Assembly (NCBI GenBank): GCA_040757595.1
Contig: JBFLWP010000010.1
Location: 1-64,000 of the forward strand
DNA from: Nitrospirota bacterium
GTDB lineage: Bacteria; Nitrospirota; Nitrospiria; Nitrospirales; Nitrospiraceae
Direction: 5' to 3'
Length of the DNA stretch: 64,000 nucleotides
Shown: in pieces, positions 1 through 64,000 of the stretch
How positions within the stretch are numbered: the stretch's first letter is position 1
Layout: each line of letters starts with the position of its first letter
Translations under genes and position numbers: made by a program
Notes under the pieces: model-generated
Database searches by the model: none
What the model saw: the letters and a program-made list of their open reading frames with translations, nothing else
What the model was told of the DNA's origin: nothing

Positions 1-161
1 TTCCGGGCCCGAAGGTGTTCGAGACCCAGATCCACGGGAAGCGGTTCGAGATGTACAACGACACCGTGCTGGGGTTCAACAAGTCGGGCAAGGAGGTCGT
101 GCGGCAGCAGGTGGAGGAGCCGATCTATATCCGCCCTGCGGAGCGGGTCAATTGGCTCTGA
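1..161 (+). CDS. C-terminal fragment of an unidentified protein
   Basis: An open frame runs from the window edge (codons in phase with base 3) to a TGA at 159-161. The visible 52 or so residues end in IYIRPAERVNWL and are hydrophilic, with no membrane segment or motif I can name. The codon pattern is GC-rich in third positions like the neighbours, so it looks like the real 3' end of a gene that starts upstream of the window. I cannot assign a function from this fragment. Confidence 0.6.
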   Translation, partial: PGPKVFETQIHGKRFEMYNDTVLGFNKSGKEVVRQQVEEPIYIRPAERVNWL

Positions 162-174
162 GCCGAGGGGAGAA

Positions 175-201
175 GGGGGGAGGGGCTCCGCCCCTCCCCC
201 C
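175..201. other. 12-bp perfect GC hairpin downstream of the partial gene
   Basis: Bases 175-186 and 190-201 are perfect reverse complements (G6-A-G4-C against its complement) with a 3-base loop. No T-run follows, so it is not a canonical intrinsic terminator. It may protect the 3' end of the upstream mRNA. Confidence 0.5.
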
Positions 202-337
202 AACCCACTGGCGTATCTCTACCAGTGCACACGTCATTTTGGCGCGTCGGGCTCGTGAACTGGCGGTAAAGCCACGATCCACGCGAAAGGAGGGGCGGTA
301 ATCGCGCTGCCTGATACCGCTTCGCGTGAGACGCAGG

Positions 338-377
338 GGGCAGGGGACCTGAAAGGGTTTTCCCTGCCCTTTGTTTT
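338..377 (+). terminator. probable rho-independent terminator
   Basis: GGGCAGGG (338-345) pairs with CCCTGCCC (362-369) and is followed directly by TTTGTTTT (370-377). The stem plus T-rich tract is typical of an intrinsic terminator reading on the plus strand, and would end transcription from the partial gene before the next gene starts at 422. The loop of 16 bases is on the long side. Confidence 0.5.
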
Positions 378-421
378 GGCGAAGGCTTTTCCTGAACTGG
401 AAACGGGATACAGAGGCGCGC

Positions 422-1225
422 ATGGATCTTCGGGATCGCCGCAGACGGCCGAGCGCGAGACAGATCGTGGTCAGTGTTTTGATCGTCGGTTTGGGCTTCT
501 TTGGGGCCCAAGTCCTGAGGCAGATGGACCAGGACCTCCGGATTCTCTACACGGAATATACGCTGGCCGCCGCGGACCTGACGCACGCGCTGACCGAGGT
601 GATCCGCTACCGGAACACGATCCTGCGGGCCATCGAGGCACCCACCAAGTCTGACTACTATCGAATCACGGCCGCGTTGCCTGAATTGAGGGCCAGGATT
701 CGCCGATCGGTGGATCGGTTTGCCCAGGCCGGCACGCACGTGTCGAAAAGCGGCCGCAGCGAAGCCGAGGATGTGCGGCTCGTGCGGGATCGGCTTGAGG
801 AGTACTTCACGTCGGCTGACGTCACCATCGCGTTGATGAACAGTATCTGGACCGCTCCGACGCCCGAAAAGGCGGCGGAGGCAAGGGCCAGGGCGGAGGC
901 ACATGCGGCGGCCGACGCAGGGGCCAAGTTGGTGCAAGTGACCCTGGCGGTAGAACGTCTCCTGGACACGGTGGCCGAGGTGGGCAAGGAGTTACGCGAT
1001 CAGGCTGCATCCGTCGTCAGACTGGCCAGTTTGGTCCTGATTCTCGGGGGGCTGGCGATCGCTTGGATTAACCTTTTCAGTGGATGGACCCCCACGGCCC
1101 GGAGCGGGCAACCAAATCTGGACTTCGACCGGAATCGGCCCGTGCGCGAGCGAAGCCTAGCGCATGGCCAACCTGATAGCGGCCACGAGCCCGATGTAGA
1201 GGGTCAGGGCGCAGGCCATGGTTAA
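422..1225 (+). CDS. truncated four-helix-bundle (4HB_MCP-like) membrane sensor
   Basis: A 267-residue protein if started at ATG 422 (an upstream ATG at 371 gives 284). It has an N-terminal membrane segment at about residues 13-32, a roughly 160-residue all-helical periplasmic region like the four-helix-bundle ligand domain of methyl-accepting chemotaxis proteins, and a second membrane segment (LASLVLILGGLAIAWINLF). After the second segment a chemoreceptor or histidine kinase would carry HAMP and signalling domains. Here there are only about 46 low-complexity, Arg/Gly/Pro-rich residues before the stop, and the last 69 bases overlap the oppositely oriented gene at 1157-1525. I infer a receptor that has lost its cytoplasmic output domain; a stand-alone 4HB sensor is the alternative. 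Confidence 0.55.
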   Translation: MDLRDRRRRPSARQIVVSVLIVGLGFFGAQVLRQMDQDLRILYTEYTLAAADLTHALTEVIRYRNTILRAIEAPTKSDYYRITAALPELRARIRRSVDRFAQAGTHVSKSGRSEAEDVRLVRDRLEEYFTSADVTIALMNSIWTAPTPEKAAEARARAEAHAAADAGAKLVQVTLAVERLLDTVAEVGKELRDQAASVVRLASLVLILGGLAIAWINLFSGWTPTARSGQPNLDFDRNRPVRERSLAHGQPDSGHEPDVEGQGAGHG

Positions 1226-1525
1226 CCAAAAGCCCAGCCGGTTCAACATGAAGATGATGAAGCCGACGTAAACGATCCAGGCTGGCGCCAGCCAGAGGAG
1301 GTGCTTGGCGTAGGTGAGGGTGTGGGCGGTGCCGCCGTTCAGATAGATCAGCACGAACGTGACGCCGGTGATGGCCGGGAAGGTGCTCACGAAGGCCGCG
1401 AGGAATCCCTTGCCCTGGGCTCCCAGGTATGTGGAGACGCTCACCAGGGCTCCGCCGATCACGAAGTACATCGCCCATTGCGCGAGGCCCGGCAGGGGGT
1501 CTCCGGATTTCATCAGTTCGCTCAT
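1157..1525 (-). CDS. small integral membrane protein, DUF3147/GlpM-like
   Basis: A 122-residue protein with about four hydrophobic segments and few charged residues. The start is ATG 1523-1525, chosen because GGAG lies six bases upstream; an ATG 33 bases further up would extend into the preceding gene. It follows the RNase Z-like gene by 25 bases on the same strand, so the two are probably co-transcribed. The repeated Gly-rich membrane segments resemble the DUF3147/GlpM group of uncharacterised inner-membrane proteins; that assignment is a recollection of family style, not a motif match. Function unknown. Confidence 0.6.
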   Translation of the reverse strand: MSELMKSGDPLPGLAQWAMYFVIGGALVSVSTYLGAQGKGFLAAFVSTFPAITGVTFVLIYLNGGTAHTLTYAKHLLWLAPAWIVYVGFIIFMLNRLGFWLTMACALTLYIGLVAAIRLAMR

Positions 1526-1550
1526 ACACTCTCCGCTTCGAAGGTCGCCC

Positions 1551-2576
1551 TCAACCATCGGTTCCCGCGAAGGCCTCCATGGCCTCCCGGACGATCGCTT
1601 TACCCTGCCCCGTGTAGCGGGGTGAGAAGTGGAAGACGACCAGGTGGCGGGCCCCCGCCTTTCTCGCCAACAAGCCGGCCTGCCGCGCAGTCAAATGGTA
1701 CCGCTCCCTGGCCTTGTCCGCGTCCCGCTCCAGGTAGGGGGCTTCGCAATAGAAGACGTCCGCGTCCCGAGCCAGCTCTACGATCTTGGCCTCGTTCTGT
1801 TCGTCATAGCGCACGTCAACCACATAGGCCAGCTTCTGCCCCCTGGTGATCGTCACAAACTGCTCGCGAATCTCGCCCAGGACGAACTCCCGCTCCTCCC
1901 GCCGGTGCTCGAAATAGAGGGTCGCCGTGAAGCGAAAGCGGTCCGGCTTGCCCTGCCACAGGTGCTGCTTCACCTCCTTCAGCCAGGAGCCGACCGGCAG
2001 GCCGGCTGCGTGGAGCCGCTCCTTGTTGACGTTGATGTGGAACTGCTCCTGCAAGGCGTAGCCGAAGGAATGGATTCGGTGGTTCAGCGGGGCGGCCCGG
2101 ACGGTGAACATCGGGTCTTCGAGCACGGCGAAGGGGATGTCGGCGCCGGCCTGCTGTCGGGATTCGACAACGGGATCGCTGGGCTTGAACCCGTCGCTGG
2201 CCCGGAAGACGGTCAGGCGCGTCTCGCCGGGATGGAATTCCCGGACCTCCAGGGTGAGCGGATAGCCGTCCACCAGGTTCCAGGTGTAGCCCCCCAGCTT
2301 GCCGGTGACGTTGGCGATCAGGCCGGGCGGACCATAGAGTCTCAACGTCTTGCCCCGGCCCAGGGCGACTCGCAGGATCCGGTCGAACCCGATGAAGTGG
2401 TCCATGTGCATGTGGGAGACGAAAACATCTCCCGCCCGCAGCAGTCTAGTGGGGCCCAGGGGGCCGTTGTCGCCCAGGTCGAACAACAGGGCGCGCCTGG
2501 CCCACTTGATCTCCACGTACAGGCCTGGGTCGCCGAAGGGATCGTTGACCAGGTAGCTGGAAAAGGACGGGGTCAT
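1551..2576 (-). CDS. ribonuclease Z-like metallo-beta-lactamase-fold hydrolase
   Basis: A 341-residue protein of the metallo-beta-lactamase fold. The zinc motif HMHMDHFIGFDR is at about residues 56-67. A distal histidine lies in LNHRIHSFGYAL, an aspartate in VVDVRYDE, and the C-terminal HLTARQAGLLARKAG...VVFHFSPRY is the typical end of tRNase Z. RNase Z removes the 3' trailer of tRNA precursors; the length matches the short (RNase Z-S) bacterial form, though the long insert between the first and second zinc motifs is somewhat divergent. It probably heads a two-gene unit with the membrane protein at 1157-1525. A relative acting on another phosphodiester is possible. Confidence 0.8.
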   Translation of the reverse strand: MTPSFSSYLVNDPFGDPGLYVEIKWARRALLFDLGDNGPLGPTRLLRAGDVFVSHMHMDHFIGFDRILRVALGRGKTLRLYGPPGLIANVTGKLGGYTWNLVDGYPLTLEVREFHPGETRLTVFRASDGFKPSDPVVESRQQAGADIPFAVLEDPMFTVRAAPLNHRIHSFGYALQEQFHINVNKERLHAAGLPVGSWLKEVKQHLWQGKPDRFRFTATLYFEHRREEREFVLGEIREQFVTITRGQKLAYVVDVRYDEQNEAKIVELARDADVFYCEAPYLERDADKARERYHLTARQAGLLARKAGARHLVVFHFSPRYTGQGKAIVREAMEAFAGTDG

Positions 2577-2582
2577 GGCGGA

Positions 2583-2665
2583 ATTGGCGAGTTGTCCATT
2601 GACTCATTGAAGCATGGTTCCATCGGGCGGGGCAACGGTTCAATCGTCAAGGATCAATCGCCAAT
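2583..2665. repeat. heptamer array pair (unit CGCCAAT / TCAATGA)
   Basis: Left arm 2583-2610 is four 7-mers whose complements are TCAATGA, GTCAATG, GACAACT, CGCCAAT. Right arm 2638-2665 is GTTCAAT, CGTCAAG, GATCAAT, CGCCAAT on the plus strand. GAATTGGCGA at 2581-2590 pairs perfectly with TCGCCAATTC at 2658-2667. It fills the gap between the RNase Z start and the CPBP stop. Confidence 0.75.
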
Positions 2666-2667
2666 TC

Positions 2668-3363
2668 CTACGAGAGGACCACTTTGAGGGTCGCATACAT
2701 GACGGTGACCTCCACCGCGTGGGCCGCGATCGTGGCCCACAGGTTGCCAAGGCGCAGCCGGATCACCCCCCAGACCAGCCCGTCCCAGACGGCGATCCAG
2801 TGCAGATGCGTGAAGGTGGCGACCATGAAGGGATCGAAGGAGAAGGCCAGGGCGGAGCCGGCGACCGCCAGGACCGGCCCGACCCTCCCCGGGAATGCCG
2901 ACCGGAAGAGGGCCGTGAGCCGTCCCAGCAGGAAGCCGCGGAAGTTCACTTCGACCAAGGCCGCGATCGCGACGATGAGCCAGGGCAGCATGACCGCCGT
3001 CGGCATGCGGGCGTGCGGGGTCTCGCGGAGGAACTGGATGTCGCCCCCGAGTGCAGGAACGAGCCAGAGGATGACCGACACGTTGATCGGGCCCAGCACC
3101 AGTCCGGTGGCCAGCCCCCAGCGCATCCCTTCGGGGAATCGGGAAGGGGCCAGCCCGAGGCGAGCGACGACGTCGGTGTTCCTGATGGCCCAGGCGGCCA
3201 GTCCGGCGTAGGCCAGGATCTGGGGTATGAACTGGGCGGCCGGCCGCTGTTGCAGGTGGCCGGGCAGGAGGTAGTAGAGGAGGGTAGCCAGGATCGGAAA
3301 CAACGCGAGGCCGGCCCATCGCTCCCGCTCCGACTCGACCGGCAGGGAAGACGGACCGGCCAT
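2668..3363 (-). CDS. CPBP-family intramembrane protein (possible protease)
   Basis: A 231-residue, strongly hydrophobic protein with about seven membrane segments. The CPBP (Abi/CAAX protease and bacteriocin processing) signature is visible as VEVNFRGFLLGRL, then SFDPFMVATFTHLHW and a late AAHAVEVTVMY. Active members carry EExxxR in the first motif; here the first glutamate is valine, while the second glutamate, the arginine and the later histidines remain. It could be a weakened enzyme or a non-catalytic member. It lies 17 bases downstream of the TolC-type gene on the same strand, so it is probably the second gene of that unit. Confidence 0.7.
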   Translation of the reverse strand: MAGPSSLPVESERERWAGLALFPILATLLYYLLPGHLQQRPAAQFIPQILAYAGLAAWAIRNTDVVARLGLAPSRFPEGMRWGLATGLVLGPINVSVILWLVPALGGDIQFLRETPHARMPTAVMLPWLIVAIAALVEVNFRGFLLGRLTALFRSAFPGRVGPVLAVAGSALAFSFDPFMVATFTHLHWIAVWDGLVWGVIRLRLGNLWATIAAHAVEVTVMYATLKVVLS

Positions 3364-3380
3364 CGCCTCGCGCCTCAGCC

Positions 3381-4934
3381 CTATTGCAGCACGATGCTGT
3401 AGCGGTCGAGAGTGGTCGCTTTCGTGCGCGCGAGATTAGACAGGGACTTGTTATAGTCCACGACGGCCCGCAGTTCGTTCCCCCTGGCGGTGGCAAGGTC
3501 GCGCTGGAAGTCCAGCACGAACCGGGTCGTGCTGAGCCCGACGTTCAACCGCTCCTGCTCGGCCTGGAGTTGTTTCTCCGCCATGATCCGGGCGGACCTC
3601 GTCGTCTCGATCCGTTTGAAGTCGGTCTGGACGCGGCGCACGGCCTCCCGGACGCTCACGACCACCTGCTGCCGGACGCTGGTCAGGGAAGCCTTGGCGT
3701 TGCGCGCTTCGAGCTGGCGCTTGTTGTACTGGCTCCAGGCGGAACGATTCCCCAGCGGGTAGCTGAAGACCAGCCCCGCCCCGTAGTTGTAGAAGTCGCC
3801 GCCGAAGTTCCGCCCCAGCATGTCGGCCGTTTCTTTTCCGAGCCCGGCCAGGCCGCTGGTCCCCTGGAAGGAGAGGTTGGGCAAAAGCTGGTTCTTGGCG
3901 AACTTCACGTTGAGGTCGCTGGTCTCGATGTTCTTGCTGGCCTGCAGGACTTCGGGCCGCCGCTCGAGTGCGATGTCGAGGGCCTCTTCCAGGCTGATCG
4001 GCTCCAGCGTCCTGACCGGCTGGTCAATGGGCACCAGGTGCAGGTCCTTGCGCAGTTCCTCGTCGGACGGGTTCAGCAGCCGCCGCAGTTGGTCCTCCTG
4101 GTCGTGGATGGCTTTCTCGGCGATCAGAACCTGCTCGATGCGCGAGGCGACGGCGGCCTCGGCCTGCAACACGTCCACGATCGCCATGACGCCGGCCTTG
4201 GCCTTGGCCCGGTTGCTGGCCAGCAGCTCCTCGGCGGCCTTCAGGGCGGCTTGGGCCACCTTGAGGTTCTCGTTCACGAAGACCAGCTCCCAGAAGTTCT
4301 GCTCGACCGTGGAGATCACCGTCAGCACCCGGTCCAGGAAGACGTTCTCTTCGACCTTGGCGTTGTTTTGCGCGATGTGGATGAAGGTCTTGTTGATGTC
4401 CGTGCCGAAGTTGCGCAGCAGCGGCTGCGTCAGCGTGAAGGCCAGGCCGGACTGGTAGCCGGGGTTGAACAGGAACTGGGTCGGCCCGGCCACGAACGTA
4501 CGCGAGGGATTGAAGTTCAGGTCGTAGTTGGCGCCGGTCAGCAGGTTCTGTGTGAGGTCCACGGTCATGCTGGCCTGGTTCTGGTCGAAGCTCTGCAGCT
4601 TCGTCAGGTCCGCGCCGGTCAAGCCGAAAACCGGGCGGTTCAAGGGGGCCACCTGCCGGTTATACTGGCCGTTGAGGCTCAAGGTCGGATCGAACTTGGC
4701 CTGCTCGAAGATGATGTCGGTGAGCCGGCTCTCCTTGGTCTGTCGGCTGATCGTGATGTCCAGGTTGTATTGCAGCGCCCGCAGCACCGCGTCGTTGATG
4801 GAGATGGCCTCGCGGGTCACTGCCGGCTCCGATGGCGTGGCGCTCCACGCACCGGCGGACGGGAGGGTGAGCCAGAGCAGCGCGGCAGCCGAGGTCAACA
4901 GCATTCTGTGGACGTGCTGGGTGAAGGCTGGCAT
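3381..4934 (-). CDS. TolC-family outer-membrane efflux channel
   Basis: The protein has 517 residues from ATG 4932-4934, which is preceded by AAGGGGG; the open frame continues upstream but without a better start. Residues 1-32 form a signal peptide (hydrophobic core LLTSAAALLWLTLP, likely cleavage after GAWSA). The rest shows the duplicated outer-membrane efflux protein pattern: two halves rich in long Ala/Glu/Gln coiled-coil helices (for example QAALKAAEELLASNRAKAKAG and EKQLQAEQERLNVGLSTT), each joined to short beta strands. TolC proteins trimerise into an outer-membrane channel for type I secretion or RND efflux. No membrane-fusion or pump gene is adjacent, so the partner must be elsewhere. 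Confidence 0.85.
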   Translation of the reverse strand: MPAFTQHVHRMLLTSAAALLWLTLPSAGAWSATPSEPAVTREAISINDAVLRALQYNLDITISRQTKESRLTDIIFEQAKFDPTLSLNGQYNRQVAPLNRPVFGLTGADLTKLQSFDQNQASMTVDLTQNLLTGANYDLNFNPSRTFVAGPTQFLFNPGYQSGLAFTLTQPLLRNFGTDINKTFIHIAQNNAKVEENVFLDRVLTVISTVEQNFWELVFVNENLKVAQAALKAAEELLASNRAKAKAGVMAIVDVLQAEAAVASRIEQVLIAEKAIHDQEDQLRRLLNPSDEELRKDLHLVPIDQPVRTLEPISLEEALDIALERRPEVLQASKNIETSDLNVKFAKNQLLPNLSFQGTSGLAGLGKETADMLGRNFGGDFYNYGAGLVFSYPLGNRSAWSQYNKRQLEARNAKASLTSVRQQVVVSVREAVRRVQTDFKRIETTRSARIMAEKQLQAEQERLNVGLSTTRFVLDFQRDLATARGNELRAVVDYNKSLSNLARTKATTLDRYSIVLQ

Positions 4935-5049
4935 GGGAATCCCCCTTGCTATGATCCAGGAATGGGAGCATACTATAAACGTTTTCCGGCACAAGGGAAA
5001 TAGGACGTCGGTACAGGCGTCGGGGGTTTCTGATCGGGAGCAAAAAGCC

Positions 5050-5475
5050 ATGAAGAAACCGGTCCTGTTCGCCGTTGCGGCTCTCCTGCTCATGGCTGCT
5101 GCGATGCCGGCTTGGGCCCAGTCTGTCTCAGGCGTGCGTGGCCTGAACGGGGGAGTGGCGCAGATGTTCGACCTCCCCGGGCCAGGCAGTCTCTATACAG
5201 ACAGTCAAGGGACCCAGGGTTACATGTACACCCCCGGGCCCAGCGTCGAAACGTTCAATTTCCGGATCCCCAACGGGCCGGCTTGGAGCGGGGCGATGAT
5301 GACCATGGGTCCGCAGTTGTCCGTCGGCTTGATTAGTGGAGCCAACCAGGGATTCTTTTCCTCGACGACGGGAACGACGTCCCTGTCCAGGTTTGCGACC
5401 GTCTTCCCTCCCCCTCCCAGGGAACTTCCCCCGCTCTCCCCGATCCAATCCGGAATCTTGGAAGACATCCCGTAA
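5050..5475 (+). CDS. small secreted protein of unknown function
   Basis: A 141-residue protein starting at ATG 5050, divergent from the TolC gene. Residues 1-23 are a clear signal peptide (KKPVLFAVAALLLMAAAMP followed by AWA-Q). The mature part is short, rich in Gly, Pro, Ser and Thr, with no cysteines and a PPPPRELPPLSP stretch near the C-terminus. This composition suggests an exported, partly disordered protein of the periplasm or surface. I do not recognise a family. Confidence 0.65.
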   Translation: MKKPVLFAVAALLLMAAAMPAWAQSVSGVRGLNGGVAQMFDLPGPGSLYTDSQGTQGYMYTPGPSVETFNFRIPNGPAWSGAMMTMGPQLSVGLISGANQGFFSSTTGTTSLSRFATVFPPPPRELPPLSPIQSGILEDIP

Positions 5476-5490
5476 CGATTCCAACGCGGA

Positions 5491-5546
5491 AGTATGAACG
5501 CTGAAGGATGAAGGGAGGAGCCCAGCCTTCGAGGTTCGTCAGTCGG
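5491..5546. repeat. heptamer array (unit ACGCTGA/AGGATGA)
   Basis: The plus-strand arm 5491-5518 reads AGTATGA, ACGCTGA, AGGATGA, AGGGAGG. A weaker opposite arm at 5526-5546 (complements TCGAAGG, ACGAACC, CCGACTG) overlaps the end of the M28 peptidase gene. It sits between two convergent genes. Confidence 0.5.
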
Positions 5547-7023
5547 CGTTTGCCAAGAGCCAGGCGAGGGCCAGGACGTAGCGCGCCGCCGTCTGCAGAA
5601 TCTCCGGCTTGACCGTCTCAGCCGTGTCGCTCGGCTGATGAAAGTGAGGGTGCGGACCGCCGCTCACGACGGTCACGGTCGGAACGCCTGCCTCCTTGAA
5701 CGGGACGTGGTCGCCTCCAGGAAAGAATCCGAAGAGGTCCAGCCGGTCCGAAAGGCCGGCCATCTGGCCGGCCTGTGTCGCCGTCTCCTTGGCCAGGCCC
5801 GTCACTCCCACCGTCAGCCGGCCGTTGCCGATGCCCGCATGGTCCACGTTGATCATGGCGATGGTGCCGGCGAGGGGCCGGGCCGGCCGGGCGACGTAGA
5901 GTCGTGATCCGAGCAGCCCCTGCTCCTCCCCGCTGAACGACACGAACAGGACCGAACGTTTCGGCTTCAGATCGCGAAAGGCCCGTGCCACCTCGAGCAA
6001 CACGGAAGTTCCCGAGGCGTTGTCGTCCGCTCCGGGGAACAGCACGCCTCCCTGCCGGCCAAAATGATCCCGGTGCGCGCCGACGATGATGGTGTCTTGC
6101 GAGCACACGGGGTCCTGGCCGGGCTTGAGGGCCAGGAAGTTGTAGAGGATGCCCTGGACCGGGGAGGCGTCCCACGCCAGACGGGCCAGGACGCCGGTCG
6201 GCCCAGATTGGGGCACGCGCGAGCGGTTCAATTGCTCCTGTCGGTTGCGCAACGGACTGGTCCGTCCGGAGAAGAACCGCTCGGCCAGGGCGGGAGTCAG
6301 CCACGCTCCGGGCAGTGGGCGCTCGCCGTCCAGGCCGGTGTAGGAGCCCATCGGCGCGGTGCTCATGCCGCGTCGGGCTTCGTACGCGTTCATGATCGGC
6401 CCGGTGACCAGCAGGAAGGCGACGGCGCCTTTCTCCCTGGCTGTGCGCTCCTTGTCCGCGTTGGAGACCGGGGCGGGATACCAGTCCGGCTTTCCCCGGA
6501 GGAACAGCACGATCCGGTTGCGCACGTCCTGCCCCTCGTACTCGTCGAACCCCCTGGCCGGGTCGGAAATGCCGTACCCGAGGAATACGACGGGGGCCGT
6601 GACGCTGACCGATGGGGAGTCGAAGATCGGGAGGTAGTCCGCCACCGGTCTGGCCGTGACGCGCTCGGGTCCCACGAAGAGCTGGAGGAGAGGGGGCTCG
6701 GCGATCTGCATCACCGTGACCGGCTCGGCCATGGCCCATCCCTGGGCGGCGGGCCGGGCGGACATGAGCTGGGCAAGCTGCAGTCCCAGCGCCTGGAACC
6801 GCTCCGCCACGAAGATCCCCGACCGAAGGTCGTCGGTCGTCCCGGTCTGGCGTCCGTTGAATTCGGGGCTGCTCAGCCGCTGCACGTCCGCCAGCATCCG
6901 TGCGCCGGACACCTCGTCCAGCGCGCGAGCCAGGCCGTCCGGCTCTCCCGCCTGGCTGCCCGATCCGAGGGCCGAAAAAAGGACGAGGGCGGTTCCACAG
7001 AAAATGAGCAGGGCTCGTCTCAT
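5539..7023 (-). CDS. secreted M28-family zinc aminopeptidase with PA insert
   Basis: The protein has 494 residues from ATG 7021-7023 (AAGGA four bases upstream). Residues 1-25 are a signal peptide. A protease-associated region occupies about residues 120-270, followed by the M28 catalytic domain. The five zinc ligands are visible in order: HRDHFG, GADDNASG, FSGEEQGLLGS (catalytic and ligand Glu), NVDHAG and the final HPHFHQPSDT. Such enzymes remove N-terminal residues from peptides outside the cytoplasm using two zinc ions. It stands alone on the minus strand, converging on the small secreted protein. Confidence 0.85.
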   Translation of the reverse strand: MRRALLIFCGTALVLFSALGSGSQAGEPDGLARALDEVSGARMLADVQRLSSPEFNGRQTGTTDDLRSGIFVAERFQALGLQLAQLMSARPAAQGWAMAEPVTVMQIAEPPLLQLFVGPERVTARPVADYLPIFDSPSVSVTAPVVFLGYGISDPARGFDEYEGQDVRNRIVLFLRGKPDWYPAPVSNADKERTAREKGAVAFLLVTGPIMNAYEARRGMSTAPMGSYTGLDGERPLPGAWLTPALAERFFSGRTSPLRNRQEQLNRSRVPQSGPTGVLARLAWDASPVQGILYNFLALKPGQDPVCSQDTIIVGAHRDHFGRQGGVLFPGADDNASGTSVLLEVARAFRDLKPKRSVLFVSFSGEEQGLLGSRLYVARPARPLAGTIAMINVDHAGIGNGRLTVGVTGLAKETATQAGQMAGLSDRLDLFGFFPGGDHVPFKEAGVPTVTVVSGGPHPHFHQPSDTAETVKPEILQTAARYVLALAWLLANAD

Positions 7024-7144
7024 GGTCCTTCTGTTTGTCGTACTTCGTCGAGGCGGCAGGGTATCATGCCGCCGATCAGGTGCCAAGGTGGATGGGTGCC
7101 GGCCATACTTGCGCGACGGCTCGTGATCTGCTATCTGAGTTACG

Positions 7145-7390
7145 ATGAGTGACGACGGCCTCTATCCCGGTGTCTATAAGAGATTCTTCGAGCGCCGTGA
7201 CCAGGCCAAGGGCTACGACTTCCAGCATGCCCCCCAGGGTAGCGCGGAGCCGCCCGTCGTCACCTTCGGCGAGAAGCTGCGCTGGTGGACCTGGGATCGC
7301 TGGAAGCGGATGAAAAAAATCCGGGCAGAGCGGGATCGGTGTCAGATGGAGATCATTCAACTGTCTCAGCGCTCACCACACAACAAGTAG
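7145..7390 (+). CDS. small basic hypothetical protein
   Basis: An 81-residue protein from ATG 7145, rich in Arg, Lys and Trp (LRWWTWDRWKRMKKIRAERDR), with no signal peptide or membrane segment. The C-terminal half looks like a single amphipathic helix. It ends eight bases before the stop of the convergent transglutaminase-like gene. The Arg/Trp helix could bind nucleic acid or membrane surface, but that is speculation. I do not recognise the family. Confidence 0.5.
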   Translation: MSDDGLYPGVYKRFFERRDQAKGYDFQHAPQGSAEPPVVTFGEKLRWWTWDRWKRMKKIRAERDRCQMEIIQLSQRSPHNK

Positions 7391-7398
7391 GCCGGTCT

Positions 7399-9147
7399 TC
7401 AATCCTTCAGCGAGATCAGCCCCCTGAGCCTGAAGTTGAACTCGATGTTCAGGATCTGGTTCCACACCGGGCCGGTGAGAGAGGCGAGTCTGGCCCTCGT
7501 GCTGTCCTCCGGCGTGACCACCTTGCCATAGAGGAAGAACCAGTTCACGATCGGGTCGCCCGAATACTTCGGCACGATCCAGTAGCGGCGGTCCTGCAGG
7601 ACGGTCTTCATCCCTTCGAAGGAAAAGGCGACCCATTCATAGCGGTTGGGCGGGGTGCGAATCTGGGCGGTCCTGACCGGCCGGCTCTTCGCCACCAGCT
7701 TGCTGGGCCCGTCGCCGCCGTCCTCATAGACCTCGACCCACAACTCGCCGGTCTCGCCGCCGAACCGGTGCAGGGCGAGCGAGAAATCCTTCAGCAGCAC
7801 CGGCCGGTCCGGCTCCAGGGCCTGGGCATAGACCATGTCGCCGGTGATGTACTCCGCCGTTTCCACCATGTAGTTCCCTTCGAGGGAAAACTGGCCTCCG
7901 CCTTCCGCCTTCACCGGCTCGAACAGCCGGAGTTCGTGCGGGAACTCCAGATTCCCGAAGACCACCGGGAAGTCGAAGTCTTCCAGTTTGAGCGGGGCCT
8001 TCGGAACCGGGGGGAGCGGAGGCGGTGCCACGGCCGGCGGCGCCGGCACGGGAGGCGCGGGCACCGGCCGAGCGGCCGACTGCAAGGCGGCCGCGTAGAG
8101 CAGCTTCTGGGGCACGTTTTCCACCCGCTGGGCCTTGACCACGTCCTGGTCTTGGGAGAAGTCCGCCTCTACGCGCATGTCCAGAATCTTGGGCTCGACG
8201 TTGCCACGGCTGCGCCAGGACATGAGCCCATCCGTGTGGACCGCCTTGTTGTCCGGACCGACTTCCATCCGGATAAACCGGGTGGAGACGAACAGGTGAT
8301 AGGCCTGGCTGTCGTACATCAGCCAGCCTTGGTCCGGATAATATATCTCCAGCCAGGCATGACGGCCGGCCGCCCAGCGGCTGGTCCAGCGACGGCGGCC
8401 ATTGTCCTCGTCCACCTCCCAGGGCTTCTCCAACGTCCGGCCCCTTACCATCCTGGCGGGGATGCCCGCAGCGCGCAGGAGGGCGGCGGCCAGGTGGGTG
8501 TAGTTCTGGCAGTTTCCCTTGCCCTCCCGTTTCGTGTAGATCGCGTCATAGCCGGACGGGTCCAGTTGGTAGTGGAGGTGGTCCACCACCCAATGGAGAA
8601 TCTTGGCGACCGCCTCATGCTCCGTCGCCGCTCCCTTCGCCAAATCGGCCGCCAGGGTTTTGATCTCCTGATCGTCCGACTGGACCTGGGCCGAAGGTTT
8701 GAGATACGGGGCGACGTCGGAGGGAATCGAGGAAGGTGCGAGGGGATAGGGGGCCGCCATGAACACCGGCGCGAACTCCACCGAGGCCTTGATGTCGTAT
8801 TCGCTGACGACTTGGACCTCGCCGGCCGGTGCCTGCCAGGTCAGCTTGAGGATGCGGTTGCCGTAGGGATCGGTCTGTTCCTGCACGGAGGACGGCTTGG
8901 GCCTGGCCTGGTACCGGTAATTCGAGACCACCTGTTTGGACGTCTTCGTCGTCACGTTGGGCGGCGGGACCAGGTTGTAGGAGAACTGGTCAATCCCGCC
9001 CTGCCCGCTCGGCATCCCTATGACCGCCGTGTCCTTCACGTGAAAATTGGACGACAGCGCTCCATCAAGAACCAGCGTCCTCGTATGGGCGGGACTCAAC
9101 CAGATGGTGCAGAGCAGCGCGAGAGTCAGGGCCAGCCGGATCACCAT
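7399..9147 (-). CDS. secreted transglutaminase-like cysteine protease-fold protein
   Basis: The protein has 582 residues with a signal peptide at 1-22 (VIRLALTLALLCTIWLSPAH). A transglutaminase-like (papain-fold) core lies at about residues 175-300. The catalytic triad is visible as Cys in GNCQNYTHLAAALLRAAGIPAR, His in GRHAWLEIYY and Asp in WLMYDSQ. A Pro/Ala-rich linker (PAPPVPAPPAVAPPPLPP) separates it from a C-terminal beta-rich domain of about 200 residues that may be a carbohydrate- or surface-binding module. In bacteria this fold is often a peptidase or cross-link hydrolase rather than a true transglutaminase. The substrate is unknown. Confidence 0.75.
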   Translation of the reverse strand: MVIRLALTLALLCTIWLSPAHTRTLVLDGALSSNFHVKDTAVIGMPSGQGGIDQFSYNLVPPPNVTTKTSKQVVSNYRYQARPKPSSVQEQTDPYGNRILKLTWQAPAGEVQVVSEYDIKASVEFAPVFMAAPYPLAPSSIPSDVAPYLKPSAQVQSDDQEIKTLAADLAKGAATEHEAVAKILHWVVDHLHYQLDPSGYDAIYTKREGKGNCQNYTHLAAALLRAAGIPARMVRGRTLEKPWEVDEDNGRRRWTSRWAAGRHAWLEIYYPDQGWLMYDSQAYHLFVSTRFIRMEVGPDNKAVHTDGLMSWRSRGNVEPKILDMRVEADFSQDQDVVKAQRVENVPQKLLYAAALQSAARPVPAPPVPAPPAVAPPPLPPVPKAPLKLEDFDFPVVFGNLEFPHELRLFEPVKAEGGGQFSLEGNYMVETAEYITGDMVYAQALEPDRPVLLKDFSLALHRFGGETGELWVEVYEDGGDGPSKLVAKSRPVRTAQIRTPPNRYEWVAFSFEGMKTVLQDRRYWIVPKYSGDPIVNWFFLYGKVVTPEDSTRARLASLTGPVWNQILNIEFNFRLRGLISLKD

Positions 9148-9240
9148 GCAAGTCCTCCGCGAGACGCAGGAGGCGACCCTAGACGGAAAGCGGATGGATG
9201 TCTGGCCAGAGGCCGTGTATCGAAGATCGCGAGCAACGTG

Positions 9241-9417
9241 TTAGCTCCGGTGAAACCAGAAGGCCCGGAAGCGGTAGTTGCAGGAGCGGCACTCGAAGGG
9301 GTAGATGAAAAACATCGAGTAGAAGCGGTCGCCGGAGCGCCGCTCGACTCGTACCCCGTCACGACATTGACAAATCGGGCACCGCGTCGTCAACAGGGAA
9401 TGTAGGCGCGTCAGCAT
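9241..9417 (-). CDS. 58-residue zinc-ribbon protein
   Basis: This short frame runs from ATG 9415-9417 to TAA 9241-9243. It encodes two cysteine pairs 25 residues apart (CPICQC at residues 13-18 and CRSC at 43-46), the arrangement of a small zinc ribbon, followed by an aromatic and basic tail (NYRFRAFWFHRS). An AAGAGA stretch lies about eight bases upstream. The cysteine spacing is unlikely by chance in a random frame, and the gene is the first in a minus-strand pair with the transglutaminase-like gene. Single-ribbon proteins of this size may bind nucleic acid or a protein partner; the role here is unknown. Confidence 0.65.
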   Translation of the reverse strand: MLTRLHSLLTTRCPICQCRDGVRVERRSGDRFYSMFFIYPFECRSCNYRFRAFWFHRS

Positions 9418-10117
9418 GCGTAGTCTCTTTTATTCCAATCGAAGCCATTTGACAAGGATAATCGGCCAATGACGACAAGGTCCTCGGTAACTCGGACGAG
9501 TGGATTTTCCCCCTTTCTCCGCGCTACACTCGCGGGGTTCGTCGGACTGAGGGGAAGATGCCTCGCCGATCCGCCGATGACCGTCCGATCGTTCGCGTCC
9601 TTCTGCCCCCGCTCGGCATCCCCGCAAGGCCATTCGGACGTGCTGGTCATGGCGGCCCAGGCGCCGGGGTGAAGCAGTTTATTATGGGCCCCAGGCGGAC
9701 ACGGTGCTCGTGCCGGGGATGACGCCGGTCGTGCTCGGCGGCGCGGACCAGGTTGCCCGGTTGCGGACCGCGGCGGCCGCGCCGCAGGCGGAGGGGCAGT
9801 CCATGCGCCGGCTGGCCTCTAGCAGGCTGTTGAAAAACCGTTTTGCTACCTCGGCACACAGCGCGGCGCGAGGTCGCAGACGCAATCAGAGGAAACCACA
9901 GGATGTTCAAAAAGGCCGTCCAGCGAGGCCGCAGCCAGCGAGGAGGCGAGGCGTACTCTTTTCGGTACGTTGAGCCTCTGAGCGCCGCGAGAACAAAGCT
10001 GGCGGACTTTTTCAACATCCTGCTAGAACCGCCCCGCTGTGTCCGTAGGGCTTGTGGTAAGATTCGGGCCCGGCCTGGGAGAGACCGCCAGGGAAGCTGC
10101 GAAAGGGGAGAGGGATC
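9418..10117. other. 700-bp gap without a convincing gene
   Basis: This is the longest gene-free stretch of the window. Its right half is the inverted-repeat element at 9819-10026. Left of it, about 9690-9818, one plus frame is strongly coding-like in codon third positions (reading VLVPGMTPVVLGGADQ and on to the element). It has no good start and runs into the element, so it may be the remnant of a gene cut by insertion. I see nothing definite in 9418-9690. Confidence 0.45.
9819..10026. repeat. 208-bp element with 19-bp terminal inverted repeats
   Basis: The left end CTAGCAGGCTGTTGAAAAA (9819-9837) and the right end TTTTTCAACATCCTGCTAG (10008-10026) are inverted repeats with one mismatch in 19. 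Inside, bases around 9899-9924 (AGGATGTTCAAAAAGG and on) pair with the right end again (GGCGGACTTTTTCAACATCC), and a third short palindrome lies near 9945-9975. No transposase frame fits inside. The structure is that of a non-autonomous palindromic element (MITE-like or REP-like). Confidence 0.75.
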
Positions 10118-10915
10118 GTGAAGGAATGTTCGGTGCGTAACCGGGTTCGTTTGCCGCGTTTTTCCACTCCGGCCGTGTTCCTGCTGGCGGCGATCGGGTT
10201 GATCGTGGGGAGCCGCCACGCGCTCGCCGGAGAGGAGAAGGGGGCGCGGGCTTATAACGAGAAGGCCCAGGCCGAGTTGGACCTGCGGCACCTGTGGAAT
10301 TTCGACAAGGACAAGCCTGGCGGCCCGCCGGCCGGATTCATAGCCTTGACGGTCGGGGCCGGCCAAGCGGGAGGTTGGACCGTGGAGGCCGATCCCCTGG
10401 CTCCCTCGGCGCCGAACCGGCTCAGCCAGACGGTCCTCTGTCCGGGCGGCTGCTACCAACTCCTCCTGGCTGAGGGGGTGACCTACGACTACGTTGATCT
10501 GACCGTCCGCCTCCGTGTCGTTTCCGGCACGCCGGCAACGACCGGGGCGACCGGCGGGGCGGTCTTCCGGGTGAAGGACGAGCGCAACTTCCACGCCGCT
10601 CTGGTGGACTTGGCGGCCCAAAGCCTGGAGGTCATCCGGGTGGTGGACGGACAGGCCACGGTGCTCGCGCACGAGCCGGTCAAGCTTCGGCCCGGCGCCT
10701 GGCATCCGTTGCGGGTGCTCCACGAGACGATCCTGAGCAAGGACCTGATGGAAATCTCCTTTGACGGGAAGATCGTCTTTTCCACTTGGGATCAAGAACG
10801 GTACGGGGGGCGGATCGGACTGGCTACGAGGGGAGACGCGGCGATCGGGTTCGACAACTTCCACGTGATCCGGCTCTACTCGCAAAAGCCCCTCTCGCCT
10901 CCGGCGGCCTATTGA
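10118..10915 (+). CDS. exported protein with lectin/glucanase-like (jelly-roll) fold
   Basis: A 265-residue protein from GTG 10118, preceded by GGAGAGGG. Residues 1-37 form a long signal peptide ending ...SRHALA. The mature part has the alternating beta pattern and the ending typical of concanavalin-like (LamG or 3-keto-disaccharide hydrolase-like) domains: GAVFRVKDERNFHAALVD, LHETILSKDLMEISFDGK and GRIGLATRGDAAIGFDNFHV. These domains bind or cleave glycans, but no catalytic residues can be assigned. It is followed by a lipoprotein gene after 13 bases, suggesting one unit. Confidence 0.65.
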   Translation: MKECSVRNRVRLPRFSTPAVFLLAAIGLIVGSRHALAGEEKGARAYNEKAQAELDLRHLWNFDKDKPGGPPAGFIALTVGAGQAGGWTVEADPLAPSAPNRLSQTVLCPGGCYQLLLAEGVTYDYVDLTVRLRVVSGTPATTGATGGAVFRVKDERNFHAALVDLAAQSLEVIRVVDGQATVLAHEPVKLRPGAWHPLRVLHETILSKDLMEISFDGKIVFSTWDQERYGGRIGLATRGDAAIGFDNFHVIRLYSQKPLSPPAAY

Positions 10916-10928
10916 GAGGGCGAACGTC

Positions 10929-11603
10929 GTGCTTCTCGACGCCGATCGGCTCTGCCTGCGACGGGCAGGCGCGACCGTGGTCATCGTGACCGTGGTCGGG
11001 CTGCTCGCCGGCGGGTGCCGGTCCGACAGGGTGACTCCATCCGGCTTCCTCGGGGACTACTCGGGCATGGAGCCGCTGCCCGAAGACCCCTCCATTCTCT
11101 ACGCGGAAAAGCCGAACGTAGACTGGAAGGTGTACAAGAAGCTCCAGTTCGATCCGGTCACGGTCTCCTATGCGCCCGATGCCAGGAACCGCCAGATTGA
11201 TCCGGCCGAGCTGAAGAAGCTGACCGACTATGCCGTGAACGCCGCAAGAGAGGCGGTGCAGGATGCTTACCCGGTGGTGCAGGAGCCGGGCCCCGACGTG
11301 CTGCTGGTGCGGGCTGCCCTGACCGACGTGATCCCGGCCAGCCCGCTGGTGAACCTGGCCACGACGGCGGCCCTCTTCGTGCCATTGGACATGGGGGGAG
11401 CCGCGATCGAGGTGGAATTCGTGGACTCCCGATCAGGGGAGCGGCTGGCGGCCCTGGTGGATCGCCGGATCGGGTTCCCCCTCCATCCGGGTGATTTCGT
11501 CCAGGGGTTTACGAAATGGGGCCATGCCAAGCGGGCCTTCGACCAGTGGGCGAGGCTGCTGCGGGAGGGTCTGGACGAAGCCCACGGGAAGAAGCCTCAA
11601 TAG
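10929..11603 (+). CDS. DUF3313-like lipoprotein
   Basis: The 224-residue product starts at GTG 10929. A hydrophobic stretch leads to a lipobox-like LLAGGC with the cysteine near residue 30, so it is probably lipid-anchored. The body (YKKLQFDPVTVSYAP..., then ALVDRRIGFP and FTKWGHAKRAFDQWARLLREGL) resembles the DUF3313 group of Gram-negative lipoproteins. It lies 13 bases after the exported jelly-roll protein and overlaps the convergent deaminase gene by seven bases at its 3' end. Function unknown. Confidence 0.65.
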   Translation: MLLDADRLCLRRAGATVVIVTVVGLLAGGCRSDRVTPSGFLGDYSGMEPLPEDPSILYAEKPNVDWKVYKKLQFDPVTVSYAPDARNRQIDPAELKKLTDYAVNAAREAVQDAYPVVQEPGPDVLLVRAALTDVIPASPLVNLATTAALFVPLDMGGAAIEVEFVDSRSGERLAALVDRRIGFPLHPGDFVQGFTKWGHAKRAFDQWARLLREGLDEAHGKKPQ

Positions 11604-12067
11604 GCCCGCCGGTCGGCCCGCTCGGCCCAGGCGGTGAAGAGCGCCAGGCTCTCCTCCCGGAGCAGGCCCCCTCTGATCTCGATCTGACTCGCACCCAGTT
11701 GCCGCATCTGCTCGCTCGCGATGGCCAGCTCGTTGAACCCGCTCCGCCGGGCGTCCTCGATCCCGGCGCCGTACACGATCCTCGCGATGCGGGCCCAGTG
11801 GCAGGCGCTGAAACACATGGGACAGGGCTCGCAGGTCGAGTAGATCGCGCAGCCGGTCAGGTCCACGGTCTTGAGCTTCGCGCAGGCCTCCCGGATCGCC
11901 AGCACTTCCGCGTGGGCCGTGATGTCGGTCCGTTCCCACACGCCGTTGTGGGCGAGGCAGACGACCCGGCCGTCCTTGACGAGGCAGGCGCCAAAGGGCG
12001 TCTGCCCCTTTGTGATCCCCTCCAGGGCGGTCCGGATCGCGAGCCTCATATAATCTTCGTCCGTCAC
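11597..12067 (-). CDS. nucleoside/nucleobase deaminase (CDA fold)
   Basis: A 156-residue member of the cytidine deaminase-like superfamily. The zinc site is complete: HAE at about residue 52 (His ligand and catalytic Glu) and PCPMC at about 81-85 (two Cys ligands). The context TPFGACLVKDGRVV and ARIVYGAGIEDA resembles guanine deaminase/tRNA-adenosine deaminase relatives. The C-terminal region is closer to guanine deaminase (GuaD-like) than to TadA, but the sequence alone does not separate them. It is a lone minus-strand gene. Confidence 0.75.
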   Translation of the reverse strand: MTDEDYMRLAIRTALEGITKGQTPFGACLVKDGRVVCLAHNGVWERTDITAHAEVLAIREACAKLKTVDLTGCAIYSTCEPCPMCFSACHWARIARIVYGAGIEDARRSGFNELAIASEQMRQLGASQIEIRGGLLREESLALFTAWAERADRRAY

Positions 12068-12146
12068 TCCTCCCTCCTTCCGGCCCGGCTTTCCCGGCCT
12101 TGGGCCGGGTTCGACGCTATTCTAGCTTAGACGGGAACGAATCACG

Positions 12147-12710
12147 ATGGCGTCGGAAATTTCCCATGCGGTCGTCGCGCTGGCGATCGGCAAGGCCATT
12201 GGCAAGTCCATTGGGTGGAGGGCCGTGCCGGCCCGCTTCTGGTGGCTGTCGGTCATCTGCTCGGTATTGCCGGACGTGGACGTCCTCGGTTTCGCCCTCG
12301 GCATCGAATATGGGGATCTGCTGGGCCATCGCGGCTTGACCCATTCCCTCTGCTTCGCCCTGGTTGTGAGCCTGGCCGTCGTCCGGATGCAATTCCCGGA
12401 GGCGGCCTTGGGCTCGCAATCCTGGTGGAGGCTGATCGCGCACTTCTTTCTCGTCACGGCGTCGCACGGCTTCCTGGACGCCATGACCAACGGCGGGCTC
12501 GGGGTGGCCTTCTTCTCGCCCTTCGACAACAGCCGGTACTTTCTGCCCTGGCGGCCGGTGGAGGTCTCGCCGATCGGGTTGGCCGGGTTCTTCACGCCCC
12601 ACGGCGCGCAAGTGCTGGCCAGCGAGCTGATGTGGATCTGGATTCCGGTCGGCTTGGCGGCTCTCGCGGTTGGGACCTATAGGAGGCTGGCATCCGGGCG
12701 GTTTCCATGA
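12147..12710 (+). CDS. YdjM-like (DUF457) membrane-bound metal-dependent hydrolase
   Basis: A 187-residue protein with about four membrane segments. The family pattern is clear: an N-terminal [14 protein letters not shown], then [22 protein letters not shown] (candidate metal ligands) and [13 protein letters not shown]. Members are inner-membrane proteins annotated as metal-dependent hydrolases with unknown substrate. Four bases of its end overlap the first possible uvrB start, but uvrB more likely starts at 12794. Confidence 0.75.
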
Positions 12711-12793
12711 CCGTCCCGGAATCAAGCCCGGAGAGGGGGCGGCGCGGCGGTGCCGGGAGAACCGGTGTGGTAAGATGCCGCCTGAGAGACGCC

Positions 12794-14797
12794 ATGCCGG
12801 CGACGAATCGGTTCAAGCTGGAAGCTCCGTTTGCGCCCTGCGGGGATCAGGGCCAGGCCATCGAGAAGCTGACGTCCGGGGTGCAGGCCGGCAAACAGCA
12901 CCAGGTCCTGCTGGGCGTCACCGGCTCCGGCAAGACCTTCACGATGGCCAACCTGATCGAGCGGGCGCAGAAGCCGACGCTCGTGCTGGTCCACAACAAG
13001 ACCCTGGCGGGCCAGCTCTACCAGGAGTTCAGGGCCTTCTTCCCGCACAACGCGGTCGAATACTTCGTCAGCTACTACGACTACTACCAGCCGGAAGCCT
13101 ACATCCCCCAGACCGACACCTACATCGCCAAGGACGCTTCGATCAACGACGCGATCGACCAGATGCGCCACTCCGCCACCCGGTCGCTGCTGGAGCGGAA
13201 CGACGTCGTGATCGTGTCCTCGGTTTCCTGCATCTACGGCCTGGGCTCCCCGGAGGTCTACCACGACATGCTGCTCTATCTGGAAGAAGGGATGGAAATC
13301 CGGCGCGAGCAGATCCTGGCCAAGCTGGTGGAGATCCAGTACGCTCGGAACGACACGGACTTCCACCGGGGCACGTTCCGGGCCCGCGGGGACGTGGTCG
13401 AGATCTTTCCGGCCTCCTCCGACGCCAACTCGGTGCGGATCGAGCTGTTCGGGGACGTGGTGGACGCGATCCACGAGATTGATCCGCTCACAGGCAAGTC
13501 CCTGGCCCGGCTTCCCAAGGTGCCGATCTATCCGAACACCCACTACCTGATCGCCCCGGACCGGTACGAACGGGCGCTGAACGGGATCGAAGGAGAGCTG
13601 GACGAGCGCATCGCCTTCTTCAAGCAGCAGGGCAAGCTCCTGGAGGCGCAGCGGATCGAGCAGCGGACCAAGTTCGACCTCGAAATGATCCGGGCGATGG
13701 GCTATTGCCACGGGATCGAGAACTACTCCCGCCACCTCAGCGGCCGGGCGCCGGGCGAACCGCCGCCCACGCTGCTCGACTATTTCCCCAAGGATTTTCT
13801 GCTGATTGTGGACGAGTCCCACGCGACGATCCCCCAGGTGCAGGGGATGTACGAGGGCGACCATTCGCGCAAGAAGAGCCTGGTGGAGTACGGGTTCCGC
13901 CTGCCGTCGGCCTTCGACAACCGGCCGCTGACCTTCGCGGAGTTCGAGCGCACGATCAACCAGGTGGTCTACGTCTCGGCGACGCCGGGCTCCTATGAGC
14001 TGGAGCACGCCGGCTCGGCGGTCGTCGAGCAGATCATCCGGCCCACCGGGCTGATGGACCCGGAGATCGAGGTCCGGCCGGCAAGGGGGCAGGTGGACGA
14101 CCTGCTCGCGGAGGCCCGGGCGGAGGCGGCGCGAGGGAGCCGGGTGCTCGTGACGACCTTGACCAAGCGGATGGCGGAGGACCTGACCGAGTACTTCCAC
14201 GACCTGGGTGTGAAGGTCCGTTACCTCCATTCCGACATCAAGACGCTGGAGCGGGCCGAGATCGTGCGGGACCTGCGGCGCGGCGTCTTCGACGTGCTGG
14301 TGGGGATCAACCTCCTGCGAGAAGGGCTGGATCTTCCGGAGGTCTGCCTCGTGGCGATCCTGGACGCGGACAAGGAAGGCTACCTGCGCTCCCACCGGTC
14401 GCTGATCCAGACGGCGGGGCGCGCGGCGCGCAACAGCCGGGGCCGGGTGATCCTCTACGGCGACACGGTCACCGACTCCATGCGGCTGGCCATTGACGAG
14501 ACGGCGCGGCGGCGGCGCATTCAGGCCGATTACAACAGGGCCCACGGCATCACGCCGGCCAGCGTGAAGAAGGGGATTCCAGAGCTGGAGTACAAGATGG
14601 CCGAGATGGATTATCTGAACCTGGAGCGGGCGGCCGAGCCGGAAGCCGCCTACGAGAGCGGGGCGACGGACAAGGTGATCCAGACGCTCGAGGAGGAGAT
14701 GAAGCTCGCGGCAAGGAACCTGGAGTTCGAACGGGCGGCCGAGCTGCGGGATCGGATCCGCTCGCTCCGGCTCAAGGAACTGGAAGCATCCCGATGA
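12794..14797 (+). CDS. uvrB: excinuclease ABC subunit B
   Basis: A 667-residue protein from ATG 12794 ([18 protein letters not shown]); an ATG 87 bases upstream adds an Arg/Gly-rich stretch unlike UvrB starts. It has Walker [11 protein letters not shown], the beta-hairpin that clamps damaged DNA ([12 protein letters not shown]), helicase motifs DESHATIPQ and [11 protein letters not shown], and a C-terminal UVR domain ([24 protein letters not shown]). UvrB verifies lesions delivered by UvrA and recruits UvrC in nucleotide excision repair. The length matches the family. Its stop codon lies in a heptamer array. Confidence 0.97.
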
Positions 14798-14851
14798 AGC
14801 GTGAAGAAAGACGGGGTCTTACGAACGACGCTTCACGAGCGACGAACGACG
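14793..14851. repeat. heptamer array pair (unit CGTGAAG/CGTCGTT)
   Basis: Bases 14817-14851 are exactly five 7-mers reading on the minus strand CGTCGTT, CGTCGCT, CGTGAAG, CGTCGTT, CGTAAGA. The facing plus-strand arm GATGAAG, CGTGAAG (14793-14806) contains the uvrB stop codon. It separates uvrB from the convergent DUF4321 gene. Confidence 0.75.
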
Positions 14852-14859
14852 AGACTGCG

Positions 14860-15120
14860 TCAGGCCTGTTTATAGAGGTAGATGCCCAGGAAGATGCCGA
14901 GAAAGGTGAGGATGTTCATTTTCACCGTGAATCCGACGGTGAGTTTGAGCAGGACGAGGTCGATGGTCAGCGGCGGATTGATACCCGGCGTGATGGCCGT
15001 CGAGAACAGGTTCTGGATGGCGCCAGACGGGGCCATCACCCGGAGGGTTTCTCCCAGGACCCCGCCGAGCAGCCCGCCCAGCACGATGAAGAGGAGCAGG
15101 ACCCAGGGGGATTTTTTCAT
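14860..15120 (-). CDS. DUF4321 small membrane protein
   Basis: An 86-residue protein with two membrane segments: residues 4-24 (PWVLLLFIVLGGLLGGVLGE) and 60-83. The pattern of a Gly-rich first segment, a short loop with LFSTAITPG and a second hydrophobic segment matches the DUF4321 family of small inner-membrane proteins. Function unknown. Confidence 0.75.
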   Translation of the reverse strand: MKKSPWVLLLFIVLGGLLGGVLGETLRVMAPSGAIQNLFSTAITPGINPPLTIDLVLLKLTVGFTVKMNILTFLGIFLGIYLYKQA

Positions 15121-15241
15121 CAGCGCAACTCCCGGCTGAGAGACCGTAGGGTAAATTGCGAGGTACCTTATCGAAAGCCTCCTGCCAAGTCAAGAAAAGC
15201 CGTGCGACGGTGTCGCTCCCGCCGCGTCGGGGCGATGGCGG

Positions 15242-15631
15242 TTAGACGTCGAAATGGCTGCGACGGCGCTCGGCTTGGAGGCGGAAGATGAAGCTGATGA
15301 GCCGTTCCCGATCTTCATCGCCGATGGCGGTGAACCTGGCCCCGACCAGATGGGAGGACTTGTCGCGCGTAATCGGCGCGATGCGGACGACCTTCGCGGT
15401 CGCGTGAATGGACTGGGTGTCGGGCAGGACAAGCCTGAGATCCAGCGAGTCGTCGGGGTTGAATTGCCGCGTGGTCACGAAACCGATGCCCCCGCCGCTG
15501 ATGTTCACCTCGGCGGGACTCGGCTCACCAGCCGGCTCTCCCGTCAATCGGTAGTGCAGGGGGAGCACCACGCTGATGCGGAAGTGCTCTCGCTTCTCGG
15601 GGGGCTGATCCTGTGCGGGGTCGAGTTCCAT
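15242..15631 (-). CDS. PilZ-domain protein
   Basis: The protein has 129 residues from ATG 15629-15631; upstream ATGs give longer forms (to 15799) whose extra residues look non-conserved. The cyclic-di-GMP signature is present as RxxxR in KREHFRIS and as NISGGGIGF, where the usual first Asp of (D/N)xSxxG is Asn. It is essentially a single PilZ domain with nothing attached, so it probably acts as a c-di-GMP-responsive adaptor. The target is unknown; no motility or polysaccharide gene is adjacent. Confidence 0.75.
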   Translation of the reverse strand: MELDPAQDQPPEKREHFRISVVLPLHYRLTGEPAGEPSPAEVNISGGGIGFVTTRQFNPDDSLDLRLVLPDTQSIHATAKVVRIAPITRDKSSHLVGARFTAIGDEDRERLISFIFRLQAERRRSHFDV

Positions 15632-15826
15632 AGCCGGTCCCGTCGCCGTGATTGCGCGGGTACTGTGGCATAGATTCTCCTTTCCGGCAATGAAAAACCG
15701 GGTCCCGTGCATCCGCTTGCCTCGGCCTTGGCGCGGTTGACTTTTCGGCCCCCCTCCGTTAAACTGCGCGGTGCTCTTCTCGCCGGATTCCTGTGACAAT
15801 TAGCCCAGTTTTCCGAGCGGTTACGT

Positions 15827-17173
15827 ATGCTTGAGGCGCTCAGCCAGAAGTTCGACAAGATCCTCAAGAGCCTCCGCGGTCACGGGGTCCTGACCGAGCA
15901 GAACATCGCGGAGGCGCTGAAGGAGGTCCGTCTGGCCCTGCTGGAGGCGGATGTCAACTTCAAGATCGTCAAGAGCTTCATCGACCGGGTGCGCGAGAAG
16001 GCGGTCGGCCAGGAGGTGCTCAAGAGCCTGACCCCCGGCCATCAGGTCGTCAAAGTCGTCTGGGAGGAGCTCCGCGAACTGATGGGCCGTGAGTCTTCCG
16101 GGCTGCACCTGTCATCCGTTCCGCCCACCGTGGTCATGATGGTGGGGCTGCAGGGAGCGGGCAAGACGACCACCTGCGGCAAGCTTGCGCGGCTCTTCAA
16201 GCAACAGGGAAGGCGGGTCCTGCTGGTTGCGGCTGATCCGCGCCGACCGGCGGCCGGCGATCAGCTGGCCAGCCTGGGGGCCGCGCTCGACGTGCCGGTG
16301 TGTCGCGCCGATCGGACTGACGCGACCCAGGCGGATGTCGTGCGGACTTGCGCCGAGGGAGCCGAGCGCGGGCGGGATCAAGGCTACGACGTGGTGATCC
16401 TGGACACGGGCGGGCGGCTCCACGTTGACGATGAGTTGATGGAGGAATTGGCGGCGGTCAAGCGGACCGTGCACCCCCAGGAAGTCCTTCTGGTCGCCGA
16501 CGCCATGACCGGCCAGGACGCCGTGACGATGGCCGAGCGGTTCGACCGGCGCGTCGGCCTGACCGGCGTGATCCTCACCAAGGTGGAAGGGGACGCGAGG
16601 GGCGGCGCGGTCCTCTCCATCCGGGCGGTGACGGGCAAGCCGATCAAGTTCCTGGGGATGGGGGAGAAGCTGGACGCGCTGGAGCCGTTCCATCCGGACC
16701 GCCTGGCCTCGCGCATCCTCGGCATGGGCGACGTCCTGTCGCTCATCGAGAAGGCCCAGGAGGCCTATTCGCAGGAGCGGGCGGCGACGTTCCAGAAGAA
16801 GCTCGCGGCCAGCAGCCTGACGCTGGAAGACTTCCGGGAGCAGATCGCCCAGGTGAACAAGATGGGCTCGTTGGAGGAGCTCGTCGGCATGCTGCCGGGC
16901 GGGCAGAAGCTCAGGGAATTGGCTGGCGGGGGCGTGCCGGAGCGGGAGATCAAGCGCGTTGTGGCCATCATCAATTCGATGACCCAGCGCGAGCGGCGCG
17001 ATCACACGATCATCAACGGGAGCCGCAAGAAGCGCATCGCCCGGGGCAGCGGGACGAACGTGCAGGACGTCAACCGGCTGATCAAGCAGTTCCTGACCGC
17101 CAAGAAGATGATGAAGGCGTTGACCGCGACCGGTGGGCGGCGGCAACTGGCCCAGGCGTTGCGGTCGTTCTAG
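15827..17173 (+). CDS. ffh: signal recognition particle protein Ffh
   Basis: A 448-residue SRP54 GTPase with N, G and M domains. G1 is GLQGAGKTTTCGKLA and G3 appears as DTGGRLHVDDELM (the usual DTAGR with Ala to Gly). The late G motifs are TKVEGDARGG and the GMGEKLDALEPFHP region. The M domain at the end has the RNA-binding SRKKRIARGSG. Ffh binds signal sequences and 4.5S RNA and hands ribosomes to FtsY. It leads the ffh-rpsP-rimM-trmD-rplS series. Confidence 0.96.
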   Translation: MLEALSQKFDKILKSLRGHGVLTEQNIAEALKEVRLALLEADVNFKIVKSFIDRVREKAVGQEVLKSLTPGHQVVKVVWEELRELMGRESSGLHLSSVPPTVVMMVGLQGAGKTTTCGKLARLFKQQGRRVLLVAADPRRPAAGDQLASLGAALDVPVCRADRTDATQADVVRTCAEGAERGRDQGYDVVILDTGGRLHVDDELMEELAAVKRTVHPQEVLLVADAMTGQDAVTMAERFDRRVGLTGVILTKVEGDARGGAVLSIRAVTGKPIKFLGMGEKLDALEPFHPDRLASRILGMGDVLSLIEKAQEAYSQERAATFQKKLAASSLTLEDFREQIAQVNKMGSLEELVGMLPGGQKLRELAGGGVPEREIKRVVAIINSMTQRERRDHTIINGSRKKRIARGSGTNVQDVNRLIKQFLTAKKMMKALTATGGRRQLAQALRSF

Positions 17174-17175
17174 AA

Positions 17176-17217
17176 AATAGCGAACAGCGAATAGCTATTC
17201 GTTGCTCGCTGCGAGCT
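17176..17217. repeat. heptamer hairpin (unit AATAGCG)
   Basis: Left arm 17176-17196 reads AATAGCG, AACAGCG, AATAGCT and abuts right arm 17197-17217 (complements AACGAAT, AGCGAGC, AGCTCGC). The arms fold into a near-perfect hairpin between the ffh stop and the rpsP ribosome-binding site (AAGGAGG), so it could modulate rpsP expression or mRNA processing. Confidence 0.75.
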
Positions 17218-17232
17218 TAAGGAGGAAGAGAC

Positions 17233-17511
17233 GTGGCAGTTCATTTGCGATTGGCGCGGGCGGGCCGGCACAAGCTGCCCTTCTACCGGTTGGTGGCGGC
17301 GGATTCCCGCAAGCCCAGGGACGGACGGTATCTGGAAGTGTTGGGGACCTACGACGCGGTCAAGAATCCGCCGGTGGCCCAGTTGAAATCGGAGCGGGTA
17401 CTGGACTGGCTGAGGAAAGGCGCGCAGCCCAGCGTGACGGTGCGGACCGTGCTGAAGCGTTCCGGGCTGCTCAAGCAGTTAGAGGACGAGCGGAAAGCGG
17501 GAGGCCAATAG
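17233..17511 (+). CDS. rpsP: 30S ribosomal protein S16
   Basis: The protein has 92 residues from GTG 17233, with AAGGAGG well placed upstream. The S16 signature is clear: VHLRLARAGRHKLPFYRLVAADSRKPRDGRYLEVLGTYDA spans the N-terminal half, and the C-terminus is LKRSGLLKQLEDE. S16 is an early assembly protein of the 30S subunit. In many bacteria a small KH-domain gene follows rpsP; here only a 22-base gap with a heptamer array separates it from rimM. Confidence 0.96.
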   Translation: MAVHLRLARAGRHKLPFYRLVAADSRKPRDGRYLEVLGTYDAVKNPPVAQLKSERVLDWLRKGAQPSVTVRTVLKRSGLLKQLEDERKAGGQ

Positions 17512-17531
17512 CTGACGGCTGTTGGCTGCTT
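17504..17531. repeat. single-arm heptamer array (unit GCTGACG)
   Basis: GCCAATA, GCTGACG, GCTGTTG, GCTGCTT in tandem, spanning the rpsP stop (TAG 17509-17511) and ending just before the rimM ATG at 17534. No facing arm is present. Confidence 0.6.
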
Positions 17532-17533
17532 TT

Positions 17534-18079
17534 ATGGCTGACACGGCGGAGCTCATCGCGATCGGACAGATCGTCAAGCCCTTCGGGGTGAAGGGCGACG
17601 TGCGGGTCCGCTCGCTCAGCCACGTGCCCGGCCGGTTCCAGGAGCTGCAGCGGGTGACCCTGGTGGCCAAATCCGGTCGGACGGTCGAGACGGCGGTCAC
17701 GCGCGTGAGGGAGGAGCACGGGTCGTTTGTCGTGGGGTTTGAGGCATTCTCGACGCCGGAGGAGGCGGCGGCCTTCCGCGGCGGGCTCGTCAAGATTCCG
17801 CGCGAAGCGGCTCCACCCCGCCCCGATGGTCAATACTACGAGTTCGAGCTGCTGGGCATGACCGTCGCGGACGAACAGGGGCGGGTGCTCGGGACGCTCG
17901 AAGAGATCCTGGAAACGGGAAGCAACCACGTGCTCGTGGTCCGGGGCAATGGCCGTGAGCTCCTGCTCCCGGCCACGCGCGAGATCGTGGCTTCGGTGGA
18001 CGTGGCGGGCAACACGATGAAGGTTCGGCGGTTCGAAGAACTGTGGGACGATCGGATGGGGATCCATGCTGCGCTGTGA
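17534..18079 (+). CDS. rimM: ribosome maturation factor RimM
   Basis: The protein has 181 residues from ATG 17534. The N-terminal RimM barrel starts IAIGQIVKPFGVKGDVRVRSLSHVPGRF, and the C-terminal PRC-barrel includes YYEFELLGMTVADEQGRVLGTLEEIL and SNHVLVVRGNGRELLLPATREIV. RimM binds S19 in the 30S head and assists late assembly of the subunit. Its 3' end overlaps the trmD start by 14 bases, so the two are translationally coupled. Confidence 0.95.
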   Translation: MADTAELIAIGQIVKPFGVKGDVRVRSLSHVPGRFQELQRVTLVAKSGRTVETAVTRVREEHGSFVVGFEAFSTPEEAAAFRGGLVKIPREAAPPRPDGQYYEFELLGMTVADEQGRVLGTLEEILETGSNHVLVVRGNGRELLLPATREIVASVDVAGNTMKVRRFEELWDDRMGIHAAL

Positions 18080-18836
18080 CGTGCTCACTCTGTTTCCCGA
18101 CATGGTCCTGCCGGTCCTGGGCCAGAGCATGCTCAAGCGGGCTCAGGAGAAAGGCCTGCTGGAAGTCCGCGTCCGGAACCTGCGGGACTACACGCAGGAT
18201 CGCCACCAGGTGGCCGACGACGCCCCTTACGGCGGCGGGGCCGGCATGGTCCTGAAGGCGGAGCCGGTCTTCCGGGCCATGGACGCGCTCCGGCTGGAGC
18301 ACGGAACCCTGCGCCTGATCCTGCCATCCCCCCAGGGGCGGCCGTTCACCCAGCGGCTGGCCGAGGGCCTGCGGGACGAGCGGCGCCGGGTGGTGCTTCT
18401 TTGCGGCCACTACGAGGGCATTGACGAGCGGGTGCGGACCGGGCTCGAGCCGGAGGAGATCTCGATCGGCGACTACGTGCTGACCGGCGGGGAGCTGCCG
18501 GCGCTGGTCATGATCGACGCGGCGGTCCGGCTGATCCCCGGCGTGCTGGGCGATCCGGAGTCGGCGGTCGCGGAGTCCTTCTCGGACTCTCTGCTGGACT
18601 GTCCGCACTACACCCGTCCCGCCGAAGTGCGGGGCCTGACCGTGCCCGAGGTGCTGCTGTCTGGCAACCACGAGGCCGTCCGGTGCTGGCGCCGCAAGGA
18701 AGCGCTGCGCAACACCTGGCGGAAGCGGCCCGACCTGCTACGGGATCGCGTGCTCGGCGAGGAGGATCGGCGGCTGTTGGAAGCGATTGTGCAGGAAGAG
18801 ACGCGTGAAGCGTTGTTCGTGAAGCGTATCTCATGA
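18066..18836 (+). CDS. trmD: tRNA (guanine-N1-)-methyltransferase
   Basis: A 256-residue SPOUT methyltransferase. Conserved elements: [26 protein letters not shown], the [14 protein letters not shown] loop, [12 protein letters not shown] and [20 protein letters not shown], which form the knotted SAM site. TrmD makes m1G37 in tRNAs and prevents +1 frameshifting. The last ten or so codons ([11 protein letters not shown]) are encoded by a heptamer array that begins at 18804, so the extreme C-terminus is probably not ancestral. Confidence 0.95.
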
Positions 18837-18876
18837 AATCTACAGGCGATTCACGAGAGACGAGATACGAGACGCG
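18804..18876. repeat. heptamer array pair (unit CGTGAAG/CGTATCT)
   Basis: Plus arm 18804-18838: CGTGAAG, CGTTGTT, CGTGAAG, CGTATCT, CATGAAA. Minus arm 18849-18876, read as complements: CGCGTCT, CGTATCT, CGTCTCT, CGTGAAT. The plus arm contains the last codons and the TGA of trmD; rplS starts 25 bases after the second arm. Confidence 0.8.
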
Positions 18877-18900
18877 CATCTGGGGAGGAGGGGTACGACC

Positions 18901-19341
18901 ATGAATCGGTTGGAGCGCATCCAACGATCGTTGACCAAAAAGAGCATCCCGCCGTTCGAGATCGGGGATACGGTTCGCGTGCACGCCAAGGTCGTGGAGG
19001 GCGAGAAGGAGCGGATTCAGGTGTTCGAGGGGGCGGTGATCGCCCGCAAGGGCGGTCGCAACAGCGAGACCTTCACGGTTCGTAAAATCTCCTACGGCGT
19101 GGGGGTCGAGCGGATTTTTCCTATCCACTCGCCGATCGTGACCCGCATTGACGTCGTCCGTCAGGGACGGGTCCGGCGTGCGAAGCTCTATTATCTGAGG
19201 GCGAAAAAAGGAAAGTTCGCCAAGGTCGGGGACCGGGAGTTCGCGCCACAGGAGGCCAAGGCCCAGGTCGGCGGCGCGAAGGCCGCCGGCAAGCCGACCG
19301 AAGCCGAGGTTCCGCAGGCAGAGGCTGTTCCGGCCGGTTGA
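18901..19341 (+). CDS. rplS: 50S ribosomal protein L19
   Basis: A 146-residue protein, longer than the usual 115-120. The core is canonical: [34 protein letters not shown]...[24 protein letters not shown] and RRAKLYYLR. The extra C-terminal 30 residues are Ala, Lys, Glu and Pro-rich (low complexity), a common kind of ribosomal-protein tail. L19 sits at the 30S-50S interface. GGGGAGGAGGGG precedes the ATG. Confidence 0.95.
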
Positions 19342-19349
19342 CGGAGCGC

Positions 19350-19377
19350 CGTCACTCGTCGTGGTCGTCCCTCGTTC
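19350..19377. repeat. single-arm heptamer array
   Basis: Minus-strand units GAACGAG, GGACGAC, CACGACG, AGTGACG lie between the rplS stop and the rnhB start. The units are degenerate and no facing arm is obvious. Confidence 0.45.
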
Positions 19378-19429
19378 GCGCGGCTGCGAAGAGCGGGTGA
19401 CGGTCGGTGGATAACGCGGACCACGGGGC

Positions 19430-20077
19430 GTGCGAGCCGAGGTGGAGCCGACCGACTTCTTCGAGAGGGAAGCCAGGCTGTGCGGGTACGGTCGGGTCGC
19501 CGGGCTCGACGAGGCCGGTCGCGGCCCGCTGGCCGGCCCGGTCGTCGCCGCCGCCGTGATCCTGCCGCGCCGCTTCCGGCTGCCTGGATTGAACGACTCC
19601 AAGCAGGTGGTCGAAGCGGAACGCGAGCGGCTCGATAGAGAAATCCGCCGTCGAGCCGTCGCCGTGGGGGTCGGGCTCGCGGCCGCGCGCGAGATCGACG
19701 ACTTGAACATCCTGGAGGCGTCGCGGCTCGCCATGAGCCGCGCCATCCTGGCGCTCCCCTCTCCGCCGGACTTTCTGCTCATAGACGCGGTGGTTCTTCC
19801 CTCGGTGCCCTTGCCCCAGCGGGCGATCATCAAGGGTGACGGCCTGTCGGTCTCCATCGCGGCCGCCTCCATCGTGGCCAAGGTCAGCCGGGATCGCCTG
19901 ATGGCGGATTATCATCGGCGCTACCCCCAGTATAATTTCCTGGCGCACAAGGGGTATCCGACCCCGGAGCACCTGCGCCTGCTGGCCGAGCACGGCCCTT
20001 GCGCGATTCACCGGCTGAGCTTCCGGCCGGTCCTGGAGCGTGGGAACACCGCTCTTCGGGAGACGGTCTTCGAGTGA
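19430..20077 (+). CDS. rnhB: ribonuclease HII
   Basis: The product has 215 residues from GTG 19430 (a GTG at 19442 is also possible). The catalytic motif GLDEAGRGPLAGPVVAAAV is at about residues 25-43, with further acidic residues in the LIDAVVLP and AAASIVAKVSRDRLM regions. RNase HII cuts RNA in RNA-DNA hybrids and removes misincorporated ribonucleotides. Its stop overlaps the yraN start by GTGA, so they are coupled. Confidence 0.94.
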   Translation: MRAEVEPTDFFEREARLCGYGRVAGLDEAGRGPLAGPVVAAAVILPRRFRLPGLNDSKQVVEAERERLDREIRRRAVAVGVGLAAAREIDDLNILEASRLAMSRAILALPSPPDFLLIDAVVLPSVPLPQRAIIKGDGLSVSIAAASIVAKVSRDRLMADYHRRYPQYNFLAHKGYPTPEHLRLLAEHGPCAIHRLSFRPVLERGNTALRETVFE

Positions 20078-20460
20078 GCGACGCGCGCCGGACATTCGGC
20101 GAGGCCGGCGAGTCGGAGGCCGAACGGTACCTGCGGAGGAAGGGGTACCGGATTCTGGAGCGGAATGTCCGATCTCGGGCCGGCGAGCTGGACCTGGTCG
20201 CCCGGCTCGGGGACGTGCTGGTCTTCGTGGAGGTGAAGGCGCGCCGGACCGACGCTTACGGCGGGGCCCCGTACGCGGTTGACGGGCGCAAGCGGGCCCG
20301 CCTGATCCGGCTCGCGTCCCAGTACCTGGCCCGTCGCCGGCTCCGGAACCAGTCTTGCCGATTCGACGTGATCCTGTGCACGGGCGGTACGGACAGGCCG
20401 GAGGCCATCCAGCACATCGAGCACGCCTTCGAGGTTCCGGGCGAGGATCTCAGATGGTGA
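20074..20460 (+). CDS. yraN: YraN/UPF0102 family endonuclease-like protein
   Basis: The product has 128 residues from GTG 20074, four bases overlapping rnhB. The family pattern is complete: GEAGESEAERYLRRKGYRILERNVRSRAGELDLVARLGDVLVFVEVKAR, a restriction-endonuclease-like core with catalytic-type E, D and ExK residues. YraN proteins are genetically linked to rnhB in many bacteria, as here; a role in recombination or DNA processing is suspected but unproven. Confidence 0.9.
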   Translation: MSDARRTFGEAGESEAERYLRRKGYRILERNVRSRAGELDLVARLGDVLVFVEVKARRTDAYGGAPYAVDGRKRARLIRLASQYLARRRLRNQSCRFDVILCTGGTDRPEAIQHIEHAFEVPGEDLRW

Positions 20461-20468
20461 GCAATCGT

Positions 20469-20602
20469 CGCTCAGCCGTCAATTTTCAGTGCTCTTTGAC
20501 TCGGCGCGGAGAAGGGGAGATGGGGGGACTGCGGGGATCGCCGTGTCGCCGCGTCCCCGCGTCACTCGCTGGGGAAAGGCCGCTGAGGGCTGAACGCCGA
20601 AC
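20469..20602. repeat. heptamer array pair around an octamer palindrome (unit GCTGAAC)
   Basis: Left arm 20469-20489, read as complements: CTGAAAA, TTGACGG, CTGAGCG. Right arm 20582-20602: GCTGAGG, GCTGAAC, GCCGAAC, ending directly before the ftsE ATG. Between them, about 20530-20565, lies a GC-rich stretch with 8-base periodicity (CGGGGACG, CGGCGACA, CGGCGATC on the minus strand). Confidence 0.6.
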
Positions 20603-21271
20603 ATGATCCATCTCTTCCACGTCTCCAAGTACTATGACCGGCGCCCGGCCCTTTCCGACGTCAACCTCCAGATCGAGAAGGGCGAGTTCGTCTTGCTCAT
20701 GGGGCCCAGCGGGGCCGGTAAGAGCACGTTGCTGAAGCTGATCTTTTGCGCGGAGCCGCCAGACGAGGGGCAGATCCTGGTCCAGAACCGGAACGTGGCG
20801 CGGCTCCGGCCCCAAGCCATTCCCTACCTGCGGCGCACGATGGGCTTCGTGTCCCAGGACTTTCGGCTCCTGCCCAAAAAGAACGTCTTCGACAACGTGG
20901 CGCTGCCGCTGCTCGTGCAAGGCGCCTCCTCCTTCGACATCCGGCGCAAGGTGACGGAGGCGCTGAAGGCGGTCGGGATGGAGCACAAGAAGGAGAGCCG
21001 CCCGACCATGCTCTCCGCGGGCGAGCAGCAGCGGGTCTGCATCGCGCGGGCGGTCGTGAACGGGCCGATCGTGCTGCTGGCCGACGAGCCGACCGGCAAC
21101 CTGGACCCCGGTCTGGCCGGGGAGATTATCGAGCTGTTCAAGGCGATCAACGCTCGCGGCACGACCGTCATGGTCGCCACCCACAATCCCCAGGTGGTCG
21201 AGCAGGTCAACCGCCGGGTCGTCGTGCTCGATCAGGGCAAGATCGCGGCGGATGAGAGGGCCGAGTCGTGA
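20603..21271 (+). CDS. ftsE: cell division ATP-binding protein FtsE
   Basis: A 222-residue ABC ATPase: Walker A GPSGAGKST, Q-loop VSQDFRLLPKKNVFDNVALPL (an FtsE-type sequence), signature region LSAGEQQRVCIARAVV (LSAGE rather than LSGGE, common in FtsE) and Walker B VLLADEPTGNLD. FtsE works with FtsX at the septum to switch on peptidoglycan hydrolases. Its 3' end overlaps ftsX, and envC follows, giving the whole transducer in one unit. Confidence 0.95.
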   Translation: MIHLFHVSKYYDRRPALSDVNLQIEKGEFVLLMGPSGAGKSTLLKLIFCAEPPDEGQILVQNRNVARLRPQAIPYLRRTMGFVSQDFRLLPKKNVFDNVALPLLVQGASSFDIRRKVTEALKAVGMEHKKESRPTMLSAGEQQRVCIARAVVNGPIVLLADEPTGNLDPGLAGEIIELFKAINARGTTVMVATHNPQVVEQVNRRVVVLDQGKIAADERAES

Positions 21272-22167
21272 GGCGTTTGGGCTACCTGATCCGGGAGGCG
21301 ATCACCAACATCCGGCTGAACCGGACCACGACGATGATCGCGGTGGCGACTACGGCGTTCACGCTGGCCTGCTTCGGGGTGTTTCTGCTGCTGTATCTGA
21401 ACCTCCGGGGAGTCGCCCATGCGCTGCAGGAGGACATCAAGGTCGTCATCTACCTGCACGACAACCTCACGGCCCAGGGAATCGCGGAGCTCCAGCAGCG
21501 GCTGAAAGCCGAACCGGAGGCGGCCTCCCTGGCTTACGTTTCCAAGGAACAGGCGCTGGCGGAGTTTCGCGAGCAGTTTCCGTCGGAATCCCACCTGCTG
21601 CAGGGATTGGGGGAGAACCCGCTGCCTGCGTCGTTCGTCGTGACCCTGGGGCCCCGCTTTCGCTCCACCGACGCGGTCAAGCGCTGGGCCGAGCGGCTGA
21701 AAGCCGTGCCCGGGGTCGCCCAAGTCCAATACAGCCGGGACTGGATCGAGAACCTCGCGACGGTCATCGGGTACTTGGAGCTGGCGGCGTTCGCGGTGGG
21801 CGCGATCCTGTCGGCGGCCTCCGTCACGATCATCGCGAACACGATCCGGCTGACGCTCTACGCCCGGCGCGAGGAGATCGAGATCATGCGATTGATCGGG
21901 GCCACCGGGACCTTCATCAAGATCCCCTATCTGCTGGAAGGCGCTGCCCTGGGCGCGCTCGGCGCCGTTCTGGCCCTGGCGCTGCTGCGGAGCGGCTTCG
22001 AATACTTCAGGCTCCACCTTGGGATGCCGGGTCGGTTCCTCGGCGTCGAGTCCGGGTTCGGATTCTTCCCGCTCCATGTCTCGCTCTTGATGGTCGCGGC
22101 GGGATTTCTGCTGGGCTGCGTCGGGAGCATCGTCTCCATGGCGGGGTTCGGGAGGAACAGGGCGTGA
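21268..22167 (+). CDS. ftsX: cell division protein FtsX
   Basis: The protein has 299 residues from GTG 21268, overlapping ftsE by four bases. It has an N-terminal membrane segment (TTAFTLACFGVFLLLYLNL), a periplasmic domain of about 120 residues (VVIYLHDNLTAQGIAELQQRL, YVSKEQALAEFREQF), and three further membrane segments with the conserved FtsX turn RREEIEIMRLIGATGTFIKIPYLLEG. The periplasmic domain contacts the EnvC coiled coil; the next gene encodes exactly such a protein. Confidence 0.95.
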   Translation: MRRLGYLIREAITNIRLNRTTTMIAVATTAFTLACFGVFLLLYLNLRGVAHALQEDIKVVIYLHDNLTAQGIAELQQRLKAEPEAASLAYVSKEQALAEFREQFPSESHLLQGLGENPLPASFVVTLGPRFRSTDAVKRWAERLKAVPGVAQVQYSRDWIENLATVIGYLELAAFAVGAILSAASVTIIANTIRLTLYARREEIEIMRLIGATGTFIKIPYLLEGAALGALGAVLALALLRSGFEYFRLHLGMPGRFLGVESGFGFFPLHVSLLMVAAGFLLGCVGSIVSMAGFGRNRA

Positions 22168-23375
22168 CGCCGGTTTGCAGGATGCTGCTCCTCGCCGGAG
22201 CCTGGGCGTGGACCTCCTGGTGGCCCTGGGCCGCCTCCCCGGCTCTCGCGGGGAAGGATCACCGAGATCCGATCTCCCAGCGGATCGAGCGGGAGCGACA
22301 GACCCTCGAAAAGCTCAAGGGAGAGATCGAGACGACCAAGAGGCAGGCCGACGAGGTGGAGAAGAAACGGGAGTCAACCCTCCAGGCCATCCAGGATCTG
22401 GACGATCGGCTCATGGCCAGCCGACAGGAGAGGGGCGAGATCGGCCGGAAGCTCAAGCAGAAGGACCGGGAGATCGAGGAGATCAACGGCCGGATTGCAT
22501 CGCTCCGGATGCGGATCAGCGAGCGCCGCAGCTCGATCCTGTCGCGCCTGCGGGTGCAGTACATGGAAGGACGGTTCGGCTACCTGAAGGCCCTGCTGTC
22601 GGCGCACAGTTACGACGATCTCCAGCGCCGGTTCCATTACCTTTCGGCGCTCTCAAAACGGGAGTATGATTTGATCGAGGCCCACCGTGCGGACGCGGAA
22701 CGGCTGGAGGAGGTCGAACGTCAGCGGGCCGGGGCGAGGGCCGAGTTGCTGGCCTTCAAGCAGAGTACGGAGCACAAGCTGGAGGAAATCCAGGGGCTCA
22801 AGCGCCAGAAGAGCCAGTTCCTCACCAAGATCACGCAACAGAAGGAGGCCTACGACCGGGCGGTAGCGGAGCTGGAGCGTTCCGCGTCGCGGGTGGATGT
22901 CCTGTTGAAAGACCTGGAGCAGCGGCGGAGGGCGGCCGCGGTCCGCCCCAAGCCCGGCCCGGCCCATGCCCGACCGTTTAAAGGGGTGCTGCCCTGGCCG
23001 GCCGACGGGGAGGTCGTCTCTTTCTTCGGGAGGCAGAAGCACCCGACGTTCGAGACCTACGTGCAGAAGAAGGGCATCGAGATACGGACCCAAGAGGGAA
23101 GCCCGATCAAGGCCGTGATGGCGGGGACCGTGGTCTACGCGGACTGGCTGAAGGGCTACGGACTGGTGCTCATCCTGGACCATGCCAACGGATTCTTTTC
23201 GCTTTACGCCCATGCGTCGAAGCTGCTGGCGAAGGTCGGGGAGCCGGTGCAGGCCGGCCAGACGATCGGAGAGACGGGGGACACAGGCATGACGGGCGAA
23301 GACACACTCTACTTCGAATTGCGCGAGGGGGCAGAACCGGTTGATCCCCTGGCGTGGCTGGGCAAACGGCGGTGA
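22164..23375 (+). CDS. envC: EnvC-type murein hydrolase activator
   Basis: The protein has 403 residues from GTG 22164, overlapping the ftsX stop by four bases. A signal peptide (about residues 1-30) is followed by long coiled coils at about residues 35-130 and 155-250 and a C-terminal LytM (M23-like) domain. That domain has SFFGRQKHPTFETYVQKKGIEI, GYGLVLILDHANGFFSLYAHASKLL and LYFELREGAEPVDPLAWLG. The zinc ligands of active LytM enzymes are partly lost (for example the expected HxH is LYFEL), which fits an activator of amidases rather than a hydrolase. FtsEX controls it. Confidence 0.88.
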   Translation: MTPVCRMLLLAGAWAWTSWWPWAASPALAGKDHRDPISQRIERERQTLEKLKGEIETTKRQADEVEKKRESTLQAIQDLDDRLMASRQERGEIGRKLKQKDREIEEINGRIASLRMRISERRSSILSRLRVQYMEGRFGYLKALLSAHSYDDLQRRFHYLSALSKREYDLIEAHRADAERLEEVERQRAGARAELLAFKQSTEHKLEEIQGLKRQKSQFLTKITQQKEAYDRAVAELERSASRVDVLLKDLEQRRRAAAVRPKPGPAHARPFKGVLPWPADGEVVSFFGRQKHPTFETYVQKKGIEIRTQEGSPIKAVMAGTVVYADWLKGYGLVLILDHANGFFSLYAHASKLLAKVGEPVQAGQTIGETGDTGMTGEDTLYFELREGAEPVDPLAWLGKRR

Positions 23376-23398
23376 CAGCAGGAAAGGAACGGGTGACT

Positions 23399-24718
23399 AT
23401 GGAACGGGAACGGCGACACCGATCGTGGTATCTGGGGCCGATCATCCTGATCGCGCTGCTCGTGGGCGTCCTCATCGGCAAGGGGTGGGAGCGCACCGGG
23501 CACGCGACCGAGACCTACGAGGAGCTGAAGACCTTCTCGGAGGTCCTGACGCAGATCCAGCGGCATTACGTCGAGGAGGTCAAGAGCAAGGACCTCGTGC
23601 TGGGGGCGATCCGCGGGATGCTGGCCACGCTGGATCCCCATTCGGCCTACATGACCCCGGAGATGTACAAGGAGATCCAGGTCGAGACCAAGGGGGAGTT
23701 CGGCGGGGTCGGCATCCAAATCGGGATCAAGGACAACCGGCTCGCCGTGATCGCCCCGATCGAAGGGACCCCCGCCCAGAAGGCCGGCATCAAGGCCGGG
23801 GACTTCATCACCAAGGTCAACGAGGAGACGACCAAGGACCTGACCCTCATGGATGCGGTCCAGAAGATGCGGGGGCCGAAGGGCACGAAGGTCAGCCTGA
23901 CTGTCGAGCGCCAGGGGGTGCCCGACCCGCTCGTGTTCACGCTTGTGCGGGATATCATCAAGATCGAGAGCGTGCGCAGCAAGGTGCTGGAGAACAACAT
24001 CGGCTACGTCCGGCTGACCCAGTTTCAGGAATCCACGGGGAAGGACCTGGCTCGCGTGCTGAAGCAGCTCCGTGAGCAGAAACACCAATCGTTGGTCCTG
24101 GACCTCCGGAACAACCCCGGAGGCCTGCTGACCGCAGCCGTGGAGGTGTCGGAGCAGTTCGTGGGGCCGGGCAAGCTGATCGTCTATATCAAGGGCCGGG
24201 ATGGACGGAAAGATGAATACCTCTCCCGGTCCAAGGAGCAAGCTGAGGACTATCCGATGATCGTGCTCGTGAACGAGGGATCGGCGAGCGCCTCGGAGAT
24301 CGTGGCCGGCGCCTTGCAGGACTGGGGACGCGCCGTCGTCATCGGGACGACGACTTTCGGGAAGGGGTCGGTCCAGACGATCCTGCCGCTGGCGGACGGG
24401 TCCGGGCTCAGGCTGACGACGGCCAAGTACTACACGCCGAAGGGCCGGTCCATCCAGTCCACCGGTATCACGCCGGACATCACGGTCAAGCCCCAGCCTC
24501 CGGTGACGGTGGCCAAGGCTGGGGACAAGGAAGCGGCGCCGAAGCCGAAAGAAACCGCGCCGTCCGCGACGGCCCAGCCGCGGCCGGGCGAGGAGGCCAA
24601 GGGCGGAGGACCCCCCGCCGAGACAGGGGAGGTTTCGCCGGAGGAGGATGTCCAGTTACAGAAGGCGGTGGAGCTCCTGAAGACCTGGAAGATCTTCAAA
24701 GAGCTGCGCCCGCTTTAG
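23399..24718 (+). CDS. ctpA: C-terminal processing peptidase (S41)
   Basis: The product has 439 residues from ATG 23399. One membrane segment at about residues 10-27 (YLGPIILIALLVGVLIGKG), a PDZ domain (GEFGGVGIQIGIKDNRLAVIAP, GDFITKVNEE), then the S41 core: VLDLRNNPGGLLTAAVEVSEQF, the catalytic Ser in EGSASASEIVAGAL and the catalytic Lys in TFGKGSVQT. A low-complexity Ala/Pro/Lys linker precedes a last helix. CtpA-type proteases trim periplasmic proteins, often cell-wall hydrolases or their regulators, consistent with the envC neighbour. Its end overlaps a convergent gene by four bases. Confidence 0.92.
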   Translation: MERERRHRSWYLGPIILIALLVGVLIGKGWERTGHATETYEELKTFSEVLTQIQRHYVEEVKSKDLVLGAIRGMLATLDPHSAYMTPEMYKEIQVETKGEFGGVGIQIGIKDNRLAVIAPIEGTPAQKAGIKAGDFITKVNEETTKDLTLMDAVQKMRGPKGTKVSLTVERQGVPDPLVFTLVRDIIKIESVRSKVLENNIGYVRLTQFQESTGKDLARVLKQLREQKHQSLVLDLRNNPGGLLTAAVEVSEQFVGPGKLIVYIKGRDGRKDEYLSRSKEQAEDYPMIVLVNEGSASASEIVAGALQDWGRAVVIGTTTFGKGSVQTILPLADGSGLRLTTAKYYTPKGRSIQSTGITPDITVKPQPPVTVAKAGDKEAAPKPKETAPSATAQPRPGEEAKGGGPPAETGEVSPEEDVQLQKAVELLKTWKIFKELRPL

Positions 24719-24963
24719 CGCGGCTTCTCCTGGTGCAGGACGAAGCAAGTGAGGGTCTTGGTCACGCCGTCCACCGCGCGGATGGATGAGATCGTGTGCT
24801 CGTAGAGGGAGTCGAGGCTCTCGGCTTCCGCCTGAACGATCAGGTCGTGGGGCCCCGAGATGTTGTACACGGCCTTGACTCCCTCGATCCGGCTCAGCGT
24901 CTTGTAGACACTCTTGGTGTGGTTTCCTGCCACATCCACGAGCACGAAGGCTGAGACACCCAT
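24715..24963 (-). CDS. Lrp/AsnC ligand-binding (RAM) domain protein
   Basis: An 82-residue stand-alone RAM domain without a DNA-binding helix-turn-helix. Typical features are GVSAFVLVDVAGNHTKSVYKTLSRIEGVKAVYNISGPHDLIVQAEAESLDSLYE and a late TLTCFVLH strand. Such proteins form oligomers that bind amino acids or similar small molecules and may sense them for another regulator. The gene is convergent with ctpA and overlaps it by four bases. Confidence 0.85.
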   Translation of the reverse strand: MGVSAFVLVDVAGNHTKSVYKTLSRIEGVKAVYNISGPHDLIVQAEAESLDSLYEHTISSIRAVDGVTKTLTCFVLHQEKPR

Positions 24964-25041
24964 ACCTGTCTGGTCTTTCTTCCTTCCTGGGGCTCCCGTC
25001 CGCGAGCGGGCACGCTAACAGAGCGGTCCGGGCAAGTCAAT

Positions 25042-25089
25042 CCTTCGACCCCCAACCTGCTCTGGGTCGAACCTGAGCAGGGTCGAAGG
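25042..25089. repeat. CCTTCGACC palindromic intergenic repeat
   Basis: CCTTCGACC (25042-25050) pairs with GGTCGAAGG (25081-25089), and inner CCTGCTC and GAGCAGG arms pair again, giving a two-step hairpin. It differs from the heptamer arrays. Similar CCTTCGAC...GCTCAGG palindromes occur between genes in many GC-rich bacteria (recollection, not checked here). Confidence 0.65.
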
Positions 25090-25122
25090 CTCGGTTGCCC
25101 CGCCCTTCCAGGCGAGGCTTGC

Positions 25123-25593
25123 TCAGGATTGACGCGATCGCCGGATGGCGGCCAGGAGTTCCTCCTCCGACGCGGTCGCTCCCGGAAGCGTGCGCAAGAG
25201 ATGCGAGCGCACCAGAGCCTCCAGGTCGTCGAGCGTCCGGATGCCCAATTTGAAGTAGAGGTGCTGCACGACGGCCTCGGACAGACCGGGCAGGTCGGTC
25301 CAAGCGGCCACGTCCGGCGGCAGGGGCCGCTTCAACTCCTCGTAGGACTGGATCCGCCCAGTCTTGAGGAACTCCTCGATCTTTCCGGAAAAATCGCGGC
25401 CGATCCCGGGAATCTCCTGGAGGGCGCCGCGTTGCGCGACTGCCCTCACATCCTCTTCCAGACCGGCCAGTGACTCGGCGGCGCGTCGGTAGGCCCGGAC
25501 GCGGTGAGGGTTTGCCCGCCGGGCTGCGAGCATGTCGGCCATGGCCAGGAAGATCTGAGCGATCGCGCGGTTGGTCCCGGTCATACACGGCAT
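25123..25593 (-). CDS. helix-hairpin-helix protein (PolX N-terminal domain-like)
   Basis: The protein has 156 residues (153 if the second ATG at 25582-25584 is used). The start TNRAIAQIFLAMADMLAARRANPHRVRAYRRAAESLAGL is the 8-kDa domain of PolX DNA polymerases. It continues with helix-hairpin-helix motifs LQEIPGIGRDFSGKIEEFLKTG and DLPGLSEAVVQHLYFKLGIRT, but the polymerase palm and PHP domains are absent. I infer a DNA-end or gap-binding module without catalysis, perhaps derived from a PolX gene. Confidence 0.8.
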   Translation of the reverse strand: MPCMTGTNRAIAQIFLAMADMLAARRANPHRVRAYRRAAESLAGLEEDVRAVAQRGALQEIPGIGRDFSGKIEEFLKTGRIQSYEELKRPLPPDVAAWTDLPGLSEAVVQHLYFKLGIRTLDDLEALVRSHLLRTLPGATASEEELLAAIRRSRQS

Positions 25594-25612
25594 ATACCCC
25601 AGTCAGCCTTTA

Positions 25613-25642
25613 TTGACAAGGTGTTCGACCGTCCCGTAGGAT
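25613..25642 (+). promoter_or_regulatory. putative sigma70-type promoter for thiS-thiG-thiE
   Basis: TTGACA (25613-25618), an 18-base spacer and TAGGAT (25637-25642), 38 bases before the thiS ATG. There is no TPP riboswitch (no CTGAGA with a following ACCTGATCTGGATAATGCC-like core) in the short leader, so this cluster is not under the usual thiamine riboswitch. Confidence 0.45.
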
Positions 25643-25680
25643 GCGGACGTGCCTGGTCCTTGCCCTCGGACGGGTGCGAT

Positions 25681-25983
25681 ATGATGGGCCAACCAGCAGC
25701 GGGGACCGTACAGATTCAGGTGAACGGTGAGCAGCGCGTGGCCCGTGCTGGCGTTACGATCGCGGATCTCCTCCGGGACCTGGACATCAAGCCGGACCGG
25801 GTGGCAGTCGAGGTGAACTTGGAGATTGTGGACCGGCGGGAGTTCGAACGACGGGGGCTTGGCGAGGGAGATCGTGTCGAAATCATCAGTTTCATCGGCG
25901 GAGGAAGCGGGCAAGCTTTCAGCGATCGGCGGTCAGCCTTCAGCCGGGAGATGAACACGAGCTTGCGGCAAGCTGATTGCTGA
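25681..25983 (+). CDS. thiS: sulfur carrier ThiS with a masked C-terminal Gly-Gly
   Basis: A 100-residue product from ATG 25681 (or 25684). The ubiquitin-like ThiS fold runs to residue 75: [64 protein letters not shown]. In ThiS the two last glycines must be the C-terminus, because ThiF adenylates the carboxylate and the thiocarboxylate donates sulfur to ThiG. Here about 25 extra residues follow, encoded by a heptamer array (25910-25992), and the stop is supplied by that array. Either a protease trims the tail or ThiS is inactive. thiG follows 22 bases on. Confidence 0.85.
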
Positions 25984-25992
25984 CAGCTTCTT
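25910..25992. repeat. heptamer array pair overlapping the thiS 3' end (unit GCTGAAG)
   Basis: Left arm 25910-25944, read as complements: GCTGAAG, GCTGACC, GCCGATC, GCTGAAA, GCTTGCC. Right arm on the plus strand: GCGGCAA (25965-25971), GCTGATT, GCTGACA, GCTTCTT (to 25992). The left arm lies inside the thiS frame and the thiS TGA is in GCTGACA of the right arm. Confidence 0.8.
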
Positions 25993-26005
25993 CACGGAGC
26001 GCATT

Positions 26006-26779
26006 ATGAACCACGATCGGCTGGTCATCGCGGGGCGCGAGTTCCGGTCGCGCCTGTGGGTCGGAACCGGCAAGTACAAGGACTTCGTCGAGACCAAGCA
26101 AGCCATCGACGCGTCCGGCGCCGATGTCGTCACGGTCGCGGTGCGGCGGGTGAACGTGACCGACCGCTCCAAGGAGAATTTGCTCGATTATCTGGACCCC
26201 AAGAAGTACACGATCCTGCCGAACACGGCCGGCTGCTACACGGTCGAGGACGCGGTGCGCTATGCGAGGCTGGCCCGCGCAGCCGGCGTGTCCGATCTCG
26301 TCAAGCTCGAAGTGATCGGCGACGAGCGAACGCTGTTCCCCGACACGGCCGGTCTGATCGAGGCGGCCAAGATCCTGCTCAAGGAAGGATTCATCGTGCT
26401 GCCCTACACGAACGACGACCCGGTGGTCGCCAAGAAGCTGGTCGACATCGGCTGCCCGGCCGTCATGCCCCTGGCGGCCCCGATCGGCTCCGGGCTCGGC
26501 ATCCGCAATCCGTACAACCTGAAGATCATCCTCGAGACCGTGCGGGTGCCGGTCATCGTGGACGCCGGCGTCGGCACCGCGTCCGACGCGGCGCTGGCGA
26601 TGGAATACGGGGCTGACGCGGTTCTCATGAACACCGCGATCGCCGGCGCGAAGGATCCGATCGCCATGGCGGAGGCCATGAAATATGCGGTCGAAGCCGG
26701 GCGCCTGGCCTACAAGGCCGGCCGTATCCCCAGGAAGCTCTACGCGACTGCCAGCAGCCCGATCGAGGGCATGCTCTGA
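26006..26779 (+). CDS. thiG: thiazole synthase
   Basis: A 257-residue TIM-barrel enzyme that builds the thiazole ring of thiamine from deoxyxylulose 5-phosphate, dehydroglycine/glycine imine and ThiS-thiocarboxylate. Visible hallmarks: [47 protein letters not shown], the Schiff-base lysine in [53 protein letters not shown]. Length is typical. It lies between thiS and thiE with heptamer arrays on both sides. Confidence 0.96.
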
Positions 26780-26783
26780 GCCG

Positions 26784-26857
26784 CGTGAAACGTCGCGCGT
26801 GAAGCGTGAAGCGCACCATCGGTCTGGCGAGCCACGCTTCACGAGCCACGCTTCACG
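26784..26857. repeat. heptamer array pair (unit CGTGAAG)
   Basis: Plus arm 26784-26818: CGTGAAA, CGTCGCG, CGTGAAG, CGTGAAG, CGCACCA. Minus arm 26823-26857, complements: CGTGAAG, CGTGGCT, CGTGAAG, CGTGGCT, CGCCAGA. Ten units in all, between the thiG stop and the thiE ATG. Confidence 0.85.
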
Positions 26858-26861
26858 AAGA

Positions 26862-27494
26862 ATGCCCTGCGTTGATTTTCCCCTCTACCTGATTACCGAT
26901 CGCCATCAGACCGGCGGGCGGCCACTGGTGCCGCTCCTCCGTGACGCACTGGACGCCGGCGTGCGGGCCGTCCAGGTCAGGGAGAGGGACCTGGCCACCC
27001 GCCCGCTGCTCGACCTGGCGGAACAGATCCTGCCCCTCGCACGGAACCGACGGGCCCGGATGCTCATCAACGACCGTGTGGACCTTGCCATGGCGCTCGA
27101 CGCGGACGGCGTCCACCTGCGTGCGGACAGCCTACCGGTATCGGTGGCGCGCCGGCTCCTGGGCCAGGATCGGCTGATCGGCGTGTCGGCCCACTCGGTG
27201 GACGATGTTCTGCGGGCTGAATGCGACGGAGCCGACTTCACGGTGCTGGGCCCGATTTACGAGACGCCGTCGAAGCGGGCGTACGGGCCGCCGATCGGCC
27301 TCGGTCCGATCGAGGAGGCCGCGCGCCGGTGCCGGATCCCGGTGTTCGCGATCGGCGGCATCACGGCAGCACGGGTCGGTGAGGTGCGACGGGCCGGCGC
27401 CTTCGGCGTCGCGGTCATCTCGTCCATCCTCTCCGCCGAGCGGGTCGAGGCCGCCGTATGCGGCCTGCTCGAGGCGCTGGCGGTCCCGACGTGA
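26862..27494 (+). CDS. thiE: thiamine phosphate synthase
   Basis: The product has 210 residues from ATG 26862, the first plausible start after the heptamer array. TIM-barrel motifs: PLYLITDRHQTGG, GVRAVQVRERDL, LINDRVDLAMALDADGVHLRADSLPV, CDGADFTVLGPIYETPSKRAYGPPIGL and FAIGGITAARVGEVRRAGAFGVAVISSIL. ThiE joins the thiazole phosphate and hydroxymethylpyrimidine diphosphate to thiamine phosphate. ThiL, the next step, is encoded at 37.5-38.6 kb. Confidence 0.94.
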   Translation: MPCVDFPLYLITDRHQTGGRPLVPLLRDALDAGVRAVQVRERDLATRPLLDLAEQILPLARNRRARMLINDRVDLAMALDADGVHLRADSLPVSVARRLLGQDRLIGVSAHSVDDVLRAECDGADFTVLGPIYETPSKRAYGPPIGLGPIEEAARRCRIPVFAIGGITAARVGEVRRAGAFGVAVISSILSAERVEAAVCGLLEALAVPT

Positions 27495-27539
27495 CGCCGC
27501 AGACGCTGCGCACACGCGCGTTGCATCGAGCCGCGATAG

Positions 27540-27568
27540 TTGACCGTATGGAGGGGCGATGATAGAAT
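27540..27568 (+). promoter_or_regulatory. putative sigma70-type promoter for the proteasome operon
   Basis: TTGACC (27540-27545), a 17-base spacer and TAGAAT (27563-27568). The mpa ATG is at 27629, preceded by GAGGAGCG. This would start the mpa-dop-prcB-prcA transcript separately from the thi genes. Confidence 0.5.
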
Positions 27569-27628
27569 CCGAGCAAGTTTGGGCTTCCGGTGTCAGTGCG
27601 ACGACAGGACGATGAGGAGCGTGACTCG

Positions 27629-29398
27629 ATGCCTGATCCCAAGCGAGGCCCTGGCCGCCTCAGCACCTTTCGGGATTCCGTCAAGAAGCTGACCGAACGG
27701 CTGTCGGACGGAGAGCCGAACCCCGCGAGAAAGAGCGACGATCACATGCGTGAACTGGAGAAGCTGCGGATCCAGGTCCAGTCGATGGAGGAGGAGCTGC
27801 GTCAGCTCCATCATTCGCGGTACCAGCTCGAGCAGGCCCACAAGCAAAACGAACGGCTGACCGCAACGCTTCAGGAAGCCAAGGCGCAGATCGAGGCTCT
27901 GCGCGCGGAAGTTGACAAGCTGACGGCGCCCCCGTCCACCTACGCCATCTTCTCCAGCCTGAACACCGACTCGACTGCGAACGTGTACGTCTCCGGACGC
28001 AAGATGAAAGTGAACGTCCACCCGGCGATCAAGGCCAAGGATCTGCGCAAAGGGCAAGAGGTCATCCTGAACGAGGCCTTCAACGTGATCGAGGCCCGGG
28101 GCTTCGACGGCCAGGGCGAGGTCGTACGGCTCAGGGACCTGCTGGATGGGAGACGCGCCCTCGTGACCTTGCACTTCGACGAAGAGAAGGTCGCCGATCT
28201 CGGCGAGCCGCTGCTGACCGAACGGCTGAGCGTCGGGGACCATCTGCTCTACGACCCGCGCTCCGGCTACGTCATCGAGAAACTGCCGAAGTCCGAGGCG
28301 GAGGAGTTGGTCCTCGAAGAGGTGCCGGATATCAGCTACGACGACATCGGTGGGCTCTCGAAAGAGATCGAGCAGGTACGGGACGCGGTGGAACTGCCGT
28401 TCCTGCATCCGGAGCTCTTCCGGGAGCACAAGCTGAGCGCTCCCAAGGGCGTGCTCCTGTACGGCCCACCCGGCTGCGGGAAGACCCTGATCGCCAAGGC
28501 CGTGGCGAACTCCATCGCCAAGAAGCTCGGTCATCTGACCGGCAAGGAGGTTCGCAGCTTCTTCCTCCACGTCAAGGGACCGGAATTGCTCAATAAGTAC
28601 GTCGGAGAGTCCGAGCGGCAGGTGCGGGAGGTGTTCAAGAAGGCGAAGGAGCGGGCGGCCGACGGCAACCCGGTCATCGTGTTTTTCGACGAGATGGACG
28701 CGCTCTTCCGCACCCGAGGCACCGGCATCTCCTCCGACATCGAGTCCACGATCGTCCCGCAGTTCCTCTCCGAGATCGACGGGGTCGAGCGGCTGCGCAA
28801 CGTGATCGTGATCGGGGCCAGCAACCGGCAGGACCTGATCGACCCGGCCGTGCTCAGGGCCGGCCGGCTCGATGTGAAGATCAAGATCTCAAGGCCCGAC
28901 GCGCCCGCCGCGAAGGAAATCTTCGCCAAGTACGTGACCCCCGACCTGCCGTTTGCCGCCGACGAGCTGGAGCGATTCACCGGCGATCGGGCGGCGCTCG
29001 TGGAGCGGCTGATCGCCGCGACCGTCGAGGCCATGTACGCGACGTCCGAGGAGAATAAGTTTCTCGAAGTGACCTACGCGAGCGGGGAAAAGGAAATCCT
29101 CTACTTCAAGGATTTCGCCAGCGGCGCCCTGATCGAAGGCATCGTGGCCCGGGCCAAGAAGTACGCGATCAAGCGCGTGCTGGCGACGGGCGAAAAGGGC
29201 GTCAAGACAGATGACCTGCTCCGGGCCATCCGTGAGGAGTTCAAGGAGCACGAGGACCTGCCGAACACCACCAACCCGGATGACTGGGCCAAGATTGCCG
29301 GGAAGAAGGGCGAGAAGATCGTCCACGTTCGAACCATTACGGCGGGCTCGGCCGAGTCGAGGCGGATCGAGACGATCAGTACCGGCCACTACTTCTGA
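27629..29398 (+). CDS. mpa: proteasomal AAA+ ATPase Mpa/ARC
   Basis: The protein has 589 residues from ATG 27629 (GAGGAG eight bases upstream; a GTG at 27590 is weaker). It shows an N-terminal coiled coil at residues 38-100, which in Mycobacterium captures Pup, two OB-type inter-domains, and the AAA+ module: Walker A GPPGCGKT at 279-286, Walker [13 protein letters not shown] at 349-360, pore loop KYVGESER, arginine finger region [20 protein letters not shown]. It ends HYF, which keeps the penultimate Tyr of the proteasome-docking C-terminus (QYL in Mycobacterium). It unfolds tagged substrates into the 20S core encoded downstream. Confidence 0.95.
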
Positions 29399-29421
29399 TT
29401 TCCACTCGGAATCGAGGGCAC

Positions 29422-30903
29422 ATGCTTTTGCCGCGCGTGTTGGGCACGGAAACCGAGTTTGGCATCGCCGCCCGCGACGCCGACGCGCTCGATCCGGTCT
29501 CGAACTCGCTCCAGCTCATCGGGCATTACCCCGCGTTGCCGGCTCCCCAAGCCATCTGGGACTATGAAAACGAGAACCCCCTGCTGGACGTCCGGGGGTT
29601 CGAAGTCGAGGGCGAGCGCGAGCGGCCGGGGCCCGATTACAACCGCCTCCTGAACAAGCTCCTCGCCAACGGCGCCCGTCTCTACGTGGACGGAGCCCAT
29701 CCCGAATATTCCACGCCGGAGTGTACGAACGCTCGGGAGCTGGTGGCGTACGAGCGGGCCGGCGAGCGGATCCTGGCCGACTGCCTGCGGGCTCTGGCGA
29801 AAGCCCGTGGCGGGGAAAAGTTCCTCGTGTACAAGAACAACTCAGACGGCAAGGGGAACAGCTACGGGTACCACGAGAACTACCTGATCGCCCGGTCCGT
29901 GCCCTTCGATCGGATCGTGCAGGCGCTGGTGCCCTTCCTGGTCACCCGGCAGATTTATGCGGGGGCGGGGAAGGTCGGGGCGGAGAACCAGACGAGAACG
30001 ACGGACTATCAGATTTCCCAGCGGGCGGACTTCTTCGAGTGTCTGGTGGACCTGAACACGATGGTCAAGCGGCCGATCATCAACACGCGCGACGAGCCGC
30101 ATGCCGATCCGGCCAAGTACCGCCGGCTGCACGTGATCGTGGGCGATGCCAACATGGCGGAGCTTTCCACCTATTTGAAGGTCGGGACACTGGCCATCGT
30201 GCTCGAGATGCTCGAGGGGGGCGTCGAGTTCCCCCGACTGGAATTGGACGACCCCGTCCGGGCCATCAAGGAGGTCTCCCGCGACCTGGACATGAAGGGG
30301 AGCCTCAAGCTGGCGGATGGGCGGACGACCTCGGCGATCGGCATCCAGCGCGCTTACCTGAAGGCGGCGCTCGACTACTTCGCTTGCCACGAGCTGTCTC
30401 AGGTCACCAAGGACGTGCTCGTTCGTTGGGAGGAGGTGCTGGACAAGCTCGAGCGGGACCCCATGCAGCTCGGGCGCGAGCTCGACTGGGTCGCCAAACG
30501 GCAGATGATCCAGTCCTACATGGACCGAAAGGGATGCGGGTGGACCGATCCGCGGGTCCTGCTGTTGGATCTCCAGTATCACGACGTTCGGCCGGAGAAG
30601 GGCCTCTATTACACGCTGGAGCGAGGCAACCTGATCGACCGCTTGGTCCAGGACAGCGAGATCGTCAAGGCCGAACAGTCTCCGCCGACCGGGACCCGGG
30701 CCTATTTCCGCGGGTGCTGCCTCAGGAAGTTTCCTCGGCAGGTCTATGCCGCGAGCTGGACTTCGGTGCTCTTCGACGTCGGGAACACCACGATCAAGAA
30801 GATCCCGCTGATGGAGCCGTTGCGTGGGACGGAGTCGCTCACGCGAGAGCTGCTCGACGGGTCCGACTCGGCGGAGTCGCTGCTTGCCAAACTGACCGGC
30901 TGA
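29422..30903 (+). CDS. dop: deamidase/depupylase Dop
   Basis: A 493-residue carboxylate-amine-ligase-family protein. The start GTETEFGIAARDADALDPVSNS and the insert ENENPLLDVRGF are of the Dop subtype. NGARLYVDGAHPEYSTPEC holds the key Asp (residue 90). YKNNSDGKGNSYGYHENYL, INTRDEPHADPAKYRRLHVIVGDANMAE and TRAYFRGCCLRKF are shared with Actinobacterial Dop. Dop deamidates the C-terminal Gln of Pup and removes Pup from targets. It is 23 bases after mpa. No Pup-like gene follows it. Confidence 0.95.
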   Translation: MLLPRVLGTETEFGIAARDADALDPVSNSLQLIGHYPALPAPQAIWDYENENPLLDVRGFEVEGERERPGPDYNRLLNKLLANGARLYVDGAHPEYSTPECTNARELVAYERAGERILADCLRALAKARGGEKFLVYKNNSDGKGNSYGYHENYLIARSVPFDRIVQALVPFLVTRQIYAGAGKVGAENQTRTTDYQISQRADFFECLVDLNTMVKRPIINTRDEPHADPAKYRRLHVIVGDANMAELSTYLKVGTLAIVLEMLEGGVEFPRLELDDPVRAIKEVSRDLDMKGSLKLADGRTTSAIGIQRAYLKAALDYFACHELSQVTKDVLVRWEEVLDKLERDPMQLGRELDWVAKRQMIQSYMDRKGCGWTDPRVLLLDLQYHDVRPEKGLYYTLERGNLIDRLVQDSEIVKAEQSPPTGTRAYFRGCCLRKFPRQVYAASWTSVLFDVGNTTIKKIPLMEPLRGTESLTRELLDGSDSAESLLAKLTG

Positions 30904-30979
30904 GGGCCATCCGTTGAGCCGGCCAGCACGGGGGCTCGGGCCGTCGGGCCTCCGGATCAACCACGATTGCGTACAGGCG

Positions 30980-31828
30980 ATGACAGGCTTTGAAGGCAGA
31001 CGGAGCGTGCCGCTGATTCCGGACAACCACGGGTCGAGCTTTTTCGACTATTTGGTCCAGCACCGCCCGGATCTGATCCCGGCCAGCCGCTGGTGCCCGC
31101 CGGGCTCCTCCGCCCCGGCACTCGATGAGATCAGAGGCGGGGCGGTTCCATCGGTGCCCCATGGGACGACGGTCTTGGCGATCAAGTACCAGGGCGGCGT
31201 TCTGATCGCCGGAGACAGACGGGCGACGGAGGGCTTCCAGATCGCCGGGCGCCGGGTCGAGAAGGTCTTCAGGATTGACGAGCATTCCGCCATGGCGATC
31301 GCCGGGGCCGCCGGGCCCTGCATGGAGATGGCGAAGCTCTTCCAGACCGAGCTCGAGCACTACGAGAAGCTGGAGGGGGTGCAGCTCTCCTGCGAAGGCA
31401 AGGCCAACAAGCTCGGCCAGATGGTCAAAGCCAATCTCCCGATGGTCTTCCAGGGGCTCGTCGTGCTCCCGATCTATGTCGGCTACGACCAGAAGCGCGG
31501 GGAGGGGCGGATCTTCAAGTACGACATCACGGGCGGCCGGTACGAAGAGTCCGATTACCACGCGATCGGATCTGGCGGGAAGGACGCCCGCAATACCATG
31601 CGCGAGCATTTCAAGAAACAGCTTGCCGAGGAGGAGGCCCTCCGGATCGCGATGCTCGCGCTCTACAATGCTGCGGAAGAGGACGTGGGCACCGGCGGAC
31701 CGGATCCGGTGCGCGGCATCTATCCGACCGCCAAGCTCGTGGGGGCCCAGGGCATCACGGACGTGGAGGACGGGCGGATCGAGACCGTCTACGCGTCGCT
31801 GATCGATCAGCGCAAGAGGGAAGCCTAG
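30980..31828 (+). CDS. prcB: proteasome subunit beta
   Basis: The protein has 282 residues from ATG 30980; a TTG at 30914 would extend it but lacks support. A 62-residue propeptide precedes the catalytic threonine: the cleavage site HG-TTVLAIKY places Thr at residue 63. Counting from it, Asp17 (GDRRATEG) and Lys33 (VEKVF) are in place, so the subunit should be active. The propeptide segment FFDYLVQHRPDLIPASR matches the Actinobacterial type, and the C-terminal half has GTGGPDPVRGIYPTAKLV. It forms the inner rings of the 20S core with PrcA. Confidence 0.95.
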   Translation: MTGFEGRRSVPLIPDNHGSSFFDYLVQHRPDLIPASRWCPPGSSAPALDEIRGGAVPSVPHGTTVLAIKYQGGVLIAGDRRATEGFQIAGRRVEKVFRIDEHSAMAIAGAAGPCMEMAKLFQTELEHYEKLEGVQLSCEGKANKLGQMVKANLPMVFQGLVVLPIYVGYDQKRGEGRIFKYDITGGRYEESDYHAIGSGGKDARNTMREHFKKQLAEEEALRIAMLALYNAAEEDVGTGGPDPVRGIYPTAKLVGAQGITDVEDGRIETVYASLIDQRKREA

Positions 31829-31830
31829 CC

Positions 31831-32514
31831 ATGCCGCTCCCGTACTACGTGTCCCCCGAGCAGATGATGCAGGACAAGGCAGAGTATGCCAAAAAGGGCA
31901 TCGCCAAGGGCCGGTCCATCATCGCGATGGAGTACGACGACGGCGTGTTGCTGGTGGCCGACAACCCCAGCCTGTCTCTCTTCAAGGTTTCCGAAGTCTA
32001 TGACAGCATCGCATTTTCCGGGGCGGGCAAGTACAGCGAGTTCGAGAATCTGCGGAAGGCCGGCATTCGCCATGCGGACCTCAAGGGCTTCACGTACAGC
32101 CGCGAGGATGTCACCGCCCGCTCCCTGGCCAACGCCTATTCGCAGACCCTCGGCACCATCTTCAGCCAGGAGCTCAAGCCCTTGGAGGTGGAGATCCTCG
32201 TCGTCCAAGTCGGAGAGCCAGGTCACGTGAACGAGATGTACCGGATCTCCTTTGACGGGAGCATCTTCGACGAGCGGGGTTTCACGGCGATCGGCGGCCG
32301 CGCCGAGGCGCTGCAGGTCTTTCTCAAGGAGCGGTACAAGAACGGGCCGCTTCCCTTGAAGACGGCGCTCTCGATCTGCATCGCCGGCCTCGAGAACGTC
32401 ACGAACCAGAAGTTGACGCTCGAAGGGCTGGAGATCGCCGTGCTGGACCGTACGCGCCCTGGGCGCAAGTTCCGCCGGATTTCCCCGGCCGAGTCGCGCC
32501 AACTCCTGGCCTGA
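31831..32514 (+). CDS. prcA: proteasome subunit alpha
   Basis: The subunit has 227 residues, starting two bases after the prcB stop. It begins PYYVSPEQMMQDKAEYAKKGIAKGRS, the gating N-terminus of bacterial alpha subunits, and continues with ENLRKAGIRHADLKGFTYSREDVTARSLANAYSQTLGTIF and a C-terminus TRPGRKFRRISPAESRQLLA. No catalytic Thr, as expected. Alpha rings cap the core and receive the Mpa tail. The close match to Actinobacterial proteins supports ancient transfer of the cluster, an inference. Confidence 0.95.
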   Translation: MPLPYYVSPEQMMQDKAEYAKKGIAKGRSIIAMEYDDGVLLVADNPSLSLFKVSEVYDSIAFSGAGKYSEFENLRKAGIRHADLKGFTYSREDVTARSLANAYSQTLGTIFSQELKPLEVEILVVQVGEPGHVNEMYRISFDGSIFDERGFTAIGGRAEALQVFLKERYKNGPLPLKTALSICIAGLENVTNQKLTLEGLEIAVLDRTRPGRKFRRISPAESRQLLA

Positions 32515-32566
32515 CCGGTTTCCTCCTTCCCGTTTCCAGGCCGTCGCTCCAAACAGCGTCTCGAAG

Positions 32567-32596
32567 TTGAAGTGCTCCGCGAGGGCGGTGTATGCT
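32567..32596 (+). promoter_or_regulatory. possible internal promoter for pafA
   Basis: TTGAAG (32567-32572), an 18-base spacer and TATGCT (32591-32596), followed by an AT-rich stretch unusual for this region, in the 116-base gap between prcA and pafA. It suggests separate expression of the ligase and the genes after it. Confidence 0.35.
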
Positions 32597-32630
32597 TTAA
32601 AAGTTTACAAACCCCGGTACTCCTTGCGCC

Positions 32631-34007
32631 ATGCGACCACGCATCTTCGGCCTGGAGAACGAGTACGGCTTGATCTTCTCCCCCAACGGCCGGATCTACC
32701 TGCCGATGGAGAAGGTGCTGGGGTACATCTTCGAGGGGTTGATCCCCAACAGCTGGCCGTCCAACGCCTTTCTCGTCAACGGGGCGCGTTTCTACCAGGA
32801 CACCGGCTGCCATCCGGAATATTCCACCCCGGAATGTGACAACGTCCTGGACCTGGTCGTTCACGACAAGGCCGGGGAACGACTGCTGGAAGCCTGTTTG
32901 CCGGCGGCCGAGGAGCGGCTGCGCGAAGAAGGCCTCTCGGGCGAGATCTACATTTTCAAGAACAACACGGATTCCCTGGGTAACACGTACGGCTGCCACG
33001 AAAACTACCTCATGCGTCGGGACGTGGACTTCTGGAAAGTGACGGAACAGCTCATCCCCTTCTTCGTGACCCGCCAGGTCTACGCCGGCTCGGGCAAGGT
33101 GCTGAAAGTCTCCGGCAAGCCCCAGTATTTCATCTCGCAGCGAGCCCAGCACATCCACGAGAAGACCTCCTCCTCGACGACCTCCTCCCGCAGCATCATC
33201 AATACGCGGGACGAGCCTCACGCCGACGCGGAGAAGTATCGCCGGCTCCACATCATCGTGGGTGATTCCAACATGTCGGAATACGCCACGTACCTGAAAG
33301 TCGGCGTCGCGGCCCTCGTCCTCTCGATGGTCGAAGACGGCTTTACGGTGCACGGCACGGAGTTGGAGGACCCGGTCAAGGCCATCCGCGAGATCTCGCG
33401 TGACCCGACGCTGAAGAAGAAGGTCAAGCTGGACGACGGCCGCCAGCTGAGCGCGATCGAGATCCAGCGCGTCTACCTCGAGCGGGCGCACGACTATCTG
33501 AGCACGCAATCCCATGATCCGGTCATGGCGGACCTGTGGGCCAAGTGGAGCGATGTCCTGGACCGGCTAGAAGATGATCCGATGCAGTTGTCCCGAGAGG
33601 TCGATTGGGTCTGCAAGAAGCTGCTCATCCAATCGTACGTGGACAAGAAAGGCTGCGGATGGGATGATCCGCGCGTCTTTCTCATGGATCTCCAGTATCA
33701 CGACGTGAAGCGGACCCGAGGCCTCTATTATCTGCTGGAGGCTCGTGATCTGGCGGAGCGGATCGTGGACGAGGAGGATGTGCAGCGGGCCATGTCGATG
33801 CCGCCTCAAACGACGCGGGCCAAAGTTCGGGGCGACTTCATCCGGTTTGCCCGCGCCAAAAACCGGTCTTACACCGTGGACTGGACCTATTTGAAGCTGA
33901 ACGGCTACTGGGAGGAGACGATCCTCTGCATGGATCCGTTCAGCGCCATCAACCGCCGGGTCGAGGAGTTGGTGTCCCAGGTGTCGGGCTTGCGATTTTA
34001 CCGATGA
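32631..34007 (+). CDS. pafA: Pup-protein ligase PafA
   Basis: A 458-residue ligase related to Dop but lacking the Dop-specific insert. Start RPRIFGLENEYGLIFSPNGR; catalytic Asp57 in GARFYQDTGCHPEYSTPEC; ATP-site and fold motifs FKNNTDSLGNTYGCHENYL, INTRDEPHADAEKYRRLHIIVGDSNMSEYATYLKVG and QPPQ-like SMPPQTTRAKVRGDF. PafA ligates the C-terminal Glu side chain of Pup (or a relative) to substrate lysines. Gene order mpa-dop-prcB-prcA-pafA is that of Mycobacterium minus pup. Confidence 0.95.
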   Translation: MRPRIFGLENEYGLIFSPNGRIYLPMEKVLGYIFEGLIPNSWPSNAFLVNGARFYQDTGCHPEYSTPECDNVLDLVVHDKAGERLLEACLPAAEERLREEGLSGEIYIFKNNTDSLGNTYGCHENYLMRRDVDFWKVTEQLIPFFVTRQVYAGSGKVLKVSGKPQYFISQRAQHIHEKTSSSTTSSRSIINTRDEPHADAEKYRRLHIIVGDSNMSEYATYLKVGVAALVLSMVEDGFTVHGTELEDPVKAIREISRDPTLKKKVKLDDGRQLSAIEIQRVYLERAHDYLSTQSHDPVMADLWAKWSDVLDRLEDDPMQLSREVDWVCKKLLIQSYVDKKGCGWDDPRVFLMDLQYHDVKRTRGLYYLLEARDLAERIVDEEDVQRAMSMPPQTTRAKVRGDFIRFARAKNRSYTVDWTYLKLNGYWEETILCMDPFSAINRRVEELVSQVSGLRFYR

Positions 34008-34918
34008 ACGGGCTTCCCGCGCAGAGCCGGTGGGACCTACGGGCGATCTTTGCCGTCGTCTTGCTGGCGAGTGTATTCCCGGTGCATCTTCTACCCGGCA
34101 CGTCTCACGAGATGCGCGGTGCGGACGGGCAGCTCAGCGGGAAGCAGGGACAGGTCCTGCTGGTCAAGCTGCCGATCAACGACCAGGCGGCGGTGGTCGG
34201 CAAGTTCCTGGGCCGTACGGTCCCGTTCTTTCCGAACGGTGAAGGGCACGCGGGGCTGCTCGGCATTGATCTCCAGGATCAGCCGGGGACCCATGAATTG
34301 GTGATCGAGGCAACGGAGCCGACCGGGGTGCGGCGGTTGAGCTACAACGTGCTCGTGATCAAGGAGAAGTATCCTGTCCAGCACCTGACCTTGCCCAAGG
34401 ACAAGGTCGACTTGGACGAGGAGAGCCTGGCCAGGGTCAAGACCGAGCAGCAGCAGGTGAAAGCGCTCTTGGAGGCGGTCTCACAGGACCGGCTCTGGGA
34501 GGGGCAGTTCGTCGAGCCAGTGCACGGACCGGTCACCGGCGCGTTCGGCCGACTGCGCGTCATCAACGGCCGACCGAGGAGTCCCCACAACGGGGAGGAC
34601 ATCGCGGCTCCGCTGGGGACCGACGTGGTCGCCATGAACCGCGGCGTGGCGCGTCTGACCGTCGATCACTTTTTCTCCGGTAAGGGAGTCTTCGTTGACC
34701 ACGGGCTGGGGCTCTATTCCATGTACTTTCACCTCTCCGAGATTCTGGTGCAGGACGGGCAGAGGATCGAGCGGGGCCAAGTGATCGGCAGGGTCGGGGC
34801 TTCCGGTCGCGCCAGCGGTCCGCACCTCCACTGGGGCGTCCGCCTGAACGGCGCGCGGGTCAATCCCTATTCCCTCTTGGAGCTGCCGATCGAGGGGCTG
34901 GCGCTCGCTGGCCGGTAG
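34004..34918 (+). CDS. M23-family peptidoglycan endopeptidase
   Basis: A 304-residue protein whose ATG overlaps the pafA stop (ATGA). A signal anchor lies at about residues 10-30 (LRAIFAVVLLASVFPVHLLP). A beta-rich region at 40-130 precedes the LytM/M23 domain, which has HNGEDIAAPLGTDVVA (His and Asp ligands), GLGLYSMYFHLSEILVQ and GASGRASGPHLHWGVRLNGARVNP (HxH). The zinc site looks intact, so it should cut peptide cross-links in the cell wall. Its tight link to pafA suggests co-expression, though a functional tie to the proteasome is unproven. Confidence 0.88.
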   Translation: MNGLPAQSRWDLRAIFAVVLLASVFPVHLLPGTSHEMRGADGQLSGKQGQVLLVKLPINDQAAVVGKFLGRTVPFFPNGEGHAGLLGIDLQDQPGTHELVIEATEPTGVRRLSYNVLVIKEKYPVQHLTLPKDKVDLDEESLARVKTEQQQVKALLEAVSQDRLWEGQFVEPVHGPVTGAFGRLRVINGRPRSPHNGEDIAAPLGTDVVAMNRGVARLTVDHFFSGKGVFVDHGLGLYSMYFHLSEILVQDGQRIERGQVIGRVGASGRASGPHLHWGVRLNGARVNPYSLLELPIEGLALAGR

Positions 34919-34940
34919 AGGGTTCCAAAGGACCGAGCCG

Positions 34941-35504
34941 ATGACCCCAACGACCGTTCGCCAGACCGGCCGGCGCAGCCTGCCCGCGGCGATCCTGACC
35001 GCCGCTGCGTGGCTGCTTTGCGCCTGCGCATCCACGGTTCCGCCAGAGTTCGTCAAGCGGGCGGAGCCGGGCGTGACGCTCACGGACCTGGCGACCCGCC
35101 CGCAGACCTACAGGGGCAAGGTGGTGATCCTGGGGGGCGTGATCGTGGACGGGAAAGAGCAGGCAGGCCGGATGTGGCTCCTGCTCAAGAACCGGCCGCT
35201 TGACGAGGATTACGTCCCCCACCGCGATGTCACGCTCCGCCCGTCTGAATCCGGCTACTATTGGGTCCTGGTTGATCTCAAAGGGTTGCCCAAAGCCTAC
35301 CGGTCCTGGGCCCGGGTCACCGTCGTCGGCTTGGTCTCCGACGTTCAGCCCCTGCCGCACGAGTCCACGAAAGGCGGAGAGCCGGTGCTCGGCGCCCTGT
35401 ACCTGCGCGGATGGGGCTATGGGAACGAGGATGCCGGGATTTGGGAGGAACGGGTGGACCCCAACTATCTCCAGTCCAACCCGATGGAGGAATTCCGACA
35501 GTAG
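34941..35504 (+). CDS. Slp-family outer-membrane lipoprotein
   Basis: A 187-residue protein with a lipoprotein signal (PAAILTAAAWLLCACAS, Cys near residue 32). The mature part has the Slp pattern: PPEFVKRAEPGVTLTDLATRPQTYRGKVVILGGVIVDGKEQAG, SESGYYWVLVDLKGLPKAYRSWARVTVVG and an ending PLPHES...GALYLRGWGYG. Slp proteins are induced in starvation or stress in E. coli; the exact role is unclear. It lies 22 bases after the M23 gene. Confidence 0.85.
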   Translation: MTPTTVRQTGRRSLPAAILTAAAWLLCACASTVPPEFVKRAEPGVTLTDLATRPQTYRGKVVILGGVIVDGKEQAGRMWLLLKNRPLDEDYVPHRDVTLRPSESGYYWVLVDLKGLPKAYRSWARVTVVGLVSDVQPLPHESTKGGEPVLGALYLRGWGYGNEDAGIWEERVDPNYLQSNPMEEFRQ

Positions 35505-35542
35505 ATCCTCTGGCTCTCGCCCGGCGAGCTGCCCGCTCCCGT

Positions 35543-36982
35543 TTACACGTTGGTCTTGATACTGTGCCCGTCGGAGGCCAGGACCTGCTCGGCGGCCTGG
35601 GCCAACTCCCTGTCCGCTCCGTGGTCCTTCGCGAAGATCCGGAACTGGACGATCCTGGCCGGCAGGTAGTCGAAGAATTCCTTCAACGCCTCCTTGGACA
35701 CCGTCCTGGTCGCAGGATCGTACACGTAGATCTGGAACTCCCCCATGTTCAGCAGGTTGATGGGCCGCGGGTCCTGGTTGGCCATGTCCACGCGGAAGTC
35801 CAGCTTGCTGAGGCGGGGCGGCAGGGCCCGCCTGATTCGGTCCTCGACCGTCCGTCGGTCCATGAACGTCCGGCCCCGCTCGTCCCCGCGGGTCGGCAGC
35901 ACCGCGTTGTAGGCCATCTTCCACTTCACGTCCCGCCCCAGGATGCGGGCCCATTCCTGCCCGAGGGTCCGCATCTTCTTGCTGCGCTCCCTCGGCCAAC
36001 CGCGGACGGTCTCCGTGAGGGACCAGTCGGTGAGGTGCTGGTACGCCTCCATCCGGTCCAGCGGGTTGTGAGGGAAGATGTAGGTCATCGTGTCGTGAAA
36101 GATCTCCCGCAGGTGGATGTCGATGGCCCGCGTCGTCCGGTGATAGTAGACGTTTGAGTAGAGGTAGAGTCGCGTATTCAGGAACATCTGCAGGGCTGGC
36201 AGGCCGGTCCGGTGGATCGTGAGCCCCTTGGACGTGATGAGGGTGTAGTGGATGAGCCGGGTCAGATCCACGGGGCCGACCGCCACGCCGCACATGTAGG
36301 AATCGCGCAGGACGTAGTCCAGGTTGTCCGCCGTGTAGATGCCGCCGATCACCGGCTGCAGGAACCACAGCCACTTGGGGTAGGCGGAGCTGTCCTTGCC
36401 CGGATCTTTAAGGATCAGGAAGGCGATGTGGTCCGGATCGAGCTGCTCGCCTGGGGGGAACGGCCCGCCCGGGCTGCGTCGGATGCGGCGGATGATCTTC
36501 CCCAGGTGCTCCCGGATGATCACCTGGCCGATCCGCTCGTGGGTGAGGCCGAACTCCTCCAAGAAGTTCTCGTCGAAAAAGTGGCAGAATGGGCCGTGGC
36601 CGATGTCGTGCAGGAGCGCGGTGACCCGGAGCAGCTCCTCGATGAACGGGGGCGAGGGGAGGTCCGGTACGATCCGAGCCAGCGATGGGTACAGGTGTCG
36701 GGCGAAACGCCCGGCTACGTGCATGACGCCGAGGGAATGCTGGAACCGGCTGTGCTCGGCCGATGGGTAGACCCAGCGGGCGCTCTGGAGCTGGTAGATG
36801 TAACGCAGCCGCTGGACCCAGGGCGAGTCGATCAGGTCCTTTTCGGTCCGCTCGGTTGGATCGGGGACGGTGTAGGGGACGGTGAAGGAGATGTACTCGT
36901 GGATCGGATCGGCGATCAGGGCCGTTCCGTCGTATTGAGTCGCTGGGGAGAGGGCGCCGGGGGGGGGCGGCTGGGTCTTCAT
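35543..36982 (-). CDS. HD-domain phosphohydrolase (dNTPase-like)
   Basis: The protein has 479 residues from ATG 36980-36982 with AGGAG nine bases upstream. The metal motif sequence is H in SRFQHSLGVMHVAGRFARHL, HD in ALLHDIGHGPFCHFFDENFLEEFG, and a later D in YTADNLDYVLRDSYMCGV, as in COG1078 proteins related to dGTP triphosphohydrolases and SAMHD1. Such enzymes hydrolyse nucleotides or phosphate esters; the substrate cannot be read from sequence. It is the last gene of the galU-lon-thiL-DUF2062 minus-strand run. Confidence 0.85.
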   Translation of the reverse strand: MKTQPPPPGALSPATQYDGTALIADPIHEYISFTVPYTVPDPTERTEKDLIDSPWVQRLRYIYQLQSARWVYPSAEHSRFQHSLGVMHVAGRFARHLYPSLARIVPDLPSPPFIEELLRVTALLHDIGHGPFCHFFDENFLEEFGLTHERIGQVIIREHLGKIIRRIRRSPGGPFPPGEQLDPDHIAFLILKDPGKDSSAYPKWLWFLQPVIGGIYTADNLDYVLRDSYMCGVAVGPVDLTRLIHYTLITSKGLTIHRTGLPALQMFLNTRLYLYSNVYYHRTTRAIDIHLREIFHDTMTYIFPHNPLDRMEAYQHLTDWSLTETVRGWPRERSKKMRTLGQEWARILGRDVKWKMAYNAVLPTRGDERGRTFMDRRTVEDRIRRALPPRLSKLDFRVDMANQDPRPINLLNMGEFQIYVYDPATRTVSKEALKEFFDYLPARIVQFRIFAKDHGADRELAQAAEQVLASDGHSIKTNV

Positions 36983-37008
36983 GGCCGAGACTCCTGCCAC
37001 ATGATAGC

Positions 37009-37497
37009 CTAGCTGCCCTGGGGTGGCAATCGGTCGGGCCGTGGAGCGGCCTGCCGGAGCCGAGCGCGATATTGGGTAATGAGCAGGTAGGCGGCCGGAT
37101 AGGAGACCAGCGCGCCCAGAAGGCTGAGCGCCAGCCCGCCGATGAAGAAGGGAAGGGCGTAGGGAGCGACCTGTTGATACAGGGACGCCGGGCTCAGGTC
37201 CGACCAGTTGAACGGGGCGGTCTCCGGCAAGCCCAAGAGCTGGAAGCCGGTCCAAAAGGTGGCGGCCAGGATGGGGACCGCCGTCCAGGGGTTGTTGATG
37301 AAGGCTCCGGCGAAGAGGGCGATGGCGTTCAGGCGGAACGCCCAGGCGCAAAAGGCTGCGCTCAGCGTGTGCAGCCCGTAGGTGGGCGAAAAGGCGATGA
37401 AGACGCCGATCGCAAAAGCCAGCGCGGTCTTGCGCGGGGGTTCGTCGAGGTGCAGGAGCTGCTTCAAGTGCGATCGGATCTGCTGGAGCGAGACCAT
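37009..37497 (-). CDS. DUF2062 membrane protein
   Basis: The protein has 162 residues from ATG 37495-37497, which overlaps the thiL stop by one base. Three to four membrane segments with the DUF2062 pattern: PPRKTALAFAIGVFIAFSPTYGLHTLSAAFCAWAFRLN and FINNPWTAVPILAATFWTG. In other bacteria DUF2062 domains are found alone or fused to glycosyltransferases. Function unknown. Confidence 0.85.
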   Translation of the reverse strand: MVSLQQIRSHLKQLLHLDEPPRKTALAFAIGVFIAFSPTYGLHTLSAAFCAWAFRLNAIALFAGAFINNPWTAVPILAATFWTGFQLLGLPETAPFNWSDLSPASLYQQVAPYALPFFIGGLALSLLGALVSYPAAYLLITQYRARLRQAAPRPDRLPPQGS

Positions 37498-38573
37498 CAC
37501 GGCTCCGGCCGGCCCGCGCGTGCGGGGCGGAAATGCTGATAGCTGGTGATGGATAAGCTTGCCAGACTCCCTGTTGGCTGCCTTACGCGGAGCCCGAAGG
37601 CCTTGGGACGGATCACCCCGATGCGTGTGCATCGGCATCCTGCCGCGCGAACCAGCCGCTCGACTGTCTCGCGCAGGCGAGGGGGCACCGTGAACAGGAG
37701 CTCGTAATCCTCCCCGCCGGTCAGGGCGAGCGCGACCGGATCGCGGCCTCGGGCCTTGGCATAGGCTCTGCACTGGGGCGACAGGGGCAGAGCCGCAGCC
37801 TCGATCTCCGCGCCGACGCCGCTCTGTCTGCAGAGGTGAGCCAAGTCGCCGGACAGGCCGTCAGACAGGTCGATCGCGGCCGTAGCCAGACGGTGCTCGG
37901 CGAGCAGTTGCCCCTCCCTGATCCGCGCTGCCGGACGGAGGTGCCGACCGATCAGGAACCGTGCCGGCCCGAGGCCGCGGCTCCGCCTGTTGCGGCGAGC
38001 GGCGAGGAGCTCCAGCCCGGCCAACGCGTCGCCCAACGTCCCGGTGACATAGAGCAGGTCGCCGATCCTCGCCCCGTCTCGCCTCAGCGCGTGGTTCGGC
38101 CTGACCGTACCGAGCAAGGCGACGCCGATGAAGAGCCCCCCACGGGATTCGGAGGTGTCTCCTCCGACCAGCTCCACCCGCGGGGACCGGCAAGCCCGCA
38201 TGAGCCCGCTGTAGAGAGCCCGGACCTCCGAGGTCCGGTGGGAGGGCGGGATGGCGAGCGAGACCAGCAGGTACCTCGGCACGCCGCCCATCGCCGCGAT
38301 GTCGCTCAGGTTGGCGATCGCCGCCTTGTAGCCGATCTCCTCCATCGAGGCGGTAGAACGGACGAAATGGACGCCCTCGGCCAGCAGGTCGGTCGTGACG
38401 AGGAGCTGCCGGCCGGGCGGGAGCCTGATGAGCGCCGCGTCGTCGCCGATCCCCCGCAGGACCGAGGGGCCGGTTCGCCCGAATCGGCGGTGCAGGTCGG
38501 CGATGAGTTGAAACTCGCTGAGCCGGAGCGAGGGGAGGCGATGCCGAGACCGACGCGGGACGTGTCGGTCCAT
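37497..38573 (-). CDS. thiL: thiamine-monophosphate kinase
   Basis: The enzyme has 358 residues from ATG 38571-38573, two bases after the lon stop; the frame continues upstream inside lon but that part is not ThiL. Motifs: SEFQLIADLHRRFG, LRGIGDDAALIRLPPGRQLLVTTDLLAEGVHF, GYKAAIANLSDIAAMGGVPRYLLVSLAIP, VGGDTSESRGGLFIGVALLG, AIDLSDGLSGDL, ALTGGEDYELLFTVPP. ThiL phosphorylates thiamine phosphate to the cofactor TPP, completing the pathway with ThiS/G/E. The N-terminal 18 residues (basic) may be an extension; the core starts near residue 19. Confidence 0.94.
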   Translation of the reverse strand: MDRHVPRRSRHRLPSLRLSEFQLIADLHRRFGRTGPSVLRGIGDDAALIRLPPGRQLLVTTDLLAEGVHFVRSTASMEEIGYKAAIANLSDIAAMGGVPRYLLVSLAIPPSHRTSEVRALYSGLMRACRSPRVELVGGDTSESRGGLFIGVALLGTVRPNHALRRDGARIGDLLYVTGTLGDALAGLELLAARRNRRSRGLGPARFLIGRHLRPAARIREGQLLAEHRLATAAIDLSDGLSGDLAHLCRQSGVGAEIEAAALPLSPQCRAYAKARGRDPVALALTGGEDYELLFTVPPRLRETVERLVRAAGCRCTRIGVIRPKAFGLRVRQPTGSLASLSITSYQHFRPARAGRPEP

Positions 38574-38575
38574 GC

Positions 38576-41074
<2,499 letters not shown>

Positions 41075-41127
41075 GGAACTGGGTCCTTTGTGAACGTCTC
41101 CTCGATTTCACGGAAGCAGGGTCGGCG

Positions 41128-41997
41128 TCAACGCAACTGCTTGAGGTACCTGGCGAACGGCGGCCCCAGCGTCGGATTCTTGAGCGCGAACTCGACGGTG
41201 GCTTTGAGAAATCCCAGCTTGTCCCCGGCGTCGTACCGTTGCCCCTGGATCTCCTGGGCGTAGATCGGAGCGGTTTGCGCCAGGAGCCGCAAGGCGTCGG
41301 TCAGCTGAATCTCCTGATTCTTGCCCGGCTCCGTCTTTTCCAGGCAGGGGAAGATCTCCGGCGCGAGCACGTAGCGCCCGATGACGGCGTAACGGGACGG
41401 AGCAGCGGCCGGAGCCGGCTTCTCGACCAAGTCGAGCACCCGATGGAGCCCTCCCGCCACGCGTCTGGCTTCCACGATGCCGTAGTGCCGGACCTGGCTT
41501 CGCGGGACCTTCTGGACGCCCAACACCGCGCCGTTTCCCCGATCATAGACCTGAATGAGCTGGGCCGTGGCCGGGATCCGGTGCGCGATGATCTCATCGC
41601 TCAGGAGAACGGCGAAGGGCTCGTCGCCGATCAGGTGCCGCGCACACAGGATGGCGTGGCCCAGTCCACGCGGCTCCGACTGGCGGACGTAGCAAAAATT
41701 GGCGATCTCGGAGATCTGCCGGATGTCGCGCAGCAACTGGGCCTTGCCGTTGCCTTTCAGGTTTTCTTCCAGTTCGAAAGAGCGGTCGAAGTGGTCCTCG
41801 ATGGCGCGCTTGCCCCGCCCCGTGATGACGATGATATCCTGGATGCCAGAGGCGACCGCTTCCTCTACGGCGTACTGGATCAGCGGCTTGTCGACCAGGG
41901 GCAGCATTTCCTTGGGGGAGGCTTTGGTGGCCGGCAGGAAGCGGGTGCCGAGACCGGCCGCGGGGATGACCGCTTTCCGGATCGCGATGGGCGCCAT
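41128..41997 (-). CDS. galU: UTP-glucose-1-phosphate uridylyltransferase
   Basis: The enzyme has 289 residues from ATG 41995-41997, chosen since the family starts with IRKAVIPAAGLGTRFLPATKASPKEMLPLVDKP. An upstream start would add 22 residues. Other motifs: VEEAVASGIQDIIVITGRGKRAIEDHFD, QSEPRGLGHAILCARHLIGDEPFAVLLSDEI, YAVIGRYVLAPEIF and GDKLGFLKATVEFAL. It makes UDP-glucose for LPS and other glycans. It starts the minus-strand block, back to back with bamA. Confidence 0.94.
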   Translation of the reverse strand: MAPIAIRKAVIPAAGLGTRFLPATKASPKEMLPLVDKPLIQYAVEEAVASGIQDIIVITGRGKRAIEDHFDRSFELEENLKGNGKAQLLRDIRQISEIANFCYVRQSEPRGLGHAILCARHLIGDEPFAVLLSDEIIAHRIPATAQLIQVYDRGNGAVLGVQKVPRSQVRHYGIVEARRVAGGLHRVLDLVEKPAPAAAPSRYAVIGRYVLAPEIFPCLEKTEPGKNQEIQLTDALRLLAQTAPIYAQEIQGQRYDAGDKLGFLKATVEFALKNPTLGPPFARYLKQLR

Positions 41998-42300
41998 AGA
42001 TAGTTTGGATACTAGGGGATCGTTCGGCGCGATGTCAAGGCAACCCGGCCCGGTGCGGGACAACCTTAAAGCGGGCTCGACGAGGAGAAATTTGCTTTAC
42101 ATTGCGTCCGTCATCCCCTTATAATTCCTAGGTTTTTCACAAACTTTCGTGAGAGTATTGGTGGGGTCCTGCCCTATTCATTTCATGCTTGGACTGTTCG
42201 GTGACGTGAAGGCTGTCAGGCGAAGTCCTCTCACAAGTGTCCAGCCCGCAAAGACGATTCCGGCACGCCCTGGTCGGCCATCCCTTCCGGAAAGGCCGCA
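41998..42300. other. divergent regulatory gap between galU and bamA
   Basis: This 303-base gap holds no gene. It contains the plus-strand promoter at 42096-42125 and about 175 bases of leader before the bamA GTG. The leader has no array of the heptamer type and no riboswitch I recognise. The galU promoter should lie in the left part, but I cannot place it. Confidence 0.5.
42096..42125 (+). promoter_or_regulatory. strong sigma70-type promoter for the bamA-lpx operon
   Basis: TTTACA (42096-42101), an 18-base spacer and a consensus TATAAT (42120-42125), in a local AT-rich stretch. It is the best promoter match I found in the window and drives the long envelope series starting at bamA (42301). 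Confidence 0.7.
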
Positions 42301-44646
42301 GTGACCAGTCGTGGCAGGAGTCGGTTGATCGGACTCGTTGCCGTGGCGGTTGCGGTGGTCGCGCTTCTTGGCGCTCCGTCGGGTGGCCTTCATGCCCAGG
42401 ACAGCGTGCAGAAGGTCAAATCGATCGAGATACGCGGGAACAAGCGTATCGAGGAGCCCGCCATCCGTGGCCGGATCACGCTCAAGGTCGGGGAGCCCTA
42501 CACGAGCGAGGCCGTCCGGACGCAGATCCGGCTCATCTACGAGATGGGTTTTTTCGAGGACGTCCAGATCGAGACGGAGCGGGTGATCGGCGGGGTCGCG
42601 ATCACGTTCGTGGTCCGCGAGAAGCCCTTCATTACCGAGATCGTCTTCGACGGCAACCAAAACCTGAGCGACGACAAGTTGCAGGAGAAAATCACGATTC
42701 GCAGCCAATCCTTTCTCGATCAGCAGCAGGCCAAGGAGAGCGCCGAGAAGATCCGGCTGGCGTACCAGGAGGACGGTTACGCGGACGCCCGCGTGGTACC
42801 CATCATCCAGACCCTGGACGAAGACCGTAAGCGGCTCACGTTTTTCATCCGGGAGGGAGACCGAGCCAAGGTCAAAACCGTCATCTTCGACGGCATGAAG
42901 CACGTCACGAAAAAGGAGCTGTTCAAGGTCATGGCCACCCGCCAGTGGGTCTGGCTCCTTTCCAATTTCACGGATGCCGGCATTCTCAAGAAGGAGGAGC
43001 TTGGCAACGACGTCGAGCGGATCAAGGAAGTCTACCTGAACAAGGGGTACCTCAACATCCAGGTCGGGTTCCCGACGGTCGAGCTGACCGACGACAAGAA
43101 GTGGTACATCGTCACGTTCAACATCGTCGAAGGGGAGCCTTACAACGTCGGGGAAGTGGGCTATCGGGGCAACACGGTCTTCGAGGAGCCCGAGCTCAAA
43201 GTCGGCGCCAAGGTTATCCAGGGGGACGTGTTCCAGCGGGCCAAGATTCGGGACGAGATCACCAGGCTGACCGAGCTCTACGGGGGCAAGGGCTATGCGT
43301 TCACGGACGTCAACCCGGCGGTGACGCCCGATCCTCAGACCAAGACGGCCAAGATCCTCTTTCACATCAAGGAGGGCGAGCTGATCCGGGTGCGGGAGAT
43401 CGTGATCACGGGCAACGACAAGACCCGCGACAACGTGATCCGGCGCGAACTACGGCTCGACGAACAGGACGTCATCGACACCGTGGCCATCAAGCGGAGC
43501 TTCCAGCGGCTGAACAACCTCAACTTCTTCGAGACCGTCGAGATCCTGCCCAGGCAGGTGGCTCCCGACAAGGTGGACTTGGACGTCAAGGTGAAAGAAA
43601 AGCCCACGGGCATGTTCAGCATCGGCGGCGGCTTCAGCACGTTGGATCGGTTTGTGGCGGTCGCGGACATTACGGAGGGCAACCTGGGGGGGCGTGGCTG
43701 GATGGGTCGGATCCGCGGCCAGCTCGGCCAGTTGCGCACGGTGGGGCTCGTCACGTTCCGCGACCCCTATCTCAACGATTCGTTGACGTCCCTGCAGGTG
43801 GACGTGTACCGGTCTCAGACGTTCTTCGGCGCCTTTTTTGAAGACAAGGCTGGCGTGAGCGCCACCTTTGGGCGGTGGTTTTCAGAGTACGCCTCCGGGA
43901 GCTTCAGCTTGGTGGCCGAACAACTCAAATATCAGGACCCGGAAGAGTACTTTAACAGTTTTAACCCGTTCGGCACGTCGGGAGGGGCCGGCGGGTTTGG
44001 GTTTGGCGTCGCTCCCGAGTTCATCAGGCGGCAGTTTGGGACCCAGACCACGACCGGCTTCCGCAGCTCGCTGGCACGAGACAGCAGGGACTACTATCTG
44101 GATCCCAGGACCGGCGGGCGTTATGCGATCAATTTCGACTACGGCACGCCCTATCTGGGGGGGACCAACCATTTCGTCAAGCTCGCCCTCGATGGGATCC
44201 AATATTGGCCCCTGCCTTGGGACTTGCGCCATTCGTTTCGGGCCAGGTTCGGTACGGTGGAGGGCGTGGGAGGAAAACCGATCCCGATCACCGAGCGGTA
44301 TTACGTGGGCGGCATCAATACCATGAGGGGCTTTGTCTTCGGCCAGGCCGGTCCGAAAACGTCGGACGGATTTATCGTGGGCGCCGCCCGCGAGCTCATC
44401 TTCAACTATGACTTCATTTTTCCGATTTCATCCGAAGCCAAGCTGAACGGGGTGATCTTCTTCGACTACGGCAAGGGATTCGACGATAATGAGAGATTGA
44501 GCTTGAATCTGCGCCGGGCGGCCGGTGTGGAAGCCAGGTGGATTTCGCCGTTCGGACCGCTCCGTGTGGCCTACGGGTTCAACTTGAAGCGCGAGCCGAT
44601 CGAGCGGGAGGCCGTGTTTGAATTTTCCGTCGGCTCGCTGTTCTGA
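42301..44646 (+). CDS. bamA: outer-membrane protein assembly factor BamA
   Basis: A 781-residue protein from GTG 42301 with AAAGG upstream. Signal peptide at 1-33. Five POTRA repeats (about residues 36-360; starts such as VKSIEIRGNKRIEE, ITEIVFDGNQNLSD, VKTVIFDGMKHVTKK, VGEVGYRGNTVFEEPE, VREIVITGNDKTRD), then a 16-strand barrel with the IRGF-type motif MRGFVFGQAGP and a C-terminal Phe after FEFSVGSL. BamA folds outer-membrane barrel proteins. The usual partner chaperones follow. Confidence 0.97.
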   Translation: MTSRGRSRLIGLVAVAVAVVALLGAPSGGLHAQDSVQKVKSIEIRGNKRIEEPAIRGRITLKVGEPYTSEAVRTQIRLIYEMGFFEDVQIETERVIGGVAITFVVREKPFITEIVFDGNQNLSDDKLQEKITIRSQSFLDQQQAKESAEKIRLAYQEDGYADARVVPIIQTLDEDRKRLTFFIREGDRAKVKTVIFDGMKHVTKKELFKVMATRQWVWLLSNFTDAGILKKEELGNDVERIKEVYLNKGYLNIQVGFPTVELTDDKKWYIVTFNIVEGEPYNVGEVGYRGNTVFEEPELKVGAKVIQGDVFQRAKIRDEITRLTELYGGKGYAFTDVNPAVTPDPQTKTAKILFHIKEGELIRVREIVITGNDKTRDNVIRRELRLDEQDVIDTVAIKRSFQRLNNLNFFETVEILPRQVAPDKVDLDVKVKEKPTGMFSIGGGFSTLDRFVAVADITEGNLGGRGWMGRIRGQLGQLRTVGLVTFRDPYLNDSLTSLQVDVYRSQTFFGAFFEDKAGVSATFGRWFSEYASGSFSLVAEQLKYQDPEEYFNSFNPFGTSGGAGGFGFGVAPEFIRRQFGTQTTTGFRSSLARDSRDYYLDPRTGGRYAINFDYGTPYLGGTNHFVKLALDGIQYWPLPWDLRHSFRARFGTVEGVGGKPIPITERYYVGGINTMRGFVFGQAGPKTSDGFIVGAARELIFNYDFIFPISSEAKLNGVIFFDYGKGFDDNERLSLNLRRAAGVEARWISPFGPLRVAYGFNLKREPIEREAVFEFSVGSLF

Positions 44647-44690
44647 AGAGGCCCGCAGCTAATAGCGAACAAGGAAGGAGACACCCTGTC

Positions 44691-45260
44691 GTGGCTCGAA
44701 TCAAAAAGGTGGCTGGTCGGGGAGTGCTGGCGGCGGCCGCCATTGTCCATCTCGCCGTGTGGGGTTGTGCAGCGGGGCAGACGACGAGTCAGACGAATCC
44801 GGGGGCGCGCGTCGGCGTGCTCGAAATCGAGAAGGTCTTCGCCGAGACGGCCGCCGGCAAGCGGGCCCAGGAGTCGCTCAACACCTTTGTCAGGAACCGC
44901 CAGGCCCTGATCGAGCTGGAGGCCAAGGAGTTGAAGCGGATGGAGGAGGACCTGATCAAGCAGGCCAGCGTGCTCAGCGCCAATGCGAGGAAGGAGCGGG
45001 AAGACCAGTTCCGCCGACGCGTGGCCGAGTTTCAGCAGAAAGAGGGCGAGCTGAACCGGGAAATCCAGGAGAAGCAGAGCGAGGTGCTCGACGGGTTCCG
45101 GGAAAAGGTCGAACGGATCACGGCCAAGGTGGCCCAGCAATTGGAGTTGCAGGTGGTGATCCAGAAGGGGCGTGGCCGGGGCAGCCCGATCATCTACAAC
45201 GAGCCAACGGTCGATGTGTCCGGCAAGGTGATCGAAGAGTTCAGCAAGGAGCATCCATAG
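44691..45260 (+). CDS. Skp/OmpH-family periplasmic chaperone (first copy)
   Basis: The protein has 189 residues from GTG 44691. The N-terminal hydrophobic segment ends VWGCAAGQ, so it may be lipid-anchored, although the residue before Gly (Trp) is unusual for a lipobox. The mature part is typical Skp: GVLEIEKVFAETAAGKRAQESLNTF, long helical arms KEREDQFRRRVAEFQQKEGELNREIQEKQSEVLDGFREKVERI and a closing IIYNEPTVDVSGKVIEEF. Skp trimers hold unfolded outer-membrane proteins for BamA. A second copy follows 46 bases on. Confidence 0.88.
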   Translation: MARIKKVAGRGVLAAAAIVHLAVWGCAAGQTTSQTNPGARVGVLEIEKVFAETAAGKRAQESLNTFVRNRQALIELEAKELKRMEEDLIKQASVLSANARKEREDQFRRRVAEFQQKEGELNREIQEKQSEVLDGFREKVERITAKVAQQLELQVVIQKGRGRGSPIIYNEPTVDVSGKVIEEFSKEHP

Positions 45261-45306
45261 CCCGGCGGCAGGATTCGGACTCGGGCGTCACGAGGAGAAG
45301 GGGAGT

Positions 45307-45846
45307 ATGAGGCGAGGAGACCTGCTCATAGTCAGTGCGGTAGTGCTGTTGATGCTCGACCAGGCTGCCGGCCTGGCGGCGGAGGCCTTCAAGGTCGCGG
45401 TGATCGATCAACAGGCCATTCTGGAACGGACGAAGTCCGGCAAGCGCATCGTCGAGACCATGAAGGAGTTCGCGACCAGCCGGCAGCGCATCCTGGCGGC
45501 TGACGACGAGGAGTTGAAGGGTCTTGAGAAGGAGCTTCGCGAGCAGGGTGGCGGAATGAGCGAGGCGGCCCGGCGGGACAAGCAGGAGGCCTTCCGCGTC
45601 AAGTTCGAAGGCTACCAGCGCCGAGTGCAGGAGTTCAATCGCGAGATCCAGAGCAAACAGAAAGAGCTGGGCGACGAGTACATGAAGAAGATCAACGCGG
45701 TCGTCACGGAACTGGCCAAGAAGGAAGGATACGTGGCTGTGCTGGACAGGGGGAGTGAGGCCACCATGAAGATCGTCATCTACAGCCGAAGCACCATTGA
45801 TCTCACGGACCAGGCGGTCAAGGAGATTGACCGGCGGTTTCCGTGA
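45307..45846 (+). CDS. Skp/OmpH-family periplasmic chaperone (second copy)
   Basis: A 179-residue paralogue of the preceding gene with an ordinary signal peptide (LIVSAVVLLMLDQAAGLAA). Mature start KVAVIDQQAILERTKSGKRIVETMKEF, coiled arms EELKGLEKELREQGGGMSEAARRDKQEAFRVKFEGYQRRVQEFNREIQSKQKEL and the end DLTDQAVKEIDRRFP. The two copies may form mixed trimers or divide soluble and membrane-anchored roles. Confidence 0.88.
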   Translation: MRRGDLLIVSAVVLLMLDQAAGLAAEAFKVAVIDQQAILERTKSGKRIVETMKEFATSRQRILAADDEELKGLEKELREQGGGMSEAARRDKQEAFRVKFEGYQRRVQEFNREIQSKQKELGDEYMKKINAVVTELAKKEGYVAVLDRGSEATMKIVIYSRSTIDLTDQAVKEIDRRFP

Positions 45847-45880
45847 GCGGGACTTGAAATCGGCAGGAGAGGAGGCGGGC

Positions 45881-46330
45881 ATGACCATCGACATCGGGGA
45901 GATCCTGGCGCTGCTCCCCCATCGGTATCCCTTTCTGCTCGTAGATCGGATCCGTGAGCTGGAGGTGGAGCGTCGCATCGTCGGGATCAAAAACGTGACG
46001 GTCAACGAGCCGTTCTTTCAAGGGCACTTTCCGGATCGCCCGATCATGCCCGGCGTGTTGATCCTGGAAGCGATGGCCCAGGTCGGAGGGGTGCTTGCGT
46101 TCAAGTCCTTCCCGGCGGCGGGTCAGCCGGTGGTCTATTTGACCGGAGTGGATCAGGCCAAGTTTCGCAAACCTGTCGTGCCGGGCGATCAGCTGCGAAT
46201 GGAACTGGAGGTCGTCCGGCGGCGTCCGCCGTTCTGGAAGATGCAGGGCAAGGCCTACGTGGAGGCCGATCTGGTGTGTGAGGCCGAGTTGACGGCGATG
46301 GTCACTGAAGAACGGAGCGAAAAGACGTAA
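45881..46330 (+). CDS. fabZ: 3-hydroxyacyl-ACP dehydratase
   Basis: The product has 149 residues from ATG 45881 behind GGAGAGGAGG. Hot-dog fold with the catalytic pair: His in [14 protein letters not shown] and Glu in [14 protein letters not shown]; also [17 protein letters not shown]. FabZ dehydrates hydroxyacyl-ACP and competes with LpxA for it, which is why the two are commonly adjacent, as here. The stop codon lies in a heptamer array. Confidence 0.95.
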
Positions 46331-46407
46331 TGCGGCATGGGTCATCCGTCATTCGACGGAAGCGACAGGAGATTCTTCCACGCATGGCGAGCGACGAATG
46401 ACGGTGA
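46327..46407. repeat. heptamer array pair (unit GAATGAC/ACGAATG)
   Basis: Left arm 46327-46354, complements: GAATGAC, GGATGAC, CCATGCC, GCATTAC. Right arm 46380-46407: ACGCATG, GCGAGCG, ACGAATG, ACGGTGA. It starts within the fabZ stop codon and ends just before the lpxA ribosome-binding site. Confidence 0.7.
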
Positions 46408-46426
46408 CGTTTCCGAGGAGGTACGA

Positions 46427-47242
46427 GTGCAGATTCACCCGACAGCGATTGTCCATCCGAAAGCCGAGCTGGGCCAGGACGTGGAGGTCGGGCCCTATTC
46501 AATCGTCGGCGAGCATGTCAAGATCGGACGGGGTACCAAGTTGGTCGCTCACGTCTACGTGGAGGGCTGGACCGAGATCGGCGAACGGTGCCAGCTCTAC
46601 CCCTATGCATCGATCGGGGCTCCGCCTCAGCACCTGCAGTACCGGGGCGAGCCGACCCGCGTGATCATCGGGCATGACACCATCCTGCGGGAATACGTGA
46701 CGGTCAACCGGGCCACCGTCGCGGGCGGCGGGACGACCAGGGTCGGGAGTCACAATTTCCTGATGGCCTACGTCCACGTGGCCCACGACTGCGACCTGGG
46801 CGATCATGTGATCATGGCCAACGCCGCGTCCCTCGCAGGGCACATCACGATCGGCGAGCACGCCATCATCGGGGGGCTCGTGGGGATCCACCAATTCGTA
46901 CGCGTCGGCGCCTACGCGATGATCGGCGGGTGCACCGCCCTGGGACAGGACGTCCCGCCCTTCATGCGGGCAGCCGGGGGCTATCGGGCCAGGCTCTACG
47001 GGCCCAACTCGGTCGGCCTCAAGCGGCACGGGTTTTCCAACGACCGGCTGACCGAACTGAGGCGAGCCTACGAACTGCTGTTCCGTTCCGGACTCCGCAT
47101 GGCCGACGCCTTGAAGCAGGCGCGGGACGAGTTCGGGGACAACCAGGACGTGCAGGTCGTGGTGGCGTTCATGGAGGCGACCAAGCGGGGCATTGTCCGG
47201 TCCGCCGGCCTCGATGAAAGGGAGGACGAGGGAGGGGAATAG
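46427..47242 (+). CDS. lpxA: UDP-N-acetylglucosamine acyltransferase
   Basis: The product has 271 residues from GTG 46427 (GAGGAGG six bases upstream). Left-handed beta helix of hexapeptide repeats (IHPTAIVHPKAELGQDVEVGPYSIVGEHVKIGRGT). The catalytic His is in AYVHVAHDCDLGDHVIMAN, and the C-terminal helical part is NSVGLKRHGFSNDRLTELRRAYELLFRSG. LpxA attaches the 3-hydroxyacyl chain to UDP-GlcNAc, the first lipid A step. lpxI starts four bases after the stop. Confidence 0.96.
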   Translation: MQIHPTAIVHPKAELGQDVEVGPYSIVGEHVKIGRGTKLVAHVYVEGWTEIGERCQLYPYASIGAPPQHLQYRGEPTRVIIGHDTILREYVTVNRATVAGGGTTRVGSHNFLMAYVHVAHDCDLGDHVIMANAASLAGHITIGEHAIIGGLVGIHQFVRVGAYAMIGGCTALGQDVPPFMRAAGGYRARLYGPNSVGLKRHGFSNDRLTELRRAYELLFRSGLRMADALKQARDEFGDNQDVQVVVAFMEATKRGIVRSAGLDEREDEGGE

Positions 47243-47246
47243 ATCA

Positions 47247-48116
47247 GTGGGGCAACCGGAGCGACAGAAGCCGGAGCTGCCGTCGCCAGGGGAGCGGATC
47301 GGCCTGATCGCCGGCAACGGGCGGTTCCCCATCATCTTCGCGGAGAACGTCCGGCGACTGGGGTATGCGGTGTCCGCGGTCGCCCACGTCGGAGAGACCG
47401 AGCCGGAGCTGGAGAAGTACGTCGACCACATCCACTGGGTCAAGATCGGGCAGTTCAACAAGCTCATCCAGGCGCTCAAGGCCGACGGAGTCCGCCAGGC
47501 GGTCATGCTCGGCGGGATCAGCAAGACGCACGTGTTCACCACCGTCATGCCGGATCTCAGGGCCCTGGCGGTCGCCAGCCGCCTCAAGCAGTGGAAGGAT
47601 GACGCGATCTTGCGGGAGATCGCGGCGGAGCTGGAGGGCGAGGGCATCACGGTCCGGGAATCCACCTTCGGGCTCAGCGGAGTCCTGGTCGAGGAAGGCG
47701 TGCTCACGACGCGCCGGCCGAGCAATCGGGAGTGGGAGGACATCCGGTACGGCTGGGAGATCGCGCGGGAGATCGGTCGGCTGGACATCGGCCAGTGCGT
47801 GGTGATCAAAGATCGGGTCGTGGTCGCGGTCGAGGCGGTGGAGGGGACCGATGAGGCCGTCCGTCGCGGGGGCGCGCTGGCCCGCGAAGGGGCCGTCGTG
47901 GTCAAGCGGTGCAAACCCCAGCAGGACCTCCGCTTCGACCTGCCGGCCGTCGGTCCCACGACGATCCAGACGATGGCGTCGGTGCAGGCCGCCGCCCTCG
48001 TCGTCGAGGCGGAGCGCAGCGTGCTGCTCGACCGGGAGGAGACGATCCGCAGGGCGGAGCACTCGGGCATCGCCGTGGTCGGCCTCGCTGAAGAGGGCGT
48101 GAAGCGCGAAGCGTGA
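47247..48116 (+). CDS. lpxI: UDP-2,3-diacylglucosamine hydrolase LpxI
   Basis: The enzyme has 289 residues from GTG 47247. LpxI (former DUF1009) motifs: ERIGLIAGNGRFPIIFAENVRRLGYAVSAVAH, WVKIGQFNKLIQALKADGVRQAVMLGGISK, EEGVLTTRRP, AVEAVEGTDEAVRRGGALAREGAVVVKRCKPQQDLRFDLPAVGPTTI. LpxI is the water-attacking alternative to LpxH that gives lipid X. Its last codons lie in a heptamer array. Confidence 0.94.
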   Translation: MGQPERQKPELPSPGERIGLIAGNGRFPIIFAENVRRLGYAVSAVAHVGETEPELEKYVDHIHWVKIGQFNKLIQALKADGVRQAVMLGGISKTHVFTTVMPDLRALAVASRLKQWKDDAILREIAAELEGEGITVRESTFGLSGVLVEEGVLTTRRPSNREWEDIRYGWEIAREIGRLDIGQCVVIKDRVVVAVEAVEGTDEAVRRGGALAREGAVVVKRCKPQQDLRFDLPAVGPTTIQTMASVQAAALVVEAERSVLLDREETIRRAEHSGIAVVGLAEEGVKREA

Positions 48117-48186
48117 AGCGTATCTCTATTTCGGTAGAGCTGCGCATTGCGTTGTACGGGGAACGTTTCACGAGCAACGGGATACG
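48098..48186. repeat. heptamer array pair (unit CGTGAAG)
   Basis: Plus arm 48098-48132: CGTGAAG, CGCGAAG, CGTGAAG, CGTATCT, CTATTTC. Minus arm 48145-48186, complements: CGTATCC, CGTTGCT, CGTGAAA, CGTTCCC, CGTACAA, CGCAATG. Eleven units. The left arm contains the lpxI end; the right arm ends on the first base of the next GTG start. Confidence 0.85.
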
Positions 48187-49148
48187 TGAAGAAGGTACGG
48201 GCCGGCGTCATCGGGGTGGGCCACCTGGGTCAACACCACGCCCGCCTCTACGCCGCGCTGCCGGAGGTCGAGCTGGTCGGGGTCATGGACGCCGACCCTG
48301 CGCGGGCGCAGATGATCGGGGAACGGTACGGCGCCACGCCGGTCTCCACACTCGCCGACTTGCTGCCGCAGGTCCAGGCGGTGAGCGTAGCGGTTCCGAC
48401 CTCGGCCCACCACGAGATCGTGAAGGTCTGCCTGGAAGCCGGGGTGCACGTGCTCGTCGAAAAGCCGATCGCGGTGACCAGCGCCGAGGCGCAAGACCTC
48501 GTCGAGCTGGCCGGGCGGCGCGGGCTGGTGTTGCAGGTCGGCCACATCGAACGGTTCAACCCGGTGATCCGGGCCGTACGCCCGCACATCGGGAAGCCGG
48601 GCTTCATCGAGTGCCACCGTCTCAGCCCGTTCGGGGAACGGGGGACGGACGTGGACGTGGTTCTGGACCTGATGATTCACGACCTGGACATGATCCTGTC
48701 CTTCGAGCCGGGACCGGTCGAAGAAGTGCGCGCGGCCGGCGTGCCGGTGCTCTCGCCGAACATCGACATCGCGAACGCCCGGATCGCGTTCGGCAGCGGC
48801 TGCGTCGCCAACCTGACGGCCAGCCGCGTCTCCACGACCCGCATGCGCCGGCTCCGGCTTTTCCAGCGGGACGCCTACGTCTCGGTGGACTATCAGACGC
48901 GCCAGGGGGTCATTTTTCGCCGGCTGGTCGAAGAGGGGAAGCGGCCGGAGATCACGGTCGAGCAGGTCCAGGGGAGCGACGAGGAGCCCCTCAAGCTGGA
49001 GATGGAGTCCTTCGTCACGGCCGTCGCTGGCGCAACCCGGCCCGTGGTCAGCGGAGAGGACGGAGCGGCCGCGCTGGAGCTGGCGCACCAGGTCCTCGAG
49101 GCCATCAGGCAGTTCATGCGCCGCCACGAACAGGCGTGCGAATGGTGA
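48186..49148 (+). CDS. Gfo/Idh/MocA-family dehydrogenase in the lipid A cluster
   Basis: The product has 320 residues from GTG 48186 (a TTG at 48147 is inside the array). Rossmann motif GVIGVGHLGQHHARLYA, then AVPTSAHHEIVKVCLEAGVHVLVEKPIAVT with the EKP signature and HIERFNPV. Substrate domain ends KLEMESFVTAVAGATRPVVSGEDGAAALELAHQVLEAI. In Acidithiobacillus and Leptospira, GnnA of this family oxidises UDP-GlcNAc at C3 and GnnB aminates it, giving 3-amino lipid A. No GnnB-like aminotransferase is next to it, so that role is possible but unsupported. Confidence 0.85.
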   Translation: MKKVRAGVIGVGHLGQHHARLYAALPEVELVGVMDADPARAQMIGERYGATPVSTLADLLPQVQAVSVAVPTSAHHEIVKVCLEAGVHVLVEKPIAVTSAEAQDLVELAGRRGLVLQVGHIERFNPVIRAVRPHIGKPGFIECHRLSPFGERGTDVDVVLDLMIHDLDMILSFEPGPVEEVRAAGVPVLSPNIDIANARIAFGSGCVANLTASRVSTTRMRRLRLFQRDAYVSVDYQTRQGVIFRRLVEEGKRPEITVEQVQGSDEEPLKLEMESFVTAVAGATRPVVSGEDGAAALELAHQVLEAIRQFMRRHEQACEW

Positions 49149-49225
49149 TCGGTGATGAGTGATCGGTAAGGAGGCTCTGAATACCGTGGCTGGCCACCTG
49201 TCACCTGTCACCTGTCGCCCATCAC
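49145..49225. repeat. heptamer array pair (unit GTGATCG/GTGACAG)
   Basis: Plus arm 49145-49172: GTGATCG, GTGATGA, GTGATCG, GTAAGGA. Minus arm 49191-49225, complements: GTGATGG, GCGACAG, GTGACAG, GTGACAG, GTGGCCA. The stop of the upstream gene, the AAGGAGG of lpxB and the first lpxB codons all lie in it. Confidence 0.85.
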
Positions 49226-50352
49226 CACGTATTTTGATCGTGACCGGTGAGGCCTCGGGAGACCTGCACGGGGCGAACTTGGCCGCCGCCATCCGCGCGC
49301 TGTGTCCAGAGGCCGAGATTCTTGGCGTCGGCGGTCCGAAGATGCAGGCTGCGGGCGTCAAGCTGATCCTCGGGATCGAGGGGCTGACCGCGATCGGGAT
49401 GATCGGGTGGGCCGTGCTCAGCCGGAGCGTCCGGACCTACGTGACCCTGGCCCGCTTTCTGCGTCGGCAGCCGCTCGGCGCCGTGGTCTTCGTTGACAAT
49501 CCCGGGCTGAACCTGCGCCTGGCCCGGGTCGCGAAGCGCGCGGGGCACCGGGTCGCCTATTACGTCGCTCCCCAGATCTGGGCCTGGCACGCCGGCCGGA
49601 TCAACGTGATCAAGCGGGTCGTGGATCGCATGATCGTCATCCTGCCGTTCGAACGCGAGATCTACGAGCGGGCCGGGGTGCGCTGCGACTTCGTCGGCCA
49701 TCCGCTGCTGGACGTCGTGGCGCCGTCCTACGACCGCTCCGAGCTCCGCAAGCGCTTCGGGGTGGACGGGGCCTCGCGGGTCATCGGGTTCCTGCCGGGG
49801 AGTCGGGAGCGGGAGGTCCGCGATCTGCTGCCGGTGATGCTGCGCGCCGCCGCGACCCTGGCCCGGACGCATCCGGGCCTGCAATTCGTGCTGGCCCAGG
49901 CGGCGTCGCTCTCGGCGCGTCTGCTGGAGGATCTGCTGGCTGGCTCCGGCGTGAGCGTTCGGGTCGTGCGGGACCAGCCGAACGAGGTCATGGCGGCCTC
50001 GGACCTGCTCTTCGTCGCGTCGGGAACCGCGACCCTGCAGGCGGCGCTCGTCGGGACGCCCATGGTCATTCTTTACCGCGTCTCCCGGCTGACCTATTGG
50101 CTCGGCCGCCTCCTGGTCCGGGTCAAGTGCATCGGGCTGGTCAATCTGGTGGCCGGTCGCAAATTCGTGCCCGAGCTCATTCAGCGGGACGCGACGCCCG
50201 AGCGGCTCTGCGAGGAGGCGAGCCGTTTGCTCGACGACGAACTGGCCAACAGGGAGATGAGCGCGGCGCTGCGCCGCGTGCGGGAGGAGCTCGGCGAGCC
50301 GGGGGCGTCTCGGCGCGCGGCGGCGGCGGTCTTGTCGGAGTGCCGGACATGA
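49186..50352 (+). CDS. lpxB: lipid-A-disaccharide synthase
   Basis: The product has 388 residues if started at GTG 49186 (AAGGAGG 11 bases upstream); a GTG at 49159 is the other choice. Either way the first dozen residues (AGHLSPVTCRPSP) are encoded by a heptamer array; the LpxB core begins RILIVTGEASGDLHGANLAAAI. Further motifs: VFVDNPGLNLRLARVAKRAGHRVAYYVAPQIWAWHAGRI, PFEREIYERAGVRCDFVGHPLLD, FLPGSREREVRDLLPVML, VASGTATLQAALVGTPMVILYR. LpxB (GT19) joins lipid X to UDP-diacyl-GlcN. It overlaps msbA by ATGA. Confidence 0.94.
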   Translation: MAGHLSPVTCRPSPRILIVTGEASGDLHGANLAAAIRALCPEAEILGVGGPKMQAAGVKLILGIEGLTAIGMIGWAVLSRSVRTYVTLARFLRRQPLGAVVFVDNPGLNLRLARVAKRAGHRVAYYVAPQIWAWHAGRINVIKRVVDRMIVILPFEREIYERAGVRCDFVGHPLLDVVAPSYDRSELRKRFGVDGASRVIGFLPGSREREVRDLLPVMLRAAATLARTHPGLQFVLAQAASLSARLLEDLLAGSGVSVRVVRDQPNEVMAASDLLFVASGTATLQAALVGTPMVILYRVSRLTYWLGRLLVRVKCIGLVNLVAGRKFVPELIQRDATPERLCEEASRLLDDELANREMSAALRRVREELGEPGASRRAAAAVLSECRT

Positions 50353-52097
50353 CCGTGTTTCTCAGGCTCGCCCGCTATCTTCTGCACTACCGGTTCCGGC
50401 TGGTCGTGGCGTTCGTCTGCTCCGGCCTGGTCGCGGCCTTCTCTGGCGCCTACGCCTGGCTCGTGCGCCCGGTGCTGGACGGCATCTTCATCAACAAGGA
50501 CGAGCGGCTCCTGATCGTGCTGCCGGTGGCGATCCTGGCCGTGGCCGTGCTGAAGGGTCTGGCCAATTACGGGCAGAGCTACTTGATGAACTACGTCGGC
50601 AACCAGACCGTCGCCGACATCCGCGACGAGCTGTTCCTCCACATCCTGCGCCTTCCCGTCGGCTACCATGACGCCAACACGACCGGACGCCTGATGTCGC
50701 GCATCGTCAACGACGTCAGCCTCATGGCCAACGCCGTGGCCAACGTGCTGAAGGACCTGTTCCAGCAGGGGCTGACCTTCCTCGCGATGGTGGGCGTCAT
50801 CTTCTACCAGAACTGGAAGCTGGCCGCCCTGTCCGCGGTCGTGATCCCGGTCTCGCTGCACACGATGCTCCGCATGGGGCAGCGGCTGCGCCGGCTGGCC
50901 ACCAGCGGGCAGGAGCGGGTCGGAGACATGACGTCGGTCCTGCAGGAGGCCCTGGTCGGCATCAGGATCGTCAAGGCGTTCGGGCAGGAAGAAGCCGAAG
51001 GGGGGCGCTTCCGTGACAGCAACAGGGCGTACCTGCGCACGAGCATGAAGGCCACCCAGGTGTCCGCGCTCGCCTCCTCCTACATGGAAGTCATCGGAGT
51101 GGTCGGCGTCGCCGCCATCATCTGGTACGGCGGGTACCTGGTGATTCACGGAGCGATGACGCCCGGGTCGTTCTTCTCGTTCCTGGCGGCCATGTTCATG
51201 GCCTACACGCCGATCCGTCGCCTGTCCGGGGCCAACAACACGATCCAGCAGGCCCTGTCGGCGGCCGAGCGGGTCTTCGCCGTGCTGGATCTCGCGGGCG
51301 AACAGAGCCGGGACCGGGGGCGCAAGGACCTGGCGCCGATCCGTTCTTCGCTGGAGTTCCGGGACGTGACCTTCAGGTACGAGGGAGGCGACCGCCCTGC
51401 GCTCCAGCACGTCAATTTGACGGTTCGGGCCGGCGAGGTCGTCGCCCTGGTCGGGAGCAGCGGGAGCGGAAAGACCACGCTGGTCAGCCTGGTGCCCAGG
51501 TTTTACGAGCCGACGGAAGGGGCGGTGCTGATCGACGGGCAGGACGTCCGCGGGTACACCCTCCGCTCCCTGCGCGCCCAAATCGGCATCGTGTCCCAGG
51601 ACACGGTCCTGTTCGACGATACGGTCAGGAACAACGTCGCGTACGGGCGGGTTGCGGCGACCGAGGAGGAGATCGTGCAGGCGGCCAAGGCGGCTTACGC
51701 CCACGATTTCATCGAGCGGCTCCCGGACGGGTATCGGACGCTGATCGGGGAGAACGGGGTCAAGCTCTCGGGTGGTGAGCGGCAGCGGTTGGCCATCGCC
51801 CGGGCGATCCTGCGTGATCCGCCCCTGCTCATCCTGGATGAAGCGACCTCCTCGCTGGATTCCGAGTCCGAACGCATCGTGCAGCTCGCCCTGTCGAACC
51901 TGATGAAGAACCGCACGACCCTCGTCATCGCGCACCGGCTCTCCACCGTCCAGCGTGCGGATCGGATCGTGGTGCTGGACGGGGGGCGCATTGTGGAAAT
52001 GGGCACCCACGAGGAACTGCTTGCACGGGGAGGGCCCTACAAGCGGCTCTATGCGATCCAGTTCCAGACCGAGGAAATGACGCCGTCGCCTTCGTGA
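50349..52097 (+). CDS. msbA: lipid A export ABC transporter MsbA-like
   Basis: A 582-residue half-transporter: six membrane segments (residues about 15-320) and an ATPase domain with Walker A VGSSGSGKTTL, Q-loop VSQDTVLFDDTVRNNVAYG, signature LSGGERQRLAIARAIL, Walker B LLILDEATSSLDSESE and H-loop IAHRLSTV. The position between lpxB and waaA/lpxK fits MsbA, which flips lipid A-core across the inner membrane. Start ATG 50349 overlaps lpxB by four bases. Confidence 0.93.
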   Translation: MTVFLRLARYLLHYRFRLVVAFVCSGLVAAFSGAYAWLVRPVLDGIFINKDERLLIVLPVAILAVAVLKGLANYGQSYLMNYVGNQTVADIRDELFLHILRLPVGYHDANTTGRLMSRIVNDVSLMANAVANVLKDLFQQGLTFLAMVGVIFYQNWKLAALSAVVIPVSLHTMLRMGQRLRRLATSGQERVGDMTSVLQEALVGIRIVKAFGQEEAEGGRFRDSNRAYLRTSMKATQVSALASSYMEVIGVVGVAAIIWYGGYLVIHGAMTPGSFFSFLAAMFMAYTPIRRLSGANNTIQQALSAAERVFAVLDLAGEQSRDRGRKDLAPIRSSLEFRDVTFRYEGGDRPALQHVNLTVRAGEVVALVGSSGSGKTTLVSLVPRFYEPTEGAVLIDGQDVRGYTLRSLRAQIGIVSQDTVLFDDTVRNNVAYGRVAATEEEIVQAAKAAYAHDFIERLPDGYRTLIGENGVKLSGGERQRLAIARAILRDPPLLILDEATSSLDSESERIVQLALSNLMKNRTTLVIAHRLSTVQRADRIVVLDGGRIVEMGTHEELLARGGPYKRLYAIQFQTEEMTPSPS

Positions 52098-52109
52098 ACG
52101 GGTAATCCG

Positions 52110-52780
52110 GTGGGGTATTCGCGTACGCTGAGTTGGCTCAAGCTGCACCTGGTTCCACCGGTCGGCGCCTTGGCGATCCGGCTGCTGGGGAAGACCCTGC
52201 GGATCCAAACCGTGGGGACCGAGGTCGTCGACCGGCTCTACCGGCAGGGAACCAACTGCATCTTTGCCTTCTGGCACAGTCGGCAACTGATGATGCCGCT
52301 CGCCTATCGCGGGACCGGGGCCCACGTCCTGATCAGCGAGCATCGGGACGGCGAGTTGATCCAGCGGATCGTCGCACGCTTCGGCTTTTCCGCGGTCCGG
52401 GGGTCCACCACCAGGGGCGGGGCGGCGGCGCTCCGGCAACTCATCCGGCTCGGCCAGTCCGGTGCGGACTTGGTCGTCACCCCCGACGGACCCAAGGGCC
52501 CGAGACAGGTCGCGCAGATCGGGGTGATCCAACTGGCCAAGGCTACGGGGCTGCCCATCGTCCCGCTCACCTTCGCCTGCTCAAAAAAAAACTCTTCGCG
52601 AGCTGGGACCGGTTCCTGGTTCCCTATCCGTCCGGACGAGGCCTGTTCCTGTGGGGCGAGCCGATCTGGGTCAAGCCCGACTCAACGGCTGAGGATCTGG
52701 AAGCCAAGCGGATCGAGTTGCAGGAAGCGTTGAACCGGATCACGGCGGAAGCGGATGAGGCCGTGACGCGTGACGGGTGA
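52110..52780 (+). CDS. DUF374 lysophospholipid acyltransferase, frame broken at an A9 run
   Basis: The first part from GTG 52110 has the DUF374/LPLAT pattern: NCIFAFWHSRQLMMPLAYRG, ISEHRDGELIQRIVARFGFSAVRGSTTRGGAAALRQL, VVTPDGPKGPRQVAQIGVIQLAKATGLPIVPLTFACS. At 52583-52591 there are nine A residues. The original frame then yields nonsense-like residues to 52733, while the -1 frame continues the family: KKKLFASWDRFLVPYPSGRGLFLWGEPIWVKP, to TGA 52778-52780. A tenth A, or slippage on the run, would restore one 223-residue protein. It may be a sequencing error, a mutation or programmed slippage. Confidence 0.8.
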
Positions 52781-52848
52781 CGCGTGACAGGTCACGCAGG
52801 TGAGCAAAGGCGGTTCTCCGTTCCTACGTGTCACGCGTCGCGTGTGGC
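52763..52848. repeat. heptamer array pair (unit GTGACGC)
   Basis: Plus arm 52763-52797: GTGACGC, GTGACGG, GTGACGC, GTGACAG, GTCACGC. Minus arm 52821-52848, complements: GCCACAC, GCGACGC, GTGACAC, GTAGGAA. It contains the end of the acyltransferase frame and lies directly before waaA. Confidence 0.8.
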
Positions 52849-52866
52849 GCATCCCGGGTCCTGCTG

Positions 52867-54213
52867 ATGTGGTACCTGGCGTACAACCTTTTGCTCATCC
52901 TGGCTTCTCCCCTGATGCTGCTGGTTCTCCTGGCGAAAAAACGCTGCCGCCGGGGCTTGCCGCAGCGATTGGGGTTTCTGCCGGTGGGATTTCCTGGCCA
53001 GGACCGGCCCGTGCTCTGGGTCCATGCCGTCTCGCTCGGCGAGGCGGTGGCGGTCGCACCGTTGATTCGGGAGTTGCACCACCGTCACCCCGAATACCGA
53101 ATCGTCGTCTCCACGGTGACCGAGACCGGGCGCGAAGCGGTGGAGCAGCGGCTTGCGGGAATCGCGGTTCATTGCTACGCCCCGCTGGATTTTCCCTGGG
53201 TGGTCTCGAAGGTCGTGGCACGGCTGAAGCCCCGCATCTTCCTGTTCGTCGAGACCGAACTGTGGCCCAACCTGCTCCGGATGTTGGCGCAACGCGGCGT
53301 GCCGGCGATCCTGGTCAACGGCCGGCTGTCCTCTCGTTCGTTCGAGCGGTATCGGCTCGTGCGGCCCTTCATGGCGAGGGTCCTTGGGAATGTGGCCCTC
53401 TGCCTGGCCCAATCGGGACGGGATGCCGAGCGTCTGGCCGCGTTGGGAGCGCCCCCGGATCGCGTCATCCGGACCGGCAGCATCAAGTTCGACCAGCCGG
53501 AACCGGCCAGGAGACTGGATCGAGCGGCTCTCGGATTGGCGGAAGGCGAAGAATTGATCGTGGCGGGCAGCACGCATCAGGGGGAAGAGGAGGCGATCCT
53601 GGCCGGCTACGAGCGGTTGCTGAGAGAATTTCCTCGGCTGGTGCTGATGCTGGCGCCACGCCACATCGAACGGTCCGGTGCGGTCGAGGCCATGGTGACG
53701 CAGAACGGCTTCAAAGCCGTGCGCCGAAGCAGGCTGGCCCCAGACGGATCCGGAGACAATCCGAGCGGCCCCCGCGTGATCGTTCTGGACACGAGGGGCG
53801 AACTCGCCGAGGTCTATCGGTATGCCGTGCTCTCGTTCGTCGGGGGCACGCTCGTCCCGGTCGGCGGGCACAATCTCCTGGAGCCGGCTGTCTGGGGTAA
53901 GCCCGTCTTCTTCGGTCCGCATACGGACCACTGTGCGGAGGTGGCCGCGCTGTTGCTGGAGGCTGGCGGGGGGATTCAAGTTCGCGACGGAGCGGGCCTG
54001 GGCGTTGCGATGATGCGGCTGCTCAAGGACCGTTCCGCTCTGCGGACCGCGGGAACCGCGGCCCAACAAGTTATCGCCGACAACCGCGGCGCCGTCCAGC
54101 GCAGCTTGGAATACATCGGAGCATACGTGCGGGGACGGTCCCACGGTCAGGCCAGCCAGGAACGGAGCGGAGTGGCCCCGCAGCCGGTTCCGCTCGGGAA
54201 ACTGCCCCGGTGA
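52867..54213 (+). CDS. waaA: 3-deoxy-D-manno-octulosonic acid transferase
   Basis: The protein has 448 residues from ATG 52867; a GTG at 52828 lies inside a heptamer array and would add 13 unlike residues. Membrane anchor WYLAYNLLLILASPLMLLVLLAKK, then PVLWVHAVSLGEAVAVAPLI (the catalytic Glu region), VSTVTETGREAVEQRLAG, FVETELWPNLLRMLAQRGVPAILVNGRLSSRSFERYRL, IKFDQPEP and VGGTLVPVGGHNLLEPAVWGKPVFFGPHTDH. WaaA (GT30) adds Kdo to lipid IVA, the base of the LPS core. Confidence 0.95.
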   Translation: MWYLAYNLLLILASPLMLLVLLAKKRCRRGLPQRLGFLPVGFPGQDRPVLWVHAVSLGEAVAVAPLIRELHHRHPEYRIVVSTVTETGREAVEQRLAGIAVHCYAPLDFPWVVSKVVARLKPRIFLFVETELWPNLLRMLAQRGVPAILVNGRLSSRSFERYRLVRPFMARVLGNVALCLAQSGRDAERLAALGAPPDRVIRTGSIKFDQPEPARRLDRAALGLAEGEELIVAGSTHQGEEEAILAGYERLLREFPRLVLMLAPRHIERSGAVEAMVTQNGFKAVRRSRLAPDGSGDNPSGPRVIVLDTRGELAEVYRYAVLSFVGGTLVPVGGHNLLEPAVWGKPVFFGPHTDHCAEVAALLLEAGGGIQVRDGAGLGVAMMRLLKDRSALRTAGTAAQQVIADNRGAVQRSLEYIGAYVRGRSHGQASQERSGVAPQPVPLGKLPR

Positions 54214-54256
54214 TCCGTTTCACCTTCTGGTTGACGGGGGGACCGATCGGATCTGC

Positions 54257-55300
54257 ATGCGGGTTCTGCTGACAGGCTTGGCCGTGCCCTATGGGCTGGC
54301 GGTGAGGGCGAGGGCGCTCCTGTACCGGGTCGGATGGCTGCCGAGCCGGCGGCTCCCGCGTCCGGTGGTGAGTGTAGGCAATCTGACGGTGGGAGGGACC
54401 GGCAAGACGCCGATCGTCATCTGGATCGCCCAGCGGTTGACGGCCCAGGGGATGGCCGTGGCGGTTTTGAGCCGAGGCTACCGCCGTCGGACTCGGGGAT
54501 CGTTCCTGTTGGTGTCGGACGGGGACACCGTCCTGGCCGGACCGGCCGATGCGGGAGACGAGCCGTATCTGATCGCCCAGCGCTGTCCCGGCGCGGTGGT
54601 GGCGGTCGGCGCGGATCGGTATCGGCTGGGGCGGTGGCTACTGGAGCGGAGCCCGAGGACCATTGATTGCTTCGTCCTCGACGACGGCTTCCAGCATCTG
54701 GCCCTGTGTCGCGACGTAGACCTCCTGCTCGTGGATGCGACGGATGCGGACGGGTTGGCCGGGTTGCTCCCGGCTGGCCGGTTGAGGGAGCCGCTGACAG
54801 CGGCCCGACGTGCGACCGCAGTGCTGATCACCCGCGCCGAGTCCCGGGCGGCCTGCGAGACCATGGCGCGGACCATCGAGGCGGCCGGGGTCTCGGGCCA
54901 GCCCATTTTCGTCCGGTTCAGGCCGGATGGGATCGTGCCGGTTGGGGGCGGATCCGCTCAAGAGGCGGAGGTCGTGGCGGGGCGCAAGGCGCTGGCGTTC
55001 AGCGGGATTGCCAATCCCCGGTCGTTCCACGAAACCTTGGCCGGCTTGGGGGTGACGTTGGTGGACAGCCTGGTCTTTCCCGACCACCATTGGTATCGGG
55101 CTGCCGAGTTGGAGGAGATCAGGCAACGGGCCGCCCGTGGCGGGGCCGAGCTGGTCCTCACGACCGAGAAGGATGCGGGTAAGGTAGCGCCTCTGCTCAA
55201 ACCGGACGACCGGTTCCTGGCCGTGAGATTGGGCGCCGAGATTCTGCGGGGACAGGATCGGCTGGAGCGGCTGCTCTTCTCCGTGACGGGTGACAGGTGA
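54257..55300 (+). CDS. lpxK: tetraacyldisaccharide 4'-kinase
   Basis: The protein has 347 residues from ATG 54257. P-loop SVGNLTVGGTGKTPIVIW near the N-terminus, and LDDGFQHLALCRDVDLLLVDATD, GRLREPLTAARRATAVLITRAE, FSGIANPRSFHETLAGLGVTLVDSLVFPDHHWY. LpxK phosphorylates the lipid A disaccharide at 4'. The stop lies in a heptamer array and overlaps the next start (GTGA). Confidence 0.95.
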   Translation: MRVLLTGLAVPYGLAVRARALLYRVGWLPSRRLPRPVVSVGNLTVGGTGKTPIVIWIAQRLTAQGMAVAVLSRGYRRRTRGSFLLVSDGDTVLAGPADAGDEPYLIAQRCPGAVVAVGADRYRLGRWLLERSPRTIDCFVLDDGFQHLALCRDVDLLLVDATDADGLAGLLPAGRLREPLTAARRATAVLITRAESRAACETMARTIEAAGVSGQPIFVRFRPDGIVPVGGGSAQEAEVVAGRKALAFSGIANPRSFHETLAGLGVTLVDSLVFPDHHWYRAAELEEIRQRAARGGAELVLTTEKDAGKVAPLLKPDDRFLAVRLGAEILRGQDRLERLLFSVTGDR

Positions 55301-55371
55301 CAAGTAAAGAGCGAGAAGTCAGAACTGAGCAACTGGGAGGTATCGGCCACGCGTCACGCGTCACGCATCAC
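55283..55371. repeat. heptamer array pair (unit GTGACAG/GTGACGC)
   Basis: Plus arm 55283-55338: GTGACGG, GTGACAG, GTGACAA, GTAAAGA, GCGAGAA, GTCAGAA, CTGAGCA, ACTGGGA. Minus arm 55344-55371, complements: GTGATGC, GTGACGC, GTGACGC, GTGGCCG. It holds the lpxK stop, the start and the first 25 codons of the next gene. Confidence 0.85.
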
Positions 55372-57108
55372 GATTCCGTTCGGCGGATCCTGGTCCGCGG
55401 ACCTAACTGGATCGGGGATGCGGTGATGTGCGAGCCGGCGGTGGCGGAGGTGCGCCGCCTGTTCCCGGCTGCAGAGGTAACGTTGCTCGTCAAGACGCCC
55501 GTGGCCGAGCTGTTCGCGCACCATCCGGCCGTGAGTCGGATCCTGGTGTATGAGGATCGGGAACGCCACGCGGGGTTGGGCGGCAAGTGGACTCTGTCGA
55601 GCCAGTTGCGCCGCCAGGGGTTCGACCTGGCCATCCTCTTTCAAAACGCGTTTGAAGCGGCGCTGCTCTCGTTTCTGGCTGGAATCCCCCGCCGTTACGG
55701 CTATGCGACGGACGGGAGAGGTCTGCTCCTATCCGATCCCGTTCCCGTGCCGGATCGGACGGCCGTCGCCCACCAGGTCCATTACTATTGGGATCTGCTG
55801 AAGCCCCTCGGAGCGACTGGCCGAGCTGGTACACCGCAGTTGTTTCTCGGGGATCAGGAGAAGGAGGCCATGGCTCGGCGCCTGGCTGAGGCGGGGATCG
55901 CCGACGGCGATCTGGTCATCGGCTTGAACCCCGGCTCGACCTACGGAGGGGCCAAGCGGTGGCTGCCAGAGCGGTTCGCAGAGGTCGCCGATCGGCTGGT
56001 GCGGGACAGTGAGGGAAAAGGGCGGACCATCCGCGTCGTGATCGTGGGGGCCGGAGGTGAGGAGGCTTTGGGCCAGTCCATTGCCGGACTCATGGAGACC
56101 GGACCGTCCGTGAAGCCCGTGGTCCTTTCCGGCCGGACCTCGATCCGGGAGCTCATGGCGGTCGTGCACCGGTGCGCCCTCTTCCTGACCAACGATACGG
56201 GCCCCATGCACATCGCCGCGGCGTTCGACGTTCCGGTCGTGGCCGTGTTCGGTCCGACGGATTGGCGGACGACGTCTCCGTTCGGCGGGCTCCATCGCGT
56301 CGTCCGTCAGCCGGTGGACTGCGCCCCCTGCCTGCTCCGGGAATGTCCGATCGACCACCGATGCATGACCCGGGTGACGGTCGGTCAGGTCTACGACGCA
56401 GCTTTCGAGCTCCTGCAACGTGGGCGAGAGGCTCGGGGCGAGAGGCTCGGGGCGAGGTTTGAACATCTAGCCCCTAGCCCCCTGCCGCCTGCCCCATTGG
56501 CCGGCACGACAGTCTTTCTAGACCGGGACGGCACGGTGAATCACGACACCGGCTATGTGAAGGGTCCGGAGGAGTTGGTGCTGTTTCCCGGCGTCGTCGA
56601 GGCGGTCGCGTGTCTCAAGCGGGCCGGCGCCCGCGTCGTGCTGGTGACGAACCAGTCCGGGGTCGCCAGGGGATTGATTGCGCCCGCTGCGCTGGAGGCC
56701 ATTCACGCCCGGCTGCGGAGCCTCCTGGAGGCCGGCGGGACGACGCTCGACGGTCTCTACGTCTGCCCGCACCATCCCGACGACGGCTGCCCCTGCAGGA
56801 AGCCACGGACGGGGCTGGTGGACCGGGCGATCGCCGAGCTGGGGCTGGACCGGTCTTCGGCCTATGTCGTGGGCGACCAGCGCCGCGATATCGAGTTGGG
56901 ATGGAACATTGGGGCGCGGACGGTGCTGGTAACCACCGGCCCCACCAGCGAGGAGGCGCTGGTGAGCCTGCGGGCTGACGGGACGCCTCCGGATGCGGTG
57001 GCGGGAAACCTGGGCGAGGCGGTGGAGTGGATCTTCCGGAATGCCGGATCCTTGCGTCGCGGAGCTCCGCTTCGCGATGTGACCTGGGCGGGGAGGGGAT
57101 TGAGGTGA
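55297..57108 (+). CDS. fused heptosyltransferase II / heptose bisphosphate phosphatase
   Basis: A 603-residue fusion. Residues 26-375 are a GT9 heptosyltransferase of the WaaF type ([87 protein letters not shown]). Residues 402-585 are a GmhB-type HAD phosphatase ([28 protein letters not shown], zinc motif [28 protein letters not shown]). GmhB removes the 7-phosphate from heptose bisphosphate, making the precursor WaaF later transfers. The linker at 376-400 and the first 25 residues are both encoded by heptamer arrays. Confidence 0.9.
56424..56495. repeat. heptamer array pair inside a gene, forming a domain linker
   Basis: Plus arm 56424-56458: GCGAGAG, GCTCGGG, GCGAGAG, GCTCGGG, GCGAGGT. 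Minus arm 56468-56495, complements: GGGGCAG, GCGGCAG, GGGGCTA, GGGGCTA. The 72 bases are a whole number of codons long and encode exactly the linker between the WaaF and GmhB domains. Confidence 0.85.
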
Positions 57109-58751
57109 TCCGGGTGGCTTGCATCGGGGCCGGCGCTTGGGGCACGAACCTCGTCCGGAGTTTCTCCGCCCTGGGGGCTCTGCACACGATCTGTGAACGT
57201 GATCCTGCTGTGTTGCAGCGCGCCGCCAAGGCGTATCCGGATGCCAAAGCCCGTGACTCCTATGAGGCTGTGCTGGCGGACCCGGAGGTCCAAGCAGTAG
57301 CCATCGCGTCCCCGGCCGGATCCCACGCGGCGATGGCCGTGGAGGCGCTGGAGGCGGGCAAGGATGTCTTTGTCGAGAAGCCCCTTGCACTGACCCTCTC
57401 GGATGGACGCCACGTGGTGCGGGCGGCTGAGCGGACCTCGCGGATCCTGATGGTCGGGCACCTCCTGCAATACCATCCGGCCGTGCGGGCTCTCCGCGAC
57501 CTTGTCCTCAAGGGCGACCTCGGGAAGGTCCACTATCTTTACTCCACCAGGCTGAACATCGGAAAATTTCGGAGGGAGGAGAACATCCTCTGGAGCTTCG
57601 CCCCCCACGACCTCTCCGTGATCCTGATGCTGGTCGGCCAGATGCCCGCCACGGTCCAGGCGAGCGGCGGAACATATCTGCAGCATGGAGTGCCGGACGT
57701 GACGATGACGGCGCTCTCGTTTCCCAACGGCGTCAAGGCCCACGTCTTCGTGAGCTGGCTGCATCCTTTCAAAGAGCAAAAGCTGGTCGTGGTCGGGAGC
57801 CGGAAGATGGCGGTCTTCGACGACCTGTCCAAAGAAAAGTTGCTCCTGTATCCTCATCGCGTGGACTGGATTGACCATGCGCCGGTCGCTTTACGTGCCG
57901 ACGCGGAGGTCGTTCCCGTTCCCACGGAGGAGCCGCTGGCTGCTGAGTGCCGGCATTTCCTTCGCTGTGTCGAACGGCGCCTCAAGCCCCGGACCGACGG
58001 GGAGGAGGCGCTCCGTGTGTTGGAGGTCCTGGAGGCGGGCCAGGCCTCGCTGGATCAGGGCGGAGCCTCGGTCCGTGTGCGGGCCGCGGGCCAGGGGGAG
58101 CGGGGCGCGCGCGCCGAAAAGCCGGCTGTGATTCCTCCGGGTGTCTGGGTGCATCCGACCGCCGTCGTGGACCAGCCGGCTCAGATTCTGTCCGGCACCA
58201 AGGTCTGGCACTTTTCCCACGTGCTGGCCGGCTCCCGGATCGGAGCCGATTGCGTAATCGGCCAAAACGTCGTCATCGGTCCGAACGTGACGATCGGCAA
58301 CCGGGTCAAGATCCAAAACAACGTGTCGGTCTACGAAGGGGTCACGCTCGAGGACTTCGTGTTTTGCGGGCCTTCCATGGTGTTCACAAACGTGCTCAAT
58401 CCCCGCAGCGCCATTCCACGGAAAGCCGAGATCAAGCCGACCCTGGTCAAGCGGGGCGCGACGCTGGGCGCCAACTGCACGGTGCTCTGCGGGGTGACCG
58501 TGGGACGGTGCGCCTTCGTCGGGGCCGGGGCGGTGGTGACGGAAGACGTGCCGGACTACTCGCTGGTGGTGGGCAATCCCGCTCGCCGGCTCGGCTGGAT
58601 CTGCGCGTGCGGAATCAAGCTCGCGGTGCGGCGTGGACAGGCGGCGTGCCGGGTCTGCGGAGCCCAGTACGTCGTGAGCCGCAAAGCCGGGTGTCAACCG
58701 GTTGCGGATGCGGAATCGGAGGCGGGGCGTCGCCGTGCTCGTTCACGCTGA
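57105..58751 (+). CDS. fused Gfo/Idh dehydrogenase / hexapeptide acyltransferase / zinc ribbon
   Basis: The product has 548 residues from GTG 57105, overlapping the previous stop (GTGA). Residues 1-330 are a Gfo/Idh/MocA dehydrogenase ([42 protein letters not shown]). Residues 345-495 are a left-handed beta-helix N-acyltransferase of the WbpD/WlbB type ([89 protein letters not shown]). A zinc ribbon (CACG...CRVCG) closes it. WbpB and WbpD are two steps toward diacetamido-uronic acid sugars; the aminotransferase step (WbpE) is not nearby. Confidence 0.88.
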
Positions 58752-59775
58752 TTTCCGGCGTGTCCTGATCATCAAGCCTAGCTCGCTGGGCGACGTGGTC
58801 CATGCCCTGCCCACCCTGGCTGCGCTGCGGGACCGATTTCCGAAGGCCCACATCGCCTGGCTCGTCAAGCGGCAGTGGGCGGACCTCCTGGAGCGGGCCG
58901 ACGGGCTTGACGAGGTGTGGCCGGTGGAGCCGACCGTGGGCGGGTGGCTGGCTCAACTGCCTCGCCTCCGCTCGGCGCGCTTCGACCTCGTGGTGGATCT
59001 CCAGGGGCTGCTCCGAAGCGGCGCCCTCGCCTGGCTGAGCGGCTGTCCGGTCCGGCTCGGCTTCGCCACGGCCCGCGAGGCCAGCCCGATGTTCTACACC
59101 CACAAGGTGTCCGTTCCGTCTCCTCAAATTCATGCAGTGGATCGGTATCTGCTGGCCGCGACCGCCCTGGGCGCGACTGTCCGGGGGCGACCGGAGTTCC
59201 GTCTGCGACCCTCCACGGCCGATCGGGAAGACGTGACCCGACTGCTGACGGTGCACGGGCTGAAGGAAGGGACCAGGTGGATCGCGGTGAACGTGTCGGC
59301 CCGGTGGCCGACGAAGGTCTGGCCCCCCGAGCGGTTCGCGGCCCTCGCCGACGGTCTGCAAAGGGAAGGGCTCGGCTCCGCCGTGCTGATCGGCGGGTCG
59401 GATGAGCGGCCTGCCTCGCAGGCGGTGCGGACGTTGATGCGGACGCCCGCCATGGATCTCACGGGCAAGACGGCCCTGCGCCTCCTGCCTGCGCTGCTCG
59501 AATCGGCTGCGCTGCTCGTCACCAACGATTCCGGCCCCATGCACGTGGCGGCGGCGGTGAGGACGCCGGTCGTCGCCCTGTTCGGGGCCACGAGCCCGGT
59601 CCTGACCGGCCCGTACGGGACGGGCCACCGCGTGTTGACCCATCAGGTTCCCTGCAGCCCCTGCCTCAGCCGGACCTGTCGCAATCCGGTCCGGCTCGAA
59701 TGTCTGGCTGGTGTGTCCTCCGAGCTGGCGTTGGAGGCGGTACGCGCCCAGTTGGCGCTCAAGCCGGAGCGTTGA
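58708..59775 (+). CDS. GT9 heptosyltransferase I-like
   Basis: The product has 355 residues from ATG 58708, overlapping the preceding gene by 44 bases; a GTG at 58735 is also possible. GT9 motifs: [37 protein letters not shown] (the WaaC-type start), [70 protein letters not shown], and the cysteine-bearing end [11 protein letters not shown]. It probably adds the first heptose to Kdo (WaaC role), complementing the WaaF domain upstream. Confidence 0.88.
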
Positions 59776-59782
59776 ACGGGCC

Positions 59783-60802
59783 ATGAACATTCTGCTGGTC
59801 AGGCCGGACGGGATCGGCGACGAAATCCTGTGTCTTCCCGTCGCCTCGGCGTTGCGGCGGCTGAAGCCGGAGGCGCGCATCACGTTCCTCTCCAGCGACT
59901 ATGCGGCCCCGGTCCTGGCGCACCATCCGGACCTCGACGAGGTCTGGACCGTCACGGGACGCGAGACCCTTTCCGAGTTGACCGCGTTCTTCCGCCGCGG
60001 GATCGACGCCGCCTTGTTTCTGAAGCCGTTCCGTCGCTTGATGCTGGCGGCCTGGCTCGCGCGGGTGCCGGCGCGGGTGGCAACCGGGTACCGGTGGTAC
60101 AGTGTCCTGGCCAACCGACGGGTCTACGAGCATCGCAGCGATTTTTCCAAGCATGAGAGCGAGTACAATCTGGGGCTTCTGCGCGGCCTGGGCCTTGAGC
60201 CCGGCTCCGAGCCGCCGCCCGCGCTCGTGCTCACGGAAGAGGAGCGGCGGTGGGGGGCGCAACGGCTCGGCGGATTGCCGCAGCGGCGGATCGTGGTCCA
60301 CCCGGGCGGGCTCTCGACGCGCCGATGGAAGGTCGAGCGTTACCGGGCCTTGACGAGACGCTTGCTCGACGAGGGACTGGGCGTGGTCCTGACCGGCAGC
60401 GCCGCTGAGCGAGAGGTGTTCCTCGATCGGCAGGCTCCGGAGCCGTCGGATGGCGAGGGCTTGCTGAACCTCATGGGAGAACTCACGGTGCGACAGCTCA
60501 TGGCCGTCATTGGAGCCTGCCAGGTCGTCGTGTCGGGGTCCACCGGCCCGGCCCACCTCGCCGCGGCGCTGGGGGCGGCGACGGTCAGCCTGTTCGATCC
60601 ACGGCGGAATCAGCTGCCGACTCGTTGGAAGCCGCTGGGCACCGGCACTATCCTGCGGCCGGATGTCCCGACCTGCCCCCGGTGCGTCTACGAAGCCTGT
60701 CCCTATTGGGATTGCCTGGACCGGATTACGGTCGAGCAGGTGACGGCGCGAGTCTCCCGGGCCCTGACCTCGGCTGATCCGGTCACGGTGATCCATGTCT
60801 AA
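59783..60802 (+). CDS. GT9 family LPS glycosyltransferase
   Basis: The product has 339 residues from ATG 59783. NILLVRPDGIGDEILCLPVASALRRLKPEARITFLSSDYAAPVLAHHPDLDEVW, RIVVHPGGLSTRRWKVERYRALTRRLLDEG, VVSGSTGPAHLAAALGAATVSLFDPRRNQLPTRWKPLG and CPRCVYEACPYWDCLDRI mark a heptosyltransferase-like GT9 enzyme. Third GT9 in the cluster; perhaps a heptosyltransferase III. The acceptor is unknown. Its end overlaps the next gene by eight bases. Confidence 0.85.
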   Translation: MNILLVRPDGIGDEILCLPVASALRRLKPEARITFLSSDYAAPVLAHHPDLDEVWTVTGRETLSELTAFFRRGIDAALFLKPFRRLMLAAWLARVPARVATGYRWYSVLANRRVYEHRSDFSKHESEYNLGLLRGLGLEPGSEPPPALVLTEEERRWGAQRLGGLPQRRIVVHPGGLSTRRWKVERYRALTRRLLDEGLGVVLTGSAAEREVFLDRQAPEPSDGEGLLNLMGELTVRQLMAVIGACQVVVSGSTGPAHLAAALGAATVSLFDPRRNQLPTRWKPLGTGTILRPDVPTCPRCVYEACPYWDCLDRITVEQVTARVSRALTSADPVTVIHV

Positions 60803-61565
60803 GTTGTCCGTCTACGTGATCGCCTACAACGACGAGCCCAACATCCGGGCCTGCCTGGAGTCCGTCTCCTGGGCGGACGAGCTCGTCGTCGTGGATTCCT
60901 TCAGCACCGATGCGACCGAGAAAATCAGCCGGGAGTTCACCGACAAGGTCTATCAGCACGAGTTCCACGGGTTCGGCCGGCTGCGCAACGAGGCGGTTGC
61001 GCGCTGTACGCACGAGTGGATTTTTAGCCTGGATACGGACGAGCGGGCGACGCCGGAGATTCGGGAGGAGATTTGTCACGTGATCGGAGGGCAACCGGAC
61101 GCGGACGCCTATTTCGTGCCCAGGAAGAATTACTTTCTCGGGCGCTGGATCCGCCACTCCGGCTGGTATCCCGATTACCGCCAGCCTCAGCTCTTCAGGA
61201 GGGGCCGGTTGCGGTACCGAGAAGACCTAGTCCACGAGGGGTTCGAGTTGGACGGGCGCATCGGTCATCTCAAGGAGCATGTGCTCCAGTATCCCTTCCG
61301 GGACATCGACCATTACCTGGCCAAAATGGACCGCTACTCGGACCTCATGGCCAAGCGCATGACGGAGCAGGGACGGACGTTCCACCCGCATCAGCTCGTG
61401 ACGCATCCCTGCTTCGCGTTTCTGAAAATGTACGTCGCTCGGGCGGGATTCCTGGATGGGATGCCAGGGTTGATCCTGGCCGGTCTCTACGCCTATTACA
61501 CGTTCATCAAATATGCTAAGTTCTGGGAGCGCGGCCGAGAGGGCGTGCGGGAATTGGCACGATAG
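60795..61565 (+). CDS. GT2 LPS-core glycosyltransferase (WaaE/LgtF-like), first of three
   Basis: A 256-residue GT2 transferase: LSVYVIAYNDEPNIRACLESVSWADELVVVDSFSTDATEKI, the DxD metal motif in FSLDTDERATPEI, then KNYFLGRWIRHSGWYPDYRQPQLFRRG and HEGFELDG. This is the WaaE (KdtX)/LgtF type that adds glucose to heptose I. A C-terminal amphipathic or membrane-binding helix (FLKMYVARAGFLDGMPGLILAGLYAYYTFIKYAKF) is typical. It is related to the third GT2 at 62525. Confidence 0.88.
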   Translation: MSKLSVYVIAYNDEPNIRACLESVSWADELVVVDSFSTDATEKISREFTDKVYQHEFHGFGRLRNEAVARCTHEWIFSLDTDERATPEIREEICHVIGGQPDADAYFVPRKNYFLGRWIRHSGWYPDYRQPQLFRRGRLRYREDLVHEGFELDGRIGHLKEHVLQYPFRDIDHYLAKMDRYSDLMAKRMTEQGRTFHPHQLVTHPCFAFLKMYVARAGFLDGMPGLILAGLYAYYTFIKYAKFWERGREGVRELAR

Positions 61566-61577
61566 GAAGAAGGTTCT

Positions 61578-62423
61578 GTGAAAGTCAGCGGATTCTCCAT
61601 TTGCCGGAACGCGGTCAGGTTCGACTTTCCGATCGTCGAGGTGATCCGGTCCGCGCTGCCGATCGTGGACGAGTTCGTCGTCAACATCGGCCAGTCCGAC
61701 GACGGGACGCTGGAGTTGATCCGCTCGATCGGATCCGACAAGGTCCGGATCGTCGAATCGTTCTGGGACGATTCGATGAAGAAGGACGGGCTCCTGTTCT
61801 CGCACGAAACGAACAAGGCCCTGTGCCGTTGCACCGGCGACTGGGCCCTCTATCTCCAGGCCGACGAGGTGCTCCACGAGGCCGATTACGAGACGATCCG
61901 CCGGTCGCTGCGGGACCACCTTTCGAATCCGACCATTCTCGGCTTGACGTTCCGCTACCTCCATTTCTATGGGGACTACCGGTCCTGCAACCCCTGGTTC
62001 TATCATCGGGCCGTCCGGATCATCCGCAACGACGGACAGGTGGAATCCTACGGGGATGCGGTGGGGTTCTGTCTGAAGGCGGACCAGGGGTACCTGCAGA
62101 CCGTGCACAAGGATCGGGTCCGGCCATCGGGGGCCACGATCTATCACTACGGCTGGGTCAAGCCCCCGCGAGTCCTGCTGGAGAAATTCCGCTACCAGAT
62201 TGCCCGGCACCATGGGGAGAACCCCGGGCCGGAGCAGGCTCGGATGCTCGCCCAGGAGGCCTACGAGTTCGAGGAGTACGACATCATGAAGACCTTCACC
62301 GGGTCCCACCCAGCCGTCATGGCGGAGCGCGTCGGCCGACATCCGGTCCTCAAGCCCGGGCGGAACCGGTGGCTGGAGCCGGCTTTCTACCGGGCCGTCC
62401 TCCGGAGGGGATTTCGAGGATAA
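61578..62423 (+). CDS. GT2-type glycosyltransferase, second of three
   Basis: A 281-residue GT-A fold enzyme from GTG 61578. SGFSICRNAVRFDFPIVEVIRSALPIVDEFVVNIGQSDDGTLELI is the nucleotide-binding half; the DxD-like motif is QADEVLHEADY; HYGWVKPPRVLLEKF and the Arg/Trp-rich C-terminus are of a different subtype from its neighbours. It lacks the C-terminal hydrophobic helix. Donor and acceptor unknown; it acts presumably on the LPS core. Confidence 0.8.
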   Translation: MKVSGFSICRNAVRFDFPIVEVIRSALPIVDEFVVNIGQSDDGTLELIRSIGSDKVRIVESFWDDSMKKDGLLFSHETNKALCRCTGDWALYLQADEVLHEADYETIRRSLRDHLSNPTILGLTFRYLHFYGDYRSCNPWFYHRAVRIIRNDGQVESYGDAVGFCLKADQGYLQTVHKDRVRPSGATIYHYGWVKPPRVLLEKFRYQIARHHGENPGPEQARMLAQEAYEFEEYDIMKTFTGSHPAVMAERVGRHPVLKPGRNRWLEPAFYRAVLRRGFRG

Positions 62424-62429
62424 GGATAT

Positions 62430-62524
62430 GGTCGGTGGCCGGTGGCTGGTGAAAGATGGGAGAAGTGGAACTGCGGGCCTGTTCTCACCGACCACTGCCC
62501 CCTGACCACAGACCACTGTTTCTC
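62430..62524. repeat. heptamer array pair (unit GGCTGGT/CAGTGGT)
   Basis: Plus arm 62430-62471: GGTCGGT, GGCCGGT, GGCTGGT, GAAAGAT, GGGAGAA, GTGGAAC. Minus arm 62483-62524, complements: GAGAAAC, AGTGGTC, TGTGGTC, AGGGGGC, AGTGGTC, GGTGAGA. It fills the gap between two GT2 genes and ends at the base before the next ATG. Confidence 0.8.
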
Positions 62525-63301
62525 ATGACGATCGCGGCGGTTGTGATCACCAAGGACGAGGAGCGGAACATCGCCGGCTGCCTGGAGTCCCTCCGGTGGG
62601 CCGACGAAATCGTCGTGGTGGACGCCGAAAGCCTCGACCGGACGGTCGAGATCGCCAAGGCCTACACGGACAGGGTCTTCGTGAGGCCCTGGCCCGGCTA
62701 CGGGCCGCAGAAGAATTTCGGCATGGATCAGACGCAGGCGGACTGGATTCTGATCGTGGACGCGGACGAGCGGATCACGGACCCGCTCCGCGAGGAGATT
62801 CAAACGGTGCTTCGGAACGGGCCGCCGCCGGATCTCGCCGGGTTCGAGATTCCACGGCGAAACTTTTTTTACGGACGATGGATCGAGCACGGAGGGATTT
62901 ATCCGGACTACCAGCTCCGCCTGATTCGGCGATCGGCGGGCCGGTACGACGATGTGCTCCTGCACGAACGGTTGCAGCTCAACGGACGCACCGATCGTTT
63001 GGTCCATCCGATGGATCACCACAGCATGCCCAGCATCCGGGACCACGTGAGGAAGATGAGGCGGTACACCACCCTGGGGGCGGAGGAAAAGCTGAAGGGA
63101 CGGTCCCGCGTGACGGCTCTGGAGCTGGCCGGCCATCACCTGGGAACGATCGTGAAGACCTACGTGATCCGCGGCGGGTACCGCGACGGTCTGCATGGAA
63201 TCATCGTTGCCCTGTTTGCGGGCATGCACACCTTCGTCAAATACGCCAAGGCGTATGAGATGTTACAGGCGCGGGGCACGAGGCGCGAGGCAAGGGGCTA
63301 A
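62525..63301 (+). CDS. GT2 LPS-core glycosyltransferase (WaaE/LgtF-like), third of three
   Basis: The protein has 258 residues from ATG 62525, which follows an array with no obvious ribosome-binding site. IAAVVITKDEERNIAGCLESLRWADEIVVVDAESLDRTVEIA, DxD in LIVDADERITDPLREEI, RRNFFYGRWIEHGGIYPDYQLRLIRRSAGRY and a C-terminal helix (YRDGLHGIIVALFAGMHTFVKYAKAYE) show that it is a paralogue of the GT2 at 60795. The last ten residues are encoded by a single-arm heptamer array that also supplies the stop. Confidence 0.87.
   Translation: MTIAAVVITKDEERNIAGCLESLRWADEIVVVDAESLDRTVEIAKAYTDRVFVRPWPGYGPQKNFGMDQTQADWILIVDADERITDPLREEIQTVLRNGPPPDLAGFEIPRRNFFYGRWIEHGGIYPDYQLRLIRRSAGRYDDVLLHERLQLNGRTDRLVHPMDHHSMPSIRDHVRKMRRYTTLGAEEKLKGRSRVTALELAGHHLGTIVKTYVIRGGYRDGLHGIIVALFAGMHTFVKYAKAYEMLQARGTRREARG
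63273..63300. repeat. single-arm heptamer array (unit GAGGCGC/GGGGCTA)
   Basis: GGGGCAC, GAGGCGC, GAGGCAA, GGGGCTA in tandem; the last unit provides most of the TAA stop of the GT2 gene. No facing arm before the next start at 63307. The unit resembles that of the array inside the waaF-gmhB fusion. Confidence 0.65.
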
Positions 63302-63306
63302 CGTCT

Positions 63307-64000
63307 GTGCGGATCGGGATTGATGCGGGGCCCATTCTGGGAGATCGGGGGGGGGTCGGGTGGCACACCTATCATCTGTTGAAGGCCCTGCTGGATCTCA
63401 AGGAAGACGTGGAATGGGTCTGTTACCTGCCACCTGGGGCGCACAACCGGGACGACGGGGCACTCGCCGAACTCGGTGCGGGAGGAGAGTCTCGTCTGCG
63501 ATGGGTCGAAGCGGGAAGGCCGACGATGCGCTGGAGGGGGCGCCTGGACCGACTCGACCTCTACCACGGGCCCAACTTCAAGATGCGGACGACCGGGCGG
63601 TACGGCGGGGTCGTCACCGTTCATGATCTGTGGTTGGATCGGTATCCCCAATATTCCACTAAGTTCTTTGGCCAGCGGGCTTCGTTCTACCGGACGAGGC
63701 GGACGGCGCACCGAGCCCGCCGCGTGATCACGGTTTCCGACTATTCGGCCAGGGACATTGAGTCGCTCTATGGGCTTTCGCGCGACCGGATCGTCGTGAT
63801 CCCGAACGGCGTCTCCGACGATTTCCGGCCATCGGCTGGAGCCACCGATCTGGCCGGTCTCCGCTCGCGCTTCTCGATTCCGACCGAACGGTTCCTTCTC
63901 TTCGTCGGGGGGGCGGATCCGCGGAAGAACCACCGTGCTCTCCTCAAGGCGTATGCGCTTCGAGCCGATCGCCTTTCCGGGCACTGTCTGGTCCTGGTCG
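63307..64000 (+). CDS. glycosyltransferase family 4, 3' truncated by window end
   Basis: An open frame from GTG 63307 runs off the window (231 complete codons). It begins VRIGIDAGPILGDRGGVGWHTYHLLKALLDL, the donor-side start of GT-B enzymes. It continues with DLYHGPNFKMRT, VVTVHDLWLDRYPQYS, VITVSDYSARDI, VVIPNGVSDDFRPS and LFVGGADPRKNHRALLKAYA, the typical GT4 series. It most resembles mannosyltransferase-type GT4 proteins that extend LPS core or O-chains. It is the last visible member of the LPS cluster. Confidence 0.88.
   Translation, partial: MRIGIDAGPILGDRGGVGWHTYHLLKALLDLKEDVEWVCYLPPGAHNRDDGALAELGAGGESRLRWVEAGRPTMRWRGRLDRLDLYHGPNFKMRTTGRYGGVVTVHDLWLDRYPQYSTKFFGQRASFYRTRRTAHRARRVITVSDYSARDIESLYGLSRDRIVVIPNGVSDDFRPSAGATDLAGLRSRFSIPTERFLLFVGGADPRKNHRALLKAYALRADRLSGHCLVLV

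Follow-up and report, generated by a model that had tools for sequence, protein, structure and literature searches.

The window analysed here is a 64,000-nucleotide stretch of contig C10 of a draft genome (3.37 Mb, 36 contigs) whose best named ThiG matches are Nitrospira MAGs and Nitrospira moscoviensis, which places it in the Nitrospira family, and it carries the thiamine genes thiS, thiG, and thiE (Table 1). The thiS frame opens with an ATG, its product scores well above the cut-offs of both family models (37.45 bits for TIGR01683 and 22.5 bits for PF02597), and its stop lies 22 nt from the start of thiG, so that the gene is linked to thiG. An earlier interpretation made from the DNA letters alone (hereafter the sequence-only reading) had taken ThiG and ThiE to be intact, and the profile scores of both confirm this. 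Genes for a proteasomal ATPase and a Pup ligase are found directly downstream of thiSGE (window 27590-30903).

The chain of textbook ThiS terminates in Gly-Gly, and in studied species ThiS needs a free terminal glycine. MoaD has the same requirement in the species studied (PMC4326299). Unlike the textbook form, the ThiS encoded in the window lacks a Gly-Gly terminus: the profile match ends at GGG (25905), which is invariant at the end of the beta-grasp core in 30 aligned ThiS sequences, and 25 more open codons follow before the TGA. Judged by sequence, membership of the ThiS family stands, and the profile models do not demand a Gly-Gly end. AlphaFold pLDDT is ~50 in the tail and ~94 in the core, and the tail is accordingly predicted to be disordered.

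Table 1. Coordinates of the features discussed (window positions unless a contig is named) and the basis on which each was assigned.
Feature	Coordinates	Strand	Basis
thiS, tailed pro-protein form as encoded, 100 aa	25681..25983	+	TIGR01683 71.8 bits, PF02597 53.2 bits, residues 12-75; alignment
C-terminal tail after FIGGG, 25 residues, predicted disordered	25906..25980	+	reading frame; AlphaFold pLDDT
Heptamer array arm 1, TCAGCNN type, stop-free in 3 frames	25914..25944	+	sequence; lag-7 periodicity; frame enumeration
Spacer separating arms 1 and 2	25945..25970	+	sequence
Heptamer array arm 2, GCTGANN type, TGA in full units, contains the used stop	25971..25992	+	sequence; relatives; enumeration
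thiS stop codon TGA, within unit GCTGACA	25981..25983	+	sequence
thiG (thiazole synthase), intact	26006..26779	+	PF05690 380.9 bits; 94-95% identity in close relatives
thiE (thiamine phosphate synthase), intact	26862..27494	+	PF02581 198 bits; TIGR00693 above cut-off
JAMM/MPN+ metalloprotease	C5:23599-24153		catalytic motif; Foldseek

Two arms of tandem heptamers run through the tail and its stop. Arm 1 consists of the units AGCTTTC AGCGATC GGCGGTC AGCCTTC AGC, and arm 2 (AGCTGATTGCTGACAGCTTCTT) carries the unit on the opposite strand (...GCTGATT-GCTGACA-GCTT). Identity at lag 7 is 17/24, a value reached by 0 of 500 shuffles, and identity at lags 6, 8, and 9 does not exceed chance; the pattern TCAGCNNTCAGCNNTCAGC, with at most one mismatch, has 89 genomic occurrences vs 0 for the reversed control pattern. 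With tandem 7-bp units on both strands, a short spacer, and many genomic copies, the element belongs among the dispersed inverted heptamer arrays, and other arrays whose neighbours were inspected lie mostly at intergenic sites near gene ends. An Rfam search gave no match at E ≤1, and a strong RNA hairpin, considered as the feature under selection, finds little support (z -1.83, with 10 of 200 shuffles folding as well).

By enumeration, TCAGCNN arms contain no stop in any frame for any N, and GCTGANN arms contain a stop in every frame; 7 being indivisible by 3, it makes no difference in which frame an array is entered. In agreement with the sequence-only reading, the TGA used by thiS is part of a second-arm unit. 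That reading had also placed about 25 array-encoded residues after FIGGG: a tail of 25 codons is indeed present, but only ~13-14 of its residues derive from the arms, the remainder being encoded by the spacer and by the codons that directly follow GGG.

Heptamer arrays of the same type occupy the thiS-thiG junction in six genera (L001, L003, L007, L009/L056, L018, and L085), and in all seven array-bearing loci the used stop is the TGA of a GCTGA unit, as is explained by an arm 1 that is open and an arm 2 that is closed in all frames. Array-free congeners of array carriers were found in three of the genera (g5, with tails QEA and QGA; g8; and g19, with tail R). The array-free tails include QEA (L012), QGA (L043), R (L087), and TEE (L002), each ending at its own stop. 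Comparison of the array-free locus L002 (GGG-TEE-TAA-GGGAGTCA) with L085 (GGG-SEE-array-TGA-GGGAGTCA) places the array just before the native stop site. Given that array-free relatives mostly stop 1-3 codons past GGG and that array carriers use an array TGA, the proposal that a heptamer array overwrote the thiS stop holds: the array lengthened a pre-existing short tail and displaced the native stop. Arrays of 8-bp period (with units such as NNNCATTG and CAATGNNN) were seen at the same junction in L004, L008, L044, L100, L114, and, more weakly, L088; with 7-bp arrays in some genera and 8-bp arrays in others, the thiS-thiG junction has been used by two kinds of repeat.

The burial of the glycines has a wider distribution than the array. 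The thiS-thiG junction was read in 104 genomes of the Nitrospira family; the two genes are adjacent in all of the loci examined, and every thiS encodes residues after GGG (1-35, median 3; at least 10 in 38 genomes), AE, AN, AR, SF, and SL being the commonest tails. Most of these tailed genes have no array, and some array-free genomes encode long tails with no detectable array, including N. moscoviensis (L167), whose complete chromosome encodes a ThiS tail of 20 residues. Buried glycines are thus a rule of the family for which the array is not responsible, and the idea that the array buried Gly-Gly, put forward in the sequence-only reading, is rejected. That reading had named array-free relatives with the same tail as evidence that would count against it; array-free relatives do have tails, though of different sequence, and in kind this counts against it. 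Of 45 loci with adjacent thiS sampled from the phylum outside the family, 14 end exactly at GGG and the rest are tailed; among the named loci, ThiS of the close MAG L149 ends at GGG. The first tail residue is Ala, Ser, Cys, or Thr in 94/104 genomes and in 58 of 68 distinct tails, compared with 13 of 62 distinct tails at the second position. By analogy with MoaX, in which this residue is Ser, the preference suggests a cut that needs a small residue on its far side, and partly it reflects shared ancestry.

A JAMM-type protease, whose presence the sequence-only reading had suggested looking for, was located on contig C5, and its catalytic residues are intact. The protein contains the motif E + H-[ST]-H-x7-S-x2-D (HSHTHSPAYPSMTD), and E50, H129-S-H131, S139, and D142 are invariant in 21 sequences. 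In Foldseek searches its structural model shows the JAMM fold, with E-values of 2e-10 to 2kks and ~1e-9 to PfJAMM1, and it matches JAMM structures from archaea and bacteria, among them that of PfJAMM1 in complex with the carrier SAMP2. The gene lies in a cluster on one strand that encodes a ThiS-type carrier (...YMGGGL), cysteine synthase, an E1, threonine synthase, a CysO/SAMP-like carrier (...AIAGGR), a NIL-domain protein, a second E1, and JAMM; here, as in G029, the only two E1s of the genome flank the CysO-like carrier next to JAMM. No linkage exists between thiS and the JAMM gene in this genome. The two E1s of the cluster are, however, the only E1 (ThiF/MoeB) enzymes found in the genome, so that the thiG-linked ThiS, if it is activated, uses an enzyme encoded beside JAMM. 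An E1 common to carriers of different pathways is known from mycobacteria (PMC3227635). Of the seven ThiS-family carriers encoded by the genome, six have residues after Gly-Gly. The genome also encodes a MoaD-MoaE fusion with an internal GG, a protein type that in other organisms has to be cut behind Gly-Gly.

JAMM (PF14464) was detected in 104 of 108 good-quality genomes of the family, representing all 22 genera, and where positions are listed together (for example in G001, G002, G005, G011, G018, and G019) the genes for JAMM, for the CysO-like carrier, and for the ThiS paralog fit within a span of ~5 kb. Neither JAMM nor any E1 was found in G017, G103, and G120 (estimated completeness 94-99%); thiS is present in G017 and G103, and in G017 (99% complete), where no JAMM is detectable, it has a tail (AE). 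The JAMM/E1 cluster is probably missing from these assemblies, whether a contig was lost or the lineage does without carrier activation, and because every E1 is absent too the three genomes are uninformative as a test of JAMM loss. In G102, which gave no JAMM match, both E1s are present, and the one on the JAMM side ends 48 bases from the contig end (C163:49), where the JAMM gene may have been cut off. Tail-less outgroups failed as a JAMM-minus control, since several outgroup families have both JAMM and a ThiS ending exactly at GGG. The presence of JAMM therefore does not predict a ThiS tail. JAMM may act on nothing but CysO and the MoaD-MoaE fusion.

We put at roughly two in three the probability that ThiS in the Nitrospira family is made as a pro-protein and cut back to GGG, with the JAMM of the C5 cluster as the most likely protease, and that its stop is consequently free to move. 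ThiS would be made with a disordered, dispensable tail behind the GGG that closes its beta-grasp core. The cut after the last glycine would fall to a metalloprotease, most likely to the JAMM clustered with the genome's only two E1s, and the glycine so exposed would allow an E1 to adenylate ThiS. Beyond the core and the first residue of the tail nothing would matter, leaving the stop codon free to move. In this genome the dispersed 7-bp inverted array entered the last codons of thiS, where arm 1 can be read in any frame and arm 2 offers a TGA in every frame, so that the tail could grow from a few to 25 residues with function kept. On balance we also incline, by a small measure, towards a broader version, in which the thiamine carrier of the whole family is always made as a pro-protein and has to be matured by a JAMM common to the cysteine and molybdopterin carriers. 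With the stop freed in this way, repeats would have settled in the thiS-thiG junction time and again and recast the tail, giving the 7-bp arrays of six genera, the 8-bp arrays of others, and the in-frame ThiS-ThiG fusion of a relative.

Trimming would not necessarily involve JAMM. General proteases or carboxypeptidases might nibble the tail back to the folded core, a scheme that agrees with the predicted disorder of the tail, with the wide variation of tails in sequence and length, and with the tailed ThiS of G017, where no JAMM was found; yet nibbling would have to halt exactly at the last glycine, the strong bias for a small first residue suggests a specific cut, and G017 is without E1 too and its assembly may be incomplete, for which reasons we think this unlikely. 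A different role might fall to the ThiS-type paralog of the JAMM cluster (MLVKING...YMGGGL), which scores 58 bits with TIGR01683, above the cut-off, and could supply the thiazole sulfur while the thiG-linked ThiS decays. The second ThiS that the sequence-only reading had envisaged thus exists as a ThiS-type carrier, but it adjoins cysteine synthase and an E1 and itself has a residue after GGG. The adjacency of thiS and thiG throughout the family loci examined also speaks against decay, as does selection on the core of the thiG-linked ThiS: median dN/dS is 0.16 with the array and 0.18 without it, mean pN/pS being 0.184/0.648 in array carriers and 0.209/0.642 in array-free genomes. By these ratios, purifying selection on the core is equally strong whether the array is present or absent, and we consider the substitution of the paralog for ThiS improbable.

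The same ratios disfavour a loss of ThiS function, since an intact core with similar dN/dS makes impairment unlikely. The sequence-only reading had counted an impaired pathway among its possibilities, with thiazole synthesis failing because the array destroyed the ThiS terminus, and the need of ThiS and MoaD for a free terminal glycine in studied species lends this some sense. Considering that every relative examined in the family is tailed, array-free ones included, that the core evolves at a dN/dS of ~0.16 in array carriers, and that ThiG and ThiE are intact, we hold it to be very improbable. An assembly or sequencing error could likewise produce a spurious extension in a draft genome such as this one, and would be hardly credible here: the array-in-tail layout recurs in genomes of five other genera, which argues against a frameshift, and array-free tails occur in complete chromosomes, that of N. 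moscoviensis among them.

Carriers that must be trimmed before use are familiar from other pathways. QbsE/QbsD and HcyS/HcyD, of siderophore and methionine synthesis, are carrier and protease pairs in which one or a few residues after GG are removed by JAMM, with JAMM and E1 in one cluster. The trimming proposed for ThiS resembles these systems in the extra residues after GG and in the clustering of JAMM with E1, and differs in the pathway, that of thiamine, and in the tails, which are short in QbsE and HcyS and span 1-35 residues within the one Nitrospira family. The fused molybdopterin synthase MoaX of M. tuberculosis is cleaved between Gly82 and Ser83 (PMC4326299), and the MoaD-MoaE fusion of D. 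radiodurans is cleaved by a JAMM protease (PMC8832034). Both contain a ThiS/MoaD-type carrier with Gly-Gly inside the chain that must be exposed by proteolysis; in contrast to them, where the downstream part is the working enzyme MoaE of the molybdopterin pathway, Nitrospira ThiS is followed by a short unconserved tail, belongs to the thiazole pathway, and would be cleaved by analogy. In L223 (Nitrospirae MAG S146_51, ~1501), thiS and thiG form one continuous frame (...VVTFVGGG-A-MEDDRLVI...), giving a ThiS-ThiG fusion that recalls MoaD-MoaE and was seen in this one MAG only.

The gene content of the C5 cluster is that of the described ThiS/MoaD-E1-JAB-cysteine synthase operons, in which JAB was predicted to free a buried ThiS/MoaD terminus and for which no JAB was reported in any thiamine operon (Iyer et al. 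2006, PMC1779556). The C5 E1s differ in lacking the fused rhodanese domain that most of those operons have. Compared with them, the location of the only E1s in the JAMM cluster ties the thiamine ThiS to JAMM even though the genes are unlinked. Should Nitrospira-family ThiS prove to be a pro-protein, thiamine synthesis in these bacteria would depend on a ubiquitin-type protease common to cysteine and molybdopterin synthesis, in contrast to the textbook ThiS ending in Gly-Gly and to the reported absence of JAB from thiamine operons. The 104 natural tails would then form a ready substrate library for the tolerance of the protease.

As to the repeats, Geobacter metallireducens has paired tandem heptamer/octamer sites on opposite strands (PMC2700814), and the TAACTGA heptamer arrays of Beggiatoaceae carry stops in three frames and sometimes overlap the stop of the upstream gene (PMC4679880). 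The thiS array shares with both the dispersed 7-8 bp units, with Geobacter the pairing on opposite strands, and with Beggiatoaceae the all-frame stops; its unit sequences are different, and the pair is asymmetric in translation, with arm 1 open and arm 2 closed. Intergenic repeats of this design can enter coding sequence harmlessly, one arm being readable and the other closing in all frames.

Further arrays were noted in the window. A second inverted heptamer array (GCGTGAA / TTCACGC, 26784-26858) lies between thiG and thiE, and its left-arm units also carry TGA; 7-bp-periodic arrays with other units occur at 49184-49232, 52757-52799, 55283-55382, and 62428-62520. Across the genome, a TCAGC heptamer array lies within 100 bp of three of the seven ThiS-family genes (G000:C13:83287-83305, G000:C4:23513-23531, and window 25914-25992): one array precedes the MoaD-MoaE fusion, another precedes a ThiS-like gene, and the third lies in thiS.
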